Assembly (NCBI GenBank): GCA_017305665.1
Contig: JAFKKH010000025.1
Location: forward strand, 124,001-188,000
Reading direction: 5' to 3'
DNA length: 64,000 bases
Source: Hyphomicrobiales bacterium
GTDB lineage: Bacteria > Pseudomonadota > Alphaproteobacteria > Rhizobiales > Xanthobacteraceae
The first letter of the stretch is position 1, and each line of letters begins with the position of its first letter. This document shows, piece after piece, positions 1-64,000 of this stretch. The notes below the pieces were generated by a model. That model made no database searches. It saw only the letters and a list, made by a program, of their open reading frames with translations, and had not been told where the DNA came from. Both the position numbers and the translations under genes were made by a program.

Positions 1-1869
1 CAGGTCGGAATTGAGGCCGCCGATCGGGATCGCCGACGGGCTGCGCGAGCCGTCCGGCGGCGATTTGAGCTTGAGCTTGACCGCAAGACTCTTCCTGCCG
101 GTGAAGCGGCCCGCCCGCTCCTCCTTGTAGTCCGGGTACATCGCGCGCGCGACATCCGAAGCGCGCATCTCGCCGCGCCCCACCGAAGCCATCACGTCGT
201 CAATGGACGACCGGGCAAGCCGCGGCAGCGCACCTGTCAGCTTGTCGTCGGCGTATTCGATCTTGGCGCGGAGGAACAGACGCTCCACGATCCGCCGGCC
301 GAGGCTCGCATACTGGTCGCGAACCGCGGCGCGGGTCGCCCGCCGGATCGCCGCCCGCGCCTTGCCGGTGACGGCCAGCGACTCCCAGGCCGAGGGCGGC
401 GCGGACTGGGCCTGCGAGGTCAAGACCTCGACCTCGTCGCCGTTCTGCAGTTCGGACGACAACGGGGCGAACTTGCCGTTGATCTTGCAGCCGACCGCGC
501 TGTTGCCGACGTCGGTATGCACGGCATAGGCGAAATCGATCACATTGGCGTGGCGCGGCAGCGCGATCAGCTTGCCCTTTGGAGTGAAGCAGAACACCTG
601 GTCGTGGAACAGTTCGAGCTTGGTATGCTCGAGGAATTCCTCGGGGTTCGCGCTTTCCGACAAGATCTCGATGGTGTGGCGCAGCCAGGCAAAGGCATTG
701 GATTCGCGATTGAGCAACTCGGTCGGCGAGCCGACGCCGTCCTTGTAGAAGGCGTGCGCGGCGATGCCGAACTCGGCGATCCGATCCATCTCCTCGGTGC
801 GGAGCTGCAATTCGACGCGCTGATTGCCCGGCCCGATCACGGTGGTGTGGATCGAGCGATAGTCGTTCTGCTTCGGCGTCGAGATGTAGTCCTTGAAGCG
901 GCCGGGCACCACCGGCCACGTGGTGTGAACCACGCCGAGCGCACGATAGCAGGCCTCGACGTCGGTCATCACCACGCGAAATCCGAAGATGTCAGACAAC
1001 TGCTCGAAGCCGACCGACTTGCGCTCCATCTTGGTCCAGATCGAAAACGGCTGCTTGCGGCGGCCATAGACGCGGGCGACGATGCCGTGCTGCCGCAGAC
1101 TGGTCGACAACTGGTTCTCGATCTCGCCGATCAGATTGCGATTGCGCTCGGTCAGCGAATCCAGCCGCTGCATCACCACCGCATGGGCTTCGGGATCGAG
1201 CGTCCGGAACGCCAGATCCTCCAGCTCCTCACGCATTTCCTGCATACCCATCCGGCCGGCCAGCGGCGCATAGATGTCGAGCGTCTCTTCGGCGATGCGC
1301 TGGCGTGACGCCGGCGGCACGAATTCCAGCGTGCGCATGTTATGCAGCCGGTCGGCCAGCTTGATCAGCAGCACGCGGACGTCGTCGGCGATCGCCAGCA
1401 GAAGCTTGCGCAGGTTCTCCGCCTGCTTGGCCTCGCGCGAAACCAGCTCCAGGCGCTTCAGCTTGGTCAGGCCCTCGACCAGCGCGCCGATCTCGTGGCC
1501 GAAGATGGTGTCGATTTCGGTGCGGGTGGCCTCGGTATCCTCGATGGTGTCGTGCAGCAACGCTGCGACGATGGTCGCATCATCGAGCTTGAGGCCGGTC
1601 AGGATGGCCGCAACCTCCAGTGGATGGGAAAAATAGGGGTCGCCCGAGGCGCGCGTCTGTTCGCCATGGGCCTTCATGGCGTAGACATAGGCCCGGTTCA
1701 GCAGGTCCTCGTCAGTGTCCGGGTTGTAAGAACGGACACGCTCGACCAGATCGTACTGGCGCATCATGCGTGGGCGCGGCGCCCTCGCCGGCACGGCCGG
1801 CGCCGGAGCCGCCGCAACCGCACCGGTCGCGGCCTGCATCTGCCGTCGCCTCCGTGGCCAATTCGCCAT
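1..1869 (-). CDS. rsh: Bifunctional (p)ppGpp synthetase/hydrolase (Rsh, RelA/SpoT), 3' end cut by window edge
   Basis: Makes and degrades the stringent-response alarmone (p)ppGpp. The 623 codons present read, in order: a variable N-terminal 35 residues; the HD hydrolase domain, with HPLEVAAIL and the LLHDTIED metal site; the RelA/SpoT synthetase domain; a TGS domain (ALPRHANVIDFAYAVHTDVGNSAVG region); and the start of the linker. The reading frame runs off the left edge at IPIGGLNSDL, so the C-terminal ACT domain lies outside. An intact HD site suggests both activities, as for alphaproteobacterial Rsh. I chose the ATG at 1869 because AGGAAGG lies about 10 nt upstream; in-frame ATGs at 1839 and 1767 are alternatives. 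rpoZ lies upstream on the same strand, the usual rpoZ-spoT arrangement, though a terminator separates them. Confidence 0.95.
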   Translation of the reverse strand, partial: MANWPRRRRQMQAATGAVAAAPAPAVPARAPRPRMMRQYDLVERVRSYNPDTDEDLLNRAYVYAMKAHGEQTRASGDPYFSHPLEVAAILTGLKLDDATIVAALLHDTIEDTEATRTEIDTIFGHEIGALVEGLTKLKRLELVSREAKQAENLRKLLLAIADDVRVLLIKLADRLHNMRTLEFVPPASRQRIAEETLDIYAPLAGRMGMQEMREELEDLAFRTLDPEAHAVVMQRLDSLTERNRNLIGEIENQLSTSLRQHGIVARVYGRRKQPFSIWTKMERKSVGFEQLSDIFGFRVVMTDVEACYRALGVVHTTWPVVPGRFKDYISTPKQNDYRSIHTTVIGPGNQRVELQLRTEEMDRIAEFGIAAHAFYKDGVGSPTELLNRESNAFAWLRHTIEILSESANPEEFLEHTKLELFHDQVFCFTPKGKLIALPRHANVIDFAYAVHTDVGNSAVGCKINGKFAPLSSELQNGDEVEVLTSQAQSAPPSAWESLAVTGKARAAIRRATRAAVRDQYASLGRRIVERLFLRAKIEYADDKLTGALPRLARSSIDDVMASVGRGEMRASDVARAMYPDYKEERAGRFTGRKSLAVKLKLKSPPDGSRSPSAIPIGGLNSDL

Positions 1870-2064
1870 CGAATCAATGCCTTCCTGCGTAAAACCGATC
1901 CACGCACTCTTTAATATCTATCCTAGAACGTCCCGACCGAAAGTCGAATTCGATCTGAAATGGCAACAGAATTTGGTTATCGGGACGGTAGCTGTCCCCG
2001 TGAGCACCGATCAGCGCCGTGCGCCAACATTAATTTCCGTCCATGAATTTTTGCCCACCAAATG

Positions 2065-2094
2065 CAAAAAAGCCCGGACCAGGGTCCGGGCTTT
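2065..2094 (-). terminator. Rho-independent terminator after rpoZ
   Basis: A perfect 10-bp inverted repeat, AGCCCGGACC / GGTCCGGGCT, with a 2-base loop ends 26 bp beyond the rpoZ stop codon. On the minus strand it is followed by six T residues (the A-run at 2065-2070). It should separate rpoZ from rsh, so rsh probably has its own promoter in 1870-2064. Confidence 0.85.
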
Positions 2095-2119
2095 CAAAAC
2101 CATCGAAGGTGACCGACGG

Positions 2120-2512
2120 TCACTCGTCCTCTTCGGGCTGCTCCTCGGGCGGCGCGAGCCCCTCAAGCCCCTTCAGCAGCTCTTCCTCGGTCATGCGCTC
2201 GACGGCGACCTCGGTGTCGTCGGCATCGACGCTGGCACCGGCCGAACCGATCAGCGGGACAGTGTCGGGTTCGGGCTCATCGACCTCGACGAACTTCTGC
2301 AGAGAATGGACCAGTTCTTCCTTGAGATCTTCCGGAGAAACGGTCTGATCGGCGATCTCGCGCAGCGAAACCACCGGATTCTTGTCGTTGTCGCGATCAA
2401 TCGTAAGTTGCGACCCCTGCGAAATCATCCGTGCGCGATGCGCAGCCAAAAGGACCAGGTCGAACCTGTTATCAACCTTGTCAATGCAATCTTCTACGGT
2501 GACGCGCGCCAT
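2120..2512 (-). CDS. rpoZ: DNA-directed RNA polymerase omega subunit
   Basis: Small subunit that helps beta' fold and join RNA polymerase. The 130-residue product begins [20 protein letters not shown], the standard omega N-terminus, followed by [13 protein letters not shown] and a VVSLREIAD helix. About the last 60 residues form an acidic tail rich in Glu, Asp and Pro that is longer than in E. coli omega (91 residues) but common in Rhizobiales. The frame stays open upstream to 2689, but the conserved omega start is the ATG at 2512. It lies upstream of rsh on the same strand. Confidence 0.95.
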
Positions 2513-2862
2513 GGCCTGTCGCTCCGTTAAGTGGGACCGAAATTGTTGGTTATACCCGCTAGGTATAGTGGCTTTGCCGGTTTCGCAACAGGGAATTTCG
2601 CATTTGGCTCGGCGGACGGTCTCTGCTAACCCCATGGAGGGGCCAGAAGGCCGGAGTGTCCGGAAGCGGAATAAATGCCGACCGGACAAGAAATCGCTTC
2701 ATTGCTTCGTCAAAAGTATACGGCCACCGCCCTTACCTCACCTCGTCGCGGCGGTGTCTGTTTCGGTCCGACCCGCAAGACGCGAACCTTCACATTATTG
2801 GAAAGCGCGGCCATCCCAGGCTGTGCCGATAAACCGCCAACCACGATCACGAGAAAAACTGG
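2513..2862. other. Divergent intergenic region between rpoZ and NYN gene
   Basis: About 350 bp between divergently read genes, so it should hold the promoters of both. I see no convincing small ORF, RNA gene or strong hairpin. The open frames here have no clear ribosome binding site and no recognisable product. Confidence 0.5.
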
Positions 2863-3489
2863 ATGTCAGCTGCTTCCAACAGAATCGCGCTCTTTATCGA
2901 TGGCGCTAATCTTTACGCTACCGCCAAGACGCTCGGTTTCGACATCGACTACAAGCGCCTGCTGAAGGAGTTCCAGTCGCGGGGCACCCTCGTTCGCGCC
3001 TTCTACTACACGGCGATCATCGAGGATCAGGAATACTCCTCGATACGGCCGCTGATCGATTGGCTCGACTACAACGGCTACACGGTCGTTACGAAAGCCA
3101 CCAAGGAATTCATCGACGCATCCGGACGCCGCAAGGTGAAGGGCAACATGGACATCGAGCTCGCCGTCGATGCCATGGAGTTGGCCGAGCACGTCGATCA
3201 GATCGTGCTGTTTTCGGGCGACGGAGACTTCCGTTCGCTGGTCGAAGCCGTGCAGCGCCGTGGCGTCCGCGTCACCGTGGTGTCCACCATTTCCAGCCAG
3301 CCGCCGATGATCGCCGACGAACTGCGCCGTCAGGCGGATGTCTTCACCGACCTTGTCGAGCTGCAGCCGAAGCTCGGCCGCGATCCATCGGAACGCCCTG
3401 CGCCGCGCGAGCCGCGCCACCACGCGCCGCAATTCCTGCAGCGGGCAACCACCATGGCGCCACGAGGCGATGACGACTTCGACGACTGA
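2863..3489 (+). CDS. NYN/LabA-like (DUF88) PIN-fold nuclease-like protein
   Basis: A 208-residue protein of the NYN (DUF88, LabA-like) family, whose members have a PIN-like fold and are thought to act on RNA. The acidic motifs expected for metal binding are present: FIDGANLY near residue 12, GNMDIELAVD near 97 and LFSGDGDF near 118. The last 45 residues are Pro/Arg/His-rich, end in an acidic GDDDFDD, and look disordered. The next gene (uracil-DNA glycosylase) starts inside its 3' end, so the two are probably translationally coupled. A catalytic role is inferred from the family, not shown. Confidence 0.85.
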   Translation: MSAASNRIALFIDGANLYATAKTLGFDIDYKRLLKEFQSRGTLVRAFYYTAIIEDQEYSSIRPLIDWLDYNGYTVVTKATKEFIDASGRRKVKGNMDIELAVDAMELAEHVDQIVLFSGDGDFRSLVEAVQRRGVRVTVVSTISSQPPMIADELRRQADVFTDLVELQPKLGRDPSERPAPREPRHHAPQFLQRATTMAPRGDDDFDD

Positions 3490-4168
3490 GCCGCGGTCGC
3501 GCGTCAAACCAGCAATGTCCGGCGCCGGTGATCCGGTCGCAGAGCCCGGACGCGATTGTCCGCTCTGCCCGCGGCTGGTCGACTTTCGCCTGTCGATACG
3601 AGCGCGCGAACCCGGCTGGTTCAATGCACCAGTCGCCTCGTTCGGTGATCGCGATGCGGCCCTGCTGATCGTCGGACTCGCGCCGGGATTGCAGGGCGCC
3701 AACCGTACCGGACGGCCCTTCACCGGCGACTATGCCGGCGACCTGCTCTACGCCACACTCATCAAATACGGCTTTGCCAAGGGGCACTACCAGGCCCGCC
3801 CCGACGACAGCCTCGCTTTGGTCGATTGCCGCATCAGCAACGCCGTGCGTTGTGTGCCGCCGCAGAACAAGCCGTTGCCGGTCGAGATCAACACTTGCCG
3901 ACAGTTTCTTGGAATGACGCTCGCCGATATGCCGCGGCTGCGCGCGATCGTCGCGCTCGGCCGCATCGCCCACGATTCCGTGGTGAAGGCCCTCGGCCTC
4001 CGCGCCAAGGAAGCGCCCTTCGCGCATGGCGCCGTGCATCGCGCGGGCGCGGTCGGCCTGTACGACAGCTACCACTGTTCGCGCTACAACACGAACACTC
4101 GCGTTCTGACGCCCGAGATGTTCGAGAACGTATTTGCGCAGGTCCGCGAAGACCTGAAGCAACGCTGA
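3470..4168 (+). CDS. Uracil-DNA glycosylase, family 5 (UDGb), iron-sulfur type
   Basis: Removes uracil and related deaminated bases from DNA. From the ATG at 3470 the product is 232 residues. Four cysteines, C30/C33 (CPLC) and C128/C143, match the 4Fe-4S ligands of family 4/5 enzymes. GLAPGLQGANRTGRPFTGD (about 69-87) is the family-5 motif A, which has Ala where family 4 has an acidic residue. SYHCSRYNT near the C-terminus replaces the HPS loop. The start overlaps the NYN gene by 20 bp. A downstream ATG at 3515 would also keep the Fe-S site. A PilZ gene converges 4 bp beyond the stop. Confidence 0.88.
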   Translation: MTTSTTEPRSRVKPAMSGAGDPVAEPGRDCPLCPRLVDFRLSIRAREPGWFNAPVASFGDRDAALLIVGLAPGLQGANRTGRPFTGDYAGDLLYATLIKYGFAKGHYQARPDDSLALVDCRISNAVRCVPPQNKPLPVEINTCRQFLGMTLADMPRLRAIVALGRIAHDSVVKALGLRAKEAPFAHGAVHRAGAVGLYDSYHCSRYNTNTRVLTPEMFENVFAQVREDLKQR

Positions 4169-4172
4169 GACT

Positions 4173-4442
4173 CTACTTCGATCCGGTGAAGCGGATGCCC
4201 GCCATCTCGCCGTTGCGCCAGATCCGCTCGCACTCGCGCGGTGGAGAATTCGGCACGAGAGCGACGCCAAAACGCTTTGGCAGGGTCAAGCCGGACGCGA
4301 CGACCAAGCGCGCGCCCTCGCTCGAAATGTCCATAACCTGGCATTCCGACCTGCCCTCGACGGAATCGAGCACAAGCCAAGCTCGTTGATGCCGGCGCCG
4401 CATGCGCCGAATGGCACGCTTCTGTTTGATCCGCATAGCCAA
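4173..4442 (-). CDS. Small PilZ-domain protein (candidate c-di-GMP receptor)
   Basis: An 89-residue single-domain PilZ protein. The N-terminus is strongly basic (RIKQKRAIRRMRRRHQR) and supplies the arginines of the RxxxR element. CQVMDISSEGARL provides the D/NxSxxG element that contacts cyclic di-GMP. The rest forms the short beta-barrel, ending in MAGIRFTGSK. It stands alone, converging with the uracil-DNA glycosylase gene, with an inverted repeat just upstream at 4476-4501. The second PilZ protein in the window is at 53330. The window also encodes a PleD diguanylate cyclase, but a direct link is only inference. Confidence 0.8.
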   Translation of the reverse strand: MAMRIKQKRAIRRMRRRHQRAWLVLDSVEGRSECQVMDISSEGARLVVASGLTLPKRFGVALVPNSPPRECERIWRNGEMAGIRFTGSK

Positions 4443-4475
4443 AACAAATCACCTCTAACCTGAAATTGCCTTGCG

Positions 4476-4501
4476 CCGATCGTTCAAAATTTAACGATCG
4501 G
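4476..4501. promoter_or_regulatory. Perfect 9-bp inverted repeat upstream of PilZ gene
   Basis: CCGATCGTT, an 8-bp A/T-rich spacer, then AACGATCGG, lies 34 bp upstream of the PilZ start and 30 bp beyond the peroxiredoxin stop. Neither strand has a T-run directly after it, so it looks more like an operator or a weak hairpin than an intrinsic terminator. Confidence 0.4.
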
Positions 4502-4530
4502 ATGAAATCCAAACGTAGGGGCAAAAACTG

Positions 4531-5112
4531 CTACTTCGAAACGGGATTCTCCTTCAACCACGCCAGCACATCGCCCGCATTCCGGTCCGGCGGAAACACC
4601 GGGTAGAATACATGGCTGATCCTGCCATCGTCGATGATCAACGCCAGCCGCTTGATGAGGGTCAACCCGGCCACCTCCATCGTCGGCAGATCGAGCGCGC
4701 GGGTCAGCGCGAGCTTCTCATCCGACAGTACCGCGAACGGCAGATGCAGACGCGCCGCCATTTCGCTTTGATAGTCATGGCTCTGGGTCGACAACCCAAA
4801 TACGTGCTGCGCTCCGGCCAACTTGAGTTCTGCGAACAGGTCGCGGAACGAACAGGTTTGCGGCGTGCAGCCTCGGGCGCCCGGAATCATATCCCAATCA
4901 TCGACCAGACTGATCTTGCCCGGCTCGCCCGTCCGCGGATAGGCGAACACCACCGTCCGGCCTTTCAGCGCAGCCAGCTGCACCGAAACATTGTCGGTCG
5001 CGAGCAGATCGATGGGCGGGATCGTCATCCCCGGCAGATGCCGCGTACCGCCGTCATCGGCCGGGGCCGGAATCTTGCTCCAGTCCACTTCGTGCAAATT
5101 CTTCTGGTTCAT
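4531..5112 (-). CDS. Peroxiredoxin (AhpC/TSA-like thioredoxin fold)
   Basis: Probable thiol peroxidase of 193 residues. The thioredoxin-fold segment VVFAYPRTGEPGK leads to the redox site GARGCTPQTCSFRDLFAEL, with two Cys five residues apart; the second (TCSFRD) is the likely peroxidatic Cys and the first a possible local resolving Cys. The conserved VFGLSTQSHDYQSEMAARL and LPFAVLSDE segments follow, and the protein ends with LIIDDGRISHVFYPVFPPD. I chose the ATG at 5112 because GAGGG lies 7 nt upstream; an in-frame ATG at 5133 has no such site. It precedes PilZ on the minus strand. The reductant is unknown. Confidence 0.85.
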   Translation of the reverse strand: MNQKNLHEVDWSKIPAPADDGGTRHLPGMTIPPIDLLATDNVSVQLAALKGRTVVFAYPRTGEPGKISLVDDWDMIPGARGCTPQTCSFRDLFAELKLAGAQHVFGLSTQSHDYQSEMAARLHLPFAVLSDEKLALTRALDLPTMEVAGLTLIKRLALIIDDGRISHVFYPVFPPDRNAGDVLAWLKENPVSK

Positions 5113-5157
5113 ATGACGACCCTCAGTCTCCATCGATCATGGCGAACGAAGCGCGCG

Positions 5158-5631
5158 TTATCCCCTCGCCCGCAACAGACGGCCTTTTTCCCGGCCCCAG
5201 TCGCGTTTCTTGACGGTCTCGCGCTTGTCATGCAGCTTCTTGCCCTTGGCTACCGCGAGCAAAAGTTTCGCCCGGCCGCGTTCGTTGAAGTAGAGCTTCA
5301 AGGGGATCAGCGTCATACCTTCGCGATCCACCGCCCCCATCAGCCGATTGATCTGCTTGCGGTGCAGCAGGAGCTTACGCGGACGCTTCGGCTCGTGATT
5401 GAAGCGGTTCGCCTGCAGATATTCGGGGATGTTGGCGTTGATCAGCCAGATCTCACCGTTCTTGGAGTCGGCGTAGGATTCTGCGATCGTGGACTTGCCG
5501 TTGCGGGCAGACTTGACCTCGGTGCCGGTCAGCGCAATGCCGGCTTCGACGGTGTCCTCGATCGCATAGTTGAACCGGGCCTTTCTGTTTTCAGCGACCA
5601 CCTTGATGGTGCGCTCGTTCTTTTCGGCCAT
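5158..5631 (-). CDS. smpB: SsrA-binding protein SmpB
   Basis: RNA-binding partner of tmRNA in trans-translation, which rescues stalled ribosomes. The 157 residues carry the family signatures: [30 protein letters not shown], the OB-fold region, and a basic C-terminal tail ending [17 protein letters not shown] that enters the decoding site. A GGAGG lies 8 nt before the ATG. It follows mscL and dapA on the same strand; smpB near dapA is a common rhizobial arrangement. The ssrA tmRNA gene is not in this window. Confidence 0.97.
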
Positions 5632-5709
5632 ATCCGTGAAACCTCCGGGCGCTGTCGAACGACAACGCCCGATCCTTCTAATCTAACACACAGGCGTTAG
5701 GCGTTGGTC

Positions 5710-6129
5710 TTACGCCTTCGCTTTCAGGAGATCGCGGATCTCACTGAGCAATTCTTCTTCTCGGGTAGGCTTCGGCGGTTCGGCGGGCGCGGCCTCTTCC
5801 TTGCGCTTCAGCTTGCCCATGAGCTGAACCACGACAAACAGAACGAAGGCGACAATAAGGAAGTTCAGCGTGAGGGTGAGAAAATTGCCCCATGCCAGCA
5901 CGGCGCCCTGCTTCTTGGCGTCGACGAGGTTCGCAGCCGTGACCGACTTTGCAAGTGGCGTGAAATAGTTCGAGAAGTCGAGTCCTCCGGTGATCGCACC
6001 GACGATCGGCATGATGATGTCCGACACCATCGAGGTCACGATCGCGCCGAACGCCGCACCGATGATGACCGCGACAGCGAGATCGACCACATTGCCTTTC
6101 AGGGCAAACTTCTTGAATTCCTCAAGCAT
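5710..6129 (-). CDS. mscL: Large-conductance mechanosensitive channel MscL
   Basis: Inner-membrane pentameric channel that opens under hypo-osmotic shock. The 139-residue length is normal. The N-terminal amphipathic helix [21 protein letters not shown] leads into TM1 ([20 protein letters not shown]), then the periplasmic loop, TM2 ([18 protein letters not shown]) and a cytoplasmic helical bundle ending in [16 protein letters not shown]. It sits between dapA and smpB, 27 bp after dapA's stop. Confidence 0.97.
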
Positions 6130-6156
6130 TTGGCAAACTCCCCTTTTTTAAAGCAG

Positions 6157-7047
6157 TCAGTTGAGAAGACCCGCATGTACCATGGCGTCGCGAATGATTT
6201 TTCCGGTCGGAGCCGTCACCGGCATGAGCGGCAGGCGCACCGTCTCATCGATCCGGCCGAGCAGCTTGAGCCCGTGCTTGGCACCGGCGAGACCCGGCTC
6301 CTTGAAGATCGCATCGTGCAGCGGCACCAGCCGGTCCTGGATCTTGAGACCCGTTGCGTAGTCGCCCTTCAGCACCGCCGTCATGAGATCGGCGCAGAGT
6401 TTCGGTGCGACATTCGCGACGACGGAGATACAGCCGTGCCCGCCCGCGGCCATGTAGGCGAGCGCCGTCATGTCCTCGCCCGAGAGTTGGATGAAATCCG
6501 GTCCCATCGCGTGGCGCTGCTGCGAGACCCGCGCCAGGTTGGCGGTGGCGTCCTTGACGCCCGCGATATTTTTCAGTTCGAATAGCCGCGTCATGGTCTC
6601 GACGGAGAGATCGACGACCGAGCGCGGCGGAATGTTGTAGATGATGATGGGAATGCCGATCGCATCGTTCACCGCCTTGAAGTGCTGATACATGCCCTCC
6701 TGCGTCGGCTTGTTGTAATACGGCGTCACCACGAGCACCGCGTCGGCTCCCGCCTTCTCCGCGTGCTTGGCAAGATCGACCGCCTCGCGGGTGGAGTTCG
6801 ATCCTGCTCCAGCGATCACAGGCACGCGGCCCTTGGCTTCGTCGATGCACCACTCGACGACCTTGCGGTGTTCGTCGTGGCTAAGCGTCGGGCTCTCACC
6901 CGTCGTGCCAACCGGCACCAACCCGTGACTGCCTTCATCGATCTGCCAGCTCACCAGCTTGCGAAGGGCGGCTTCATCGACGGACCCGTTTTTGAACGGC
7001 GTCACCAGGGCGGTGTAGGATCCCCGGAACTTCGTCTTGCCTGCCAT
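6157..7047 (-). CDS. dapA: 4-hydroxy-tetrahydrodipicolinate synthase
   Basis: Condenses pyruvate with aspartate semialdehyde, the first committed step to lysine and meso-diaminopimelate. The 296 residues form the DapA TIM barrel: GTTGESPTL near residue 47 contacts pyruvate, YNIPPRS near 135 holds the catalytic Tyr, and GVKDAT near 163 carries the Schiff-base Lys. [11 protein letters not shown] is also conserved. First gene of a minus-strand run with mscL and smpB. The 246-bp gap to the next, divergent gene should contain the promoters. Confidence 0.97.
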
Positions 7048-7293
7048 GACCTGTCTCCGAACGGTTTTCTGCGGAACACGCTAACCGGCTCCGGTCCGCT
7101 GAATTGCCAATTGCACCAGTCATATCGGGTCTGACGCTGCGGCGAAAGGTCCGCTCCTGCGGCACCAGCCGCGATTTTGCCGCCGTTGGGGCGCACACAT
7201 CGGCCGTGCGCAGGATTTTAGTATTTTGTCCACATATTCAATGAAATAGATATGAGGCCTGAGCGCCTGCATGATTCGCCGCGAAGGATTGCC

Positions 7294-9507
7294 GTGACAT
7301 TGCTTGTGCCCGCATCATGGTTGAGAACGACCGCCTTCGGCGCAAGCCTCGTGCTGGCGGCCGGGCTCTGGGCGGGGACTGCCGACGCGCGAAAAGCAGC
7401 CAAGGTTCCCGTGCCGAAGCCGCGCCCGATCTCGCGCCATGTCGTGCCGAAAACCGCGGCCGCCGAGCATGGCAAGACCTCCACTCCGGACAGGACAAGC
7501 GCGGCGCCTGCCATTCAGCCCGCCACACGCCAGCATGCCGCGCTTCCTCCGCCGCCGAAACGCAGGGCCGTTCCGGAAGCCGCCGTGGCAGCAACAACGT
7601 CGACGTCGCGCGCCGATCTCGATGCGCTCAAGAACGTCATCGATCTGATCCGCAAGCACAAGCCATCCGACGCGACGCAGGTCGAGGCCAGCATTACCGA
7701 TCCGGTCGCGCGCAAACTCGCAGAGTGGATCATCCTGCGCAGCGATGACAACGGCGCGTCGGTCGAACGCTACCGCGCTTTCATCGCCGCCAACCCGAGC
7801 TGGCCATCGCAGACCTTCCTGCGCCGGCGCGCCGAGGCATCGCTATGGGACGACCACCGCGACGATGCCACCGTGCTGGCGTGGTTCAACAACGAGCGGC
7901 CGCTGTCGGCCAAGGGACGTTTCGCGCTGGCGCGCACCCTGCTCGCGCGCGGCGATCGCACCAGGGCCGAGCAACTGGTCCGGGAAGCCTGGCGCACCGA
8001 CTCCATGACGGAAGCGCTCGAGGAGAAGGCGTTGGAAGTCTTCGGCCCGCTGGTCACGCCGGGCGACCAGAAGGCGCGGATGGATTACCTGCTCTATGGC
8101 CGAGATCACGACGCGGCACTGCGCGCCGCGAAACGCCTCGGCAGCGCCCAGCTCGCGCTTGCCAAAGCGCGCATCGCCGCTGATCGCAAGTCGTCAAGCC
8201 TGCGCTCACTACTGGAGAAGGTGCCGCGCGAGCTGCACAGCGATCCCGGTTACATCTTCGCCCGCATTCAACTGCTGCGCCGCGAGGAGAAATTCGCCGA
8301 CGCCGCGCGGCTGATGCTGAGCGCACCGCGCGATCCCAACCGGCTTTACAATGTCGACGAATGGTGGATCGAGCGGCGGTTGCTCGCACGCAAGATGATC
8401 GACATCGGCGAGTATCGCACTGCGTATCTGATCGCGCGCGACGCCGCACTTCCCACGCGTGACATCTACAAGACCGAGCAGGAATTCACCGCCGGCTGGA
8501 TCGCCCTGCGGTTTCTGAAGGACCCCAACACGGCGGCCCGGCATTTTGCCCGCATCGGCGTCGGCAGCGTCAACCCGACCGCGCTGGCGAGGGCCGGCTA
8601 CTGGCAGGGCCGTGCGGCCGAGGCCGCGGGACGCATCCAGGACGCCCGTCAGGCCTATGCCGCAGCGGCCGAACATTCCACCAGCTATTATGGTCAGCTC
8701 GCACGCGCCAAACTGGGCTTGCCGCAAATCGCGTTGCGCGGCGTTCCGGGCAGTCGGTCGCGCGGCGTCGAACGGCTCGAAATCGTGCGAGCCGTGCAGC
8801 TTCTATACGCCCTCGACGACGGCGACCTTGCGGTCCCGATCTTTGCCGATGTCGGCGAGAACGGCGATCCCGACGCGGTACTCGGCCTTGGCGAACTGGC
8901 GTCACGGCACGGCGACGCGCGGGGCATGTTGCTGGCCGGCAAGGCTGCGCTCAACCGCGGGCTGCCGTTCGATTTCTACGCCTATCCCGTTAACGGTATT
9001 CCGCCCTTCAAATCGATCGGCCCGGACGTCGAGCGCAGCATCGTCTACGCGATCGCCCGGCAGGAAAGCGCCTTCAATCCGTCGGTCGTGTCGCCCGCTC
9101 ATGCCTACGGGCTGATGCAGGTGACACCCGATGCCGGACGCTACGTCTGCAGGAAATACGGCGCGAAATTCGATCTTAATCGCCTGAAAAGCGAGCCCGC
9201 CTACAACGCAGCGCTTGGCGCAGCCGAGCTCGGCGGCCTGATCGAGGACTATCGCGGCTCCTACATCATGACGTTCGCGGCTTATAACGCCGGGCGCGGC
9301 AGCGTCAGGAAATGGGTCGAGCGCTACGGCGATCCGCGCGACCCCAAGGTCGATGCGGTCGACTGGGTCGAACTGATTCCATTCTCGGAGACCCGCAACT
9401 ACGTGCAGCGGATCATGGAGAATCTGCAGGTCTATCGCGCCCGCTTCGGCGGCGGATCGCGGCTGCAGATCGAAGCCGACCTGCATCGCGGCTCGGTGGT
9501 GGAATAG
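7294..9507 (+). CDS. slt: Soluble lytic murein transglycosylase (Slt70-like)
   Basis: Periplasmic enzyme that cleaves peptidoglycan glycan strands to 1,6-anhydro-muropeptides. A signal peptide (ASLVLAAGLWAGTADA) is followed by a Pro/Ala/Lys-rich linker, a long alpha-helical superhelical region, and a C-terminal SLT domain: IARQESAFNPS with the catalytic Glu, AYGLMQVTP, FAAYNAGRG, and IPFSETRNYVQRI. I prefer the GTG at 7294 (737 residues) because AAGGA lies 6 nt upstream; the ATG at 7252 would add 14 residues and has no ribosome binding site. Read divergently from dapA. Confidence 0.93.
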   Translation: MTLLVPASWLRTTAFGASLVLAAGLWAGTADARKAAKVPVPKPRPISRHVVPKTAAAEHGKTSTPDRTSAAPAIQPATRQHAALPPPPKRRAVPEAAVAATTSTSRADLDALKNVIDLIRKHKPSDATQVEASITDPVARKLAEWIILRSDDNGASVERYRAFIAANPSWPSQTFLRRRAEASLWDDHRDDATVLAWFNNERPLSAKGRFALARTLLARGDRTRAEQLVREAWRTDSMTEALEEKALEVFGPLVTPGDQKARMDYLLYGRDHDAALRAAKRLGSAQLALAKARIAADRKSSSLRSLLEKVPRELHSDPGYIFARIQLLRREEKFADAARLMLSAPRDPNRLYNVDEWWIERRLLARKMIDIGEYRTAYLIARDAALPTRDIYKTEQEFTAGWIALRFLKDPNTAARHFARIGVGSVNPTALARAGYWQGRAAEAAGRIQDARQAYAAAAEHSTSYYGQLARAKLGLPQIALRGVPGSRSRGVERLEIVRAVQLLYALDDGDLAVPIFADVGENGDPDAVLGLGELASRHGDARGMLLAGKAALNRGLPFDFYAYPVNGIPPFKSIGPDVERSIVYAIARQESAFNPSVVSPAHAYGLMQVTPDAGRYVCRKYGAKFDLNRLKSEPAYNAALGAAELGGLIEDYRGSYIMTFAAYNAGRGSVRKWVERYGDPRDPKVDAVDWVELIPFSETRNYVQRIMENLQVYRARFGGGSRLQIEADLHRGSVVE

Positions 9508-9564
9508 CCGGCAGCCTCAGACCCCGGGGTGCGCTACCCAGCGCGACCAGATCGCGCGCCCGGC

Positions 9565-9855
9565 CTATCGGCGAAACCGTCTGCGGCGGACGTCAGGATA
9601 AGGCACGCGATCGTCCTCCTGCGGACGATAGAACGGATTGGCATCGCACCAGGCGAGACGGCCGGAAGCCGATGCCTTGCATTGCTCATAGGTGTCGAAG
9701 CTGCAATCTCCGACGGCGCTCATGTAGTAATCGCCCTTGATGCAGAATGGATAATCCCGAGCTTCCGCGGATGACGATGCCAGTCCGGTAAACGCGATCA
9801 TCGTTCCGATGGAAATCGCCGCCAAAAATCCACGAGTCGTCATCTTCGTTCGCAT
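9565..9855 (-). CDS. DUF3551-type small secreted protein
   Basis: A 96-residue exported protein. An N-terminal signal sequence (FLAAISIGTMIAFTGLASSSAEA) is followed by a short domain with four Cys (YPFCIKG, GDCSFDTYEQC, AWCDANPFY) and an Arg-rich tail. This pattern matches the DUF3551 family, which is numerous in Bradyrhizobium relatives and has no known function. The even Cys count suggests two disulfides in the periplasm. It is a single gene. An in-frame ATG at 9843 is an alternative start. Confidence 0.8.
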   Translation of the reverse strand: MRTKMTTRGFLAAISIGTMIAFTGLASSSAEARDYPFCIKGDYYMSAVGDCSFDTYEQCKASASGRLAWCDANPFYRPQEDDRVPYPDVRRRRFRR

Positions 9856-10110
9856 CTTCTTATGACCTCAGAACTTCTCTGCCGCGGCTTATAGTTTGAA
9901 AAGCCTTGGATCGACACCCTACCCGTCTGCATCGCGGCCATCTCCGTGGAGATACTTGGGGAGGTCTGATGCACACGATCCGGGCGGCGCAAGCAACCAG
10001 CATGTGCCCACACCTGCAAATCTTCGGCGTCTCGCGATTCTCGCAAACGCCCGGCGCGCGTATCCTCCAGCTCGTCTTGCAGTACGAGCAGCTTCCGATC
10101 AGCCACAAAC
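9856..10110. other. Intergenic DNA between DUF3551 gene and porin terminator
   Basis: About 255 bp upstream of the DUF3551 gene and downstream of the porin. It presumably carries the DUF3551 promoter. No convincing gene or RNA was seen. Confidence 0.4.
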
Positions 10111-10147
10111 AAAGAAAAACCTCCGGCAGTTTCCTGCCGGAGGTTCT
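10111..10147 (-). terminator. Rho-independent terminator after the porin gene
   Basis: Inverted repeat AACCTCCGGCAG / CTGCCGGAGGTT (12-bp arms, 4-base loop) at 10118-10145. On the minus strand it is followed by a T-rich tract (complement of AAAGAAAA, 10111-10119). It lies about 25 bp beyond the porin stop. Confidence 0.88.
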
Positions 10148-10171
10148 TAGATTGCCGTCAGGCGACTGGGA

Positions 10172-11650
10172 TTACCAGTTGCGCTGAGCGCGGAACAGCA
10201 CCTGCCAGGTGTTCTGATCCTTGGCTTCGTAGAGACCAGCCGGCTTGCCAACCACACCACCAGCAGCGAACAGACCGTCATACTTCTGGTCGAGCATGGT
10301 GTAGACAGCGTCAGCCGAGAAGGTCAGGTTCTTGACCGGAGTCCAGCGGGTGATCAAGCCGACCTGCCCGATGTTGTAGTCCGGGTTGCAACCCGCGACG
10401 CCGCCGCAGATGTAGTTCTTGGCGTTGCCGCTGAAGCTGATAGCCGCATAGGCACCGTAGATCGCGGTGTTCCAGTTCGGGTTCCAGTTGTGGGTGAACG
10501 CACCGCGCATACCCCAGGTCGTGACCAGCTCCTGCGAGCTGCCCGGAATGAAGACCGAGTCAGGCGCAAAGCCGATTCCGACGCTGCCGAGTGCACCAGG
10601 AAGGCTCGAGTTACCATAAATGGTCGCCGAACCAGCCGCACTGGCCAGATCCTGGATGTTGTAGCGGGTCGCACCATTGGTGTAGACGCCCTGCACGTTG
10701 AGGGTGTCACCCGGACCTGTCGGGATATTCTTGATCGACAGGGCGAGTGCACCGGCCCAACCCCACTTGTCGCCGGGGCCAGCGAGCGGGTTCACGCCGA
10801 GACCGTTCACACCGTAGTAAGCAGCGTTGTTGTCATGCGCTGCGAACGACGCCTGGAACAGACCCCAAGCCTGATCGACACGGAGCATACCAACAATGTC
10901 CGGAGCCACAGTGCCAGCATAGTCGCTCGAACCGTAACCGCCACCGATACCAGCCGCGATGTTGTTCACACCCGCCTGATAATACTGGGTCGGATCCTGC
11001 GCCGAAATCGACGCCGACACGCCGTTGCCGAATTCAGCGGTATACGTGAACTGGTTCACACCAGTGACCGTGCCGCCGCCGCCGACGAGACCGTCGAAGG
11101 TGTTACCCGGATAGGCCGTCCAGGGAGCGCTGAACTGCGAGACGGCTTTACCCATCGTGAAGCCAGCGAACTGGATGAACGCGTAGTAGACACCGAGCGA
11201 GCCGCCGGCGACCTTGTCGCCCGTAGCATCATACGCCGTGGTGCCCAAGCCGCTGCCCGTGGCGCCGTAGCCGCCCGAGGTCCAGGTGAAGGTCGCATCG
11301 AAGTAGGTGCGAACCACGCCGTACTCGGTCGCGGTGCGGGTATCGATGTTGAGGTCTTCACGCGAACGCCAGGTGTAGCCGTTCGAGAGACGGTTCTTCG
11401 CACCCGCAACGCCGTTGGTGTTGCCGGTGTAAACCGAGTTGGTACCAGCAGCAACGTCGACGCGCAGATAGCCGCCGAGCTTGATGCAGGTATCGGTGCC
11501 CGGGATATAGTAGAAGCCCGCGCCATACAGCGAGCAGATCTTCACGTACTCGACGGCCTTGGCCTTGAGCGGAAGATCGGCTGCCTGAGCCCCGCCAACA
11601 GCGAGGAGACCCGCCGCCGAGCCGAGGATAAGGCTCTTCATCATCTTCAT
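10172..11650 (-). CDS. Major outer-membrane porin, Omp2b-like (porin_2 family)
   Basis: General diffusion porin of the rhizobial type, 492 residues. The signal peptide (LILGSAAGLLAVGGAQA) ends at AADLPLKAKAVEYVKICSLYG, a common mature start in this family. Next comes CIKLGGYLRVD, the first beta strand, then many Gly/Ala/Tyr-rich amphipathic strands, and a C-terminus (NTWQVLFRAQRNW) ending in an aromatic residue for Bam recognition. GGAGG stands 7 nt before the ATG. The long upstream region and strong terminator fit a highly expressed single gene. Confidence 0.95.
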   Translation of the reverse strand: MKMMKSLILGSAAGLLAVGGAQAADLPLKAKAVEYVKICSLYGAGFYYIPGTDTCIKLGGYLRVDVAAGTNSVYTGNTNGVAGAKNRLSNGYTWRSREDLNIDTRTATEYGVVRTYFDATFTWTSGGYGATGSGLGTTAYDATGDKVAGGSLGVYYAFIQFAGFTMGKAVSQFSAPWTAYPGNTFDGLVGGGGTVTGVNQFTYTAEFGNGVSASISAQDPTQYYQAGVNNIAAGIGGGYGSSDYAGTVAPDIVGMLRVDQAWGLFQASFAAHDNNAAYYGVNGLGVNPLAGPGDKWGWAGALALSIKNIPTGPGDTLNVQGVYTNGATRYNIQDLASAAGSATIYGNSSLPGALGSVGIGFAPDSVFIPGSSQELVTTWGMRGAFTHNWNPNWNTAIYGAYAAISFSGNAKNYICGGVAGCNPDYNIGQVGLITRWTPVKNLTFSADAVYTMLDQKYDGLFAAGGVVGKPAGLYEAKDQNTWQVLFRAQRNW

Positions 11651-12384
11651 GTAAAACCTCCAAGTTGCTTATAGGGAAGGTTCCGGTTCCGCTGGGTGCG
11701 AGCACCCGAAGAAAAGTTCCCTTAGTCCCTGACTAAACCGCTAAGCCGTTCGCGCTTTTCGGACACTCCCGCTCAACGCGAGGGACTTAAGCGAACCACC
11801 TAAAACGGGACGACCTCGGGATGCCCCCCTCCGTCGCACGCTCACTGTTACTGAACAGTCCTGCACAAGCAACAAAGGAACGCCTCAGAATGGTACGAGT
11901 CTGGCCGTTTTTGGCCGGGTGTTGCACAAATAGCACGCAACTGTGATCACTTCACATTTGTAAGCGACTGTTATTTATATCGTTTTTCGATCGGTTCCAT
12001 TCGGGCAAGCTGACGGCGGGCCGCTGGGTCGGAGCCGTGCCCGACAGGTTAATCGGCGAATCTGAGGGCGAATCAACGGGCCGCTGACTGCCGCTGATTC
12101 TGTACGTTCCGCCCCCGGAACGACGCCAAGATCGCAGGATCACTGTCGGTTTGTTTGCTCAAAAACGTGGCCTGCCCTCGCCTCGCAGGCGCAATTGGAA
12201 CGCGGGCGTAACCGCGACGTCAATACACGGAACTGACATGATCTAAAGGACGGCGATGTGCCGATTGACCGGACATACGGGCGTTCGATGCGCCGACCAT
12301 TCCTCTCAAGACAACGGATGATCCCGCATGTTTGCAATCCGGTGCTTGCGGCTTGCGATCGTGTCGGGCATATCGGGCGCCAAC
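11651..12384. other. Porin upstream region and tRNA leader, no gene seen
   Basis: About 730 bp. The left part must contain the porin promoter and leader. The right part precedes the plus-strand tRNA-Ser. Short open frames lack ribosome binding sites and family signatures. I saw no strong hairpin with a T-run. Confidence 0.5.
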
Positions 12385-12478
12385 GGAGCTGTGGCCGAGT
12401 GGCTGAAGGCGGCGGTTTGCTAAACCGTTATAGGGTTGTAAAGCCCTATCGAGGGTTCGAATCCCTCCGGCTCCGCCA
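12385..12478 (+). tRNA. tRNA-Ser (anticodon GCT)
   Basis: A 94-nt class II tRNA with encoded CCA. The acceptor stem pairs GGAGCTG with CGGCTCC, followed by discriminator G and CCA. The anticodon loop TTGCTAA carries GCT, reading AGC/AGU serine codons, on the stem GCGGT/ACCGT. A long variable arm (TATAGGGTTGTAAAGCCCTATC region) and the T-arm GGTTCGAAT confirm tRNA-Ser. Confidence 0.97.
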
Positions 12479-12569
12479 TCCTGCTTCGCGCCCATGGTTC
12501 CAGGCACTTCGTGACGGAGGCTGGCGCGGGAATCACGTCCCGCACATGTCCGGCAAATCCGCAGTCGGA

Positions 12570-12836
12570 TCAGTGTACGGTCATCCAGGCACGGGCATCA
12601 CGCTGCGCCGTGGCGATCTCGACTTCCGTCATCTGTTCCGCAACTTCGCGACGCATGGCGATCGCATCGGGCCGCCCCTTGAGCGCCGCCAGATTGAACC
12701 ACTTATGTGCGGCCACCAGATCGACCAGACCGGCACGACCGCTTGCCCAATACAGGCCACGCTCGAACAGCACGTCCTGAATGGCGCTTTCGCTGACCGG
12801 CACTGCCGAATCGAAATCAATCAGCCCCTGAAACAT
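12570..12836 (-). CDS. Small Sel1-like repeat protein
   Basis: An 88-residue protein containing one Sel1-type (TPR-like) helical pair: ALYWAS-like helix, then AAHKWFNLAALKGRPDA and MRREVAEQMT. Such short proteins are common in Bradyrhizobium relatives. The role is unknown; Sel1 repeats usually bind other proteins. The frame stays open to 12953, but the ATG at 12836 has AAAGGA 9 nt upstream and removes an Arg-rich stretch with no family match. It converges towards the tRNA-Ser gene. Confidence 0.7.
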   Translation of the reverse strand: MFQGLIDFDSAVPVSESAIQDVLFERGLYWASGRAGLVDLVAAHKWFNLAALKGRPDAIAMRREVAEQMTEVEIATAQRDARAWMTVH

Positions 12837-13580
12837 CTGCCTGTTCCTTTTATCGTTAGCCGCCCTGCTCCGAGCGCGGCTCCGTCCACCTGTTTGTCGC
12901 CCCGCTGGTCCCGACCGCCGTTTGCCGGCGTGCCGTCCAGACGCACGGATCATGGCCGATAAAATTTGAAGAGCAGTTTAAGCATCGCGATGAATCGAAT
13001 CTGAACGCATCGCGCACGACATCATCGCCGAATTGCAAAAGTCCTTATTCCATGGGGCTTTTCGCGCAGGCGTGAATTTCGGTTTACCTTCGCATTTGGC
13101 AAACCGATAACCATTGCAACAACGCGCGTGCACGAGTGCCGATAGCCACGCGGCAAGCGACCAAGTCGCGATCCCGCACGAACGTCAGCGCGACGCTCGG
13201 GTCAATTCAAGTGCGATGGGAGAAAACAGTGAGGGGAAAATAAAAGCGCCGGGGCTTAAGCCACACCGGTGGCAAGGACGAGGGCGTCGGTGAACACGTC
13301 AGGATCAACTCTCACCTCGGCCGAAGCCGCCAGTGACATTGCGGATATTGAGATCCGCACCGAACGAAGACCGCCAATGAACCTCATCGCGCTCTTCTGC
13401 CGGACCGGTTGTCGCGGGAAATCCCGAAACCGACGATCCGACCGTTTGACCTGATGTCTCGCCGACACCCTCTTTCGTCGACCAGAGCCTGGATGGGAAA
13501 TCCGTTTCTGAGAAACAAACTCTCGCCGGCTCTTGTGACGTCGCCGGCATCAAGCTGCCGGCAATTCCATAAGGCGAACC
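12837..13580. other. Gene-poor region, nothing recognised
   Basis: About 740 bp. Several overlapping short frames exist on both strands (for example 13256-13468 minus, 13269-13454 plus), but none has a good ribosome binding site, a family signature or a secretion signal. The promoter of the Sel1-like gene should lie at its left edge. Confidence 0.4.
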
Positions 13581-13688
13581 TTACTTCTTCTTCTTGGCGA
13601 CCTTGCGGGTCTTCTTCGCAGTCTTCTTCACTGCGCTCTTCGCCTTCTTGGCTTTCGCCTTCTTCGCCTTCTTCGCTTTCTTGGCCAT
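13581..13688 (-). CDS. 35-residue Lys/Ala-rich histone H1-like basic peptide
   Basis: A short gene translating to a 35-residue peptide with 19 lysines arranged as AKK / KKAK repeats and ending KVAKKKK. An excellent ribosome binding site (AGGAGGGCAAT-ATG) and a clean TAA stop support it. The composition resembles the C-terminal tails of histone H1-like and AlgP/HC1-like bacterial proteins that bind DNA or RNA. Function is not known. The overlapping Glu-rich frame (13384-13776) is an artefact of the AAG/GAA periodicity. Confidence 0.7.
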   Translation of the reverse strand: MAKKAKKAKKAKAKKAKSAVKKTAKKTRKVAKKKK

Positions 13689-14272
13689 ATTGCCCTCCTG
13701 AGTTAGTGAGATGGCTTTTAGTCGGTGCGTGCACTCGGGAATCGAAATGCACTTCATTCCGAATACACCAACACATTGAAAAAAACAGTGTCCCGCTTAA
13801 GGAAGTGTTGACGGAGCGACCTCAGCGCATCAGCAGCGCGCGTCGTGACGACACGACGATGCATCGAGGACGCGATGCAAATAACCCGCGAAAATTCTAC
13901 GTCGACATTTGTCAAGCTTGCAGGAAATGGCTGTGCCACAGCAATATCCTGCATTCAGCGAACGAACGATCGACAATGGATATTCATCGCGCCGAGTCGC
14001 GGCGACAGATGAAAACCGTCATGCGCGGACTCTGAGTCGCGTTTTTTGGCAATAAAAAAATTTTCGGGAAAACTTTGGACGCCGCTCGTTCGACGCTCAC
14101 GGGCGGGCATCTTTTTGCGAATCGCGAAACGCGATTCGCAATCTGCTGTGTGCGTTGTGATCCGTCATCGTGAGTGCTGACGATCCCGTTACGCGCAACC
14201 AGACGACCTCAATCCTCGACGCGCGGACGATCCAATCTCATGAACGATGCCGTTCGGAGAGTGCCGGCGACG
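13689..14272. other. Gene-poor region containing a long perfect palindrome
   Basis: About 580 bp upstream of the Lys-rich peptide and downstream of gatB. I see no credible ORF. The main structure is the 27-bp palindrome at 14115-14141, listed separately. The right half of the Lys-rich peptide's promoter should be at 13689-13800. Confidence 0.4.
14115..14141. repeat. Perfect 12-3-12 palindrome with paired GANTC sites
   Basis: TTGCGAATCGCG, AAA, CGCGATTCGCAA: 12-bp perfect arms with a 3-base loop. On neither strand is it followed by a T-run, so it is not a typical terminator. Each arm contains a GANTC (GAATC / GATTC), the CcrM methylase target in alphaproteobacteria. It could be a regulator site or a REP-like hairpin 3' of gatB. 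Confidence 0.6.
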
Positions 14273-15757
14273 TCAGAGACCGAGCTTGGCCTTGAGCAGA
14301 TCGTTCACCGCTTGCGGGTTGGCCTTGCCGCCTGACGCCTTCATCACCTGACCGACGAACCAGCCGATCATCTGCGGCTTGGCACGCGCCTGCGCGACCT
14401 TGTCGGGATTGGCAGCGACGATGTCATCGACCGCCTTCTCGATCGCGCCCATGTCGGTGACCTGCTTCATACCGCGGGTCTCGACCAATTCCCGCGGGTC
14501 ACCGCCTTCGGTCCAGACGATTTCGAACAGCTCCTTGGCGATCTTGCCCGAGATGGTGCCCTCGCCGATCAGATCGACGATGGCAGCGAGTTGGGCTGAA
14601 GACACGGGAGACGTCGCGATATCCCGGCTTTCCTTGTTGAGCCGTCCAAACAGCTCGTTGATGACCCAATTGGCGGCCAGCTTGCCGTCGCGTCCTGCAT
14701 TGGCGAGACCTGTCAGCACCGCCTCGTAGAAGTTGGCGCTCTCGTGCTCGCTGACCAGCACAGCGGCATCATACGGCGTTAAGCCGAGGTCGGCGATGAA
14801 GCGCGCTTTCTTCTGGTCCGGCAGTTCCGGCAGATCGGCTTTCAGCGCATCGACAAACGCTTGCGGAAACTCCAGCGGCAAAAGGTCGGGATCGGGGAAA
14901 TAGCGGTAGTCGTGCGCCTCTTCCTTGGAGCGCATCGAGCGGGTTTCGCCCCTGTCCGGATCGAACAGCCGGGTTTCCTGATCGATGCTGCCGCCGTCCT
15001 CGATGATCTCGATCTGGCGTCGTGCCTCGTAGTCGATCGCCTGACCGATGAAGCGGATCGAATTGACGTTCTTGATCTCGCAACGGGTGCCGAACGCCTC
15101 TCCAGGCCGGCGCACGGAGACGTTGACGTCGGCACGCAGGTTGCCCTTCTCCATGTCGCCATCGCAGGTTCCGAGATAGCGCAGGATCGACCGCAGTTTG
15201 GTCACATACGCCTTGGCCTGGTCCGCCGAGCGCATATCGGGCCTGGAGACAATTTCCATCAGCGCAACGCCTGAGCGGTTGAGGTCGATCGCGCTCATGT
15301 CGGCGTGCTGATCGTGCACGGACTTGCCGGCGTCCTGCTCCAGATGCAGCCGCTCGATACCGACTGCGACGCTTTCGCCGTCGGCGAGATCGATCACGAC
15401 CTCACCCTCGCCGACGATCGGCGACTTGTACTGACTGATCTGATAGCCCTGCGGCAGATCGGGATAGAAATAATTCTTGCGATCGAACACCGAGCGCAGG
15501 TTGATCTGCGCATTCAAGCCGAGGCCGGTGCGTACCGCCTGCCGAACGCATTCCTCGTTGATGACCGGCAGCATGCCCGGCATCGCCGCATCGACCAGCG
15601 AGACATGGCTATTGGGATCGCCACCGAACGCGGTCGAGGCTCCCGAAAACAGTTTTGCGTTGGACGTGACCTGGGCATGGACTTCCAGCCCGATCACGAT
15701 TTCCCAATCGCCGGTGGCGCCCTTGATAAGTTTCGACGGTTTGACAGGTGCGTTCAT
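14273..15757 (-). CDS. gatB: Asp-tRNA(Asn)/Glu-tRNA(Gln) amidotransferase subunit B
   Basis: Kinase and tRNA-binding subunit of GatCAB, which activates the misacylated Glu/Asp on tRNA. The 494 residues contain GLEVHAQ near residue 24 and the KLFSG and [15 protein letters not shown] segments. The active cradle includes [18 protein letters not shown] and [14 protein letters not shown], and a YqeY-like C-terminal domain ends [13 protein letters not shown]. It is the last gene of the minus-strand gat locus, 69 bp after the patatin-like gene; gatA is about 1.9 kb away. Confidence 0.97.
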
Positions 15758-15826
15758 GAGCGGGCTTTTACCCCGGGCCTTGCAGCGGGAAAACCCCCGT
15801 CCGCATCAATTGAATTGCCGTTCCGA

Positions 15827-17206
15827 TCACATACTGCCCGCAAATGCGCGGAAGACCGGAGACGCTCGGAGCGCATCGCGACCGGCCGCGATCACCTCGT
15901 CCACCTGCTGGGGTGGCAGATGGAAACGGGTCGGAACGGCATCCAGGCGGGCGGCACGTGCGGGATCGAGCTGATCGAAGCCGAGCCGACCGACGAACAG
16001 TTTCAGGTCATGGCAGTTCCAACCGCGCGGCGCGCCATAACGCGCGCGATCTGCCGCCGACAGACCGCAGCGCCAACGGATCAACGACGACTGCCAGTCA
16101 GCCATGGTCCGTTCGAACGCGGTGTAGCCGGCGCCGACACTGGCATCGATCGCGGTATCCGCCGCCGCCTTGACCAGTTCGACGCCACTTGGCCCCTCGA
16201 CGGTGTTGATCCAGTTGCCGGACAGGCCAGTCTTGGCATCGACCACCAGAAACAGCCCGCGCCGCAGTTTGACCGCCTGCTGCGGCGACAGCGGACCGTA
16301 CGGCGTATCCGCCGACAGCCGCGCGATGGTGAAGCCGGACAGGCCGTAGTTGTCGACGAGACCGCCATCGAGCAGCTTGATGTAGGGGATCTCGCCGTCG
16401 TGATACCGGCTGACCGCCTTCGCGAACGCGCTCAGCATCGGCGGCGCGTCGCGGTTGTCGCGCGCTTTCACGATCCAGGCCGGCAGCGGATCGTTGCAGC
16501 GGCGCGGATAGGTCTGGATCACCACCGGCGCGAACGCGACCGGGACGGCCGCCGACGCTGCGACCGCGTTCGCGATCGGATAGCTCGACAGGTCGCTGCA
16601 CATGGCGCGGAACGCCGTCGCGCCGAACACGAACGGTGTGCGGTTGTAGATGTCGGAGGCGTTGATCCAGACCCGCGGCCGCGCTGCTTTGCGAAGGTCA
16701 GCGAAGGTCGCGCCGTGAAACAGATTGACGTCAAGCCAGCGCGGCAGGCCACGGGAGTCGTTGATGCCGCCGGCGAACGCCTTGCCGAGCGTGGCGAGGT
16801 TGAGATCGGTCTGAAGCCCCTCCTCGGCGTTGCGCAGGAGGAATTTTTCGCGGAAGTCGGCCAGCGCCGCGCGCTTGCGCAATCCGTAATAGGCCGCCGT
16901 CACCGATCCGCCGGACACCCCGGAAATGAAATCGATGCGATCGATCATGGATGCGCTACCGCCGCGCACCGGCGTCTGCGCCATCCCCTCGAGCACGCCG
17001 AAGGAAAACGCCGCCGCGCGCGTACCGCCACCCGAGAACGACAACCCGACGAGATCATCGTCGCTGGCGGGCCGCTCGTCGAAGTTCTCGCGAGACTGAC
17101 CAGCGAGGCCAGCGCTGCCGCCGGGCTGATTGACCGGCGCATTCTGGATCGATGCGCAACCGAGCAGCACCGCGCACAGTCCGACGATGGGAAACGCTGA
17201 ACGCAT
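15827..17206 (-). CDS. Patatin-like phospholipase, predicted lipoprotein
   Basis: A 459-residue patatin-family lipid acyl hydrolase. FSGGGTRAA (about 57-65) is the oxyanion-hole motif, GVSGGS supplies the nucleophile Ser98, and KLLDGGLVDNYG the catalytic Asp of the Ser-Asp dyad. The start at 17206 gives a signal peptide with lipobox LLGC (Cys17), so the protein is probably lipid-anchored in the periplasm; the frame is open to 17266 but a longer N-terminus would spoil the signal. A weak ribosome binding site is noted. It lies between gatA and gatB on the same strand, with no obvious link to tRNA amidation. The substrate is unknown. Confidence 0.85.
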   Translation of the reverse strand: MRSAFPIVGLCAVLLGCASIQNAPVNQPGGSAGLAGQSRENFDERPASDDDLVGLSFSGGGTRAAAFSFGVLEGMAQTPVRGGSASMIDRIDFISGVSGGSVTAAYYGLRKRAALADFREKFLLRNAEEGLQTDLNLATLGKAFAGGINDSRGLPRWLDVNLFHGATFADLRKAARPRVWINASDIYNRTPFVFGATAFRAMCSDLSSYPIANAVAASAAVPVAFAPVVIQTYPRRCNDPLPAWIVKARDNRDAPPMLSAFAKAVSRYHDGEIPYIKLLDGGLVDNYGLSGFTIARLSADTPYGPLSPQQAVKLRRGLFLVVDAKTGLSGNWINTVEGPSGVELVKAAADTAIDASVGAGYTAFERTMADWQSSLIRWRCGLSAADRARYGAPRGWNCHDLKLFVGRLGFDQLDPARAARLDAVPTRFHLPPQQVDEVIAAGRDALRASPVFRAFAGSM

Positions 17207-17329
17207 GAATCTACAAACGATCAAATCGGCCGCTCGATTATCGCCCGCGAACCGGTCAATAGCCAATCAAACCGCCTTACCGCGATGTCGCACGGACATC
17301 ATGGTTAATGCGTGGCGGTCGGTCGTGTC

Positions 17330-17629
17330 CTATCCGTGTCCAAGCAATGCCGCGACGATCCGCTCCCACTCCGCCGCGAGCGCGTCCGTCGCAACCGATT
17401 GGCCCGCGCGACGGTACCAGTAGGCCGCGTTGCCAAGATCGCCTTCGACGCGATGCAGATAGGCGTGGACCCACGACGCATCAGAGCCGACGTCATCCTG
17501 CGCGATGGCATGCGCCTTGTCCCAAGCGCCCTTCGCCGCCCACCACAGAGCCGTTAGCGGCGCTGATATATCCTGCGGCGGAGCCGCGTCCGCCAGGCTG
17601 GCCGTGAAGGCCGCCGCTGTCACCACCAC
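17330..17629 (-). CDS. Conserved hypothetical protein coupled to gatA
   Basis: About 99 residues from one of three consecutive GTG codons (17629, 17626, 17623), overlapping the gatA stop codon, with GGAG just upstream, so translation is probably coupled. The sequence is helical and rich in Trp and Ala: [44 protein letters not shown], then [13 protein letters not shown] recognise it as a small protein often found beside gatA in this group, with no known function. The paired helices resemble a TPR-like unit, but that is a guess. Confidence 0.75.
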
Positions 17630-19095
17630 CGCTCCGGCGTGAAGCGTCCCGCGGCCTGTTCGATCACCTCGCCAAGCGAAACCAATGTCTCCTCGTCGAA
17701 CGGCCGGCCGATCAGTTGCAGGCCAAGCGGCAACCCTTGTGCGTCCTTGCCCGCGGGCACCGCGATCCCCGGCAGGCCGGCCATGTTCACCGTCACCGTG
17801 AAGATGTCGTTGAGATACATCTCGATCGGATCGGCTCCGGTCTTCTCGCCGATGCCGAACGCAGCCGACGGCGTTGCCGGCGTCAGGATCGCGTCGACGC
17901 CCGCCGCGTAGCAATCCTCGAAATCCTTCTTGATCAGCGTGCGGACCTTCTGCGCACGGAGATAATAGGCGTCGTAATAACCGGCCGACAGCACATAGGT
18001 GCCGATCATGACACGGCGGCGCACTTCCGCGCCAAACCCCTTGGCGCGAGTGTTCTCATACATCTCGGCAATGTTGCGGCCATCGACGCGAGCGCCGTAG
18101 CGAACACCGTCATAGCGCGCGAGGTTCGAGGAGGCTTCCGCCGGCGCAACGATGTAATAGGCCGGCAACGCGTATTTGGTGTGCGGCAGCGACACCTCCA
18201 CCAGCTCCGCGCCCGCCGCCTTGAGCCAGTCCGCGCCTTGCGTCCACAGTTTCTCGATCTCGGCGGGCATGCCGTCGAGCCGATACTCCTTCGGGATGCC
18301 GATCTTCATGCCCTTCACGGATTTGCCGACCGCCGCTTCGTAGTCCGGCACCGGACGATCGACCGACGTCGTATCCTTCGGATCGTGACCGGCCATCGAG
18401 CGCATCAGGATCGCGGCATCGCGCACGGTGCGTGCGATCGGCCCGGCCTGATCGAGGGATGAGGCAAACGCCACGATGCCCCAGCGCGAGCAGCGGCCAT
18501 AGGTCGGCTTGATACCGACCGTGCCGGTGAACGCCGCCGGCTGGCGGATCGAGCCGCCGGTGTCGGTCGCCGTCGCGCCAAGGCATAGGCTCGCCGCCAC
18601 CGCCGAGGCCGAACCGCCCGACGAACCGCCGGGCACCAGCTTCGCATCGGAGCTGGCACGCCGCCATGGATTTACCACCGGACCGAAGCATGAGGTCTCG
18701 TTCGACGATCCCATCGCGAATTCGTCGTTGTTGAGCTTGCCCAGCATCACAGCACCGTCGCGCCAGAGCTGCGACGTCACCGTCGATTCATAGGGCGGCT
18801 TGAAATCGCCGAGGATGCGCGAGCACGCCGTGGTTCGCGTGCCTTCCGTCGCAAACAGATCCTTGATGCCGAGCGGCAGGCCGTTGAGCGGTCCGCTCTC
18901 GCCTTTCGCAATCCGTGCATCGGCGGCACGCGCCATCTTCCGCGCTTGATCCGGCGTCTCCAGCACATAGGCATTGAGCGCGCGGGCCTGCTCCATCGCC
19001 GCGAGATGGGCGTCGGTCAGATCGAGCGACGTGAAGGATTTTTTCGCGAGACCATCGCGGGCCTCAGCGAGCGTGAGCGAAGTCAGGTCCGTCAT
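17620..19095 (-). CDS. gatA: Asp-tRNA(Asn)/Glu-tRNA(Gln) amidotransferase subunit A
   Basis: Glutaminase subunit of GatCAB; it releases ammonia from glutamine for transfer to the activated aminoacyl-tRNA. The 491 residues hold the amidase-signature Ser-cisSer-Lys triad: Lys in [10 protein letters not shown] (about 77), and the serines in [13 protein letters not shown] and [13 protein letters not shown]. The C-terminus ends [14 protein letters not shown]. The start overlaps the 68-residue ORF by 4 bp (ATGA) and the stop overlaps the next small gene, so all three are probably co-translated. Confidence 0.98.
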
Positions 19096-19298
19096 TTATT
19101 AACCGGGCTGCAGAAGAACGGAGACAGGGTCTTGTCGTTTTTGGGATCGTTGACGCGGGCCTGATCGGCGGCCTGGAGCTTGTCGAGAACGGCATCCATC
19201 GCCTTGTCCGGATCGGCATTCTTGCCCTGACGCTCCATCGCGTCGAGGTACTCCATGTAGGCCTGATAGGCCTTTTCATCGTCGCACAGCAGACACAT
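19092..19298 (-). CDS. Conserved hypothetical small protein between gatC and gatA
   Basis: A 68-residue soluble protein starting [23 protein letters not shown] CxxC at residues 2-5 is followed by a charged helix and a Lys/Asp-rich C-terminus ending CSPVNK. No family is recognised. It begins 14 bp after gatC and ends in a 4-bp ATGA overlap with gatA, so it is made together with the amidotransferase. The N-terminal CxxC could bind a metal or form a disulfide. Confidence 0.75.
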
Positions 19299-19312
19299 CG
19301 ATTCGAACCTGG

Positions 19313-19600
19313 TTATTCGACGACCTTGGGCACCAGAAAGAAGTGATCCTCAGTGACCGGTGCATTGGCGACCACCTTGTCCGCGATCTCACCGTCATTG
19401 ACGACATCGCGACGCTTCTTCATCTCCATCGGCGTCACCGACGTCATGGGCTCGACGCCATCGACGTTCACTTCCTGCAACTGCTCGACAAACGCCAGGA
19501 TCGCATTCAGCTCGCCCTGAAGCGCGGGAACCTCGGCGTCCTCGACCGCGATACGCGCTAGATGCGCGATACGGCGAACAGTGGTGGCATCGACAGACAT
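19313..19600 (-). CDS. gatC: Asp-tRNA(Asn)/Glu-tRNA(Gln) amidotransferase subunit C
   Basis: Small belt-like subunit that holds GatA and GatB together. The 95 residues begin [17 protein letters not shown] and contain [25 protein letters not shown], the family signature, and end [16 protein letters not shown]. The frame is open to 19798, but the conserved start is the ATG at 19600. First gat gene on this strand, 92 bp after the nitronate monooxygenase stop. Confidence 0.97.
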
Positions 19601-19692
19601 ATATAAGGCCTCGCAGGCGTCCATTGTAAGGCGTGTGACCTTACAAGCCTCACGCCCTATAGCAGACCCCGCTTTTGCACCGCAACCGCGGG

Positions 19693-20769
19693 TCAGCCGG
19701 CCATCTGGCTCAACCGGCGCAGTGCCGCTCCTGCGAGCGCCTGCGTCAGCTCGGTCGCGGGCATCTCGTGCGTCAACGCAACTGACTGCCCAGCCCACAG
19801 ATTGGTGAAATCGGCGTTGCCGGTCTTTTCCGCAGCCGCCTTGAGCGGACCGAACGCCGCGGAGGCGTGCGGGAATCCGGGTGTGTCGGCTGTGACCGGC
19901 CCAAGCTCGCGCATCGCCCGGTTGACGATGCCGCGCGCCGCCCGCCCCGTCATCACGTTGGTGATGGCGGTCATGCCGTCCTGAGCCTGCGCGAGATTCT
20001 TGCGGATGATCGGGCTGACCCGCGATTCCGGGCAGCGCAGGTAGGCGGTGCCGATCTGCACGCCAGCCGCGCCGAGCGCGAAGGCGGCGGCGATGCCGCG
20101 CCCGTCGGCGATACCGCCTGCCGCGATCACCGGCACCCGCACCGCATCCACCATTTGCGGCACCAGCGCGAACGTCCCCGGCTGGGTTGCGATATCATCG
20201 GTGAAGAACATGCTGCGATGGCCGCCCGCCTCCGCGCCCTGCGCGATGATGGCGTCGACGCCGCGCTCCTCGAGCCAAACCGCCTCCTTCACGATGGTGG
20301 CCGAGGCGATGACGATACAGCCCGCCGCCTTGACCCGCGCCAGCAGCTTGTCGTCCGGCAGACCGAAGTGGAAGCTGACGATCTCCGGCTTCAATGTTTC
20401 GACCACTTCGCACATCGCTGCGTCGAATGGCGCGCGGGCGGCGCTCGGCAGCGGCATCGCCGGATCGAGGCCCTGCTCCTTATAATAAGGTGCAAGCCGC
20501 GTGCGCCACGCGGCTTCCCGCGCCGGATCGAGCGCGGTCGGCGTATGCGCGAAGAAGTTCATCGAGACCGGCGCTGAAACCTGCTGGCGAAAGATATTGA
20601 CCTGATCGCGCGCCTTGTCCGCCGACAGCATGGCGCACGGCAGCGAACCCAGCGCGCCGGCTTTCGCGGCCGCGATCGCCAGTTCCTGGTCCATGGCTCC
20701 GGCCATCGGCGCCTGGACGATGGGAAATTCGGTGCCGAAGAGGTCAATCAGTCTGCGGTCGGGCCACAT
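19693..20769 (-). CDS. Nitronate monooxygenase (2-nitropropane dioxygenase family)
   Basis: FMN-dependent TIM-barrel oxidase that detoxifies nitronates. The 358 residues carry [11 protein letters not shown] near residue 15, the flavin-phosphate and substrate region [15 protein letters not shown] (class I signature, catalytic His), [13 protein letters not shown], and [12 protein letters not shown]. It is upstream of gatC on the same strand, with about 90 bp between, so it may or may not share a transcript. The physiological substrate cannot be told from sequence. Confidence 0.9.
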
Positions 20770-20902
20770 GGTCTGCTCGCTTGCGTCTGGAACCTGACGG
20801 CGGAAGCCGCCGAACGTCGGTCCGCCTTAGCACACCGGCCCGCGCCGGGGCTATCCGTGGCGCTGCTTTGCCACGCTCATCAGACGCATGATATGCGGAG
20901 CC

Positions 20903-21394
20903 ATGCCCGCTCCCGTCCTCCCATTGATTGAAGCCGCGACCCACTGGCCCCCACGCGGCGCGCTGATCGGCCTCGACCTCGGCACCAAGACGATTGGCGT
21001 CGCGGTGTCGGATCCGGATCGCCGCCTCGCAACCGGCGTGGAAACGATCCAGCGCAAGACTTTTACGTCCGATGCGACACGGCTGCTTGCGATCGCGGGC
21101 GAACGCAAAGCCGTCGGATTCATCCTCGGACTGCCCATCAATATGGACGGGACCGAAGGGCCGCGTGCGCAATCGACACGCGCCTTCGCACGCAATCTGG
21201 CGAAACTCACCGATCATCCCATCGGTCTGTGGGACGAACGGCTGTCGACGGTCGCCGTCGAGCGCGAACTGATCGGAACGGACATGAGCCGTGCCCGGCG
21301 CGCGAAGGTCATCGACGAACACGCCGCCATCTTCATTCTGCAGGGTGCCCTCGACCGGCTCGCCACGCTGAACCGATCCTCCGGAGCCGACTGA
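20903..21394 (+). CDS. ruvX: RuvX/YqgF family Holliday-junction resolvase-like RNase H fold protein
   Basis: A 163-residue YqgF protein; E. coli YqgF acts in 16S rRNA 5' processing and anti-termination, and Mycobacterium RuvX resolves Holliday junctions. Motifs: LIGLDLGTKTIGVAVSD with the first catalytic Asp, LGLPINMDGTEGPRAQ, LWDERLSTVAVE with the Glu, and KVIDEHAAIFILQGAL with the last Asp. The start is taken at 20903 (MPAPVLPLIEA), as is usual for the group; an ATG at 20888 would add five residues. Divergent from nitronate monooxygenase; the AEC transporter follows after 2 bp. Confidence 0.93.
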   Translation: MPAPVLPLIEAATHWPPRGALIGLDLGTKTIGVAVSDPDRRLATGVETIQRKTFTSDATRLLAIAGERKAVGFILGLPINMDGTEGPRAQSTRAFARNLAKLTDHPIGLWDERLSTVAVERELIGTDMSRARRAKVIDEHAAIFILQGALDRLATLNRSSGAD

Positions 21395-21396
21395 CC

Positions 21397-22323
21397 ATGC
21401 TGACGATTTTCGCCGCACTGGTGCCGGTATTCCTGCTGATCGTGCTCGGCTTCGCACTGCGCCGGCTGATGTTGAAGCAGGACGCCGCCTGGACCGGGCT
21501 GGAGCAGCTCGTTTACTACGTGCTGTTTCCGGCGCTTCTGGTCGACTCGCTGGCGCGCGCCGATCTGGCTTCGGTGCCGATCGCCGGCGTTGGTGGCGCG
21601 CTGGCGCTGTCAGTCCTGATCATGTCGGCGCTATGCCTTGCGCTGCGACCGCTGCTGGCGAGCCGGCTCGGCATCGATAACCGCTCCTTCACGTCGGTCT
21701 TCCAGGGCGCGAACCGTTGGCAGACCTTTGTGGCACTGTCCGTCGCCGATGCCATGTGGGGCAACCGCGGCATCACGCTGGCTTCCGTCGCCATGGTCGC
21801 GATGATCCCGATGCTCAACACGTTCTGCGTCGCGGTGCTGGCGCGCTATGCCTCGCCGCAGCGGCTATCGTGGCCGGCGGTATTTCTGGCCATCGCAAAA
21901 AATCCTCTCATCATCGCTTGTATCATCGGCCTCGTCATCAACGTCACGCATCTGCCCTACCCCTCGCCAGTCCATGCCTTCATGGACTCGCTCGGCCGCT
22001 GCTCGCTGGCAACCGGACTGTTGGTGGTCGGCGCCGGCCTGCATTTCGAGGGGCTGCGGCAGTCCGGCAGCGCGGCACTCTTGACGGTCATTCTGAAGCT
22101 CGCGGTGATGCCGCTCATCGCCATCACGCTTGGCATCTATTTTGGTTTGACCGGTACCAGCCTCGCCGTGGTTGCCTGCTGTTCGTCGGTCCCCTGTGCC
22201 TCGAACAGCTACATTCTGGCGCGGCAGATGGGGGGCGATGCGCCGCTGATGGCGCAGATCGTCACGCTGCAGACCATCATCGCGATCTTCACCATGCCGG
22301 TGTTCATCGCGTCGGTGCAGTGA
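21397..22323 (+). CDS. AEC (auxin efflux carrier) family transporter
   Basis: A 308-residue inner-membrane protein with about ten hydrophobic segments, starting MLTIFAALVPVFLLIVLGFALRR, the typical AEC N-terminus. Conserved features include YYVLFPALLVDSLA near residue 45, FQGANRWQTFVALS in the middle and CSSVPCASNSYILARQMGGD near the end. AEC proteins export or import small organic anions; the substrate here is unknown. It starts 2 bp after ruvX, so the two are co-transcribed. It converges with the CPBP protease gene. Confidence 0.9.
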   Translation: MLTIFAALVPVFLLIVLGFALRRLMLKQDAAWTGLEQLVYYVLFPALLVDSLARADLASVPIAGVGGALALSVLIMSALCLALRPLLASRLGIDNRSFTSVFQGANRWQTFVALSVADAMWGNRGITLASVAMVAMIPMLNTFCVAVLARYASPQRLSWPAVFLAIAKNPLIIACIIGLVINVTHLPYPSPVHAFMDSLGRCSLATGLLVVGAGLHFEGLRQSGSAALLTVILKLAVMPLIAITLGIYFGLTGTSLAVVACCSSVPCASNSYILARQMGGDAPLMAQIVTLQTIIAIFTMPVFIASVQ

Positions 22324-22326
22324 CTG

Positions 22327-23103
22327 CTAGGTGTGGTTCGCGAGCCAGATGGTCTGCAGCGTCGCCGCGAAATTGTTGAGGCCGTGCAGGATCACGGTCA
22401 GCCAGATCGACCCGCTGCGATAGCGCAGGTATCCAAACAACAGTCCGATCGAAAATATCTCGCCGAAGAAGAACCAGTCGTATTGCAGGTGCATCGCGGT
22501 CCATACCAGCGATGACAGTACGATGGCACCCGCGGGGCGCAGGAACGACTCCGACCATCCACGATAGAGGAATCCGCGGGTCAGAAATTCCTCGGTGATC
22601 GGCGCCACCACGCAGAACGAAACGACTAGCAGCCACAGCGCGCCTTCGGCCTGCGCGGACTTCAGCACGTCCACCATGAAGCCCGCCGAACTCTCGCGTC
22701 CCGTCGCATAGGACACGCCCTCCCATCCCAGGACGAGCACCACCAGACCAATGATCCCGAACAGCAGATACCACCACGAGGTCCAGCGCAGCGCGAGGTA
22801 GTCGGCGAACGGCACGCGCGACAGCCGGATCGCGATCCACAGCGCGAGCAACGCCGCCGGCAATCCCATCACGACCGACAGCGAGATGGTGAGACCGCCG
22901 CCCGCCAGCGCCTTGGCCTGATCGAAGCTGAACGGCGCACGATCGGTGATCAGCAAATACACCAGCACCGAGAGTTGCCCGGCGAACATCGCAGCGAACA
23001 CCACCAGGCCCCAGAGGCTGGTGCCGATGAATTTCCAGACCTGCGGTGGTTGCTCCACGAGAGACACCGGCGGCGGTACAGGATTGCTTTCAAGCGCGCT
23101 CAT
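22327..23103 (-). CDS. CPBP (CAAX/Abi) family intramembrane glutamic protease
   Basis: A 258-residue membrane protein with about seven hydrophobic segments and the three CPBP motifs: EEFLTRGFLYRG (EExxxR), LVWTAMHLQYDW (FxxxH type), and VILHGLNNFAAT (HxxxN). This family cleaves membrane substrates or acts as bacteriocin immunity-type proteases; the target is unknown. The start at 23103 (MSALESN) removes an N-terminus that overlaps the upstream AidB-like gene; that gene ends 40 bp before this ATG, so an operon is likely. Confidence 0.88.
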   Translation of the reverse strand: MSALESNPVPPPVSLVEQPPQVWKFIGTSLWGLVVFAAMFAGQLSVLVYLLITDRAPFSFDQAKALAGGGLTISLSVVMGLPAALLALWIAIRLSRVPFADYLALRWTSWWYLLFGIIGLVVLVLGWEGVSYATGRESSAGFMVDVLKSAQAEGALWLLVVSFCVVAPITEEFLTRGFLYRGWSESFLRPAGAIVLSSLVWTAMHLQYDWFFFGEIFSIGLLFGYLRYRSGSIWLTVILHGLNNFAATLQTIWLANHT

Positions 23104-23143
23104 GGCGGCACTCTGGTCGGCATTCCTTACCAAACCGTGCGGC

Positions 23144-24787
23144 TCATGGCAGCGCCCGTTCAAGCAGGCGGCGGCTATCGTCGAACGATAGCTCCGCCGT
23201 CCCGTACATGCGTCCATGGGCACCGCCGAGCCGTGTCGCAGCGAACAGCGCCGCCTGTTCCGGCGCGGTCCGGTTGAGCGCGGCGGCCGCGGCTAACTGC
23301 GCCAGCGTCTCCACCGCCTGCCGCGCGACGCGCTCACCATCGGGACGGCGGAACGTTTTGGCGAGAAACGCCACCGCTTCCGCTGCGCCCGGCAATCCGT
23401 TGGTATCCGCCACAAGCTCCTCGAGCACGGCCGTGGCGGCCTCGGCCTCGCGCCCGAGCGCGCGCAGCACGTCGAGGCACATCACGTTGCCGGAACCTTC
23501 CCAGATCGCGTTGACGGGCGCCTCGCGATAGTGCCGCGCCAGGATACCCTCCTCGACGTAGCCGTTGCCGCCGAGACACTCCATCGCTTCGTAGATGAAG
23601 CCCGGCGCGCTCTTGCAGGTCCAGTATTTCACCGCCGGCGTCAGAAGCCGCATCCAGGCGGCGGCCTTGGCGTCCACCGGCGCTTCGTCGAAAGCGCGAC
23701 ACAGCCGCATCACGAGCGCAACCGACGCCTCCACATGCAACGCCATGTCCGACAGCACCGCCTGCATCAGCGGCTGGTCGGCGAGATGTTTCTGGAACAC
23801 GCTGCGATGCCGCGCGTGATGCAACGCATGCGCCAGCCCCGAGCGCATCAGGCCGACAGAAGCAATGGCGCAATCCTGTCGCGTCAACTGCACCATCTGG
23901 ATGATGGTGCGGATGCCCTTGCCCTCCTCGCCGACGCGCTCTGCATAAGCGCCGGTGAACTCGACCTCGGACGAGGCATTGGAACGGTTGCCGAGTTTAT
24001 CCTTCAGCCGCTGGAAATGGATTTCATTGGCCGAGCGATCCGGTTTGAAGCGCGGCATGAAAAAACAGGTCAGCCCGCCCTCGGCCTGCGCCAGCACCAG
24101 GAATGCGTCGCACATCGGCGCCGACATGAACCATTTGTGGCCGGTGATGCGATAAGCGTCGCCGTCGCGCTCGGCGCGGGTCTGGTTGGCGCGCACATCG
24201 GTACCGCCCTGCTTTTCGGTCATGCCCATGCCGAGCGTCATGCCGCGCTTGCTCCACCACGGCACGAATGACGGATCGTAGCTGCGCGTGGCGATCACGG
24301 GCATCGCCTTCGCCAGCACGGCAGGTTCGGCGGCCAGCGCCGCCACCGACGCCCGGGTCATGGTGATCGGACAGAGGTGCCCGGTCTCGACCTGCGATGC
24401 CATGTAGAATTTTGCCGCGCGAACGACCTCGGCGGCGCCACCCGCCGGCTTGCCTTCGGCGGTCCATGTCGAGTTGTGGATGCCCGCGTGGGCGCTGTGC
24501 GCCATCAATTCGTGATAGGCGGGGTGAAACTCCACTTCATCACGCCGGACGCCCCGCGCATCGAACAGCCGCAGCTTTGGCGGATTCTCGTTGGCAAGAC
24601 GGCCTCGCGCCGCCATGGCCGCCGATCCCCAGTGCCGCCCGAATTCGGACAGTTCGTCTGTTGCCGCGCGACCACCGTTTGCGGCCACGGCCTCTACCAG
24701 CGGGCGATCGAGGGTGAACAGGTCGACATCCTCGAATGGCGGCGACTGGTTGAATACCTCGTGGGTCCTGAAAGCGGCCTGTGTCAT
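23144..24787 (-). CDS. aidB: AidB-like acyl-CoA dehydrogenase family protein
   Basis: A 547-residue flavoprotein similar to E. coli AidB (541 residues), which is induced in the adaptive response to alkylation and binds DNA. Diagnostic segments are [13 protein letters not shown] at the N-terminus, [61 protein letters not shown], and [13 protein letters not shown], followed by [15 protein letters not shown]. The C-terminal basic DNA-binding region of AidB is at least partly present (RLLERALP end). The start at 24787 gives the conserved [14 protein letters not shown]. Divergent from pyrB. Confidence 0.88.
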
Positions 24788-25000
24788 GAAGCATCTCCGC
24801 GGGAGCTGACGAACGCGACTATACAACAAGAGCCGCGACGCGACGGCGGCGGTTCGTGGCAAATCCGACGGTGGCGGCGGAAATGCGCTCCAAATGTTCC
24901 ACGCCGCATTTACCCTGACCCGGCTTCACCGGGGGATAACTCCCCGGACCACTATTCGCCCTTGCCCCTTCGGCGTTCTCTGCCTATAGCTCTGGCTTTA

Positions 25001-25954
25001 ATGACATCGCCAACGAAATCGAGCTTTGTCCTCGGACACCGGCATTTGCTGGGCATCGAGGGCCTTTCCGCCGCCGACATCACCGGCCTCCTCGACCTTT
25101 CCGAAGAATACGTCGAACTGAACCGCCAGATCGACAAGAAGCGCACCTCGTTGCGCGGTCGCACCCAGATCAACCTGTTCTTCGAAGCTTCGACGCGCAC
25201 CCAGTCCTCGTTCGAGATCGCCGGCAAACGGCTCGGCGCCGACGTCATGAACATGTCAGTGTCGTCGATGTCCACCCGCAAGGGCGAGACGCTGGTCGAT
25301 ACCGCGATGACGCTGAATGCGATGCATCCGGACATTCTGGTGGTGCGCCATCACGCCTCCGGTGCCGTGGAGTTGCTGGCGCGCAAGGTGGACGGCTCCG
25401 TCATCAATGCCGGCGACGGCGCGCACGAGCACCCGACCCAGGCGCTGCTCGACGCGCTGACCATCCGCCGCAACAAGGGGCGGCTCGAAGGGCTTCTGGT
25501 CGCGATCTGCGGCGACGTGCTGCATTCGCGGGTCGCGCGCTCCAACATCATCCTGCTCAATACCATGGGCGCACGGGTCCGCGTCGTCGCGCCCTCGACC
25601 CTGCTGCCGCCGGGCATCGAGCGCATGGGCGTCGAGGTGGCGCGCGACATGCGCGAAGGACTGGATGGCGCCGATATCGTCATGATGCTGCGGCTGCAGC
25701 GCGAGCGGATGAACGGGTCGTTCGTGCCGTCGAGCTCGGAGTATTTCCACTACTATGGTCTCGATCAGAAGAAGCTCGCCTACGCAAAGCCCGATGCGCT
25801 GGTGATGCATCCGGGGCCAATGAATCGCGGCGTCGAGATCGACTCCATCGTTGCCGACGGCGCGCAGTCGCTGATCCGCGAGCAGGTCGAAATGGGAGTG
25901 GCGGTGCGCATGGCGGTGCTGGAAGCACTGGCCCGCAACCTGCCAAACGCGTGA
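25001..25954 (+). CDS. pyrB: Aspartate carbamoyltransferase catalytic subunit
   Basis: Joins carbamoyl phosphate and aspartate in pyrimidine synthesis. The 317-residue product has [13 protein letters not shown] (carbamoyl phosphate loop, about 52-64), [20 protein letters not shown] and [12 protein letters not shown], all catalytic segments of class B transcarbamoylases. The start is the ATG at 25001 ([17 protein letters not shown]); the open frame extends far upstream antisense to aidB but that part is not coding. pyrC follows directly. Confidence 0.97.
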
Positions 25955-25959
25955 CACAC

Positions 25960-27261
25960 ATGCTGAGTGACCGCCGCCCCGTCCTGCTCGCCAACGCCCG
26001 GCTCGTCGATCCCTCCCGCGACCTCGATACCATCGGCGACGTGTTGATCGCCGACGGCGTGATCCGCGACTCCCGGCGCGGCATCGGCGCGGCCGGAGTC
26101 CCCGAAGGCACCGACATCGTCAACTGCGCCGGCAAGGTCGTCGCGCCCGGTCTGATCGACATGCGCGCCTTCGTCGGCGAGCCCGGCGCGGGCCACCGCG
26201 AAACCTTTGCCTCCGCAAGCCGCGCCGCAGCAGCCGGCGGCATCACCACCATCATCTGCCAGCCCGACACCTCACCGGCGATCGACAACTCCGCCACCGT
26301 CGATTTCGTGCTGCGCCGCGCCCGCGATACGGCCATCGTCAACATCCATCCGATGGCTGCGCTGACCAAGGAACTTGCCGGCACGGAAATGACCGAGATC
26401 GGCCTGCTGAAAGCAGCCGGTGCGGTTGCCTTCACCGACGGCGCGCGCAGCGTGATGAACGCACAGGTGATGCGCCGCGCTCTCACCTACGCCCGCGATT
26501 TCGACGCGCTCATTGTCCACCACACCGAAGACCCCAATCTGGTCGGCGAAGGCGTGATGAACGAAGGCGAGTTTTCCGCCCGCCTCGGCCTGATGGGCAT
26601 TCCGGCCGCCGCCGAAGCGGTGGTGCTGGAGCGCGACATGCGGCTCGTGGCACTGACGGGCGGCCGCTATCACGCCGCCTCGCTGACATCGGCGGAATCG
26701 CTCGACATCCTCAAGCGCGCCCGCGACGCCGGACTCCATGTCACCGCCTCGGCATCGATCAATCACCTGACGCTGAACGAGAACGACATCGGCCCGTACC
26801 GCACGTTCCTGAAACTGGCACCGCCCCTGCGCAGCGAGGACGACCGCCGCGCGCTGGTCGAAGCACTGGCGTCGGGACTGATCGACGTGGTGATGTCCGA
26901 TCACAATCCGCAGGACGTGGAGACCAAGCGGCTGCCCTTCGCGGAAGCGGCCGCGGGCGCCGTCGGACTCGAGACCATGCTGCCAGCGGCGCTGCGGCTC
27001 GTGCACAACGGCGAGCTGGATTTCAAGACGCTGATCCGGACGATGTCGACGCGGCCCGCGGAACTACTGGGCCTTCCAGGCGGTACGCTGCGCCCCGGCG
27101 CTCCTGCCGACGTGATCGTGATCGATCCGGATATGCCGTGGATACTCGATCCAGCCGATCTCAAATCGCAATGCAAGAATACGCCGTTCGACGAAGCGCG
27201 ATTTTCCGGCCGCGTCCTCCGCACCATCGTCAGTGGACGGACGGTCTACGAACACGTTTGA
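25960..27261 (+). CDS. pyrC: Dihydroorotase-like protein PyrC', likely non-catalytic
   Basis: A 433-residue amidohydrolase-fold protein paired with pyrB. The class I dihydroorotase metal motif DxHxH after GLID is replaced: the sequence reads GLIDMRAFVGEPG, so both metal His are absent (Arg69, Phe71). Other landmarks remain (HHTEDP, NHLTLNEN, MSDHNPQD). Inactive PyrC' (PyrX) proteins that hold ATCase dodecamers together are known, for example in Pseudomonas. If that holds here, a true dihydroorotase must be encoded elsewhere. Start ATG at 25960; a GTG at 25951 overlapping the pyrB stop is an alternative. Confidence 0.85.
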   Translation: MLSDRRPVLLANARLVDPSRDLDTIGDVLIADGVIRDSRRGIGAAGVPEGTDIVNCAGKVVAPGLIDMRAFVGEPGAGHRETFASASRAAAAGGITTIICQPDTSPAIDNSATVDFVLRRARDTAIVNIHPMAALTKELAGTEMTEIGLLKAAGAVAFTDGARSVMNAQVMRRALTYARDFDALIVHHTEDPNLVGEGVMNEGEFSARLGLMGIPAAAEAVVLERDMRLVALTGGRYHAASLTSAESLDILKRARDAGLHVTASASINHLTLNENDIGPYRTFLKLAPPLRSEDDRRALVEALASGLIDVVMSDHNPQDVETKRLPFAEAAAGAVGLETMLPAALRLVHNGELDFKTLIRTMSTRPAELLGLPGGTLRPGAPADVIVIDPDMPWILDPADLKSQCKNTPFDEARFSGRVLRTIVSGRTVYEHV

Positions 27262-27279
27262 TGTCGTCGGGATTGGGAG

Positions 27280-27387
27280 TTAGCGGCTGAAAAGCTGTCC
27301 GAGGGCGTCCATCGACGTACCAAGGACGATCGCGGCCACATACAGGCCGAAACAGACCATCTCGAATCTTTTTCGCATCGGACGCAT
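27280..27387 (-). CDS. Possible 35-residue single-span membrane peptide
   Basis: Reads MRPMRKRFEMVCFGLYVAAI and on to a TAA stop: a basic N-terminus, one hydrophobic stretch (MVCFGLYVAAIVLGTSM) and a short polar tail. GGAGA lies 5-6 nt before the ATG. No family recognised. It lies on the opposite strand between pyrC and plsY. Small hydrophobic peptides of this kind are common, but chance ORFs of this size also are. Confidence 0.4.
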   Translation of the reverse strand: MRPMRKRFEMVCFGLYVAAIVLGTSMDALGQLFSR

Positions 27388-27462
27388 GATGCTCTCCATT
27401 TGCCGATGTCACGGTGCCGATTCATGGTTAATATTTGATTGACGACGATCCGGAGCCTGACG

Positions 27463-28059
27463 ATGCCCCCTGCCGCCATTGCCATACTCGCCCTCGCCAT
27501 CGGCTATCTGTTCGGCTCCATTCCCTTTGGCATGATCCTGACGCGGATGGCCGGAACGCAGGATCTGCGCTCGATCGGTTCCGGCAGCATCGGCACCACC
27601 AACGTGCTGCGCACCGGACGCAAGGATCTGGCCGCCGCGACGCTGATCGGTGACATGCTGAAAGGCACCGTCGCCGTGCTGATCACAGGATTAGCGTGGG
27701 GACCGAGTGCTGCGATGCTGGCTGCCTTGGGCGCTTTCATCGGACACCTCTTCCCGGTGTGGCTGAAATTCCGCGGCGGCAAGGGTGTCGCCACCTACAT
27801 CGGCGTGCTGCTCGGGCTGTTCTGGCCGGCGGCGCTGATCTTCTGTGCGATCTGGCTGATCGTCGCATTGACCACGCGCTATTCATCGCTGTCGGCGTTG
27901 ATTGCGAGTCTTGTCGCGCCGCTGGTTCTGTGGTGGCTCGGCCAACCGCAGCTCGCGACGCTGTTCGCGGTGCTGACGCTGCTGTTATGGTTCGCGCACC
28001 GCGAAAACATCCGCCGCCTTGTCGGAGGCCGCGAAAGCAAGATCGGCGCGAAGGCGTAA
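27463..28059 (+). CDS. plsY: Glycerol-3-phosphate acyltransferase PlsY
   Basis: Inner-membrane enzyme that moves the acyl group from acyl-phosphate to glycerol-3-phosphate, the first step of phospholipid synthesis. The 198 residues contain about five membrane spans and the family motifs: [50 protein letters not shown], and [10 protein letters not shown] near the end. The ATG at 27463 has GGAG 8 nt upstream; an upstream TTG (27439) is less likely. Next on the strand is dprA, as in many alphaproteobacteria, but two small minus-strand genes sit between. Confidence 0.95.
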
Positions 28060-28067
28060 GCTGACGG

Positions 28068-28244
28068 CTAACGGGTAATGCTGCTCACGTCGCCGTGGAC
28101 ATCAAGCGTCACGGTGAAGCCGAATACCTTGAACTGGCCGCCGCGGGCATCGATCACATCGGGATTATCGACCGGCGACCATTTCATGCCACCGCTCGCC
28201 ATCTCGATTTCGCCAGGCTGCAATTCACGAATATTGCTGGTCAT
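28068..28244 (-). CDS. Short peptide with double-glycine leader, copy B
   Basis: A 58-residue peptide paralogous to the upstream 28259-28441 gene. The first 19 residues, MTSNIRELQPGEIEMASGG, match the pattern of double-glycine leaders (L..xEI..xSGG) used by class II bacteriocins and microcins. The 39-residue rest shares MKW, DVIDARGG and a (T/V)xDxxGxxSSI ending with copy A, but has no Cys. GGAGAA precedes the ATG by 7 nt. It starts 14 bp after copy A and converges with plsY. No C39 peptidase/ABC exporter is in the window. Confidence 0.75.
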   Translation of the reverse strand: MTSNIRELQPGEIEMASGGMKWSPVDNPDVIDARGGQFKVFGFTVTLDVHGDVSSITR

Positions 28245-28258
28245 GCCGGTTCTCCAGA

Positions 28259-28441
28259 TCAAGCCGGGCTGATGCTGCTGCACTTGCCGTTGATGTCGAA
28301 CGTCATCGTCACGCCCCAGACGGTCAGGTAACCGCCGCGCGCGTCGATCACGTCCTTGCTCACATAGTTGTGGTCCCATTTCATGCCGCCGCTGACGGCG
28401 TGAATCTCTTTGTCGCTCAGTGCACGAATATCCGTGTTCAT
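28259..28441 (-). CDS. Short peptide with double-glycine leader, copy A
   Basis: A 60-residue peptide. Residues 1-19, MNTDIRALSDKEIHAVSGG, form a textbook double-glycine leader (LSxxEIxxVSGG). The 41-residue remainder begins MKWDHNY, contains DVIDARGG, a hydrophobic beta-like stretch (YLTVWGVTMTFDI) and one Cys. AGGAGA lies 6 nt before the ATG. With copy B it forms a two-gene unit read away from dprA; the 142-bp divergent gap should hold its promoter. It may be a bacteriocin-like or signalling peptide; no function is established. Confidence 0.78.
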   Translation of the reverse strand: MNTDIRALSDKEIHAVSGGMKWDHNYVSKDVIDARGGYLTVWGVTMTFDINGKCSSISPA

Positions 28442-28583
28442 CGGGGTCTCCTGTCAGAGTGAACATATCGCGCCGATAGTGCCGAGCCGATCCGGCGCGG
28501 TCCGTGACCCGCATCACGCGCTCACGCCACCAAACCGGTTGTGACCCGCGCCGACTTGCGCGACACTTCCATCGGGGTGGGGC

Positions 28584-29705
28584 ATGGACGTCCGAAGTTC
28601 AGGCACTTTGCGGCTGACCGACACGCAGCGGATCGACTGGCTGCGGCTGATCCGCAGCGACAATGTCGGACCGCGCACCTTCCGGACCTTGGTCAATCAT
28701 TTCGGTGGCGCGCGGGAAGCATTGACCCGCCTGCCCGAGCTGGCGCGGCGCGGTGGCGCCGCGCGTCCGGGCCGGATTTATAGTGAAGCCGATGCCGAGA
28801 ACGAATTAGCGGCAGCGCTCCGCATCGGCGCCAGTCTGCTGGCGCCGGGCGAAGCAGGTTATCCGCCCCGCCTCGCCACCATCGACGACGCCCCGCCCCT
28901 GCTCGGCGTCCGCGGCAAGTTCGATGTCATGATGCGTCCCATGATCGCGATCGTCGGTTCGCGCAACGCCTCCGGTGCAGGGCACAAGTTCGCGCAGACG
29001 CTGGCCCGCGATCTCGGCGAGGCCGGCTTTGTCGTGGTGTCAGGCCTTGCGCGCGGCATCGACCAAGCGGCGCATCGGGCGAGTCTGGCAAGCAGCACGG
29101 TCGCGGTGCTGGCCGGCGGCCACGACCGCATCTATCCCGCCGAACACGAAGACCTGCTGGCGGCAATGCTGGAGACCGGCGGCGCCATTTCCGAAATGCC
29201 GATGGGGCATGTGCCCCGCGCCCGGGATTTTCCGCGTCGTAATCGTCTGATTTCCGGTGTCGCGCTCGGCGTCGTCGTGGTCGAGGCCGCGCATCGTTCC
29301 GGTTCGCTGATCACCGCGCGCATCGCCGCCGAACAGGGCCGCGAGGTGTTTGCCGTTCCGGGTTCGCCGCTCGATCCACGTGCCGCCGGCACCAACGATC
29401 TCATCAAACAAGGCGCGACGCTGACGACGGACGCCGCCGACGTCATCAATGCGGTACGCCCCATCATGGGGCGACCGGTCGAGCTACCCATCGAGGAACC
29501 CGACGACATCATGCCGGATGCCGGCGAGCCCGATGCCGGAGATCGCACGCGTATTGTCAGTCTGCTCGGCCCGACTCCGATCGGCCTCGACGATTTGATC
29601 CGGATGGCGAACGCGCCACCATCGATCGTGCGAACCGTCCTGCTCGAACTCGAGCTTGCCGGCCGGCTCGAACGCCACGGCGGCGGGCTCGTGTCGCTGG
29701 TCTAG
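28584..29705 (+). CDS. dprA: DNA-processing protein DprA (Smf)
   Basis: Loads RecA on incoming single-stranded DNA during transformation. The 373 residues comprise an N-terminal SAM-like region ([18 protein letters not shown]), the Rossmann-type DprA core with [39 protein letters not shown] and [15 protein letters not shown], and a C-terminal winged-helix-like DML1 domain ([21 protein letters not shown]). The TAG stop codon is formed by the CTAGTGTGG of a repeat remnant (29702-29748), so the native end may have been altered. topA lies further along the same strand. Confidence 0.95.
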
Positions 29706-29748
29706 TGTGGCGGTTTCGCTTCAGATCGGCGGCTTCGTTAAAGGATCC
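29702..29748. repeat. Remnant of CTAGTGT palindromic element at dprA 3' end
   Basis: Begins CTAGTGTGG and ends with a TTCG...AAGGATCC segment, the same start and central segment as the full 77-bp element at 56268-56344 (CTAGTGTGG ... TTCGCTTGAAGGATCC). The right half and closing CTAG are missing. It supplies the dprA stop codon on one side and abuts the SDR stop codon on the other. Confidence 0.5.
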
Positions 29749-30525
29749 TCATCGATAGATCGGTGCACCCGCAGGCGACGCGGTCGAACCGCCGTCCACG
29801 AAAATTTCCTGACCCTGCACGTGCGCCGCGTCGTCGGACGCCAGGAACAGCACGGTCTTCGCAACATGTTCGGGCTCGCCGATGCGACCGAGCGGCGTGG
29901 TCCGGCCGATACGCTGCTCGAACGCCTTTTCAGCGTCAGGAGTCGCGATGGCTGCACCCCAGATTGGCGTGCGGATCGCGCCGGGCGCGACCACATTGAT
30001 GCGAATTCCGCGCGGCGATAGTTCGCTCGCCATTACGCGCGCCATGGCGCGGACGCCGGCCTTGGTGGCGGCGTAGGCCGCGTAACCGGGATTGCCGAGC
30101 ACGCTGATGACCGAACCGTTGAGAATGATCGACCCGCCGTCGTTCATCTGCGCAGCCGCGGCCTGCACCGTGAAGAAGACCGCCGTGAGATTGGTCCGGA
30201 TCACGGTTTCAAAAGCTTCAAGCGTGGTGCCGCCGACCGGGGTGCCGCCAGCGATGCCGGCATTGGCGAACAGGATGTCGAGCTTGCCGAATTTTTTCAC
30301 AACTTTTGCAACTGCGCCCTCGAGCGCGGCCACGTCGGTGGCATCGGCATTGATGCCGATGGCGTTGGGGCCGAGCTCGGTCACCGCAGCGTCAAGCCGG
30401 GCCTGATCGCGTCCGGTGATGGCGACGCGGGCGCCCTCCGCGACGAACAGTTTTGCGGTCGCAAGGCCGATGCCGCTGTTGCCGCCGGTAATGAATGCCG
30501 TCTTGTTCGCCAGACGCCCGCTCAT
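29749..30525 (-). CDS. Short-chain dehydrogenase/reductase (classical SDR)
   Basis: A 258-residue NAD(P)-dependent oxidoreductase. FITGGNSGIGLATAKLF is the cofactor loop (TGxxxGxG), LFANAGIAGG the NAG motif, ILNGSVISVLGNPGYAAYAATKAG carries the Ser, Tyr and Lys of the active site, and APGAIRTPIW and QGQEIFVDGG complete the family. ATG at 30525 follows GGGAGA. It is divergent from an HxlR regulator whose region holds two matching dyads, so it is probably that regulator's target and may act on reactive carbonyls or quinones; the substrate is unknown. Confidence 0.92.
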   Translation of the reverse strand: MSGRLANKTAFITGGNSGIGLATAKLFVAEGARVAITGRDQARLDAAVTELGPNAIGINADATDVAALEGAVAKVVKKFGKLDILFANAGIAGGTPVGGTTLEAFETVIRTNLTAVFFTVQAAAAQMNDGGSIILNGSVISVLGNPGYAAYAATKAGVRAMARVMASELSPRGIRINVVAPGAIRTPIWGAAIATPDAEKAFEQRIGRTTPLGRIGEPEHVAKTVLFLASDDAAHVQGQEIFVDGGSTASPAGAPIYR

Positions 30526-30541
30526 GTGATGTTCTCCCGTA

Positions 30542-30598
30542 TGGTTGCATGATGAAACTTGATTGCCATCTAGGGCGAATGGTTTCATAATGCAACCA
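30542..30598. promoter_or_regulatory. Two copies of a 15-bp dyad between SDR and HxlR genes
   Basis: GTTGCATGATGAAAC (30544-30558) and GTTTCATAATGCAAC (30582-30596) both fit GTTKCATNATGMAAC, an imperfect palindrome, and they are also inverted copies of each other over 17 bp (TGGTTGCAT.ATGAAAC). The centres are 38 bp apart. The position in the divergent promoter region of an HxlR/SDR pair makes them candidate HxlR operators. Confidence 0.7.
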
Positions 30599-30649
30599 CA
30601 CAAGGGCGTGAGCAGGCCCGGATCGGCGCCACCGGTGATGGAGGGTGCG

Positions 30650-31090
30650 ATGGTGAAACGGACGAGTTTTGAAAAGGCGGAATGCCCGATCGCGCGGTCG
30701 CTCGAGGCAATCGGTGACTGGTGGTCGCTGCTCATCATTCGCGACGCCTTCCTGGGCAAGCGGCGCTTCAGCGAGTTCGAGAAGAGTCTCGGAATTGCCA
30801 AGAATATTTTGACTGCGCGGCTGCGGTCGCTGGTGGATCACGGCATCCTGCAATCGGTCCCCGCCTCCGACGGCGCCGCCCATATGGAGTATGTGCTGAC
30901 TCCCAAGGGCCACGGCGTATTTCCGGTCCTGGTGGCGCTGCGGCAGTGGACTGAGGAATTCGGAGGCCGCAAGGTATCGACCGTGCTGGTGGATCGCAAA
31001 AGCGACAGGCCTGTACGGAAGCTCGAACTGCGCGCCCAGGACAAGCGTCTGCTGGATTATCGCGACACCCTCGTGCGGCCGCGGGCGTGA
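30650..31090 (+). CDS. HxlR-family winged-helix transcriptional regulator
   Basis: A 146-residue MarR/HxlR-type regulator. The HxlR core is clear: ECPIARSLEAIGDWWSLLIIRDAFLGKRRFSEFEKSLGIAKNILTARLRSLVDHGIL, then the wing and YVLTPKGHGVFPVLVALRQW. A Cys near the N-terminus (KAECPIA) is at the position of the redox or electrophile sensor Cys of several HxlR proteins. ATG 30650 follows GGAGGG; upstream in-frame starts (TTG 30563) fall inside the operator-like dyads. Probably controls the divergent SDR and itself. Confidence 0.9.
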   Translation: MVKRTSFEKAECPIARSLEAIGDWWSLLIIRDAFLGKRRFSEFEKSLGIAKNILTARLRSLVDHGILQSVPASDGAAHMEYVLTPKGHGVFPVLVALRQWTEEFGGRKVSTVLVDRKSDRPVRKLELRAQDKRLLDYRDTLVRPRA

Positions 31091-31110
31091 ATCGGCGGAC
31101 CTTTGGATCG

Positions 31111-31353
31111 TCAGGCTGAATTGTGTCTTCCGCCGAGACGGACGATCTCCTCGGCTTCCATTTGCGCCATATCGAGCAGGAAACCCAGAGTATCCAGTCT
31201 GTGCCGGCGCGCGATGTGGCCGAGGTCGGAAACCGTCGTCACGATATAACGTGCGGCCTCCTCAGGTCCGCCATCGCCGACGGGTTCGCTACTGGAAGGT
31301 AGGCTCCGGCCTGGCTGGCCCATTATGCGCAACTCCCCGTCGGACATGTTCAT
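31111..31353 (-). CDS. Conserved hypothetical protein (80 residues)
   Basis: A small soluble protein with a disordered Gly/Pro/Ser-rich N-terminus and a helical C-terminal half: EEAARYIVTTVSDLGHIARRHRLDTLGFLLDMAQMEAEEIVR. Similar small proteins are frequent in Bradyrhizobium relatives, with no assigned function. Start at 31353 or at the second ATG (31347). It converges with the HxlR gene and is divergent from topA. No motif suggests a role. Confidence 0.65.
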   Translation of the reverse strand: MNMSDGELRIMGQPGRSLPSSSEPVGDGGPEEAARYIVTTVSDLGHIARRHRLDTLGFLLDMAQMEAEEIVRLGGRHNSA

Positions 31354-31553
31354 AACGATGCATCTCTAAAATAATACACGTTTTACGTGCACAACCATAG
31401 ATAGATATAAACTATGACACAATCAAATGATCGACGGCCGGAACAGGAGTCCATTTGACTTAACGGCCCGCTGCACCCATGTTCGCCCCGAAACGGCCGA
31501 CGCGACTCTCGCGGAACCGGCCTTCCAATTTTCCCATAAGTTACTGGAATGAC

Positions 31554-34286
31554 ATGAATATCGTCATTGTAGAGTCGCCTGCCAAGGCCAAGACGATCAA
31601 CAAGTATCTCGGCTCCTCCTACGAGGTGCTGGCCTCTTTCGGACATGTCCGCGACCTCCCCGCCAAGAACGGATCGGTCGACCCGGACGCGAATTTCCAG
31701 ATGATCTGGGAAGTCGATCCCAAGTCCGCTGGTCGACTTAACGACATCGCCAAGTCCCTCAAGGGCGCTGACAAGCTGATCCTCGCCACCGACCCCGATC
31801 GCGAGGGCGAAGCGATCTCCTGGCACGTGCTCGAGGTGCTGAAGCAGAAGCGTGCGTTGAAGGACCAGAAGATCGAACGCGTGGTCTTCAACGCCATCAC
31901 CAAGCAGGCCATCACCGATGCGATGAAGAGCCCGCGCCAGATCGATGGCGCGCTGGTCGACGCCTACATGGCGCGCCGCGCGCTGGACTATCTGGTCGGC
32001 TTTACCCTCTCCCCGGTGCTCTGGCGCAAACTGCCCGGCGCGCGCTCGGCGGGCCGCGTGCAATCGGTGGCCCTGCGGCTAGTCTGCGACCGCGAACTCG
32101 AGATCGAGAAGTTCGTTCCGCGCGAGTACTGGTCGCTTGTTGCCACCCTCGTGACGCCGCGCGGCGAAACCTTCGAGGCCCGCCTCGTCGGCGCGGACGG
32201 CAAGAAAATCCAGCGGCTCGACATCGGATCGGGCGCAGAAGCCGAGGATTTCAAGAAGGCGCTGGAAACCGCCGGCTACACCGTCACCACCGTTGAGGCA
32301 AAGCCGGCGCGCCGCAACCCGCAGGCTCCCTTCACCACCTCGACGCTGCAGCAGGAAGCAAGCCGCAAGCTCGGCTTCGCGCCGGCGCATACCATGCGGA
32401 TCGCGCAGCGGCTGTATGAGGGCATCGACATCGGCGGCGAGACCACCGGCCTCATCACCTATATGCGAACCGACGGCGTGCAGATCGACGGCTCGGCAAT
32501 CACCCAGGCGCGCAAGGTGATCAGCGAAGACTATGGCAATGCCTACGTGCCGGACTCGCCGCGGCAGTACCAGACCAAGGCCAAGAATGCGCAGGAAGCG
32601 CACGAAGCGATCCGTCCGACCGATCTGTCGCGCCGTCCTGCCGACATGCGACGCCGGCTCGATAGCGATCAGGCCAGACTCTATGAGCTGATCTGGATCC
32701 GCACCATCGCCAGCCAGATGGAGTCCGCGGAACTGGAGCGCACCACGGTCGACATCACCGCCAAGGCCGGATCGCGCGTGCTGGAGCTGCGCGCCAGCGG
32801 CCAGGTGATCAAGTTCGACGGCTTCCTCGCGCTCTATCAGGAAGGCCGCGACGACGAAGAGGATGAGGACAGCCGCCGCCTCCCCGGCATGAGCGAAGGC
32901 GAAGCGCTGAAGCGCGACCACCTCAACGTCAGCCAGCACTTCACCGAACCGCCGCCGCGTTTCTCGGAAGCCTCGCTGGTCAAGCGCATGGAAGAACTCG
33001 GCATCGGCCGTCCCTCGACCTATGCCTCGATCCTGCAGGTGCTCAAGGATCGCGGCTATGTGAAGCTTGAGAAGAAGCGGCTCTATGGCGAGGACAAGGG
33101 CCGCGTCGTCGTCGCGTTCCTGGAAAACTTCTTCGCGCGTTACGTCGAATACGACTTCACCGCCAACCTCGAGGAGCAGCTCGACCGCATCTCCAATAAC
33201 GAGGTGTCGTGGCAACAGGTTCTGAAGGATTTCTGGAACGACTTCATCGGGGCAGTAAACGACATCAAGGATGTCCGTGTCTCCGAAGTGCTCGATGTGC
33301 TCGACAATATGCTCGGGCCGCACATCTACACGCCGCGCGAGGACGGCGGCGATCCGCGTCAATGTCCGACCTGCGGCACCGGCCGGCTCAATCTCAAGGC
33401 GGGAAAGTTCGGCGCGTTCGTCGGCTGCTCCAACTATCCGGAGTGCCGCTACACCCGTCCCCTCGCCGCCGATGGCGATGCCGGCGGCGACCGCATTCTC
33501 GGCAAGGATCCCGAATCCGGCCTCGACGTAGCCGTGAAGTCCGGCCGCTTCGGGCCCTACATCCAGCTCGGCGAGCAGAAGGACTATGCCGAAGGCGAGA
33601 AGCCGAAACGCGCCGGCATTCCGAAGAACTCCTCGCCGGCCGATATGGAACTCGACCTTGCATTGAAGCTACTGTCGCTGCCGCGCGAAATTGGTAAGCA
33701 CCCGGAGACCGGCGAGCCGATCACCGCCGGCATCGGCCGCTTTGGCCCGTTCGTGCGGCACGAGAAAACCTATGCGAGCCTCGAGGCCGGCGACGAGGTG
33801 TTCGACATCGGGCTCAATCGCGCCGTGACGCTGATCGCCGAGAAAATCGCAAAGGGCCCGAGCCGGCGCTTCGGCGCCGATCCGGGCAAGCCGCTTGGCG
33901 ACCACCCGACGCTTGGCGGCATCGTGGTCAAGAATGGGCGATACGGCGCCTATGTCTCCGCCAGCGGCATCAATGCCACCATTCCGAGCGACAAGACGCC
34001 GGAAACGATCACGCTGCCGGAAGCCATCGCGCTGATCGACGAGCGCGCGGCCAAGGGCGGTGGCAAGGCGAAACGCGTCGCCAAGAAGGCGAAGCCTGCC
34101 AAGGCCGAAAAGGAAGAGGCTGCGCCGAAATCTGCAAAGCCGGCGAAGAAAGCCGCTGCGAAAAAGGCCGCTCCCAAGCCGAAGTCGGCTGCGGTGAGCA
34201 AGGCGCGCGGAACGGTGGCTGCGGCAAAGCCGCCAACCAAGGCTGCGAAAGCGCCCGCAAAGAAGAGTGCTGGCAAGAACGGCTGA
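31554..34286 (+). CDS. topA: DNA topoisomerase I (type IA)
   Basis: Relaxes negative supercoils. The 910-residue product starts MNIVIVESPAKAKTINKYLG, the Toprim domain, with DPDREGEAISWHV metal/active-site residues. The active Tyr303 lies in LITYMRTDG. One C4 zinc finger follows (CPTCGTG ... CSNYPEC), then Toprim C-terminal repeats (KSGRFGPYIQLGE, KNGRYGAYVSASG). It ends in a roughly 80-residue Lys/Ala/Pro-rich basic tail. The frame extends to 31479 but the conserved start is at 31554. rnr begins 1 bp after the stop. Confidence 0.97.
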   Translation: MNIVIVESPAKAKTINKYLGSSYEVLASFGHVRDLPAKNGSVDPDANFQMIWEVDPKSAGRLNDIAKSLKGADKLILATDPDREGEAISWHVLEVLKQKRALKDQKIERVVFNAITKQAITDAMKSPRQIDGALVDAYMARRALDYLVGFTLSPVLWRKLPGARSAGRVQSVALRLVCDRELEIEKFVPREYWSLVATLVTPRGETFEARLVGADGKKIQRLDIGSGAEAEDFKKALETAGYTVTTVEAKPARRNPQAPFTTSTLQQEASRKLGFAPAHTMRIAQRLYEGIDIGGETTGLITYMRTDGVQIDGSAITQARKVISEDYGNAYVPDSPRQYQTKAKNAQEAHEAIRPTDLSRRPADMRRRLDSDQARLYELIWIRTIASQMESAELERTTVDITAKAGSRVLELRASGQVIKFDGFLALYQEGRDDEEDEDSRRLPGMSEGEALKRDHLNVSQHFTEPPPRFSEASLVKRMEELGIGRPSTYASILQVLKDRGYVKLEKKRLYGEDKGRVVVAFLENFFARYVEYDFTANLEEQLDRISNNEVSWQQVLKDFWNDFIGAVNDIKDVRVSEVLDVLDNMLGPHIYTPREDGGDPRQCPTCGTGRLNLKAGKFGAFVGCSNYPECRYTRPLAADGDAGGDRILGKDPESGLDVAVKSGRFGPYIQLGEQKDYAEGEKPKRAGIPKNSSPADMELDLALKLLSLPREIGKHPETGEPITAGIGRFGPFVRHEKTYASLEAGDEVFDIGLNRAVTLIAEKIAKGPSRRFGADPGKPLGDHPTLGGIVVKNGRYGAYVSASGINATIPSDKTPETITLPEAIALIDERAAKGGGKAKRVAKKAKPAKAEKEEAAPKSAKPAKKAAAKKAAPKPKSAAVSKARGTVAAAKPPTKAAKAPAKKSAGKNG

Positions 34287-34287
34287 T

Positions 34288-36636
34288 GTGAGCAAACCGC
34301 GCGACAGGCATTTTCCGGACCGCGAAACCATCGTCGCATTCATTCGCGCGCATTCGGGCAAGGTCGGTACCAAAGAGATCGCCCGCGAGTTCGGTCTCAA
34401 GAATGCCGACCGCGTCGAACTGAAGCGCATTCTGCGCGACCTCGCAGACGACGGCACCATCACCAAGCGCGGCCGGAAGGTCCACGAACAGGAAACATTG
34501 CCGCCGACGCTGATGGCCGACATCACCGGACGCGACGCCGATGGTGAACTAATCGCAACGCCCACGGAGTGGGACGAAGAATCCGGGCCAGCGCCAAAGA
34601 TCCGCATCCACGTGCCGCGACGCGCCCGGCCCGGCGCCGCGGCAGGCGTCGGCGATCGCGCGCTGTTGCGGATCGAGGCGATGGAGCCCGGCGATACCGC
34701 GCCCTATCGTGCCCGTGTCATCAAGGTCATCGATCGCACCCGCTCGCGCATCCTCGGCATTTATCGCGCCTTGCCGCAGGGCGGCGGCCGTCTGGTGCCG
34801 GTCGACAAGAAGCAGGCAGGCCGGGAACTCAACATTGCCAAGGCCGACAGCGCGGGTGCGGAAGATGGCGATCTTGTCAGCGTCGACCTGATCCGCACCC
34901 GTGGCTATGGCCTCGCGTCGGGCAAGGTCAAGGAACGGCTCGGCTCGCTCGCGACCGAGAAGGCGGTCAGCCTGATCGCGATCCACGCTCACGACATCCC
35001 GCAAGTCTTCTCACCGGCTGCGTTGCGCGAGGCCGAAGCGGCAAAGCCCGCGACGCTACAAGGCCGCGAGGACTGGCGCGAACTGCCGCTCGTCACCATC
35101 GATCCGCCCGACGCCAAGGATCACGACGACGCGGTGCATGCCGCGCCCGATGACGATCCGAACAACACGGGCGGCGTTATCGTCACCGTCGCGATCGCCG
35201 ACGTCGCCTACTATGTGCGGCCGGGATCGGCGCTGGACCACGACGCGCTGGAGCGCGGCAACTCGGTGTATTTCCCCGACCGCGTGGTGCCGATGTTGCC
35301 GGAGCGCATCTCGAACAATCTGTGCTCGCTGGTGCCGGGCGAGCCACGCGGTGCGCTGGCTGTGCGCATGGTCATCGGCCCCGATGGCCGCAAGCGCTCG
35401 CATACGTTTCATCGTATCCTGATGCGCTCGGCTGCGAAGCTGAACTACGCGCAGGCGCAGGCCGCCATCGATGGCCGCCCCGACGACACCACTGGCCCCC
35501 TGCTCGATCCTATCCTGAAGCCGCTCTATGCGGCCTATGCGCTGGTCAAGCGCGCACGCGACGAACGCGATCCACTTGATCTGGATTTGCCCGAGCGCAA
35601 ATTACTCCTGAAAAAGGATGGTACGGTCGACCGTGTGATCATACCGGAACGGCTCGACGCTCACCGGCTGATCGAGGAGTTCATGATCCTCGCCAACGTT
35701 GCCGCGGCCGAGGCGCTGGAGAAAAAGAGCCTGCCGTTGATCTACCGCGTGCATGACGAGCCGACCGTGGAGAAAATCCACAATCTTCAGGAATTCCTGA
35801 AAACGCTCGACATGTCGTTCTCAAAAAGCGGCCCGCTGCGGCCGGAGCAATTCAACCGCGTGCTCGACCAGGTGAAGGGCCACGACGCCGAGCCGATGGT
35901 CAACGAGGTGGTGCTGCGCGCGCAGGCGCAGGCCGAATATTCCGCGGAGAATTACGGTCACTTCGGGTTGAACCTTCGCCGCTACGCGCATTTCACCTCA
36001 CCGATCAGGAGATATGCGGATCTGATCGTGCATCGCGCACTGATCCGCGCGTTGGGTCTCGGCGACGGCGCTTTGCCCGACAGCGAAACGCCGGAAACGC
36101 TTGGCGAAATCGCGGCACAAATTTCCGTGACGGAACGCCGCGCCATGAAGGCCGAGCGCGAAACCTCCGATCGCCTGATCGCGCATTTCCTCGCCGACCG
36201 CATCGGCGACGTCTTTCAGGGCCGGATCTCCGGCGTCACCCGTGCCGGTCTGTTCGTCAAACTCAGCGATACCGGCGCTGACGGCCTGGTCCCGATCCGC
36301 ACCATCGGCAGTGAGTATTTCAACTATGACGAGACCCGCCATGCGTTGATCGGTTCGCGCAGCGGTGCCATGCATCGGCTGGGTGACGTGGTCGAGGTTC
36401 GTCTGGTAGAAGCTGCCCCTGTCGCCGGCGCGCTGCGGTTCGAACTGCTGTCCGAAGGTCATACGGGACGGAACAGCCGACGACCGCGCAGCGCGAGCGA
36501 CAGAACGGAATCGCGTGGTCCGCGGGCCGGACGGGTTCCGAAATCCTTCGAGGCCAAAGCAGGCCGTACATCGCGTAAAGCCAGGCGCAAGCCCGGCAAG
36601 AGCAAGGCCGGCAAAGCAAAACGAGGCAAACGATGA
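34288..36636 (+). CDS. rnr: Ribonuclease R
   Basis: Processive 3'-5' exoribonuclease that degrades structured RNA. From a GTG at 34288 the protein has 782 residues. N-terminal winged-helix (DRETIVAFIRAHSGKVGTKEIAREFGL), cold-shock domains, the RNB catalytic domain (ITIDPPDAKDHDDAVHA, with the metal-binding Asp cluster; ENYGHFGLNLRRYAHFTSPIRRYADLIVH), an S1 domain (VFQGRISGVTRAGLFVKL), and a Lys/Arg-rich tail. It starts 1 bp after topA and overlaps the DUF983 gene by 4 bp, so the three are one translational unit. Confidence 0.97.
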   Translation: MSKPRDRHFPDRETIVAFIRAHSGKVGTKEIAREFGLKNADRVELKRILRDLADDGTITKRGRKVHEQETLPPTLMADITGRDADGELIATPTEWDEESGPAPKIRIHVPRRARPGAAAGVGDRALLRIEAMEPGDTAPYRARVIKVIDRTRSRILGIYRALPQGGGRLVPVDKKQAGRELNIAKADSAGAEDGDLVSVDLIRTRGYGLASGKVKERLGSLATEKAVSLIAIHAHDIPQVFSPAALREAEAAKPATLQGREDWRELPLVTIDPPDAKDHDDAVHAAPDDDPNNTGGVIVTVAIADVAYYVRPGSALDHDALERGNSVYFPDRVVPMLPERISNNLCSLVPGEPRGALAVRMVIGPDGRKRSHTFHRILMRSAAKLNYAQAQAAIDGRPDDTTGPLLDPILKPLYAAYALVKRARDERDPLDLDLPERKLLLKKDGTVDRVIIPERLDAHRLIEEFMILANVAAAEALEKKSLPLIYRVHDEPTVEKIHNLQEFLKTLDMSFSKSGPLRPEQFNRVLDQVKGHDAEPMVNEVVLRAQAQAEYSAENYGHFGLNLRRYAHFTSPIRRYADLIVHRALIRALGLGDGALPDSETPETLGEIAAQISVTERRAMKAERETSDRLIAHFLADRIGDVFQGRISGVTRAGLFVKLSDTGADGLVPIRTIGSEYFNYDETRHALIGSRSGAMHRLGDVVEVRLVEAAPVAGALRFELLSEGHTGRNSRRPRSASDRTESRGPRAGRVPKSFEAKAGRTSRKARRKPGKSKAGKAKRGKR

Positions 36637-37073
36637 CTGCGCAGATCGATACCGCCAGCACCGCGACCAAGGTCTGGACCCGCGAGAGTGTGCAGGTTGA
36701 GAAGCGCGATGCGTGGACTGCGATGAAGCGTGGCTTTCGTGGCCGCTGCCCGCGCTGCGGCGAAGGCAAGCTGTTCCGCGCCTTTCTTAAAGTCGCCAAC
36801 AACTGCTCCGAATGTGGGCTCGACTTCACGCCGCACCGCGCCGACGATCTTCCCGCTTATCTCGTGATCGTCATCGTCGGCCATATCGTGGTGCCCTTGG
36901 CACTCATGATCGAGACCAACTACTCGCCGCCGGTAGCCTTGCAGCTTGCGATCTACCTGCCGGTGACACTGCTGTCGTCATTGCTGCTGTTGCAACCGGT
37001 CAAGGGCGCCGTGGTGGGTTTCCAGTGGGCGCTCCGGATGCACGGATTCGACGAGAACAATCCCGAGCCCTGA
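36633..37073 (+). CDS. DUF983 membrane protein with zinc-ribbon
   Basis: A 146-residue protein with two CxxC pairs (RCPRCGEGKLF, NNCSECGLDF) forming a zinc ribbon, followed by two hydrophobic spans (LPAYLVIVIVGHIVVPLALMI and LAIYLPVTLLSSLLLLQPVKG). This is the DUF983 family, common downstream of rnr in alphaproteobacteria. Function unknown. It overlaps the rnr stop by 4 bp (ATGA). Confidence 0.9.
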   Translation: MTAQIDTASTATKVWTRESVQVEKRDAWTAMKRGFRGRCPRCGEGKLFRAFLKVANNCSECGLDFTPHRADDLPAYLVIVIVGHIVVPLALMIETNYSPPVALQLAIYLPVTLLSSLLLLQPVKGAVVGFQWALRMHGFDENNPEP

Positions 37074-37193
37074 CGATCCATGAACTGTCATGTACGGACT
37101 GGACCCGTGCATCCATCTGTTCTCGAAAACCGATGGATCGCCGGATCAAATCCGATACGACCAAGAAAATATCAAAGCAACAACGGGAACGAA

Positions 37194-37934
37194 ATGACTG
37201 AGACGGTGCAACAACCCCTGCAAGAAGCCAGCCATCACCCCTACCGCCGTCCCAGGGACGCCGCGACCCTCATTCTGATCGACCGCAGCGCATCGACGCC
37301 GAAGGTGCTGGTCGGCAAGCGCCACGACAACGTGGTGTTCATGCCGGGCAAGTTCGTATTCCCCGGTGGCAGCGTCGATAAGGCTGACAACCGCGTGCCA
37401 GTCGCGGCGCCGATCCCGCGGGAGCTGGAAGCCAACCTGCTCAAGGGCAGTCCGAAGACCGAGCTCGCGCGCGCCCGCTCGCTGGCGATCGCCGCCATCC
37501 GCGAGGCCTGCGAGGAAACCGGCCTGTGCCTCGGGCGGAAGACCGACGGCGCCGTCGCAAAACTGAACGGCGTGTGGCAGCCCTTCGCGGATGCCGGTCT
37601 GCTGCCTGATCCATCGGGCCTTTACCTGATTGCGCGCGCCATCACGCCGCCCGGCCGCGTGCGACGCTTCGATACTCGCTTCTTCACCGCCGATGCGTCC
37701 ACAATTGCCCATCGCGTCGAGGGCGTCATCCACGCCGATGCCGAGCTGGTCGAACTGGTCTGGGTCGAGATCGGCTCGCAACCGCTTGCCGACCTGCATC
37801 CGATGACCAAGAACGTGCTGGGCGAGCTAGAAAAACGCCTCGCGGCCGGACCGCTGCGCCATGATGCCGATGTGCCGTTCTTCCATTTCTACGACGGCAA
37901 GATGCAGAAGGACATCTTGCCGGGGGTGGCATAA
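37194..37934 (+). CDS. Nudix hydrolase with interrupted Nudix box (NUDT19-like)
   Basis: A 246-residue Nudix protein. The Nudix box is split: FVFPGGSVDKAD (about 54-64) is separated from AIAAIREACEETGLCLG (about 98-113) by a 35-45-residue insert, as in the NUDT19/RP2 branch whose mammalian member hydrolyses CoA. The REACEETG core that binds the metal is intact. The start at 37194 gives MTETVQQPLQEASH; frame open to 37080. 120 bp after DUF983 on the same strand. The substrate is not known. Confidence 0.85.
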   Translation: MTETVQQPLQEASHHPYRRPRDAATLILIDRSASTPKVLVGKRHDNVVFMPGKFVFPGGSVDKADNRVPVAAPIPRELEANLLKGSPKTELARARSLAIAAIREACEETGLCLGRKTDGAVAKLNGVWQPFADAGLLPDPSGLYLIARAITPPGRVRRFDTRFFTADASTIAHRVEGVIHADAELVELVWVEIGSQPLADLHPMTKNVLGELEKRLAAGPLRHDADVPFFHFYDGKMQKDILPGVA

Positions 37935-38097
37935 GCGGATTCCGGGTTCGCGTCTGCGACGTGCCTCGGAATGACTGAAACAAAATCGCTCCCCTCGCCC
38001 TCAAAATCGCAACGATCTTCTCCGCCCCACCTCATGGCGCGGAGCCGTCAGTCGTCCTATCTGTTGAGATAACGACATCACATCCGAGATCGGGGCA

Positions 38098-39429
38098 ATG
38101 GCAGCAGCGGCACGGCAACTCAAACTGGGCGCATTCATGCGGCCGGTCTCGATCCACACCGGCGCGTGGCGCTATCCGGGGGCGTGGCCCGACGCCAATT
38201 TCAACTTTGCTCACCTTAAGAGCCTGATCCGGAAGCTCGAAGCCGGCAAGTTTGACGCCTTCTTCATGGCCGACCATCTTGCGGTGCTGAACATGCCGGT
38301 GAATGCGCTGAAGCGCAGCCACACCGTGACCTCATTCGAACCGTTCACGCTGCTGTCGGCACTATCGCAGGCCACCGACCGCATTGGCCTCGTCGCGACC
38401 GGCTCAACGACATTCGACGAGCCCTATCATGTGGCGCGCCGCTTCGCTTCGCTCGATCATATCTCGGGTGGGCGCGCGGGCTGGAATATCGTCACTACCT
38501 CGAACCCCGACGCCGCGTTGAACTTCGGCCTCGACGATCACATGGAGCATGACGAGCGTTATCGCCGCGCCCGTGAATTCTACGACGTGGTCACGGGCCT
38601 GTGGGATTCCTTCGCCGACGATGCTTTCGTTCGCGATGTCGACAGCGGCATCTACGTCGATCCGGCGCGGATGCACGTGCTCGGTCACAAAGGCAAATAT
38701 CTCAGCGTGCGCGGCCCGCTCAACATCGCCCGCCCGGTGCAAGGCTGGCCGGTCATCGTGCAGGCCGGCGCGTCAGAAGCCGGCAGGCAACTCGCCGCTG
38801 AAACCGCCGAAGCGGTGTTCACCGGCGGCGGCAGTCTCGCCGACGGGCAAAAGCTCTACGCCGACATCAAGGGCCGCATGGAAAAGATCGGCCGCGACCC
38901 CGAGCACCTGAAGATCCTGCCCGGTGCCTTCGTGGTCGTGGGCGACAGCGACGACGAAGCGAAGGAGAAGCTCGCGCTGCTCGACAGTCGCGTGCACTAT
39001 GACAGCGCCATCGCCTCGCTCTCGGTGATCCTCGGCACCGATGCATCGAAGTTCGATCCTGACGGTCTCCTGCCCGAGATCCCCGAAACCAACGCCAGCC
39101 AAAGCGGTCGGCAGCGGCTGGTCGATGCCGCGACGCGTGACAAGCTGACGGTGCGTCAACTCGCGCAACGGGTCGGCGGGTTTGGCGGGCTGAAATTCGT
39201 CGGCACGGCCAAAACCATCGCCGACCGGATGGAGGAGTGGCTGACGACGCGCGGCTCCGACGGCTTCAACATCATGTTCCCGTTCCTGCCGGCCGGGCTT
39301 GACGATGTCGTCGACAAGGTCGTGCCGGAACTGCAACGGCGCGGCATTTTCCGCACTGAATACGAGGGAGCCACGCTTCGGGAGAATCTGGGCTTGCCGA
39401 GGCCAAAAAACCGGTTTTTCGAGAGCTAG
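38098..39429 (+). CDS. LLM-class FMN-dependent monooxygenase (NtaA/SnaA/DszA family)
   Basis: A 443-residue bacterial luciferase-like monooxygenase using reduced FMN. The NtaA/DszA features are clear: LGAFMRPVSIHTGAWRYPGA at the N-terminus, FFMADHLAV, ISGGRAGWNIVTTSNPDAA, HDERYRRAREFYDVV, PVIVQAGASEAGRQLAAE and SDGFNIMFPFLPAGLDD. Family members oxidise nitrilotriacetate, dibenzothiophene sulfone and alkylated sulfur or nitrogen compounds, with a separate flavin reductase; none is seen nearby. It interrupts the usual Nudix-rpmG arrangement. Confidence 0.9.
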   Translation: MAAAARQLKLGAFMRPVSIHTGAWRYPGAWPDANFNFAHLKSLIRKLEAGKFDAFFMADHLAVLNMPVNALKRSHTVTSFEPFTLLSALSQATDRIGLVATGSTTFDEPYHVARRFASLDHISGGRAGWNIVTTSNPDAALNFGLDDHMEHDERYRRAREFYDVVTGLWDSFADDAFVRDVDSGIYVDPARMHVLGHKGKYLSVRGPLNIARPVQGWPVIVQAGASEAGRQLAAETAEAVFTGGGSLADGQKLYADIKGRMEKIGRDPEHLKILPGAFVVVGDSDDEAKEKLALLDSRVHYDSAIASLSVILGTDASKFDPDGLLPEIPETNASQSGRQRLVDAATRDKLTVRQLAQRVGGFGGLKFVGTAKTIADRMEEWLTTRGSDGFNIMFPFLPAGLDDVVDKVVPELQRRGIFRTEYEGATLRENLGLPRPKNRFFES

Positions 39430-39556
39430 AGGGCCTATTTCAGACCTGAAGTCCGGCGGAAAACCTTGACTTTGGGCGTTTCGCGGCTAGTTTGCCGGCC
39501 AAACGCGGGCCTGATGCTGGGCCGGCTTTCGATTCCAGACATCAGAGGGTTTGCAC

Positions 39557-39724
39557 ATGGCCAAGGCGGTCACCATCAAGGTCAAGCTGGTTTCCAGCGC
39601 TGACACCGGCTTCTACTACGTCGCCAAGAAGAATTCGCGCACCATGACCGACAAAATGGTCAAGAAGAAGTACGATCCGGTCGCGCGCAAGCACGTCGAA
39701 TTCCGCGAGTCGAAGATCAAGTAA
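39557..39724 (+). CDS. rpmG: 50S ribosomal protein L33 (bL33)
   Basis: A 55-residue ribosomal protein: [20 protein letters not shown], then [21 protein letters not shown] and [14 protein letters not shown]. It lacks the two CxxC pairs of zinc-binding L33, so it is the zinc-independent (C-) form. GAGGG stands 8 nt before the ATG. It is followed by a strong terminator at 39751. Confidence 0.97.
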
Positions 39725-39750
39725 GATCGCGTCGTCGGTAACGGATTTTT

Positions 39751-39774
39751 GCGGGGCCTTCGGGCCCCGCTTTT
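39751..39774 (+). terminator. Rho-independent terminator after rpmG
   Basis: GCGGGGCC-TTCG-GGCCCCGC: 8-bp G/C-only stem with a stable TTCG tetraloop, followed by TTTTATTTT. It lies 26 bp after the rpmG stop and its T-run overlaps the MFS gene's stop codon on the other strand. Confidence 0.92.
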
Positions 39775-41005
39775 ATTTTGCCATGACCAGTGGCGGCGCC
39801 GAGGGGCGGATCAAGGCGAATGCGATCTGGATCATGCCCGCAGTCAGCCCCACCGCCACGCCGATCCGCCAGGCCAGGTTGTAGGAGCCCATGGTGTCGT
39901 ACAGCACGCCTCCCCCGTAAGCGCCGAGGAAACTGCCGATCTGATGGCTCATGAAGGCAAGGCCCTGGATCATCGCCTGCCATTTCAGCCCGAACATTTC
40001 CGCCACCGCGCCCGCCACAAGCGGGCTGACACCGAGCCACAGGAATCCCATGATTGCCGCGAACAGCAGCGTGGTCTCCGGCGTCGGCGGCAGGATGAAA
40101 TACCACGCAAGCGCGATTGATCGCGTGACGTACATCCCGCCAAGCAGCGCGAGCTTGTTCCAGCGCTGGCCTGCCCAGCCGAAAAACAAACTGCCCAGCA
40201 CGTTGAAACCGCCGATGACACCGAGCGCTTCCGCACTCAGCATCGGATTCATGCCGCAGATCGCGAGATACGACGGCAGATGCGTGGTGAGAAAGACGAG
40301 TTGCATTCCGCAGACGAAGTACGCACACGTCATCACGATGAACGAGGGATTGGTGAACGCAGCCTTCACCGCAACGCTCGCCGACGTGTTTCCGATCTCG
40401 TCGTCAGCCGGTTTGGGTAACGGTATCCTGTCGACCCTGCCGGCGAACCATGCGGCCGGCAGCAGCAGAAGTGACAGGATCGCGAAGCCGCCAACCCCGA
40501 TGCGCCAACCATAACCTTCACTGAGGATCTGGCCGAGCGGCGCCGCCATCAATGCGCCGAGCGACCCGACCGCCGACACCATACCGAGCACCGTGCTGCG
40601 CACCGCCACCGGCACCGCGCGCGTCGTCACCGACATCGCAATGGCGGCAGCCGTGCAGGCCAGCGACGTTCCGATCAGCACGCCTGCCCCGATCATGATG
40701 CTGAACAGGCCGTGCGCCGTCGCCATCAGCACGAGCCCTGCGATGTACAGCAGAGCACCTGCAATCATGACCGGCCGAAAGCCGTAGCGCGTGGTGAAGG
40801 CGCCGGCGAACGGCTGCAGAAATCCCCATGCCAGGTTTTGCACGGCGATCGCCAGGGTGAAATCGGACACCGAGATCGCGACATCGTGCGTGAGCGGCTG
40901 CAGGAAGATACCGAGACTCTGGCGCAGACCCATGCTGAGGCTCAGCATCAGCGATGCGCCAATCAGGATCGGAAGCGTCGGCCGGAGGGTTCGCAGCAAG
41001 GCCAT
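39773..41005 (-). CDS. Major facilitator superfamily transporter
   Basis: A 410-residue inner-membrane protein with about 12 spans. It begins MALLRTLRPTLPILIGASLMLSLSMGLRQSLG and keeps the MFS loop pattern (FTTRYGFRPVMIAG, and WAGQRWNKLALLGG in the second half). The family resembles the oxalate/formate and monocarboxylate group; the substrate is unknown. It is divergent from a TetR regulator with a perfect palindrome between them, so it is probably repressed by that regulator and induced by its ligand. Confidence 0.9.
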   Translation of the reverse strand: MALLRTLRPTLPILIGASLMLSLSMGLRQSLGIFLQPLTHDVAISVSDFTLAIAVQNLAWGFLQPFAGAFTTRYGFRPVMIAGALLYIAGLVLMATAHGLFSIMIGAGVLIGTSLACTAAAIAMSVTTRAVPVAVRSTVLGMVSAVGSLGALMAAPLGQILSEGYGWRIGVGGFAILSLLLLPAAWFAGRVDRIPLPKPADDEIGNTSASVAVKAAFTNPSFIVMTCAYFVCGMQLVFLTTHLPSYLAICGMNPMLSAEALGVIGGFNVLGSLFFGWAGQRWNKLALLGGMYVTRSIALAWYFILPPTPETTLLFAAIMGFLWLGVSPLVAGAVAEMFGLKWQAMIQGLAFMSHQIGSFLGAYGGGVLYDTMGSYNLAWRIGVAVGLTAGMIQIAFALIRPSAPPLVMAK

Positions 41006-41070
41006 GGCCTTTATCCCTTCTTCTTGATGTCTTCCGGATCGGATCCTGGCCAGACTCGCAGCCGGCCTTG

Positions 41071-41090
41071 ATTACACAGACCTGTGTAAT
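41071..41090. promoter_or_regulatory. Perfect 20-bp operator palindrome between MFS and TetR genes
   Basis: ATTACACAG-AC-CTGTGTAAT is a perfect palindrome (9-bp arms, 2-bp centre). It lies 66 bp from the MFS start and 52 bp from the TetR start. Size and placement fit a TetR-family dimer site controlling both genes. Confidence 0.8.
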
Positions 41091-41141
41091 TAACATGTGC
41101 CATGCCGCCGAAGTCAAGCGGCAATGCCCAGAGCCGATATC

Positions 41142-41774
41142 ATGACAGCCTCCCCCGAAAAGCAGGACATGAAGGAGCGGATTCTCGAGACCGCCGACCG
41201 GCTGTTTTACCTGCAGGGCATCCGGGCTGTGGGCGTCGATACGATCGCGGCCGAAATCGGTATCAGCAAGCGCACGCTCTACAACCATTTTCCCTCAAAG
41301 GACGCCTTGATCGCCGCTTACCTACAGCGCCGTTTCAAGATGCCGCCGCTGTCCGACAAGACGCCGGCCGCACAGATTCTCGGCACCTTCGATTCACTGG
41401 AACGACGCTTCGGCAGCGCCGGCTTTCGCGGCTGTCCCTTCGTCAACGCCGTGGCCGAACTTGGCGCCGGGGACCGCGCCGTCCGCAAGATCGCGGTGGC
41501 TTTCAAGGAAAGCCGGCGCATCTGGTTTCGCGATCTGTTGACGCAGCTCGGCGTCGTCGATGCCGACGGACTCGCGACGCAACTGGCGCTTCTGGTGGAC
41601 GGTTCCATTGCGCAGAATTTGGTCCGCGACGATCCCTCGATGGCGCGCGCGGCGAAGACGGCGGCTCGCGTCCTGTTGGCCAATGCGGGAATTACAGAGG
41701 ATCCGTCAGCCGAACCAGATAAACCGCAACGCCGTACGTCGCCAGTTCGGTCGGCAAAATCAAAATCGCGTTGA
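41142..41774 (+). CDS. TetR/AcrR-family transcriptional regulator
   Basis: A 210-residue regulator. The N-terminal helix-turn-helix is canonical: MKERILETADRLFYLQGIRAVGVDTIAAEIGISKRTLYNHFPSKDALIAAYLQRR. The ligand-binding part (GFRGCPFVNAVAELG...) follows, and the C-terminus is basic and probably disordered (RRTSPVRSAKSKSR). Divergent from the MFS gene with a palindromic operator between. Start at 41142 (MTASPEKQ); a later ATG exists just before KERIL. It converges tail-to-tail with pleD. Confidence 0.9.
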   Translation: MTASPEKQDMKERILETADRLFYLQGIRAVGVDTIAAEIGISKRTLYNHFPSKDALIAAYLQRRFKMPPLSDKTPAAQILGTFDSLERRFGSAGFRGCPFVNAVAELGAGDRAVRKIAVAFKESRRIWFRDLLTQLGVVDADGLATQLALLVDGSIAQNLVRDDPSMARAAKTAARVLLANAGITEDPSAEPDKPQRRTSPVRSAKSKSR

Positions 41775-41781
41775 AAAGCGA

Positions 41782-43155
41782 CTACGCTGCGGCCGCAACA
41801 ACGCGATTGCGACCGTCGTGCTTGGCGCGATAGAGCGCGGTATCGGCGCGCTTGAGAACGTCGGCGACCGGTTCGCCCTTCCGCTCGAGAATCGACAGAC
41901 CGATCGAGATCGTCACATCGATCCGCTCCGAACCCTTGTGAACCGCGAAGGGTTCGCCCGCGATCGAGCGGCGCAGCCGCTCGGCCACCATGCCGGCAAC
42001 ATGCAGATCGGTTTCCGGCATCACGATCACGAATTCCTCGCCGCCGTAGCGGCACGCAAGATCGATACCGCGGATCGATTTGCGAATACGGGTGGCGAAT
42101 TCACGCAGGACATCGTCGCCGGCATCATGACCGTGGCCGTCATTGATCGACTTGAAGTAGTCGATATCGAGCATCATCAGCGCCAGTGGCTTCCCGCGAA
42201 GCGAGGCCTGCTCGGCCAGCGTGGTCAGATGGCTTTCCATGTAACGTCGGTTGTGCAATCCGGTGAGGCCGTCGGTGATCGCCATTTCGATCGAGTTCTG
42301 CACGTTATCGCGCAGATGATCGGTATAGCGGCGGCGGCGGATTTGGGTGCGTGCCCGCGCCAGCAGCTCGTTCTTGTCGACCGGACGCAGCAGGTAATCG
42401 TTGACGCCGATCTCGAGGCCGCGCAACAGCCGTGCATTGCTGTCGGCATCGGCAATGGCGAGGATCGGCACATGCCGCGTGCGTTCCAACGAGCGCGCCT
42501 GGCTGCACAGCCGCAACCCGTCGAAATTCTCAAGTCCGAGCGAAACGATCAGCAGATCGTAATTGCCTTCCGCAGCATGGAACAGCGCCTCGGCCGGATT
42601 GGGTTCGACATCGATGGTATGTTCGGCACTCAGCATCTGCCCCAGCCGCTCGTAGGACGATGGCCGGTCGTCGACCAGCAGGATACGGCCGCCCCTGCCG
42701 GCATCGGCGACCGCATCGCGCTCCGGCGCCTGCATGCCGATCTCAAGCGAGGTGATGGCGCGCATGCGCAATTCGTCGGTCATCATCTTGAGTCGGGTCA
42801 GCGAACGAACCCGCGCAATCAGCACGACATCCGAGACGGGCTTGGTCAGGAAATCGTCGGCGCCCGCTTCGAGTCCGCGCACACGGTCCGCGGGGCTGTC
42901 CAGCGCCGTCACCATCACAACCGGAATGAAGTGCGTCGCGGGATTGGCCTTGAGCCGGCGGCAAACCTCAAAGCCGTCCATGTCCGGCATCATGACGTCG
43001 AGGAGAATAATGTCGCACTCGGCCCGCGTGCAGATGTCCAGCGCCTGCGCGCCGTTCGCCGCCGTCATGACATCGAAATATTCCGCCGACAGCCGAGCTT
43101 CCAGCAGTTTCACATTGGCGGGGACATCATCGACAACCAGAACACGCGCGGACAT
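41782..43155 (-). CDS. pleD: Response regulator / diguanylate cyclase PleD
   Basis: A 457-residue PleD orthologue making cyclic di-GMP. Receiver 1 has acidic D9/D10 and phospho-acceptor D53 (ILLDVMMPD). Receiver 2 is degenerate: the acceptor position reads LLIVSLGLENFDG, without Asp, as in Caulobacter PleD, where it serves as a dimer adaptor. The C-terminal GGDEF domain reads YGGEEFVIVMPE and is preceded by RGID, an RxxD inhibitory site. The gene starts 10 bp after divK, so they form an operon. Confidence 0.95.
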   Translation of the reverse strand: MSARVLVVDDVPANVKLLEARLSAEYFDVMTAANGAQALDICTRAECDIILLDVMMPDMDGFEVCRRLKANPATHFIPVVMVTALDSPADRVRGLEAGADDFLTKPVSDVVLIARVRSLTRLKMMTDELRMRAITSLEIGMQAPERDAVADAGRGGRILLVDDRPSSYERLGQMLSAEHTIDVEPNPAEALFHAAEGNYDLLIVSLGLENFDGLRLCSQARSLERTRHVPILAIADADSNARLLRGLEIGVNDYLLRPVDKNELLARARTQIRRRRYTDHLRDNVQNSIEMAITDGLTGLHNRRYMESHLTTLAEQASLRGKPLALMMLDIDYFKSINDGHGHDAGDDVLREFATRIRKSIRGIDLACRYGGEEFVIVMPETDLHVAGMVAERLRRSIAGEPFAVHKGSERIDVTISIGLSILERKGEPVADVLKRADTALYRAKHDGRNRVVAAAA

Positions 43156-43165
43156 CGCCGACCCC

Positions 43166-43531
43166 CTAACCTACGAACCGACGGACGGTTTCGATGAATT
43201 TGCCGACCGAAATCGGCTTGGACAGATAAGCCTCGCAACCGCCCTCGCGAATGCGTTCTTCATCGCCCTTCATCGCAAACGCCGTCACCGCGACCACGGG
43301 AATTGCACGCAGTTCGGGATCGTCCTTGATCCAACGCGTGACTTCGAGACCGGACACCTGCGGCAACTGGATGTCCATCAGAACAAGATCGGGCCGAAGC
43401 TTGCGGACAAGATCGAGGGCCTCGAAGCCGTTGCTGGTTCCCGAGGTCTGATATCCGTGGGCCTCCAACAGATCGCGGAAGAGCTTCATGTTAAGCTCGT
43501 TGTCTTCCACGATCAGGACGGTCTTGACCAC
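43166..43531 (-). CDS. divK: Single-domain response regulator DivK
   Basis: A 121-residue receiver domain that, in Caulobacter, links PleC/DivJ kinases to DivL-CckA and the cell-cycle regulator CtrA, and helps activate PleD. D53 ([16 protein letters not shown]), the acidic pocket (IVEDN), Thr ([10 protein letters not shown]) and Lys ([11 protein letters not shown]) are all present. The start is a GTG at 43531 with GGGAGAA 7 nt upstream; the longer frame to 43600 has an Arg-rich extension with no support. Followed by pleD. Confidence 0.95.
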
Positions 43532-43772
43532 CCCGGTTCTCCCTCTGCCTCTGCGGGCTGCCCGCCGCGCCGGCGAGCCAAATATGCGAGGACACCGCAC
43601 AACTTGTTGGCGATGTCGAATAAGATTAGCGCCAGAATTCGCTCAAAAGCCGTTAATGTGACACCCCGTTTTCCTGCGATCCCGTTTGTTGGTTGCTTGA
43701 ACTGGTTTCCGGGACTCAGGCACCATATTGGCAGATTAGAAGTGAGAAGTTACGGAAAGGCAAATTCGGCCG

Positions 43773-44072
43773 ATGAAAAAGCGAATGCAAAATCCTCGCG
43801 AAGTGGCTGAAATCGTTGCAATTCAAGCGCTCTCTTTCGTCGCAGGCGACGCCGAGCGGCTGGGCCGTTTCCTGGCCGAAACCGGAATCGGCCCGGAGAC
43901 CCTGCGCGCCTCCGCGAGCGATCCCCAATTCCTCGCTGGCGTGCTCGATTTCGTGCTGCGCGATGACGCGACCGTGAAGGCCTTCTCCGAGCAATCGCAG
44001 CATCACCCGACCACCATCATGGCGGCTCGGGAAGCACTGGGTGATCCGCATTGGGAGCGCGAGGTTCCGTGA
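43773..44072 (+). CDS. DUF3572 protein upstream of dinB
   Basis: A 99-residue helical protein with the DUF3572 pattern: NPREVAEIVAIQALSFVAGDAERLGRFLAETGIGPETLR, then LAGVLDFVLRDDATVKAFS and PTTIMAAREALGDPHWER. It overlaps dinB by 4 bp (GTGA), indicating translational coupling and perhaps a function near DNA repair, but none is established. Read away from divK. Confidence 0.85.
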   Translation: MKKRMQNPREVAEIVAIQALSFVAGDAERLGRFLAETGIGPETLRASASDPQFLAGVLDFVLRDDATVKAFSEQSQHHPTTIMAAREALGDPHWEREVP

Positions 44073-45358
44073 CGGACGGCCCGCCAGACGGTCCACGCTG
44101 CTTCTGCCGGGACTGTCTCGGTGATCTCAGCCTTTCGGCGCTCCGTTGCGGAGCATGCGGCTCTCCCCGGCTCGTTCGCCACCACGCGTTGCCAGCGCTG
44201 ACGCTGGCGCATATCGACTGCGACGCGTTCTATGCCACCGTCGAGAAACGCGACAATCCTGACATCGCCGACAAGCCGGTCATCATCGGCGGCGGCAAAC
44301 GCGGCGTGGTCTCGGCTGCCTGCTACATCGCCCGGACCTATGGCGTGCGCTCGGCCATGCCGATGTTCAAGGCGCTCGCGCTCTGTCCATCCGCGACCGT
44401 TATCGGGCCGGACATGGCGAAGTATGTCCGGGTCGGTCGCGAGGTGCGTCACGCCATGCAGGCGCTGACGCCACTGGTGGAGCCGCTGTCGATCGACGAG
44501 GCCTTCCTCGATCTTGGCGGCACCCAGCGCGTCCATGGCATGATCCCAGCCAAGGTGCTGGCGAAGTTCGCAGCCGACGTCGAACGCAACATCGGCATCA
44601 CGGTGTCGGTCGGACTGTCCTGCAACAAGTTCCTGGCCAAGATCGCCTCGGACCTCGACAAGCCACGCGGCTTCGCAACCCTGGACCAGGACGATGCGCG
44701 TGCGATGCTGGCGGACAAGCCGGTCGGTTTCATTTTCGGCGTCGGACCCGCCACCCAGGAGCGGCTGTCGCAGCGTGGCTTCCGGACCATCGCCGACCTG
44801 CAGCGGGCCGATGAAATCGAGATGATGAAGCAATTCCCGACCGAAGGACGTCGGCTCTGGCGGCTTGCGCGCGGCATCGACGACCGGAAAGTGATCGCCG
44901 ACCGTGGCGCCAAGACCATCTCCAGCGAAACCACCTTCGAGACCGACATCCGCGATTTCGCCACCCTCGAACGCATCCTGTGGCGGCTGTCGGAAAAAGT
45001 GTCCTCGCGGCTAAAAACCGGTGAGCTGGCCGGTTCCACGATCACGCTGAAACTGAAGACCGCCGACTTCCGCCAGCGCACCCGCTCGCAATCGGTCCAC
45101 GTTCCGACGCAGCTTGCGTCGAAGATTTTCGCCACATCCCGCGAGATGCTCGCGAAGGAGATCGACGGCACGGCCTTCCGTCTGATGGGGACCGGCGTCA
45201 GCGCGTTGAAGCCGGGATCATCGGCCGACGACACCGATATGCTGGATCGCCGCTCAGCCCATGCCGAGCGCGCGATGGACGATCTGCGCAAGAAGTTCGG
45301 CAGCGCGGCGGTGATCAGGGGGATCGCCTACGACGGTCCCGAGAAGCCGCGTCAATAA
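44069..45358 (+). CDS. dinB: DNA polymerase IV (Y family) with N-terminal zinc-finger extension
   Basis: Translesion polymerase, 429 residues from a GTG at 44069. A Cys-rich extension (C11, C13, C16, C27, C30: CFCRDC ... CGAC) precedes the polymerase and looks like a zinc finger; such extensions occur in rhizobial DinB. Catalytic parts: HIDCDAFYATVEKRDN (metal Asp and steric-gate Phe), YIARTYGVRSAMPMFKA and EPLSIDEAFLDL, then the little-finger domain. I do not see a clear C-terminal beta-clamp QLxLF peptide. Coupled to DUF3572. Confidence 0.93.
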   Translation: MTDGPPDGPRCFCRDCLGDLSLSALRCGACGSPRLVRHHALPALTLAHIDCDAFYATVEKRDNPDIADKPVIIGGGKRGVVSAACYIARTYGVRSAMPMFKALALCPSATVIGPDMAKYVRVGREVRHAMQALTPLVEPLSIDEAFLDLGGTQRVHGMIPAKVLAKFAADVERNIGITVSVGLSCNKFLAKIASDLDKPRGFATLDQDDARAMLADKPVGFIFGVGPATQERLSQRGFRTIADLQRADEIEMMKQFPTEGRRLWRLARGIDDRKVIADRGAKTISSETTFETDIRDFATLERILWRLSEKVSSRLKTGELAGSTITLKLKTADFRQRTRSQSVHVPTQLASKIFATSREMLAKEIDGTAFRLMGTGVSALKPGSSADDTDMLDRRSAHAERAMDDLRKKFGSAAVIRGIAYDGPEKPRQ

Positions 45359-45400
45359 AGGAAGCCAACCGGCTCGCGGAGCTGGCTTATCCGCGTCACC

Positions 45401-45448
45401 TCACTTGCAGGGCTTGTCACTTGCAAGACTTGTCACTTGCAAGGCTTG
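45401..45448. repeat. Three tandem copies of a 16-bp unit at the eipB 3' end
   Basis: TCACTTGCAGGGCTTG, TCACTTGCAAGACTTG and TCACTTGCAAGGCTTG stand head to tail. On the minus strand each copy reads (A)KPCK-stop or close to it, the conserved Cys-containing C-terminus of EipB. The stop used is in the copy at 45433-45448, so the others lie just downstream of the gene. The unit is not a multiple of 3. Confidence 0.8.
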
Positions 45449-46308
45449 GCGTCCTTCTGGTCCTTGACGTCGAATTTATCCATCGTGCCCGCGATCACGA
45501 AGTCATTGTAGTCGAGCGTCAACGCGCGCGAGACGCCGTCCTCAAACAGCTCGAACGACATGGCGTAAACCGGCGTCTGTTCACCGCTATTGGCTTTGAC
45601 GTCGCGATCGTAGTAGCTGACGGTGACGGGCCAACGCGTCAGCTTCTTCATCTGATCGCTGGTGGTCGATGGATCCGGCGTCGAGCCCGGCGTGCCGCCC
45701 GTAATCGGCTTTCCGATCACCGACAGCGTATTGTAGACCTTCTCGCCGTTGTCGGAGCCGTCATAGACGGTCAATTCGAGCAGCGACTTGCCTTGCTTCG
45801 CGGCCGCGATGATGCGCTTGATCTGTTCGGTCGGGAACACGGTATCGCCATCAAGAACGAAGGTCTTTGCGACCGGCTTCTTCAGCTTCACGGTGATCTT
45901 GCCGCCGCTCCGTTCGGCGATGCCGTCGACCTGGCTCTGAACGCTGTCGTTCATCCGGGTGGCGATCTTGAAGCGGTAGCTCTTGCCGTCCGCATCCTCC
46001 CAGCTGGTGGATTGCAGATCGCTCAGCGTGGTTTCGCCTTCCCCGCCGGCCATCTCCGAAACCTGTCTGAAGTCCGAGGTGTAACCCTCGCAGGTATTTC
46101 CGGAAAACTTGTAGAGGATGCGCCCGCGAGCGCTGTCCATCGAGGTGCCGCGGGACTTCACGAGACTCAGATCGTAAAGCGCCTGATGGGCAAGAAACGG
46201 AACAGCAGCGGCGTGCGCCGTGGCCCCAAATGCGAGCGGACATGCGGTTGCCGCGGCCAATGTCAAAAAGCGAAATCGTGAAGGCGAATAATGAAAAGAA
46301 GCGCGCAT
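45433..46308 (-). CDS. eipB: EipB (DUF1849) periplasmic envelope-integrity protein
   Basis: A 291-residue exported protein of the DUF1849/EipB family, required for envelope integrity in Brucella and forming a beta-spiral fold. The signal peptide (LTLAAATACPLAFGATAHA) precedes AAVPFLAHQALYDLSLVKSRG. Two Cys, C73 (NTCEGY) and C290 (KPCK at the end), match the conserved disulfide pair of the family. ATG at 46308 is preceded by GAGAGA. The terminal KPCK codons are repeated in the DNA just beyond the stop. Divergent from ridA. Confidence 0.9.
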   Translation of the reverse strand: MRASFHYSPSRFRFLTLAAATACPLAFGATAHAAAVPFLAHQALYDLSLVKSRGTSMDSARGRILYKFSGNTCEGYTSDFRQVSEMAGGEGETTLSDLQSTSWEDADGKSYRFKIATRMNDSVQSQVDGIAERSGGKITVKLKKPVAKTFVLDGDTVFPTEQIKRIIAAAKQGKSLLELTVYDGSDNGEKVYNTLSVIGKPITGGTPGSTPDPSTTSDQMKKLTRWPVTVSYYDRDVKANSGEQTPVYAMSFELFEDGVSRALTLDYNDFVIAGTMDKFDVKDQKDAKPCK

Positions 46309-46547
46309 GCCATCTCTCGGTGAGGGTCGACTCAAAGCATAGTCAGCGCCCTATTGCGCCGCAACTAGGGCCGCACGATTTGAAAACGTAAAATTGATGG
46401 CCGATCCAAACCGTTCCGGATATCGCACAGAAATCATTACGGAATATCTGGGCGCTCCTTCCGTCGCTTGCATGTGCTCCGGCGATGGGCGAAATAGAAC
46501 AGCCTCACCACGCATTTCAGGCGAACCATCTTTCATCGGGGACTTAC

Positions 46548-47015
46548 ATGGCAGGAACGATCGAGCAGAACTTGGCTACGCAGGGCATCACCCTGCATGA
46601 ACCGGCCTCGCCCATCGCGAACTACGTCGGGTTCGTCCGCACCGGCAATCTGCTCTTCGTCTCCGGACAGGTCTGCGTCAATCCCGAGGGCAAGCTGATC
46701 GCCAAGGGCAAGCTCGGCGCCGGCGTCTCCGTCGAACAGGGCAACGCCGCGGCGCGAGGCTGCGCCATCAACCTGCTCGCGCAGATCAAGGCCGCGCTCG
46801 GCGATCTCGACAAGGTCGTGCGCGTCGTCCGGCTCGGCGGCTTCGTCAACTCCACGCCGGATTTTGTCGACGGACCAAAGGTGTTGAACGGTGCTTCCGA
46901 TCTGATGGTTGCGGCGTTCGGCGACAAGGGCCGCCATGCCCGCACCACGGTCGGCGTCGCCTCCCTGCCGGCCGATGCTGCCGTGGAAGTCGAAGGCCTG
47001 TTCGAGGTCGCCTGA
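46548..47015 (+). CDS. RidA/YjgF-family protein
   Basis: A 155-residue Rid protein (about 25 longer than E. coli RidA); typical members hydrolyse reactive enamine/imine intermediates. The core is recognisable: LLFVSGQVCVNPEGKLIAKGKLG, CAINLLAQIKAALGDLDKVVRVVRLGGFVN and ARTTVGVASLPADAAVEVEGLFEVA. In the last, the RidA catalytic Arg (RxxxGVASLP) is present. GGGGA lies before the ATG at 46548. First of four co-directional genes; glycerophosphodiesterase follows after 5 bp. Confidence 0.88.
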   Translation: MAGTIEQNLATQGITLHEPASPIANYVGFVRTGNLLFVSGQVCVNPEGKLIAKGKLGAGVSVEQGNAAARGCAINLLAQIKAALGDLDKVVRVVRLGGFVNSTPDFVDGPKVLNGASDLMVAAFGDKGRHARTTVGVASLPADAAVEVEGLFEVA

Positions 47016-47020
47016 CGTCC

Positions 47021-47779
47021 ATGGGCGCACCCGACTGGTTGACCGCACGACCGATTGCGCATCGCGGCCTGCACGACAAGGCGCGCGGAATCGTCGAGAA
47101 CATGCCGGGGGCCATCCAGGCCGCCGTCGCGGCGAATTTCAGCATCGAGGTGGATATCCAGCTCACCGCCGACGGCGAAGCCATGGTTCATCACGACGAC
47201 GAACTCGGCCGGCTGACGGAAGGTTCGGGCGCCCTGTTGACCAAGACGGCCGCTGAACTCCGGCAGGTCACCTTCAAGAACACGACCGAAAAGATGATGT
47301 CGCTCGCCGACCTCTGCGCGCTGGTCGCCGGCCGCGTGCCGCTGGTGATCGAGGTCAAAACCCATTTCGATGGCGACCGCCGGCTGGTGACCCGCATGGC
47401 GGAGGTATTGTCGGCCTACGACGGCCCGGCAGCCGGCATGTCGTTCGATCCGGATCAGGTGATGGCGCTACGCGATCTGCTGCCGTCCCGGCCACGCGGT
47501 ATTGTCGCGCAACGTCACTACACCGAGGCAGAGTGGCCCAAGACCACGGCGGCGCAGCGCCGTGAGATGACCCATTTGCGGCACCTGCCGCGGACCCGCC
47601 CCCATTTCGTATCCTATCGCGTCAACGATCTTCCTGCGATCGCGCCGTGGATCGCCAAAAACCTGTTCGGCTGCAACCTGTTGAGCTGGACTGTGCGCAC
47701 GCCGGAGCAACGCGCGAGATCCGAAAAATATGCCGAGCAAATGACCTTCGAGGGGTTCCGCCCGGGCCTTGACGCCTAA
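47021..47779 (+). CDS. Glycerophosphodiester phosphodiesterase (GDPD family)
   Basis: A 252-residue GlpQ/UgpQ-type enzyme that splits glycerophosphodiesters into glycerol-3-phosphate and an alcohol. IAHRGLHD...ENMPGAIQAA holds the HR...EN metal motif, IEVDIQLTADGEAMVHHDDELGRLT the ExD...H motif, and VPLVIEVKTHF a further acidic residue. No signal peptide, so it acts in the cytoplasm. It is 5 bp after ridA and 29 bp before the FemAB-like gene. Confidence 0.9.
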   Translation: MGAPDWLTARPIAHRGLHDKARGIVENMPGAIQAAVAANFSIEVDIQLTADGEAMVHHDDELGRLTEGSGALLTKTAAELRQVTFKNTTEKMMSLADLCALVAGRVPLVIEVKTHFDGDRRLVTRMAEVLSAYDGPAAGMSFDPDQVMALRDLLPSRPRGIVAQRHYTEAEWPKTTAAQRREMTHLRHLPRTRPHFVSYRVNDLPAIAPWIAKNLFGCNLLSWTVRTPEQRARSEKYAEQMTFEGFRPGLDA

Positions 47780-47808
47780 GGCTTCGTGCCCACTTTTAGT
47801 CGAGGTCA

Positions 47809-49014
47809 ATGAAATCATCCGAAATATCGCTCGAAGCTGTCGGATCCATCAGCCAGATTTCGGCTGAGGATTGGGATGCCTGCGCCAATCCGGCAATCGA
47901 ACCTGCCGGATCAATGACAAATGCAAAGGACGGCTACAACCCCTTTGTTTCGCACGCCTTTTTCGCCGCACTCGAAGCATCGAATTCGGCATGTCCGCGA
48001 ACCGGATGGGGACCGCGCCATCTGATCGCGCGCCGCGATGGCGCGATCGCCGGCATCGTGCCGTGCTATCTGAAATCCCATTCGCAGGGTGAGTATGTGT
48101 TCGATCGCGGCTGGGCCGATGCCTACGAGCGCGCCGGCGGCCATTACTATCCCAAGCTCCAGGCGTCTGTTCCGTTTACGCCCGCCACCGGTCCGCGGCT
48201 GCTGATTCGTCCTGGCGAGGATGATGAACGTGTCGGCAGCGCGCTGGCGGGCGGTTTGATCGGCCTCTGCGATGCGATGCAGACTTCATCTGTCCATGTG
48301 ACCTTTGCCCGCGAACGCGAATGGGCGTTTCTGGCCAAGAACGGATTCCTTCAGCGTACCGACCAGCAGTTTCACTGGCGAAACGAAGGCTATTCGACAT
48401 TCGAGGATTTTCTCGGCACCCTCGCCTCGCGCTACCGCAAAGTGATCCGCCGCGAACGTCGCGATGCGCTGGCCAACGGCATCACCATTCATGCCCTCAC
48501 CGGCAGCGAACTCACCGAAGAGGTCTGGGACGCCTTCTTCAAATTCTACATGGAGACGGGATCGCGCAAGTGGGGCCGCCCCTATCTGACCCGCTCGTTC
48601 TATTCCTTGATCGGCGAAAGCATGAGCAAGGACGTCGTGCTGATCATGGCCCGTCGCAACGATCGCTGGATCGCCGGCGCCATCAATTTTCTCGGCTCGG
48701 ACACGCTGTTCGGACGGCACTGGGGTGCCATCGAACATCATCCCTTCCTGCATTTCGAGGTTTGCTACTATCAGGCGATCGACTACGCGATCCGCCACGG
48801 CCTGAAAACGGTCGAGGCCGGTGCACAGGGCGAGCACAAGATCGCGCGCGGTTATCTGCCGCAAACCACCTACTCCGCGCACTACATCGCCGATTCCGGA
48901 TTCCGTCACGCAGTACGTGACTATCTGAAGCGCGAACGGCAGTATGTCGCCGAAGCGGCTCGCGAGCTCACCGACGCCGGGCCGTTTCGCAAGACCGCCG
49001 ATGACGCCCCCTAG
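47809..49014 (+). CDS. FemAB-like / GNAT-fold protein (DUF482 family)
   Basis: A 401-residue protein of the PF04339-type family (peptidoglycan-biosynthesis-like, double GNAT fold). Typical segments: NPFVSHAFFAALEAS, CPRTGWGPRHLIARRDG, GEYVFDRGWADAYERAGGHYYPKLQASVPFTPATGPRLL, and in the second half GRHWGAIEHHPFLHFEVCYYQAIDYAI and EAGAQGEHKIARGYLPQTTYSAHYI. Predicted to transfer an aminoacyl or acyl group, but the substrate is not established. It lies between GDPD and HIT genes on one strand. Confidence 0.9.
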   Translation: MKSSEISLEAVGSISQISAEDWDACANPAIEPAGSMTNAKDGYNPFVSHAFFAALEASNSACPRTGWGPRHLIARRDGAIAGIVPCYLKSHSQGEYVFDRGWADAYERAGGHYYPKLQASVPFTPATGPRLLIRPGEDDERVGSALAGGLIGLCDAMQTSSVHVTFAREREWAFLAKNGFLQRTDQQFHWRNEGYSTFEDFLGTLASRYRKVIRRERRDALANGITIHALTGSELTEEVWDAFFKFYMETGSRKWGRPYLTRSFYSLIGESMSKDVVLIMARRNDRWIAGAINFLGSDTLFGRHWGAIEHHPFLHFEVCYYQAIDYAIRHGLKTVEAGAQGEHKIARGYLPQTTYSAHYIADSGFRHAVRDYLKRERQYVAEAARELTDAGPFRKTADDAP

Positions 49015-49046
49015 TCTTTCGGCACAGGCAATTCGAGGGAGTAACG

Positions 49047-49475
49047 ATGGCCGCCTACGACACCAACAATATCTTCGCAAAAATCCTGCGCGGCGAATTG
49101 CCCTGCCACAAGGTGTACGAGGACGACCATGTCTTCGCCTTTCTTGACATCATGCCGCGCTCGCCGGGGCACACGCTGATCATTCCCAAGGCGGCTGCGC
49201 GCAACATTCTCGACATCTCCGCCGAGGACTACGCACACGTGGCGCGCGGCACCCACAAAATCGCCGGCGTAGCCATGAAGGCCTTCAAGGCCGACGGCAT
49301 CACCGTGCAGCAGTTCAACGAGCCCGCTGGCGGCCAGGTGGTGTTTCACCTGCACATGCACGTGATGCCGCGCAAGGACGGCGTCGCATTGCTGCCGCCG
49401 GCAAGCCGCAAGGAAGATCCAAAGGTGCTCGAAGAGCACGCGCGCCTGCTGATCGCGGCACTGGCGAGCGCGTAG
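49047..49475 (+). CDS. HIT-family (histidine triad) nucleotide-binding protein
   Basis: A 142-residue HIT protein of the Hint branch, which hydrolyses AMP-lysine or AMP-amide type bonds. N-terminal NIFAKILRGELPCHKVYEDDHVFAFLDIMPRSPGHTLIIPK is typical, and VVFHLHMHVMPR gives the HxHxHxx triad. It starts 32 bp after the FemAB-like gene and ends 5 bp before the convergent TrmO-like gene. Confidence 0.93.
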   Translation: MAAYDTNNIFAKILRGELPCHKVYEDDHVFAFLDIMPRSPGHTLIIPKAAARNILDISAEDYAHVARGTHKIAGVAMKAFKADGITVQQFNEPAGGQVVFHLHMHVMPRKDGVALLPPASRKEDPKVLEEHARLLIAALASA

Positions 49476-49480
49476 CCCGT

Positions 49481-49972
49481 TCAACCGGTCTCGAAATCGC
49501 CGTCCTGCGGCGGCGCCAGCGGCGTGAACTCGCAGCGGTCCGGCTTGACGTCGAGCAGCGGCGTCTCGTCGAGACAATCCAGCCCGCGCACCAGCACTGT
49601 CGATCCCTCGATGCCGACCAGCTTGACCATCGATGTGCCGAGCGGATTGGGCCGCACCGGCGAGCGTAGCGAGAAGGTGCCGCGCGTCGTGCCGTCGTTC
49701 TTCGGGCTTTGCAGCACGAGGTCGCGGCGGGAGAGATGCAGCCAGTAGATCACTTCGAGATTGGAATAGAGATCGAGCCCCTTCAGGGCGGGCTTCCACG
49801 GATCGAAAATCTCGAGACGGCAGACCGGGCCGTCGTGACGCCCCTGGCGCGGGGTCTTCAGCCGCGACGTCCACGGCGTCCGGATGCGGCCGATGAACAC
49901 CAATCCGGCATCCTTTGCCAAGGGCTTTTCGACAGCCACCTCGCCTGCACGTATCTCGCTCTCACGAACCAT
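49481..49972 (-). CDS. TrmO-like tRNA methyltransferase (TsaA/YaeB family)
   Basis: A 163-residue TsaA-fold protein. In E. coli TrmO methylates N6 of t6A37 in some tRNAs, using S-adenosylmethionine. The signature segments are [60 protein letters not shown], and [11 protein letters not shown]. It is shorter than E. coli TrmO (235 residues), lacking the C-terminal domain, as in other short members, so the activity is less certain. Convergent with HIT; azlD-azlC lie upstream on the same strand. Confidence 0.85.
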
Positions 49973-50004
49973 TGTCGTCCGCTCCCAACGTTATTCCATC
50001 ACGA

Positions 50005-50346
50005 TCAAAGCCACCACTCGCCGACCAGCATAACGATCTCGCCGCAGATCACCCCTATCAAGATCGACTTCCGGCTGGCAACAAACGCCACGAATCCAGC
50101 CGCCACCGCACCGTAACGCAAAGCGCCCGGCACCGCCGCCAGCGCGCCGGGCGGAAAGACGAGAATCTGCGCAATCACCCCAGCAAGAATCGCGGTCGCA
50201 ACCGCCCTCACCCAGACGAGCAACTCCGATCCCTCGTCGATGCCGCCGCTGAACCACAGCCCGAGCATCCGCCAGATTTCGTTCGGCAGAAACCCCGCGA
50301 GCACGAGCAGCAGCAGGGCATGCCAGTCACCGATGAAATCGCTCAC
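50005..50346 (-). CDS. azlD: AzlD-family branched-chain amino acid exporter subunit
   Basis: A 113-residue membrane protein with about four hydrophobic segments (LLLLVLAGFLPNEIWRMLG..., VWVRAVATAILAGVIAQILVF, LRYGAVAAGFVAFVAS, SILIGVICGEIVMLVG). It is the small partner of AzlC; together they export branched-chain amino acids. A GTG at 50346 overlaps the azlC stop by 4 bp, so the two are coupled. It has the usual size for AzlD. Confidence 0.85.
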   Translation of the reverse strand: MSDFIGDWHALLLLVLAGFLPNEIWRMLGLWFSGGIDEGSELLVWVRAVATAILAGVIAQILVFPPGALAAVPGALRYGAVAAGFVAFVASRKSILIGVICGEIVMLVGEWWL

Positions 50347-51083
50347 GCGGTGCGCCTCCGCCACCAGTGGACGCCGAAGGCGATCGTTCCGGCCGACAGG
50401 CCACTGATCAGGATATCGACGCCGGTATGCAGCATGGCGACCGGCGGATAGAGCGCGAGACCAAGCACAAGCGCCAGCACGTCAACCAGATGCTTCGCAT
50501 TGCGCGCTGTCGAAAGCAGGAATGCCAATGGCGTCAGCAGCAGGATCGCGGCCGCGAGCGCCGGCGGCAGGTTGGCCGCCAGCGTGTATCCGACAGTCGT
50601 TGCCGTCAGGCACACCAGCACGAGACCACAGCCGAGACCGGTGGTGAAGACCACGCGCCGCTCGCGCGGGACCATCGGCAGCAGGCGATAGCACTCGACC
50701 CACAGGGTGACCGCGATGAAGTGAGCAGGAAGGATCAGGTGGCGGCGCTTGATGGTCGGCGTTCGCAGCAGCGGCAGGACCGATACCACCATGGGAAACA
50801 ACCGGATCGCGCTGACGGTGACCGCGATCGCGGCCTGCACCGCCGTTGCGCCCGAGCCAAGCATGGAAATCAGAATGATCTGCGCGGGACCGGCCCAGAC
50901 CAGTGCGGTACTTGTCAGAACCCAGCCGAGGCTGAAACGGGAATCATGCGCCAGCGCGCCGATCCCGAGATAGGTCGCGAACAGGACCAGCGCCAGCACC
51001 GTGGAGCCAACCGAGCGCATCCCCCACGCGAAGGCACGCGGATGGCTCTGCCACTTTGGGGAGTCAAGCGCGGGAAACAACAT
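50343..51083 (-). CDS. azlC: AzlC-family branched-chain amino acid exporter subunit
   Basis: A 246-residue inner-membrane protein of the AzlC family with several spans: FAWGMRSVGSTVLALVLFATYLGIGALAHDSRFSLGWVLTSTALVWAGPAQIILI is the typical N-terminal half. RLFPMVVSVLPLLRTP is also conserved. The ATG at 51083 (MLFPALDSPKW) is preceded by GCGGA; the longer frame to 51128 lacks a ribosome site. azlD overlaps the 3' end. Confidence 0.85.
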   Translation of the reverse strand: MLFPALDSPKWQSHPRAFAWGMRSVGSTVLALVLFATYLGIGALAHDSRFSLGWVLTSTALVWAGPAQIILISMLGSGATAVQAAIAVTVSAIRLFPMVVSVLPLLRTPTIKRRHLILPAHFIAVTLWVECYRLLPMVPRERRVVFTTGLGCGLVLVCLTATTVGYTLAANLPPALAAAILLLTPLAFLLSTARNAKHLVDVLALVLGLALYPPVAMLHTGVDILISGLSAGTIAFGVHWWRRRTA

Positions 51084-51209
51084 GATATCCGCTGCAATGG
51101 GCTGATGGATTGTGCGGAAAAGCCGCATTTGGACGCGCGGTCATATCATTGTCAGTAATATTGGCGACCAGCAAATCGGGACGGCAGACATGCAACGGCG
51201 CGCCGCAAG

Positions 51210-52166
51210 TCATTTGTCTTGAGCTGCACGAGAATTCGTGGAGCGATTCCGCAGCACCAGACACGCCCCGCCCGCGCGGCGGATACGGTTGCAGAGGTCA
51301 TCGGCCGCCGCTCGCGTCTCCGCCCCGATCCGCACCTGATAGAATGTCCGCGTGCCGCGACTGCGCCAGATCGAGCCCAGCAAGCTCGGATCGTGTTCGC
51401 CGATCACCGCGCTCAGCCGCTTCATGGCACGCGCATAAGCTGCGAGTGCGCGGTTGCGATTGAAACCCGCCGCGAGTTGCACGCCCCATGGTCGGTCGGC
51501 GCCAAGCTTCACACGCTGCTCCAGTTCGCTGACGAACGGATTCGGCGCGCGCTTCAACAGCGCCATCAGTTCGCGACAACTCGATGCCGGCGCATGCGCG
51601 ATCGGCTTGCCGTTCCTGCCGGCGGCAGCCCAGTCGTCGATCGACGTCCCCGTGATCGCGAGAACATAGTCACGCGTTTCCGCCGGCATCGATCCCTTTT
51701 TATCGAGCCAATCCTGCACCCGGCGCGGGCCTGCATTATAGGCGGCCGCCGCCAATCCGAGATTGCCGAACTGCTCACGCAGCTCGCTCAGGAACTCGGC
51801 CGACTTCGGTAATGCCTGAACCGGATCGAACGGATCGAGCAGCCGCCGCTCATCCGCCGTTCCCGGCATGAACTGCGCAATGCCCTGCGCCCGCTGGCCG
51901 TTGCGCGTCAACGGACCGACCGCATCGGACTGAAACCGGCTCTCCTGCCAGATCACACGCGCGAAAAATTCCAGCGGGAGGTTCTCTGCCTTCGCTGCGG
52001 ATTCGACCATCAGGCAGATCGCCTCGCGCGTATCTTGACGCATCGGTTCGGCGGGCACCGCCTCAGCCGTCGTTTCCGCCCCGACCTGTGCGACGCCCGA
52101 GCTGGGCACAAACACCGGCATCAAGACCAACGCACACCGCGCGACAACAATCAGGCGTGATGTCAT
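51210..52166 (-). CDS. Lytic transglycosylase with C-terminal SPOR-like domain
   Basis: A 318-residue exported murein hydrolase. Signal peptide (LIVVARCALVLMPVFVPSSGVAQ), then the SLT domain: FARVIWQESRFQSDAVGPLTRNGQRAQGIAQFMPGTA with the catalytic Glu, and LAAAAYNAGPRRVQDWL. The C-terminal 80 residues (WGVQLAAGFNRNRALAAYARAMKRL ... FYQVRIGAETRAAADDLCNRIRRAGGACLVLRN) form a SPOR domain that binds denuded glycan at division sites. So it probably acts at the septum. It is the second lytic transglycosylase in the window. Confidence 0.9.
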   Translation of the reverse strand: MTSRLIVVARCALVLMPVFVPSSGVAQVGAETTAEAVPAEPMRQDTREAICLMVESAAKAENLPLEFFARVIWQESRFQSDAVGPLTRNGQRAQGIAQFMPGTADERRLLDPFDPVQALPKSAEFLSELREQFGNLGLAAAAYNAGPRRVQDWLDKKGSMPAETRDYVLAITGTSIDDWAAAGRNGKPIAHAPASSCRELMALLKRAPNPFVSELEQRVKLGADRPWGVQLAAGFNRNRALAAYARAMKRLSAVIGEHDPSLLGSIWRSRGTRTFYQVRIGAETRAAADDLCNRIRRAGGACLVLRNRSTNSRAAQDK

Positions 52167-52252
52167 ATCAGTTGTCCGCGGGCGGCGCTTGACAGGTGGA
52201 ACCGATCATCTAGCTATCAAGGAATGATGGCGCACATATGGGAGCGTGACCC

Positions 52253-53188
52253 ATGACCGCACCGGCCGACGACCACCTCGGTTTCGCATCGGACGATGAT
52301 GCACCGATCCCCTATATGGCGCGTACGCGCGAATACTATCTGGCGATCGGCTACGACACACCGTACCGCTGGGCGCATTATACCAGTGCGCCATTCCAGC
52401 CTCTGAAGAAGCCGCTGGCGCAATCCCGCGTCGCCATCATTACAACGGCGGCGCCCTTCGATCCGGCCAAGGGCGATCAAGGCCCCGGCGCGAAATACAA
52501 TGGCGGGGCAAAATTCTATCAGGTCTATGACGGCGACACGTCGAAGACCCACGACCTCCGCATCTCCCATATCGCCTACGATCGCGTGCACACCACCGCT
52601 GAAGACAGCGGCACCTGGTTTCCGCTGCCGCAATTGAACCGCCTTGCTGCGGCCAAGCGCATTGGCGAAGTGGCACCGCGCTTCTTCGGCGCGCCGACCA
52701 ACCGCAGCCAGCGCGTCACCCTCGAGACCGACGCGCCCGAGGTCCTGGCACGCTGCCGCGCCGACAACGTCGATGCCGCCGTGCTGGTGCCGAACTGCCC
52801 GGTCTGCCATCAGACGGTCAGCCTCGTTGCGCGGCATCTGGAAGCCAACGGCATTTCGACGGTCGTGATGGGATGCGCGAAAGACATCGTCGAGCACGCG
52901 GCCGTGCCGCGCTTCCTGTTCAGCGATTTTCCACTGGGCAACTCGGCCGGCAAGCCGCACGACGCAGAGTCCCAGACCTTCACGCTGGAGCTCGCACTAA
53001 AGGTGCTGGAGTCCGCGCCCGGCCCGCAGACCACCGTGCAATCGCCGCTGCGCTGGAGCACGGACGCTTCCTGGAAACGCGACTACAACAACGTCGCCCA
53101 GATGGCCCCGGAGGAGCTTGCACGCCGACGCCGCGAGTTCGACGCCCAGAAGGCGATTGCGCGCGGACTTCGCGACAGCGCAGCCTGA
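52253..53188 (+). CDS. Glycine/sarcosine/betaine reductase component B-like protein (GrdB-like)
   Basis: A 311-residue cytoplasmic protein resembling the GrdB/PrdB selenoprotein B family. Key segments: YTSAPFQPLKKPLAQSRVAIITTAAPFD (about 43-70), DLRISHIAYDR, NRLAAAKRIGEVAPRFFG, and DNVDAAVLVPNCPVCHQTVSLVARHLEANGISTVVMGCAKDIVEH. A CPVC (C182, C185) sits where clostridial GrdB has a selenocysteine motif, so this is a Cys-only form. The organism is not expected to run Stickland-type amino acid reduction, so the function is probably different. Single gene, divergent from the lytic transglycosylase. Confidence 0.7.
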   Translation: MTAPADDHLGFASDDDAPIPYMARTREYYLAIGYDTPYRWAHYTSAPFQPLKKPLAQSRVAIITTAAPFDPAKGDQGPGAKYNGGAKFYQVYDGDTSKTHDLRISHIAYDRVHTTAEDSGTWFPLPQLNRLAAAKRIGEVAPRFFGAPTNRSQRVTLETDAPEVLARCRADNVDAAVLVPNCPVCHQTVSLVARHLEANGISTVVMGCAKDIVEHAAVPRFLFSDFPLGNSAGKPHDAESQTFTLELALKVLESAPGPQTTVQSPLRWSTDASWKRDYNNVAQMAPEELARRRREFDAQKAIARGLRDSAA

Positions 53189-53329
53189 ACGGCGGCCAAC
53201 GGGTAATCGGAGGAAATCACGCATCCTCCGGAAGGGACCAATTTACGTTAACTTCGCTTAGCACCCACGGCCATCTTCCATCCCTGGGGAACCCCGATAC
53301 AGTCCGCCCCTCAACACGGGGCATGGACC

Positions 53330-53686
53330 ATGATCGAACGCCGCGAGCACGCGCGCGACAAGGTGATTTACGGAGGCCTTGCCAGTCTGGACGACGGCAA
53401 GACCACGAAGGACTGCGTGGTCCGCAATCTCTCCGCGCGCGGCGCCCAGATCGAATTCGACAAGGCCAGGCTCTCGCCGGGCGAAAGGATGGCGCTGACC
53501 GTTGCCCGCAAGGGCCGCTCGTTTCTCGCCCGGATCGTCTGGTGGCGGGACAATCTGGTCGGAATCGCCTTCAACGATGAAACTATCGTTCGCGCTCCGG
53601 CATCCGACCTCGAGGAGCGGCTGCGCATCAGCGAAAAGAAGAAGCGACAGCTCCAGCGGCGGATCAACGAGCTTCTCGGCAACTGA
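53330..53686 (+). CDS. PilZ-domain protein with C-terminal coiled coil
   Basis: A 118-residue protein. The N-terminal MIERREHARDKVIYGG carries the RRxxR-like element, DCVVRNLSARGAQIEF the NxSxxG element, and the beta-barrel ends with WWRDNLVGIAFND. The final 35 residues are helical and charged (ASDLEERLRISEKKKRQLQRRINELLG), likely a coiled coil for dimerisation. Candidate c-di-GMP receptor, second PilZ protein in the window. Single gene, followed by a shared terminator. Confidence 0.85.
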   Translation: MIERREHARDKVIYGGLASLDDGKTTKDCVVRNLSARGAQIEFDKARLSPGERMALTVARKGRSFLARIVWWRDNLVGIAFNDETIVRAPASDLEERLRISEKKKRQLQRRINELLGN

Positions 53687-53707
53687 CCCGATTTAAACAG
53701 ACCAAAC

Positions 53708-53740
53708 AAAAACGGCCGGAATCAAATTCCGGCCGTTTGA
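53708..53740. terminator. Bidirectional terminator between PilZ and clpA
   Basis: AAACGGCCGGAAT-CAA-ATTCCGGCCGTTT, a 13-bp perfect stem. On the minus strand it is followed by TTTTGTTT (after clpA); on the plus strand by TTTGATTT (after PilZ). It serves both convergent genes, and the clpA direction has the better T-run. Confidence 0.85.
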
Positions 53741-53754
53741 TTTGATCGCGCCGC

Positions 53755-56169
53755 TCAGACCTTGACGAGTGGTCCCTTCGAGGCGGGCCCCTTTGGACCA
53801 CCGCCTGGCTTCGGCGGTTTGCGCGGCGAGGTCCGTTTCCGAGTCCCCGGCAGCTTCTCTGGCTTGGGCGTGACCGGCCCCTCCAGGAACTCGAAGCCGA
53901 TCTTTTCGAGATCGACGCCTGCGACCCCCTCGTCCTTCACCAGAACGACGCGGACATGGCCGCCGCTCTTGAGCTTGCCGAACAGCACCTCGTCCGCCAG
54001 CGGCTTCTTGATGTGCTCCTGGATGATCCGTGCCATCGGCCGCGCACCCATCTGCTCGTCGTAGCCATGCTGGACCAGCCAGGCCTTGGCGGGCTCGGAC
54101 AGTTCGATGGTCACGTCGCGGTCGGCCAGTTGCGCCTCGAGCTGAAGCACGAACTTCTCGACCACGCGCCCGATCACATCGCTGTTCAGGTGCGCGAACG
54201 AGACGATGGCATCGAGCCGGTTGCGGAATTCGGGCGCGAACTGGCGATTGATCGCCTCGTGATCGTCCCCTTCCCGCTTGCTGCGCGTGAAGCCGAACGC
54301 CTGACGCGCCAAATCCGCTGCGCCTGCGTTGGTGGTCATGATCAGGATCACGTTGCGGAAGTTGACCTGCTTGCCGTTGTGATCGGTGAGCCGGCCATGA
54401 TCCATGATCTGCAACAACACGTTGTAGAGATCGGGATGCGCCTTCTCGATTTCGTCGAGCAGCACCACGCAATGCGGATGCTGATCGACGCCGTCGGTCA
54501 GGAGACCGCCTTGATCGAAGCCGACATAACCGGGAGGCGCGCCGATCAGCCGCGACACCGTATGCCGCTCCATGTATTCGGACATATCGAAGCGCAGCAG
54601 CTCGACGCCGAGCGACGCCGCGAGCTGCTTCGCCACCTCGGTCTTGCCGACGCCGGTCGGCCCTGAGAACAGGTACGAGCCGATCGGCTTCTCCGGCTCG
54701 CGCAGGCCGGCACGAGCCAGCTTGATCGACGCCGTCAGGGCCTCGATCGCACGATCCTGTCCAAACACGACGCGCTTCAATGTCTGCTCGAGATGCTTCA
54801 GCACCTCGGCATCATCCTTCGAGACGCTCTTTGGCGGTATCCGCGCCATCGTCGCGATCGTGGTCTCGATTTCCTTGATGCCGATGGTCTTCTTGCGCTT
54901 GTTCTCGGCAACCAGCATCTGCGCTGCGCCGGACTCGTCGATCACATCGATCGCCTTGTCAGGCAGTTTGCGGTCATGGATGTAGCGCGACGAGAGCTGA
55001 ACCGCCGCCTCGATGGCGTCGTTGGTATATTTCAGCTTGTGATAATCCTCGAAGTACGGCTTGAGGCCCTTGAGGATCGCGATGGCGTCATCGACAGTCG
55101 GCTCGTTGACGTCGATCTTCTGGAAGCGCCGCACCAGCGCGCGGTCCTTCTCGAAATGCTGCCGGTACTCCTTGTAGGTGGTCGAGCCCATGCAGCGGAT
55201 CGTGCCCGACGCGAGCGCAGGCTTCAGCAGGTTGGACGCATCCATCGCGCCACCGGAGGTCGCACCGGCGCCGATCACCGTATGGATTTCGTCGATGAAC
55301 AGGATTGCGCTCGGATGCGCTTCGAGCTCCTTGAGCACCTGCTTCAGCCGCTCCTCGAAGTCGCCGCGATAGCGCGTGCCCGCCAGCAGCGTACCCATGT
55401 CGAGCGAGAACACGGTGGCCGCGCTCAGCACTTCCGGCACTTCGCTGTCGACGATGCGCTTCGCCAGCCCTTCCGCGATCGCGGTCTTGCCGACACCGGC
55501 CTCACCGACGAACAACGGATTGTTCTTCTGGCGGCGGCACAGCACCTGGATCGCCCTGCTGATCTCGGCATTGCGCCCGATCACCGGATCGATCTTCCCG
55601 TCGCGCGCCTTCTTGTTCAGGTTGACGCAGTACGTCTCCAGCGCGTCGCCCTTCTTCTTGGCGTCGTCGCCGTTCTTCGATTCCGTTTCTTCGTCCACGC
55701 CGCGCACCGGCCGCGCTTCCGAAACGCCGGGGCGCTTGGCGATGCCGTGGCTGATGTAGTTCACCGCGTCATAGCGGGTCATGTCCTGCTCCTGCAGGAA
55801 GTACGCCGCGTGGCTTTCGCGCTCAGCGAAGATCGCGATCAGCACATTGGCGCCCGTCACCTCCTCGCGGCCGGACGATTGCACGTGAATCACCGCGCGC
55901 TGGATCACGCGCTGGAATCCGGCGGTCGGCTTGGCGTCATCTGCGCCATCCGTCACCAGATTTTCGAATTCGGTTTCGAGATAGTTGACCAGACTGCCAC
56001 GCAGCTTGTCGAGATCGACACTGCAAGCCCGCATCACCGCGGCCGCGTCGGAATCGTCGATCAACGACAGCAACAGATGCTCGAGCGTGGCGTATTGATG
56101 ATGCCGCTCATTCGCGATCGCGAGCGCTCGGTGCAGAGATTGTTCCAGGCTTTGAGAAAAAGTTGGCAT
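53755..56169 (-). CDS. clpA: ATP-dependent Clp protease ATPase subunit ClpA
   Basis: An 804-residue AAA+ unfoldase that feeds ClpP. N-terminal Clp repeat ([34 protein letters not shown]), first AAA module with [13 protein letters not shown] and [13 protein letters not shown], and second module with [15 protein letters not shown] and [16 protein letters not shown] tripeptide in [12 protein letters not shown] sits at the ClpP-docking loop. The C-terminus is a long Lys/Pro/Gly-rich tail. The usual clpS partner gene lies upstream on the same strand, separated by about 390 bp containing palindromic repeats. Confidence 0.97.
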
Positions 56170-56179
56170 TCCGCGTCCT

Positions 56180-56254
56180 CTAGTGTCCCGAACTCGAAGT
56201 TCGCCTTTTTCGCAGCGCCTTCCGTAGCGAACTTCGGGTTCGAAAGGACACTAG
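56180..56254. repeat. 75-bp CTAGTGTCC-bounded palindromic element (copy 1)
   Basis: Terminal inverted repeats CTAGTGTCC / GGACACTAG (9 bp perfect). Inside, CGAACTCGAAGTTCGC pairs with GCGAACTTCGGGTTCG (one mismatch). No ORF inside. It starts 10 bp upstream of clpA. The whole folds into one long hairpin. It resembles a MITE- or REP-type repeat. Confidence 0.8.
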
Positions 56255-56267
56255 CAAACTTACGATT

Positions 56268-56344
56268 CTAGTGTGGTTTGGTTCGGAAGTTCGCTTGAAG
56301 GATCCGCTGAGAAAACGAAGCGAACTTCCGAACCACCACACTAG
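56268..56344. repeat. 77-bp CTAGTGTGGT-bounded palindromic element (copy 2)
   Basis: Terminal inverted repeats CTAGTGTGGT / ACCACACTAG (10 bp perfect), inner arms GGTTCGGAAGTTCGCTT / AAGCGAACTTCCGAACC (17 bp perfect) and a loop containing GAAGGATCCGCTGAG. Same family as copy 1 (shared GAAGTTCGC core and CTAGTGT ends), 13 bp apart. No ORF inside. Confidence 0.8.
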
Positions 56345-56562
56345 GGCCCCATGGCCATCATGATCGCCGTCGCCGCGTCAGGCAACAACAACCTTTGTCA
56401 TATAGTTACGTAGAATTGCGCCGGAAGACCGGTTCCTGTGCAGAATCGCGTCGCGCTGTCGGCGAACACGATCTGGAATCGTTCTGAGGACAACGAGAGC
56501 CGCAGTTTGCCCGGAAGCAACTCGTTGACGCAAAGTCCGTTCGAAATCAGCCAAAACCGGCG
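56345..56562. other. Intergenic DNA between the palindromic repeats and clpS
   Basis: About 220 bp. It contains no recognisable gene or strong terminator. The minus-strand clpA promoter should lie here or within the repeats. Confidence 0.4.
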
Positions 56563-56898
56563 CTATTGCTTTTCCATCACACACTGCAACGGATGCTGGT
56601 GCTTGCGCGCAAAATCCATCACCTGCGTCACCTTGGTCTCGGCGATCTCGTAGGTGAACACACCGCATTCGCCGATACCGTGATGGTGAACATGAAGCAT
56701 GATCTTGGTCGCGGCCTCGACATCCTTCTGGAAGAACTTTTCGAGGACGTGAACCACGAACTCCATCGGCGTGTAGTCGTCGTTCAGAATGAGAACGCGA
56801 TAGAGGTTCGGACGCTTCGCCTTCGGCTTGACCTTGGTGATGACCGAAGCCGCCGGACCGCCCGGCGTACCGGAGCGCCCTTCGTCGTTACCGGCCAT
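56563..56898 (-). CDS. clpS: ClpS, adaptor for N-degron substrates of ClpAP
   Basis: Brings proteins with destabilising N-terminal residues to ClpA. The conserved domain is complete: [29 protein letters not shown], with the Asn-Asp-Asp that contacts the amino terminus, [27 protein letters not shown], and the C-terminal [14 protein letters not shown] chose the ATG at 56898 (111 residues), near the usual family length; an ATG at 56979 is possible, but that extension has low GC at third positions. clpA is the next gene on this strand. Confidence 0.92.
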
Positions 56899-57353
56899 TT
56901 CTGTTGCGGGAGCAAGACGGGAATCCGCCGCGGCGGTAATGCAAGTTCCGGATGGCTGAATGGCAGGCAACTTTGACATGGCTCAGGCGTTCGAAATCCC
57001 CTGCACACGCAGGACGTCATCTCCGGCAAGTTGTTGGGGGCGATGGTTCCGGGTCGGCCATGCCCCAAACTGACTGGTCCGGATGCCACAGAATATGGGT
57101 CGGTATTTGACCGGCCGCAAGATCGTAAATTTTTTCCGAATCAGCGGCTGGCGATCAGGCCTGGTTAACCGCGCCTTCCCCGGCCGGACGAATCCCCGAG
57201 ATCCGAATTTAGACGTCGTTGACTCCGGTGGCAGCCTTTTGGCACGTCCCCTCAATTTGTGCGGCTATTTACCTGCTTTCTCAGGACAGCTTTACCACCT
57301 GTTTAGCGCTGCGGCTCGAAATGCCGGCCGAAACCAACTGATTGGTGACAGCC
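56899..57353. other. Divergent upstream region of clpS and TadG-like gene
   Basis: About 455 bp between divergent genes, containing the promoters of both. It includes the possible 27-codon N-terminal extension of clpS (56899-56979). No other gene or strong hairpin was found. Confidence 0.45.
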
Positions 57354-58802
57354 ATGTCTGGTACCTCAACGTCCGGCACGTCAATTCGCGAACAGGTTAG
57401 CAATTCGGTTGCCCGCTTCGGCCGGGACCGTGGAGGAAGCATCGCCCCGATTTTCGCGATCGCGCTCCTGCCCATGCTCGGCTTCGTTGGTGCAGCGGTC
57501 GATTACACGCGGGCGAATGCCGCGCGCTCATCCATGCAGGCCGCGATGGATTCGGCCGCGCTGATGGTGTCCAAGGATGCCAACGCCGCGAACCCGCCGA
57601 TGACGGCGAGCGAGATCACCGCGGCAGCTCAGAAATACTTCAATGCACTGTACCACAACACAGATGCCCAGAACGTTGAGATCGGCGCGGTTTACACCCC
57701 CTACAGCAATGGCGTGCCGGCGACCGTCCATCTGACGGGATCTGGCGCCGTGAAGACCGACTTCATGAGGGTCGCAGGCTTTCCCGAACTCGACTTCAAG
57801 ACAGCGTCCACGGCAACCTGGGGCAACACCAAGCTCCGCGTGGCGATGGCGCTGGACGTCACGGGGTCGATGAGCAGTGCCGGCAAGCTCGACGCCATGA
57901 AGAAGGCCGCCAAGGGCCTGATCGACACGCTCAAGGCTTCGGCCAATGCCACCGGCGATGTCTATATCTCGATCGTCCCGTTCAACACGATGGTCAATGT
58001 CGGCAATAGCAACAGCACCGCAGCCTGGCTGGACTGGGAGAATGGTAGCGCTGGCACCAACTTTAGCAGGTACAGCAATTTCGGTAGTTGCAGTAAATCA
58101 TCGCTCTCTACAAAAAGCGCCTGCACGGCCGCCGGCAAGAAATGGACGGCCAGCAACGTCAGCAAATGGAGTGGCTGTGTGACTGACCGCACGCAGTCCT
58201 ATGACACGACCAAGGATGCGCCGGATTCCGGTACGCCGGGCACGCTTTATCTCGCGCAGAACTATACGCAAAGTGTGTCTTCCGGAATGTGTCCATCGTC
58301 TCTTCTTCCGATGACCTCAGCTTTTGATTCCAAGGAATCTGACTCTTCGACGGACGATACGACGCTGAAGGGCAAGATCAACAATCTCACCGCCACTGGC
58401 GCCACCAATCAGGCTATCGCCATGCAAATGGCGTGGATGATGCTCCAGCCAACGGCGCCGTTCATCACGCCTGCCAAGGATTCGAAATACAAGTACACCG
58501 ACGCCATCATCCTGCTGTCGGACGGTTTGAACACTCAGGATCGGTGGTACGGCAACGGCTCCGACTGGTCGTCACAGGTCGACACGCGACAGGCTCAACT
58601 CTGCAATAACATCAAGGACCCCACCAACGGCACGACCCAGATCTACACCATTCAGGTCAACACCGATGGCGACCCCATCTCGACAGTCCTGAAGAACTGC
58701 GCAACGGACGGCAACTTCTTCCCGACGTCGTCGGCAAGCGGCATCGCCAGCGCATTCGGTCAGATCGGAGCGTCTCTCGCCAAGCTGCGTATCGCGCAGT
58801 AG
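57354..58802 (+). CDS. TadG-like pilus-assembly protein with von Willebrand A domain
   Basis: A 482-residue protein. The N-terminal RDRGGSIAPIFAIALLPMLGFVGAAVDYTRANAARSSMQAAMDSAALMVSK is the TadE/TadG-like membrane anchor. The VWA domain carries a MIDAS sequence (ALDVTGSMSS, DxTxS near residue 168) and DAIILLSDGLN. A Ser/Thr/Gly-rich insert of about 110 residues with several Cys lies in the middle, of lower GC than the flanks. No other tad genes are in the window, so it is an orphan. Start at 57354; an upstream TTG (57342) is less likely. Confidence 0.88.
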   Translation: MSGTSTSGTSIREQVSNSVARFGRDRGGSIAPIFAIALLPMLGFVGAAVDYTRANAARSSMQAAMDSAALMVSKDANAANPPMTASEITAAAQKYFNALYHNTDAQNVEIGAVYTPYSNGVPATVHLTGSGAVKTDFMRVAGFPELDFKTASTATWGNTKLRVAMALDVTGSMSSAGKLDAMKKAAKGLIDTLKASANATGDVYISIVPFNTMVNVGNSNSTAAWLDWENGSAGTNFSRYSNFGSCSKSSLSTKSACTAAGKKWTASNVSKWSGCVTDRTQSYDTTKDAPDSGTPGTLYLAQNYTQSVSSGMCPSSLLPMTSAFDSKESDSSTDDTTLKGKINNLTATGATNQAIAMQMAWMMLQPTAPFITPAKDSKYKYTDAIILLSDGLNTQDRWYGNGSDWSSQVDTRQAQLCNNIKDPTNGTTQIYTIQVNTDGDPISTVLKNCATDGNFFPTSSASGIASAFGQIGASLAKLRIAQ

Positions 58803-58819
58803 CGCTCGACACCTCGACA

Positions 58820-58848
58820 AAAGCCCGGCCCGCAGGCCGGGCTTTTTC
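58820..58848 (+). terminator. Rho-independent terminator after TadG-like gene
   Basis: AGCCCGGCC-CGCA-GGCCGGGCT stem followed by TTTTT, 20 bp after the stop codon at 58802. Confidence 0.9.
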
Positions 58849-59269
58849 ATGTGTGAGGTCGGCTGATCCGGGCAAGCGTCCGACGGGGCTCGCGAACGGC
58901 GCTCAACCCACGCGGCAAGATTGGCCAGGAGCCCGACCAACAAGTCCACTTCGCTGCACCGCAAAAGACCTAGCGCCTTTGAGGTGCAAAAAATCCGCGA
59001 TTCGACGCGAATCTGTCAGGTTCCATCAACAGTTGCTTAACCTTTTGGAAACTCCGGCCACATACCCTGATTTCTCGCATCGCAAGCGTTCCGGTGGAAA
59101 TCCTAAAAACACCGTGGGACCAGTCTCTTAGCCAGAATGGCAACCTGACCTGCCACCTCGTTGAGAGCCCGGCCCGTGCTGAATGCGCGAATCGGAAAAC
59201 TTCAGCGGCCGCGGGCACAATTTTGCCTCACGGACCGGTGACTAAAGTGGGAATGGGACGGGGAAGTTC
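58849..59269. other. Intergenic region upstream of the D,D-carboxypeptidase
   Basis: About 420 bp. It should contain the carboxypeptidase promoter. No ORF with a good start, no RNA gene and no other strong hairpin was seen. Confidence 0.45.
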
Positions 59270-61030
59270 ATGCTTCGCACAACCTTAGCTTCCTCGCGCG
59301 TCATGCGCGTCGGTGCACTCGGACTGGCAACGCTCGTCGCCGTCATCTTTACGACTGACCACGCCGACGCGCGCCGTAGCCGCCACCGTCACCACCATCG
59401 TCATCACCATGAGGCGCGGCACAGCTACAACCCGCCCTTTGCCTCGATCATCGTCGATGCGAATTCCGGCGCGACGCTCGAGTCAACCAATCCCGACAGC
59501 CTTCGTCATCCGGCCTCGCTGACCAAGATGATGACGCTCTACCTGCTGTTCGAGCGCCTCGATGCCGGCAAGATCAGCCTCGACACCGAGATGCATGTAT
59601 CGCAGCACGCTGCGGAGCAAGATCCGACAAAGCTCGGTCTGCGGTCGGGACAGACCATCCGCGTCGAAGACGCCATCAAGGGACTGGTCACGAAATCCGC
59701 CAATGATGCCGCCGTGGTCATCGCCGAAGCGCTCGGCGGCGACGAGGACGACTTCGCCAAGATGATGACGCGCAAGGCGCGCGCGCTCGGCATGACCCGC
59801 ACCGTCTACCGCAATGCGTCCGGACTTCCGAACGACGATCAGGTCACTACCGCGCGGGATCAGGCAACGCTCGGCCGCGCGCTGCAGGACCGCTTTCCGC
59901 GCTACTATCGCTACTTCGCGACAACATCGTTCGTCTTCCGCGGCCGCACCATCCGCGGCCACAACCATCTGCTCGGCAGCGTCGATGGCGTTGACGGCAT
60001 CAAGACCGGATATATCCGGGCGTCCGGCTTCAACCTCGTCACCAACCTGAAGCGCGGCAACCGCCATCTGGTCGGCGTTGTGATTGGAGGCCGCAGCAGC
60101 GGTTCGCGCGACGCGACCATGCGCAACCTGCTGGCCGAGAACCTCAACAAGGCTGCGACACGGCGCACCGTCGCTGCCATCACCGAACGCAATCCGGCCG
60201 AAGCCAACGCTCAGGTGGCGGAAGATCAGGCGCGTTCGCGGCCGGAACGCGCAGTCCAGGTTAATGGCGCCGTTCAGGTCGCCTCCGCAACGCCCGAACC
60301 CGTGGTGCTGCCGCCCGAGCGTCCCGCGCATCTCGCCCGCTCGCTGATCGCGGCTTCGGCCGCAGCACTGCCGCCCAAACAGGCCAAGCCGGAGCCTGCT
60401 CCGCTCACGAGTGGCGTGATCGACACCCAGGCAATTTCCGCTATTCCGGGATCTTCGGAACCGATGAAGCCCGTGCGGGTGAAAACGGTACAGGTCCGGG
60501 TTGGATCGACCAGACTCGCCTCGGCCGGACAATCGATGCCGCCTGTGACTAGCCGCAACGCATCCGCCCGCGACGAGGCGCCGGAAACATCCGGTTCGGT
60601 CGTTGCGCGAGCGAACATGCCACCTCAGCCGGCCAACTTCGGCACCGGCCATGGCATTCTGGGCGTGTTGCCGGCTTCGAGCATTCCTTCATCGACGCCG
60701 CAGACGGTGGCCTCCGCCGAACCGGCTTCCCGAGCTCAGCCGCAAGCGGTCCAACAGAACGGCGCGGTGAAGCCGGTGGCGATACATACGGGCTGGATCA
60801 TTCAAGTCGGCGCGCTCGAAACCGAGAATGAGGCGCGCGAACGCCTCGATGCGGCGCGCGGTCGCGCCCACGGCATGCTGGGCAAGGCCGATCCGTTCAC
60901 CGAGCCCGTCTCCAAGGGCGACAAGAAGCTGTATCGCGCCCGCTTTGCCGGTCTCGATCGCGATCAGGCGGAGGCCGTATGCCGCAGGCTGAAGCGCTCC
61001 GACATGTCCTGCATCACGATCCGGAACTGA
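59270..61030 (+). CDS. D-alanyl-D-alanine carboxypeptidase with SPOR domain
   Basis: A 586-residue penicillin-binding-type enzyme that trims the terminal D-Ala of peptidoglycan stem peptides. Signal peptide (VGALGLATLVAVIFTTDHADA), then a His-rich run of about 16 residues (RHRHHHRHHHEARH). The peptidase S11 catalytic domain has S83-LT-K86 (PASLTKMMT), S143-A-N (TKSANDAA) and K245-T-G (GIKTGYIRASG). A long Pro/Ala/Ser linker leads to a C-terminal SPOR domain (GWIIQVGALETENEARERLDAARGRA ... RFAGLDRDQAEAVCRRLKRS). GGGAAG precedes the ATG. Probably works at the division site. Confidence 0.93.
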   Translation: MLRTTLASSRVMRVGALGLATLVAVIFTTDHADARRSRHRHHHRHHHEARHSYNPPFASIIVDANSGATLESTNPDSLRHPASLTKMMTLYLLFERLDAGKISLDTEMHVSQHAAEQDPTKLGLRSGQTIRVEDAIKGLVTKSANDAAVVIAEALGGDEDDFAKMMTRKARALGMTRTVYRNASGLPNDDQVTTARDQATLGRALQDRFPRYYRYFATTSFVFRGRTIRGHNHLLGSVDGVDGIKTGYIRASGFNLVTNLKRGNRHLVGVVIGGRSSGSRDATMRNLLAENLNKAATRRTVAAITERNPAEANAQVAEDQARSRPERAVQVNGAVQVASATPEPVVLPPERPAHLARSLIAASAAALPPKQAKPEPAPLTSGVIDTQAISAIPGSSEPMKPVRVKTVQVRVGSTRLASAGQSMPPVTSRNASARDEAPETSGSVVARANMPPQPANFGTGHGILGVLPASSIPSSTPQTVASAEPASRAQPQAVQQNGAVKPVAIHTGWIIQVGALETENEARERLDAARGRAHGMLGKADPFTEPVSKGDKKLYRARFAGLDRDQAEAVCRRLKRSDMSCITIRN

Positions 61031-61055
61031 TCGCACCCTCCTTCGGAGGTTCAAG

Positions 61056-61086
61056 TGGCCGGGTTCAAGCCCGGCCATTTGTTTTT
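61056..61086 (+). terminator. Rho-independent terminator after carboxypeptidase
   Basis: TGGCCGGG-TTCAAG-CCCGGCCA stem (8 bp) followed by TTTGTTTTT. It starts 26 bp after the stop codon at 61030. Confidence 0.85.
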
Positions 61087-61255
61087 CTGACGCAGCAGTG
61101 TCGGCCCAAAATTCAGGATTTGAAAACCACTCGTCAAGAATTGGCGGATAAAACTTGGGACGGTGATCGACCACGCCGGACAACGGCGGGCGATAACGGG
61201 GCATCAAGCAGACAGACAGAGGCAACTCGCGGTGTAGCGTTTGGTGGCGTTGGAG

Positions 61256-61984
61256 TTAGCCGCGATGAGTGCGAAGAAGAGTGTCCTTGGCCTCGTTTAC
61301 ACGGGCCGCCAGGTACGTCGACCCCCCTTGGTCGGGATGCAGTTTCTTCATGAGCCCGCGATGCGCACGCCCGATCTCGTCCTTGCCCGCCCCCGGCTGC
61401 AAGCCAAGGATCTGGTAGGCCTCCTCGTTCGTCATTTTGCCACTCGCCGCCGCGTGGCCTCGCCCCCCTGCCGCACCTCCCTGCGCGTTCTGACGCCAGG
61501 CGGGAAACCTGCCGTCCAGATAGCTTTCAAGTAACGCGCAGCTTTCCGCATCGAAGCGCGCCATCATCGCCGCCAATTGCGGCAGATCGAAATCGCCGAG
61601 CGAGCGGCCAGCGTCTGGCCCCGCAACGATCCGTCCGCTGAGAGCGCCGCTGTCGTGATCCAGCGTCATGTCGAGGAAGTGCGAGCGCACCCGCGACGTT
61701 TGTCCCGCCGAGCGCTGTGATCGCCTCCCGAACATCCCGCCGAGATTTCCGCCGACGGTCGCGCCGAACGGCGACCAGCCCAAAAGTCCGGCGCCGAAAA
61801 TGCCGAGCGGCAGCGCAACGGCCAGTTCGCCCTTGATGCCGGTGAACGCAGCAACCGCGAGCGCCAGAATGCCGCCCGCGATCTTGACGGCGCGCGCCAA
61901 CATGGCTGGATTCGCCGCCCGGAACATCTGAAGCAGCGAATACAGGACAACAACGGCCACAAGGCCTGCGATCAGCGTCGGCAT
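61256..61984 (-). CDS. Membrane-anchored J-domain (DnaJ-like) protein
   Basis: A 242-residue protein with hydrophobic spans at about 1-20 and 33-60 (IAGLVAVVVLYSLLQM; IAGGILALAVAAFTG...) and Gly/Arg-rich and middle regions. The C-terminal J domain has MTNEEAYQILGLQPGAGKDEIGRAHRGLMKKLHPDQGGSTYLAARVNEAKDTL, with the HPD tripeptide that stimulates Hsp70. The short J domain at the end of a membrane protein resembles the TIM14/DnaJ-like architecture of alphaproteobacteria. The partner DnaK and substrate are not in this window. Confidence 0.88.
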   Translation of the reverse strand: MPTLIAGLVAVVVLYSLLQMFRAANPAMLARAVKIAGGILALAVAAFTGIKGELAVALPLGIFGAGLLGWSPFGATVGGNLGGMFGRRSQRSAGQTSRVRSHFLDMTLDHDSGALSGRIVAGPDAGRSLGDFDLPQLAAMMARFDAESCALLESYLDGRFPAWRQNAQGGAAGGRGHAAASGKMTNEEAYQILGLQPGAGKDEIGRAHRGLMKKLHPDQGGSTYLAARVNEAKDTLLRTHRG

Positions 61985-62081
61985 AGCGGATAGATAGTAT
62001 GTTGCCGCAACTGGCGGAAGCGGTTGTTCACAACGTCGCAGACTCCCCTTATCCGGCGGAGCATGGCCTGCAGCGTGGCCG

Positions 62082-62834
62082 TTATTTCATCTGCTCCAGA
62101 AGTTGCGTCGCCCCCGCCGTCGTCGACGACAGCCGCCGCAGCGCTTCGCGGCCACCCGCGGCATAGGCGGCGGCGGCACGCAGCAGTTCGCGCAGTTGGG
62201 CCGCGGCGCCCGGATCGAACCGGCACCAGGCGCCACCGGTCAGCCGCGCGATCTCGCGAAAGGCCTGTTCGGCGTCCGCATCATGCCCTTCCTGAAACAT
62301 GAAGACGGGGACCTTGAGCAAGCCCAGTTCGCCGGCTTTCGCGCAGAGGTCATCGACCGATTCTTCCATGGCGTCGCCGACAAACACCACGGCTTTGATG
62401 CCTGCGGCGACGGCTTCGCGACGCGCGTCCGAAAGGACCTTGCCGATCTGGGTGTGGCCACCGCGGCAATCGATCGCGCTCATCAGTTTGGCGAGTTTCG
62501 CGCTGTCCGATATCCAGCCGCTCGCGCGGCATTCGCTTTGTCCGCGATAGTAGACGAGGCGGATATCGAGACGGCCGACGCCGGCGGCTTCGCGGAACAT
62601 GTCCGCCTGCAGTGCGCACGCCATGTCCCAGGTCTGCTGTCGGCTCATGGTGGCATCGAGCGCGAAGACCAGCCTGCCGTTGGCGCCCGATGCGTGCGGC
62701 GACATCGCGCGTGCCCTGGCGACGAACGCAGCGATATCCGCAGAAGTCGACGGTTTCGCATCGGGTACGGACGACGTCTTGTGATCGGCTGGCGTACTGA
62801 CGGGAGCCTTCGGCGGCGTTGGATCGCGGGGCAT
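62082..62834 (-). CDS. VWA-domain protein (TerY-like, DxTxS MIDAS)
   Basis: A 250-residue soluble protein, mostly one VWA domain. RLVFALDATMSRQQTWDMACALQADMF has a MIDAS-type DxTxS (D60, T62, S64), followed by RLDIRLVYYRGQSECRASGW, CRGGHTQIGKVLSDARR and AVVFVGDAMEESVDDLCAKAGELG. The N-terminal 40 residues are Pro/Ser-rich. It lies upstream of the J-domain gene on the same strand, 97 bp apart, so they could share a transcript. Function unknown. Start ATG at 62834; frame open to 62903. Confidence 0.85.
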   Translation of the reverse strand: MPRDPTPPKAPVSTPADHKTSSVPDAKPSTSADIAAFVARARAMSPHASGANGRLVFALDATMSRQQTWDMACALQADMFREAAGVGRLDIRLVYYRGQSECRASGWISDSAKLAKLMSAIDCRGGHTQIGKVLSDARREAVAAGIKAVVFVGDAMEESVDDLCAKAGELGLLKVPVFMFQEGHDADAEQAFREIARLTGGAWCRFDPGAAAQLRELLRAAAAYAAGGREALRRLSSTTAGATQLLEQMK

Positions 62835-62946
62835 AGCAACTCGCAAAGTGATCCCGGAGACGAGTAATTCAAAGACAATGGGAGCCGGTTGCCGTTGCTG
62901 CAACCCGCTCCCATCAAACCACTAACTCGTCAAATCGGGACGACCG

Positions 62947-63807
62947 TCAGTTCTCGGCCGGCGCATACAGCGCAACAGGTCCGGGCTTGGGGACGTTCGG
63001 CACCTTCGTCGGGACCGGCGCAAGCTTGCTCTTGTCGTCGAGGAATTTGTCGAGCTGCTCCTGAATGTCCACTTTGACGTCTTCCGGACCGCGGTCGCTC
63101 ATCTCGGTGTGCTGGTACTTCGTCTGCACGACAGTGATGCCCGACTCCTCGCACTGCTGTTCATCCGGCACCACACCCGGATCGGTCTTGAAGCGAGGAT
63201 CCTTGGAACGGAACGACAGGATCTTGAAGCGCCCGTCGGTGATGAACGGCACGCGCAGGTTATCGAGTGTGACGACCCGTCTCACTTCGTCAGGATGCAC
63301 CTTCGCGAAATACATCGCGATGTCGCCGCCGTTGGAATGACCGACCATCGTCAGGTGATCATAGTCGGCGTGCGGCTGCACCGATTTCATCTTGCTGATC
63401 GCGAACAGGATGTTGGCGACGCCGCGCTGATAGACCGGCAAGCGGCCGACATAGGGCTCGCCAACCTTGGTCACGAGGGGCGCGTCGGTCGAAAGATCGT
63501 GCTGGATGCTGATCGCCATGTAGCCACGTGCGGCAAACGTGTTCGCGAGAAACGAATACTCGGTGTATTTGACGGTGTTTCCGTGATTGAGGATCGCGAC
63601 AGGCAGGGTCAGCATGCCTGCATTCGCCTGCATCTCCTTGTCACGACGGATCGCGATATCCACGGCGACAGGACGATTGCGCGTCGCATCGTAGAACGTC
63701 ATCGTCTCGTGATGGATCGCCCATTTACTCGCGGTGAAGTACGCGACGACTGCGAGGACGCAAATCGACACGAAAACCGTCAAGCCACGTTTCATTCCGC
63801 GTTTCAT
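62947..63807 (-). CDS. Membrane-anchored alpha/beta hydrolase
   Basis: A 286-residue protein with an N-terminal membrane anchor (LTVFVSICVLAVVAYFTASKWAI) and an alpha/beta hydrolase domain: VAILNHGNTVKYTEYSFLANTFAARGYMAISIQHD, and the nucleophile elbow TMVGHSNGGDIAMYFAK (GxSxG, Ser in GHSNGG). The C-terminus is Pro/Lys-rich. Good ribosome site (AGGGA, 6 nt) before the ATG at 63807. Same strand as the VWA gene, 112 bp upstream. The substrate is unknown. Confidence 0.85.
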   Translation of the reverse strand: MKRGMKRGLTVFVSICVLAVVAYFTASKWAIHHETMTFYDATRNRPVAVDIAIRRDKEMQANAGMLTLPVAILNHGNTVKYTEYSFLANTFAARGYMAISIQHDLSTDAPLVTKVGEPYVGRLPVYQRGVANILFAISKMKSVQPHADYDHLTMVGHSNGGDIAMYFAKVHPDEVRRVVTLDNLRVPFITDGRFKILSFRSKDPRFKTDPGVVPDEQQCEESGITVVQTKYQHTEMSDRGPEDVKVDIQEQLDKFLDDKSKLAPVPTKVPNVPKPGPVALYAPAEN

Positions 63808-63885
63808 TATCTTCCCTATGGGCCGCTGGAATCGGCATCTGCCGGCCCAGCTTCGAGGACTCTTCCGGTCCCTTGTTGAGAATAT

Positions 63886-63907
63886 ATGTCACACGCATGT
63901 GACATAA
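63886..63907. promoter_or_regulatory. Perfect 22-bp operator-like palindrome
   Basis: TATGTCACA-CGCA-TGTGACATA, 9-bp perfect arms, 79 bp upstream of the hydrolase start. No T-run on either strand. Typical size of a TetR- or GntR-family site. The hydrolase gene and an unseen gene to the right are candidate targets. Confidence 0.65.
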
Positions 63908-64000
63908 AGGTCAAAAGTTGTGTGTTTGCCGCTACTTGATTGTGCAGCGCACTCTATTCGCAAGCGGCACGCCAGCAACTGTGCGGCCAGAATGACCCGC

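Follow-up and report, generated by a model that had tools for sequence, protein, structure and literature searches.

Class II microcins of the microcin V type (PCAT/CvaA-CvaB) carry a short double-glycine (GG) leader with hydrophobic residues at positions –12, –7 and –4 and are exported by a C39 ABC exporter working with an HlyD adaptor. According to the accessible part of PMC11494933, nearness to the exporter is one criterion for accepting microcin candidates, so that a dispersed set served by a trans-acting exporter would easily be missed. The Cdz system of Caulobacter (CdzABCDI), as described in the accessible part of PMC5380434, consists of glycine-zipper proteins of 84–86 aa whose genes cluster with those for the exporter and for an immunity protein. 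A third related arrangement is the NHLP bacteriocin system (TIGR03796/TIGR03797), and a fourth point of comparison is the Clr/CRP cyclic-nucleotide regulon of Sinorhizobium, in which many targets are controlled through a 14-bp palindromic operator with the core GTNNCNNNNGNNAC and in which double-glycine peptides go unmentioned, so far as the accessible part of PMC10127613 extends.

The locus described here is a pair of small tandem genes in a 64,000-nucleotide stretch of a Hyphomicrobiales genome (the stretch is called the window, and its genome G000). Leader architecture and exporter type are those of class II microcins, whereas here the genes are scattered at a distance from the exporter, have no immunity gene at the locus, encode many different cores and share a CRP-like promoter. 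Like Cdz, the system comprises alphaproteobacterial tandem small proteins, predicted type I export and a cluster without a dedicated outer-membrane channel gene (PMC5380434, accessible part); unlike Cdz, it has no immunity gene at the locus and no glycine zipper was seen in the VIDARGG core. Its putative operator is likewise a 14-bp palindrome with many targets, but reads GTGA-N6-TCAC in place of the Clr core (PMC10127613, accessible part). We estimate a probability of about 0.75 that the pair encodes exported precursors, members of a CRP/FNR-type regulon of dispersed genes, that are cleaved and exported in trans by a single C39 exporter. A literature search turned up accounts of GG-peptide mining, of class II microcins and of the Cdz, NHLP and Clr systems, and in their accessible parts none describes dispersed GG peptides under a CRP-like promoter; a search for VIDARGG returned no paper. 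An early Gram-negative screen cited in PMC11494933 (Dirix 2004) may list some of these peptides.

The two genes lie in the 524-base gap between plsY and dprA (Table 1). The initial annotation had described tandem genes of 60 and 58 residues with 19-residue leaders ending in SGG, similar cores sharing MKW and DVIDARGG but differing by a Cys, strong ribosome sites, and a housekeeping setting with no exporter or immunity gene nearby, and this description holds throughout: both genes are present on the minus strand, the Cys occurs in core 1 only, AGGAG and GGAGA precede the respective ATGs, and the gap contains neither an exporter nor an immunity gene and is too small for a typical immunity gene. 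None of the three species with peptides at this site has room for an immunity gene in the gap; one encoded at a distance is possible. Both leaders have GG at –2 and –1 and hydrophobic residues at –12, –7 and –4, the last being Ala in peptide 2; the positions of leader 1 were set against the leader contacts given in the accessible part of PMC6363468.

Table 1 Features of the plsY-dprA locus, numbered from the first base of the window
Feature	Position	Strand	Remarks
Peptide 1 precursor, lead gene of the tandem	28259..28441	-	60 aa
Peptide 1 leader, 19 residues, double-glycine	28385..28441	-	L-12, I-7, V-4, S-3, G-2, G-1
Peptide 1 core, 41 residues	28262..28384	-	VIDARGG; C-terminal beta strands predicted (weak model)
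Peptide 2 precursor	28068..28244	-	58 aa plus stop; 14 bases downstream of peptide 1 gene
Peptide 2 leader, 19 residues, double-glycine	28188..28244	-	L-12, I-7, A-4
Peptide 2 core, 39 residues	28071..28187	-	
AGGAG ribosome site, peptide 1	28448..28452	-	
GGAGA ribosome site, peptide 2	28251..28255	-	
GTGA-N6-TCAC palindrome, CRP/FNR-superfamily-like putative operator	28504..28517	-	First base 76 bases upstream of peptide 1 ATG
-10-like hexamer CACTAT	28476..28481	-	+36 to +41 from palindrome start; would centre the palindrome at -41.5
plsY flank	27439..28059	+	Start codon tentative
dprA flank	28584..29705	+	

Peptide 2 matches peptide 1 at E=2.5e-11 in a whole-genome search and, judged by this similarity, the pair is not a product of chance. 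Scans of both peptides found no Pfam or NCBIfam family covering either, and an annotated family was rejected on this ground. The NCBIfam scan gave no NHLP-type leader model match for either peptide, the single match of peptide 2 (E=0.15) being off target. Glycine accounts for 6/60 residues (10%) of peptide 1 and 7/58 (12%) of peptide 2, at or just below the low end of the 12–26% given for class II microcins in the accessible part of PMC11494933, which decides nothing. A weak AlphaFold model (mean pLDDT 67, pTM 0.34) suggests a leader helix and three C-terminal strands. A second GG within the core bears a vague likeness to another leader site and was dropped, position –12 being unconserved by eye. 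Plasmid origin was rejected, the plasmids collection containing no match, and phage origin was set aside, no relative being confirmed in viral_contigs.

The same plsY-dprA site holds one peptide copy in each of two further species of the genus (G001 and G007; loci L005 and L006), and scanning genome_contigs returned one relative, from a MAG with the title uncultured Bradyrhizobium (L003). Of 391 family genomes searched with a profile, 13 matched, of which 11 were accepted as carrying core homologues, including a degenerate one in G360; those dropped were a regulator-like protein with a leader-like stretch (G184) and a leader followed by a stop after GG (G413). In the latter (L039, G413:C56) the stop codon comes straight after GG, and the same contig bears a canonical C39 exporter. 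The initial annotation had proposed weighing leader conservation against core variability, and the outcome was the reverse of that for a fast-changing bacteriocin. Full-length homologues in other genomes keep both leader and core, and among 13 homologues the invariant positions number 3/19 in the leader (L at –12 and the GG) and 10/41 in the core (K, V, DARGG, T, D and G; peptide 1 numbering); by this measure conservation of the core equals or exceeds that of the leader. Simple counting gave dN/dS values of 0.03–0.45 in 13 codon-aligned gene pairs of the wider peptide set, matched by similarity and including the tandem pair itself, showing purifying selection.

Beyond what the initial annotation had in view, the pair appears to be part of a dispersed, promoter-linked set. 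A leader-only profile found 11, 10 and 9 matches at E<=1 in the three peptide carriers of the genus, and 0–1 weak matches (E 0.014 or worse) in the other six genomes, one such match being the decayed remnant in G003 described below. The matches in carriers are mostly small genes with differing cores, often tandem and spread over several contigs; in G000 the set comprises 14 GG-leader-type genes, ten read from profile matches and the others added from the palindrome described below. Applied to the whole family (391 genomes), this profile, some of whose input leaders came from the very genomes under search, matched 18 at E<=0.01, and 15/18 have a canonical C39 peptidase, as do 8/8 genomes with three or more matches; G111, G158 and G174 have one match each and no canonical C39.

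In G000 no peptide gene stands beside a PCAT exporter, a position counted among the criteria for class II microcins; at 3/10 core-family loci outside the genus (G258, G411 and L003) NHLM-type ABC genes adjoin. The other seven have no such exporter within 10 kb on each side (nine of the ten loci were fetched with 10 kb, and L003 with 5 kb, of flank on each side). The G411 locus holds further GG-leader genes, and the product of one shares 48% identity with a G000 peptide from a different core family. A cyclic-nucleotide-binding protein (L054:19237-19749; PF00027 its sole Pfam match) adjoins the exporter/peptide cluster of G411, and a 71% relative of it is encoded at the end of locus L039 in G413.

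The leaders had been read initially as those of C39-peptidase exporters, with a genome search for such a transporter proposed as a check, and the search lends support to that reading; none of the outcomes that the annotation had named as refuting it was encountered. Peptidase_C39 matches two G000 genes, one for a canonical C39 ABC exporter on contig C3 (PF03412, E=2.3e-35) and a divergent one on C36 (E=9.4e-11); the peptides are on C15. The divergent gene was set aside as the exporter, its type (~40–50 bits) being present in 8/9 genus genomes irrespective of peptides. The canonical exporter is encoded in an operon between priA and rlpA-atpH, in which a 2Fe-2S protein gene comes first and which also encodes an HlyD adaptor. 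The closest relative found of this operon lies in another genus (G085), where five GG-leader genes adjoin it; its first two genes share 52% and 59% identity with their G000 counterparts, and the C39 part, cut by a contig end, shares 69% over 168 residues. G085 offers the strongest tie between the exporter class and the leader class. Three of the five G085 genes (L122, G085:C140) share a lysine-rich VEKCT-type core, and the five lack the palindrome. The 2Fe-2S ferredoxin-domain protein, a probable membrane protein (L008:7108-8721, G000:C3; orthologues in L027, L028 and L122), is encoded first in the exporter operons of four genomes, which belong to two genera; we know of no peptide exporter with such a protein. 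ABC proteins with two C39-like domains in one ~900 aa frame are also encoded at L012, L017 and L123 (G003, G001 and G374).

Alignment shows Cys, His and Asp of the catalytic site retained in the C39 domain of the G000 exporter. Six residues ahead of this Cys, at the position of the oxyanion-type Gln, Ala stands in the exporters of all three species and in the closest relative found, whereas eight other canonical C39 domains aligned have Gln there. Since this Gln is replaced, cleavage could be weak or absent, and the leaders might dock on the C39-like domain uncleaved, the uncut proteins being exported or staying at the membrane. We think this improbable, given that the catalytic triad is kept, that the leader GG is invariant in 13 homologues, and that the Gln of LahT is 4.3 Å away from the oxyanion, so that its role may fall to the catalytic His (PMC6363468, accessible part). 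As His may thus stand in for Gln, activity of the C39 exporter, and with it cleavage of the precursors, is plausible but not certain.

Exporter and peptides tend to occur together. Among nine genus genomes, C39 matches at E ~1e-35 are found in G000, G001 and G007, exactly the three peptide carriers, and 5/5 of the other testable genomes have neither a peptide at plsY-dprA nor an exporter at priA-rlpA-atpH; the ninth, G008, is too fragmented for the locus test. In a midpoint-rooted PriA+DprA tree, G002, G004, G005 and G006 separate from G000, G001, G003 and G007 with 100% support, and the exporter-less G003 stands beside G000 with 71% support. G003 keeps a shortened gene of another peptide of the set (L092:1501-1620), its leader and palindrome intact and most of its core missing. 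Because G003 sits among carriers and retains this decayed remnant, coordinated loss of the peptide set and the exporter is suggested. By this tree, the within-genus co-occurrence rests on few independent events. In the 391 family genomes, canonical C39 (E 1e-29 or better, a threshold set after seeing the gap and passed by 52/391) is present in 9/11 peptide genomes versus 43/380 others (Fisher p=3e-7), or in 10/13 with G184 and G413 kept; outside the genus the figures are 6/8 versus 43/374 (p=8e-5). These p-values overstate the evidence because the genomes are related. The 43 others have canonical C39 and no VIDARGG peptide, and there are two exceptions of the opposite kind, G374 with an intact peptide gene and only a divergent C39, and G360 with its degenerate copy and no C39 at 1e-12.

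Could the products be ordinary cytosolic small proteins whose GG pattern is coincidental? The exporter is encoded far from the genes and export is read from sequence, but one leader type stands on different cores, the genes are present and absent together with the exporter, and a member has decayed where the exporter is gone; such an origin is very improbable, and coincidental GG motifs were rejected on leader conservation and co-occurrence. Export of the peptides is a well-supported prediction.

The NHLM-type genes raise the question of whether the precursors are instead NHLP-type RiPPs, their cores chemically altered before export. In the MAG (L003) the same core adjoins NHLM_micro_ABC1 (912 bits) and NHLM_micro_ABC2 (843 bits), both over their curated cut-offs, two further loci have ABC1 genes 68–70% identical, and the exporter operons of the window's genus and of G085 include a gene for a 2Fe-2S protein. 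Against modification, neither peptide matches an NHLP leader family, no modifying enzyme was recognised among the neighbouring genes profiled, and only one of the two window cores has a Cys. The exporter of the window's genus also differs from the NHLP type, falling below the cut-offs of the best 25 models listed (TIGR03796, 453 of 853 bits). Modified precursors of this kind seem rather unlikely.

Control of the set is suggested by a shared promoter pattern. The GTGA-N6-TCAC palindrome, chosen after looking at the sequences, lies upstream of 21/21 lead genes, 0/6 second-in-tandem genes and 0/3 exporter operons in three genomes; 500 Markov sets gave a mean of 0.14 and a maximum of 2 of 30, and, when every palindrome of this kind was allowed in 30 Markov sets, the highest count was 6. 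The leader pattern used here required an R ahead of the –12 residue, so that two G001 genes (L113) lacking a strict palindrome fell out; one gene with <200 bases upstream was omitted, and the start of L099 was placed too far upstream. Over all loci, which had been fetched for their peptides or exporters, the palindrome precedes 39/48 lead genes and 0/14 second genes (ATG starts only, ribosome-site score >= 4, duplicates removed). The 48 remain from 53 after removal of two window matches judged spurious by eye, which have no palindrome, and three palindrome-found genes (39/50 with the two kept); the start criteria excluded the G094 VIDARGG gene (L055), which has the palindrome. Four of the nine lead genes without it are beside the G085 exporter operon. 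The presence of this palindrome on lead genes and its absence from second-in-tandem genes are new.

The site starts 71–102 bases before the ATG in 41/44 cases, and an A is found at +37 from the site start in 19/20 genus sites versus 35/121 control strands at other sites; outside the genus A is at +37 in 9/16, and at +38 in six of the other seven. In the genus, the spacing of the –10-like element fits class II CRP/FNR geometry, in which the palindrome would be centred at –41.5. One candidate regulator is a CRP-like gene (G000:C6:41178-41372) with RESVNR in its recognition helix, which presumably resembles that of CRP.

On our favoured reading, a CRP/FNR-superfamily activator, probably cyclic-nucleotide dependent, would bind GTGA-N6-TCAC at about –41.5 and, as the promoter pattern suggests, switch on the tandem and about a dozen similar scattered genes. 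The common N-terminal leader would dock in the peptidase domain of a single C39 ABC exporter, encoded at another locus and acting together with an HlyD adaptor and, presumably, a channel of the TolC type. The leader would be cut after SGG, and cores of roughly 40 residues would leave the cell. Once exported, the VIDARGG core probably performs a conserved function; our guess is a signal directed at kin or host, or a task on the cell surface.

The cores might alternatively be class II microcin- or bacteriocin-like toxins, a dispersed C39-exported antibacterial arsenal with immunity encoded elsewhere or needless. The GG leader and C39 exporter fit such toxins, as do the many different cores per genome, the glycine content of peptide 2, just inside the 12–26% of class II microcins (PMC11494933, accessible part), and one core that is Gly/Ala-rich and hydrophobic; among eight other members scanned, three have a weak, sub-threshold Bacteriocin_IIc match and four have sub-threshold NCBIfam bacteriocin or pheromone matches. 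On the other side, no immunity gene fits the plsY-dprA gap, core families are conserved across genera, and in this genus the genes are dispersed away from the exporter. A toxin function is possible but doubtful, and with a core no less conserved than the leader and no immunity gene alongside, we lean towards conserved signalling or surface peptides over a fast-evolving bacteriocin. A bolder version of the exported-precursor reading is a cyclic-nucleotide-controlled peptide 'broadcast' regulon, in which one CRP-type regulator and a promoter code, together with the trans-acting C39 exporter, would deploy a dozen or more different, dispersed peptides with conserved cores that signal to kin or host and are not toxins; we offer it tentatively. 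The lack of an immunity gene beside conserved cores, together with the apparent disappearance of set and exporter from one species, makes this a tractable system, which could address the role of small exported peptides and the cyclic-nucleotide control of an extracellular peptide repertoire.

The promoter pattern provides an independent finder for dispersed exported-peptide genes, and if the broadcast regulon is real, new members should be recognisable from the promoter alone. Genome-wide, G000 has 116 GTGA-N6-TCAC sites versus 7 of the reversed pattern. Scans covered 67 distinct sites of the 116, a sample biased by including loci fetched for peptides, and 13/67 have a GG ORF on either side, versus 1.4% per strand at random positions; with a GG-type ORF close to so few of the sites, the regulon probably extends beyond the GG-leader genes. 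Scanning downstream of the sites recovered three GG-leader genes that had escaped the leader profile (L152, L160 and L193), as well as the doubtful L158 and a gene ending its leader in SGA (L148) that had earlier been a weak profile match.
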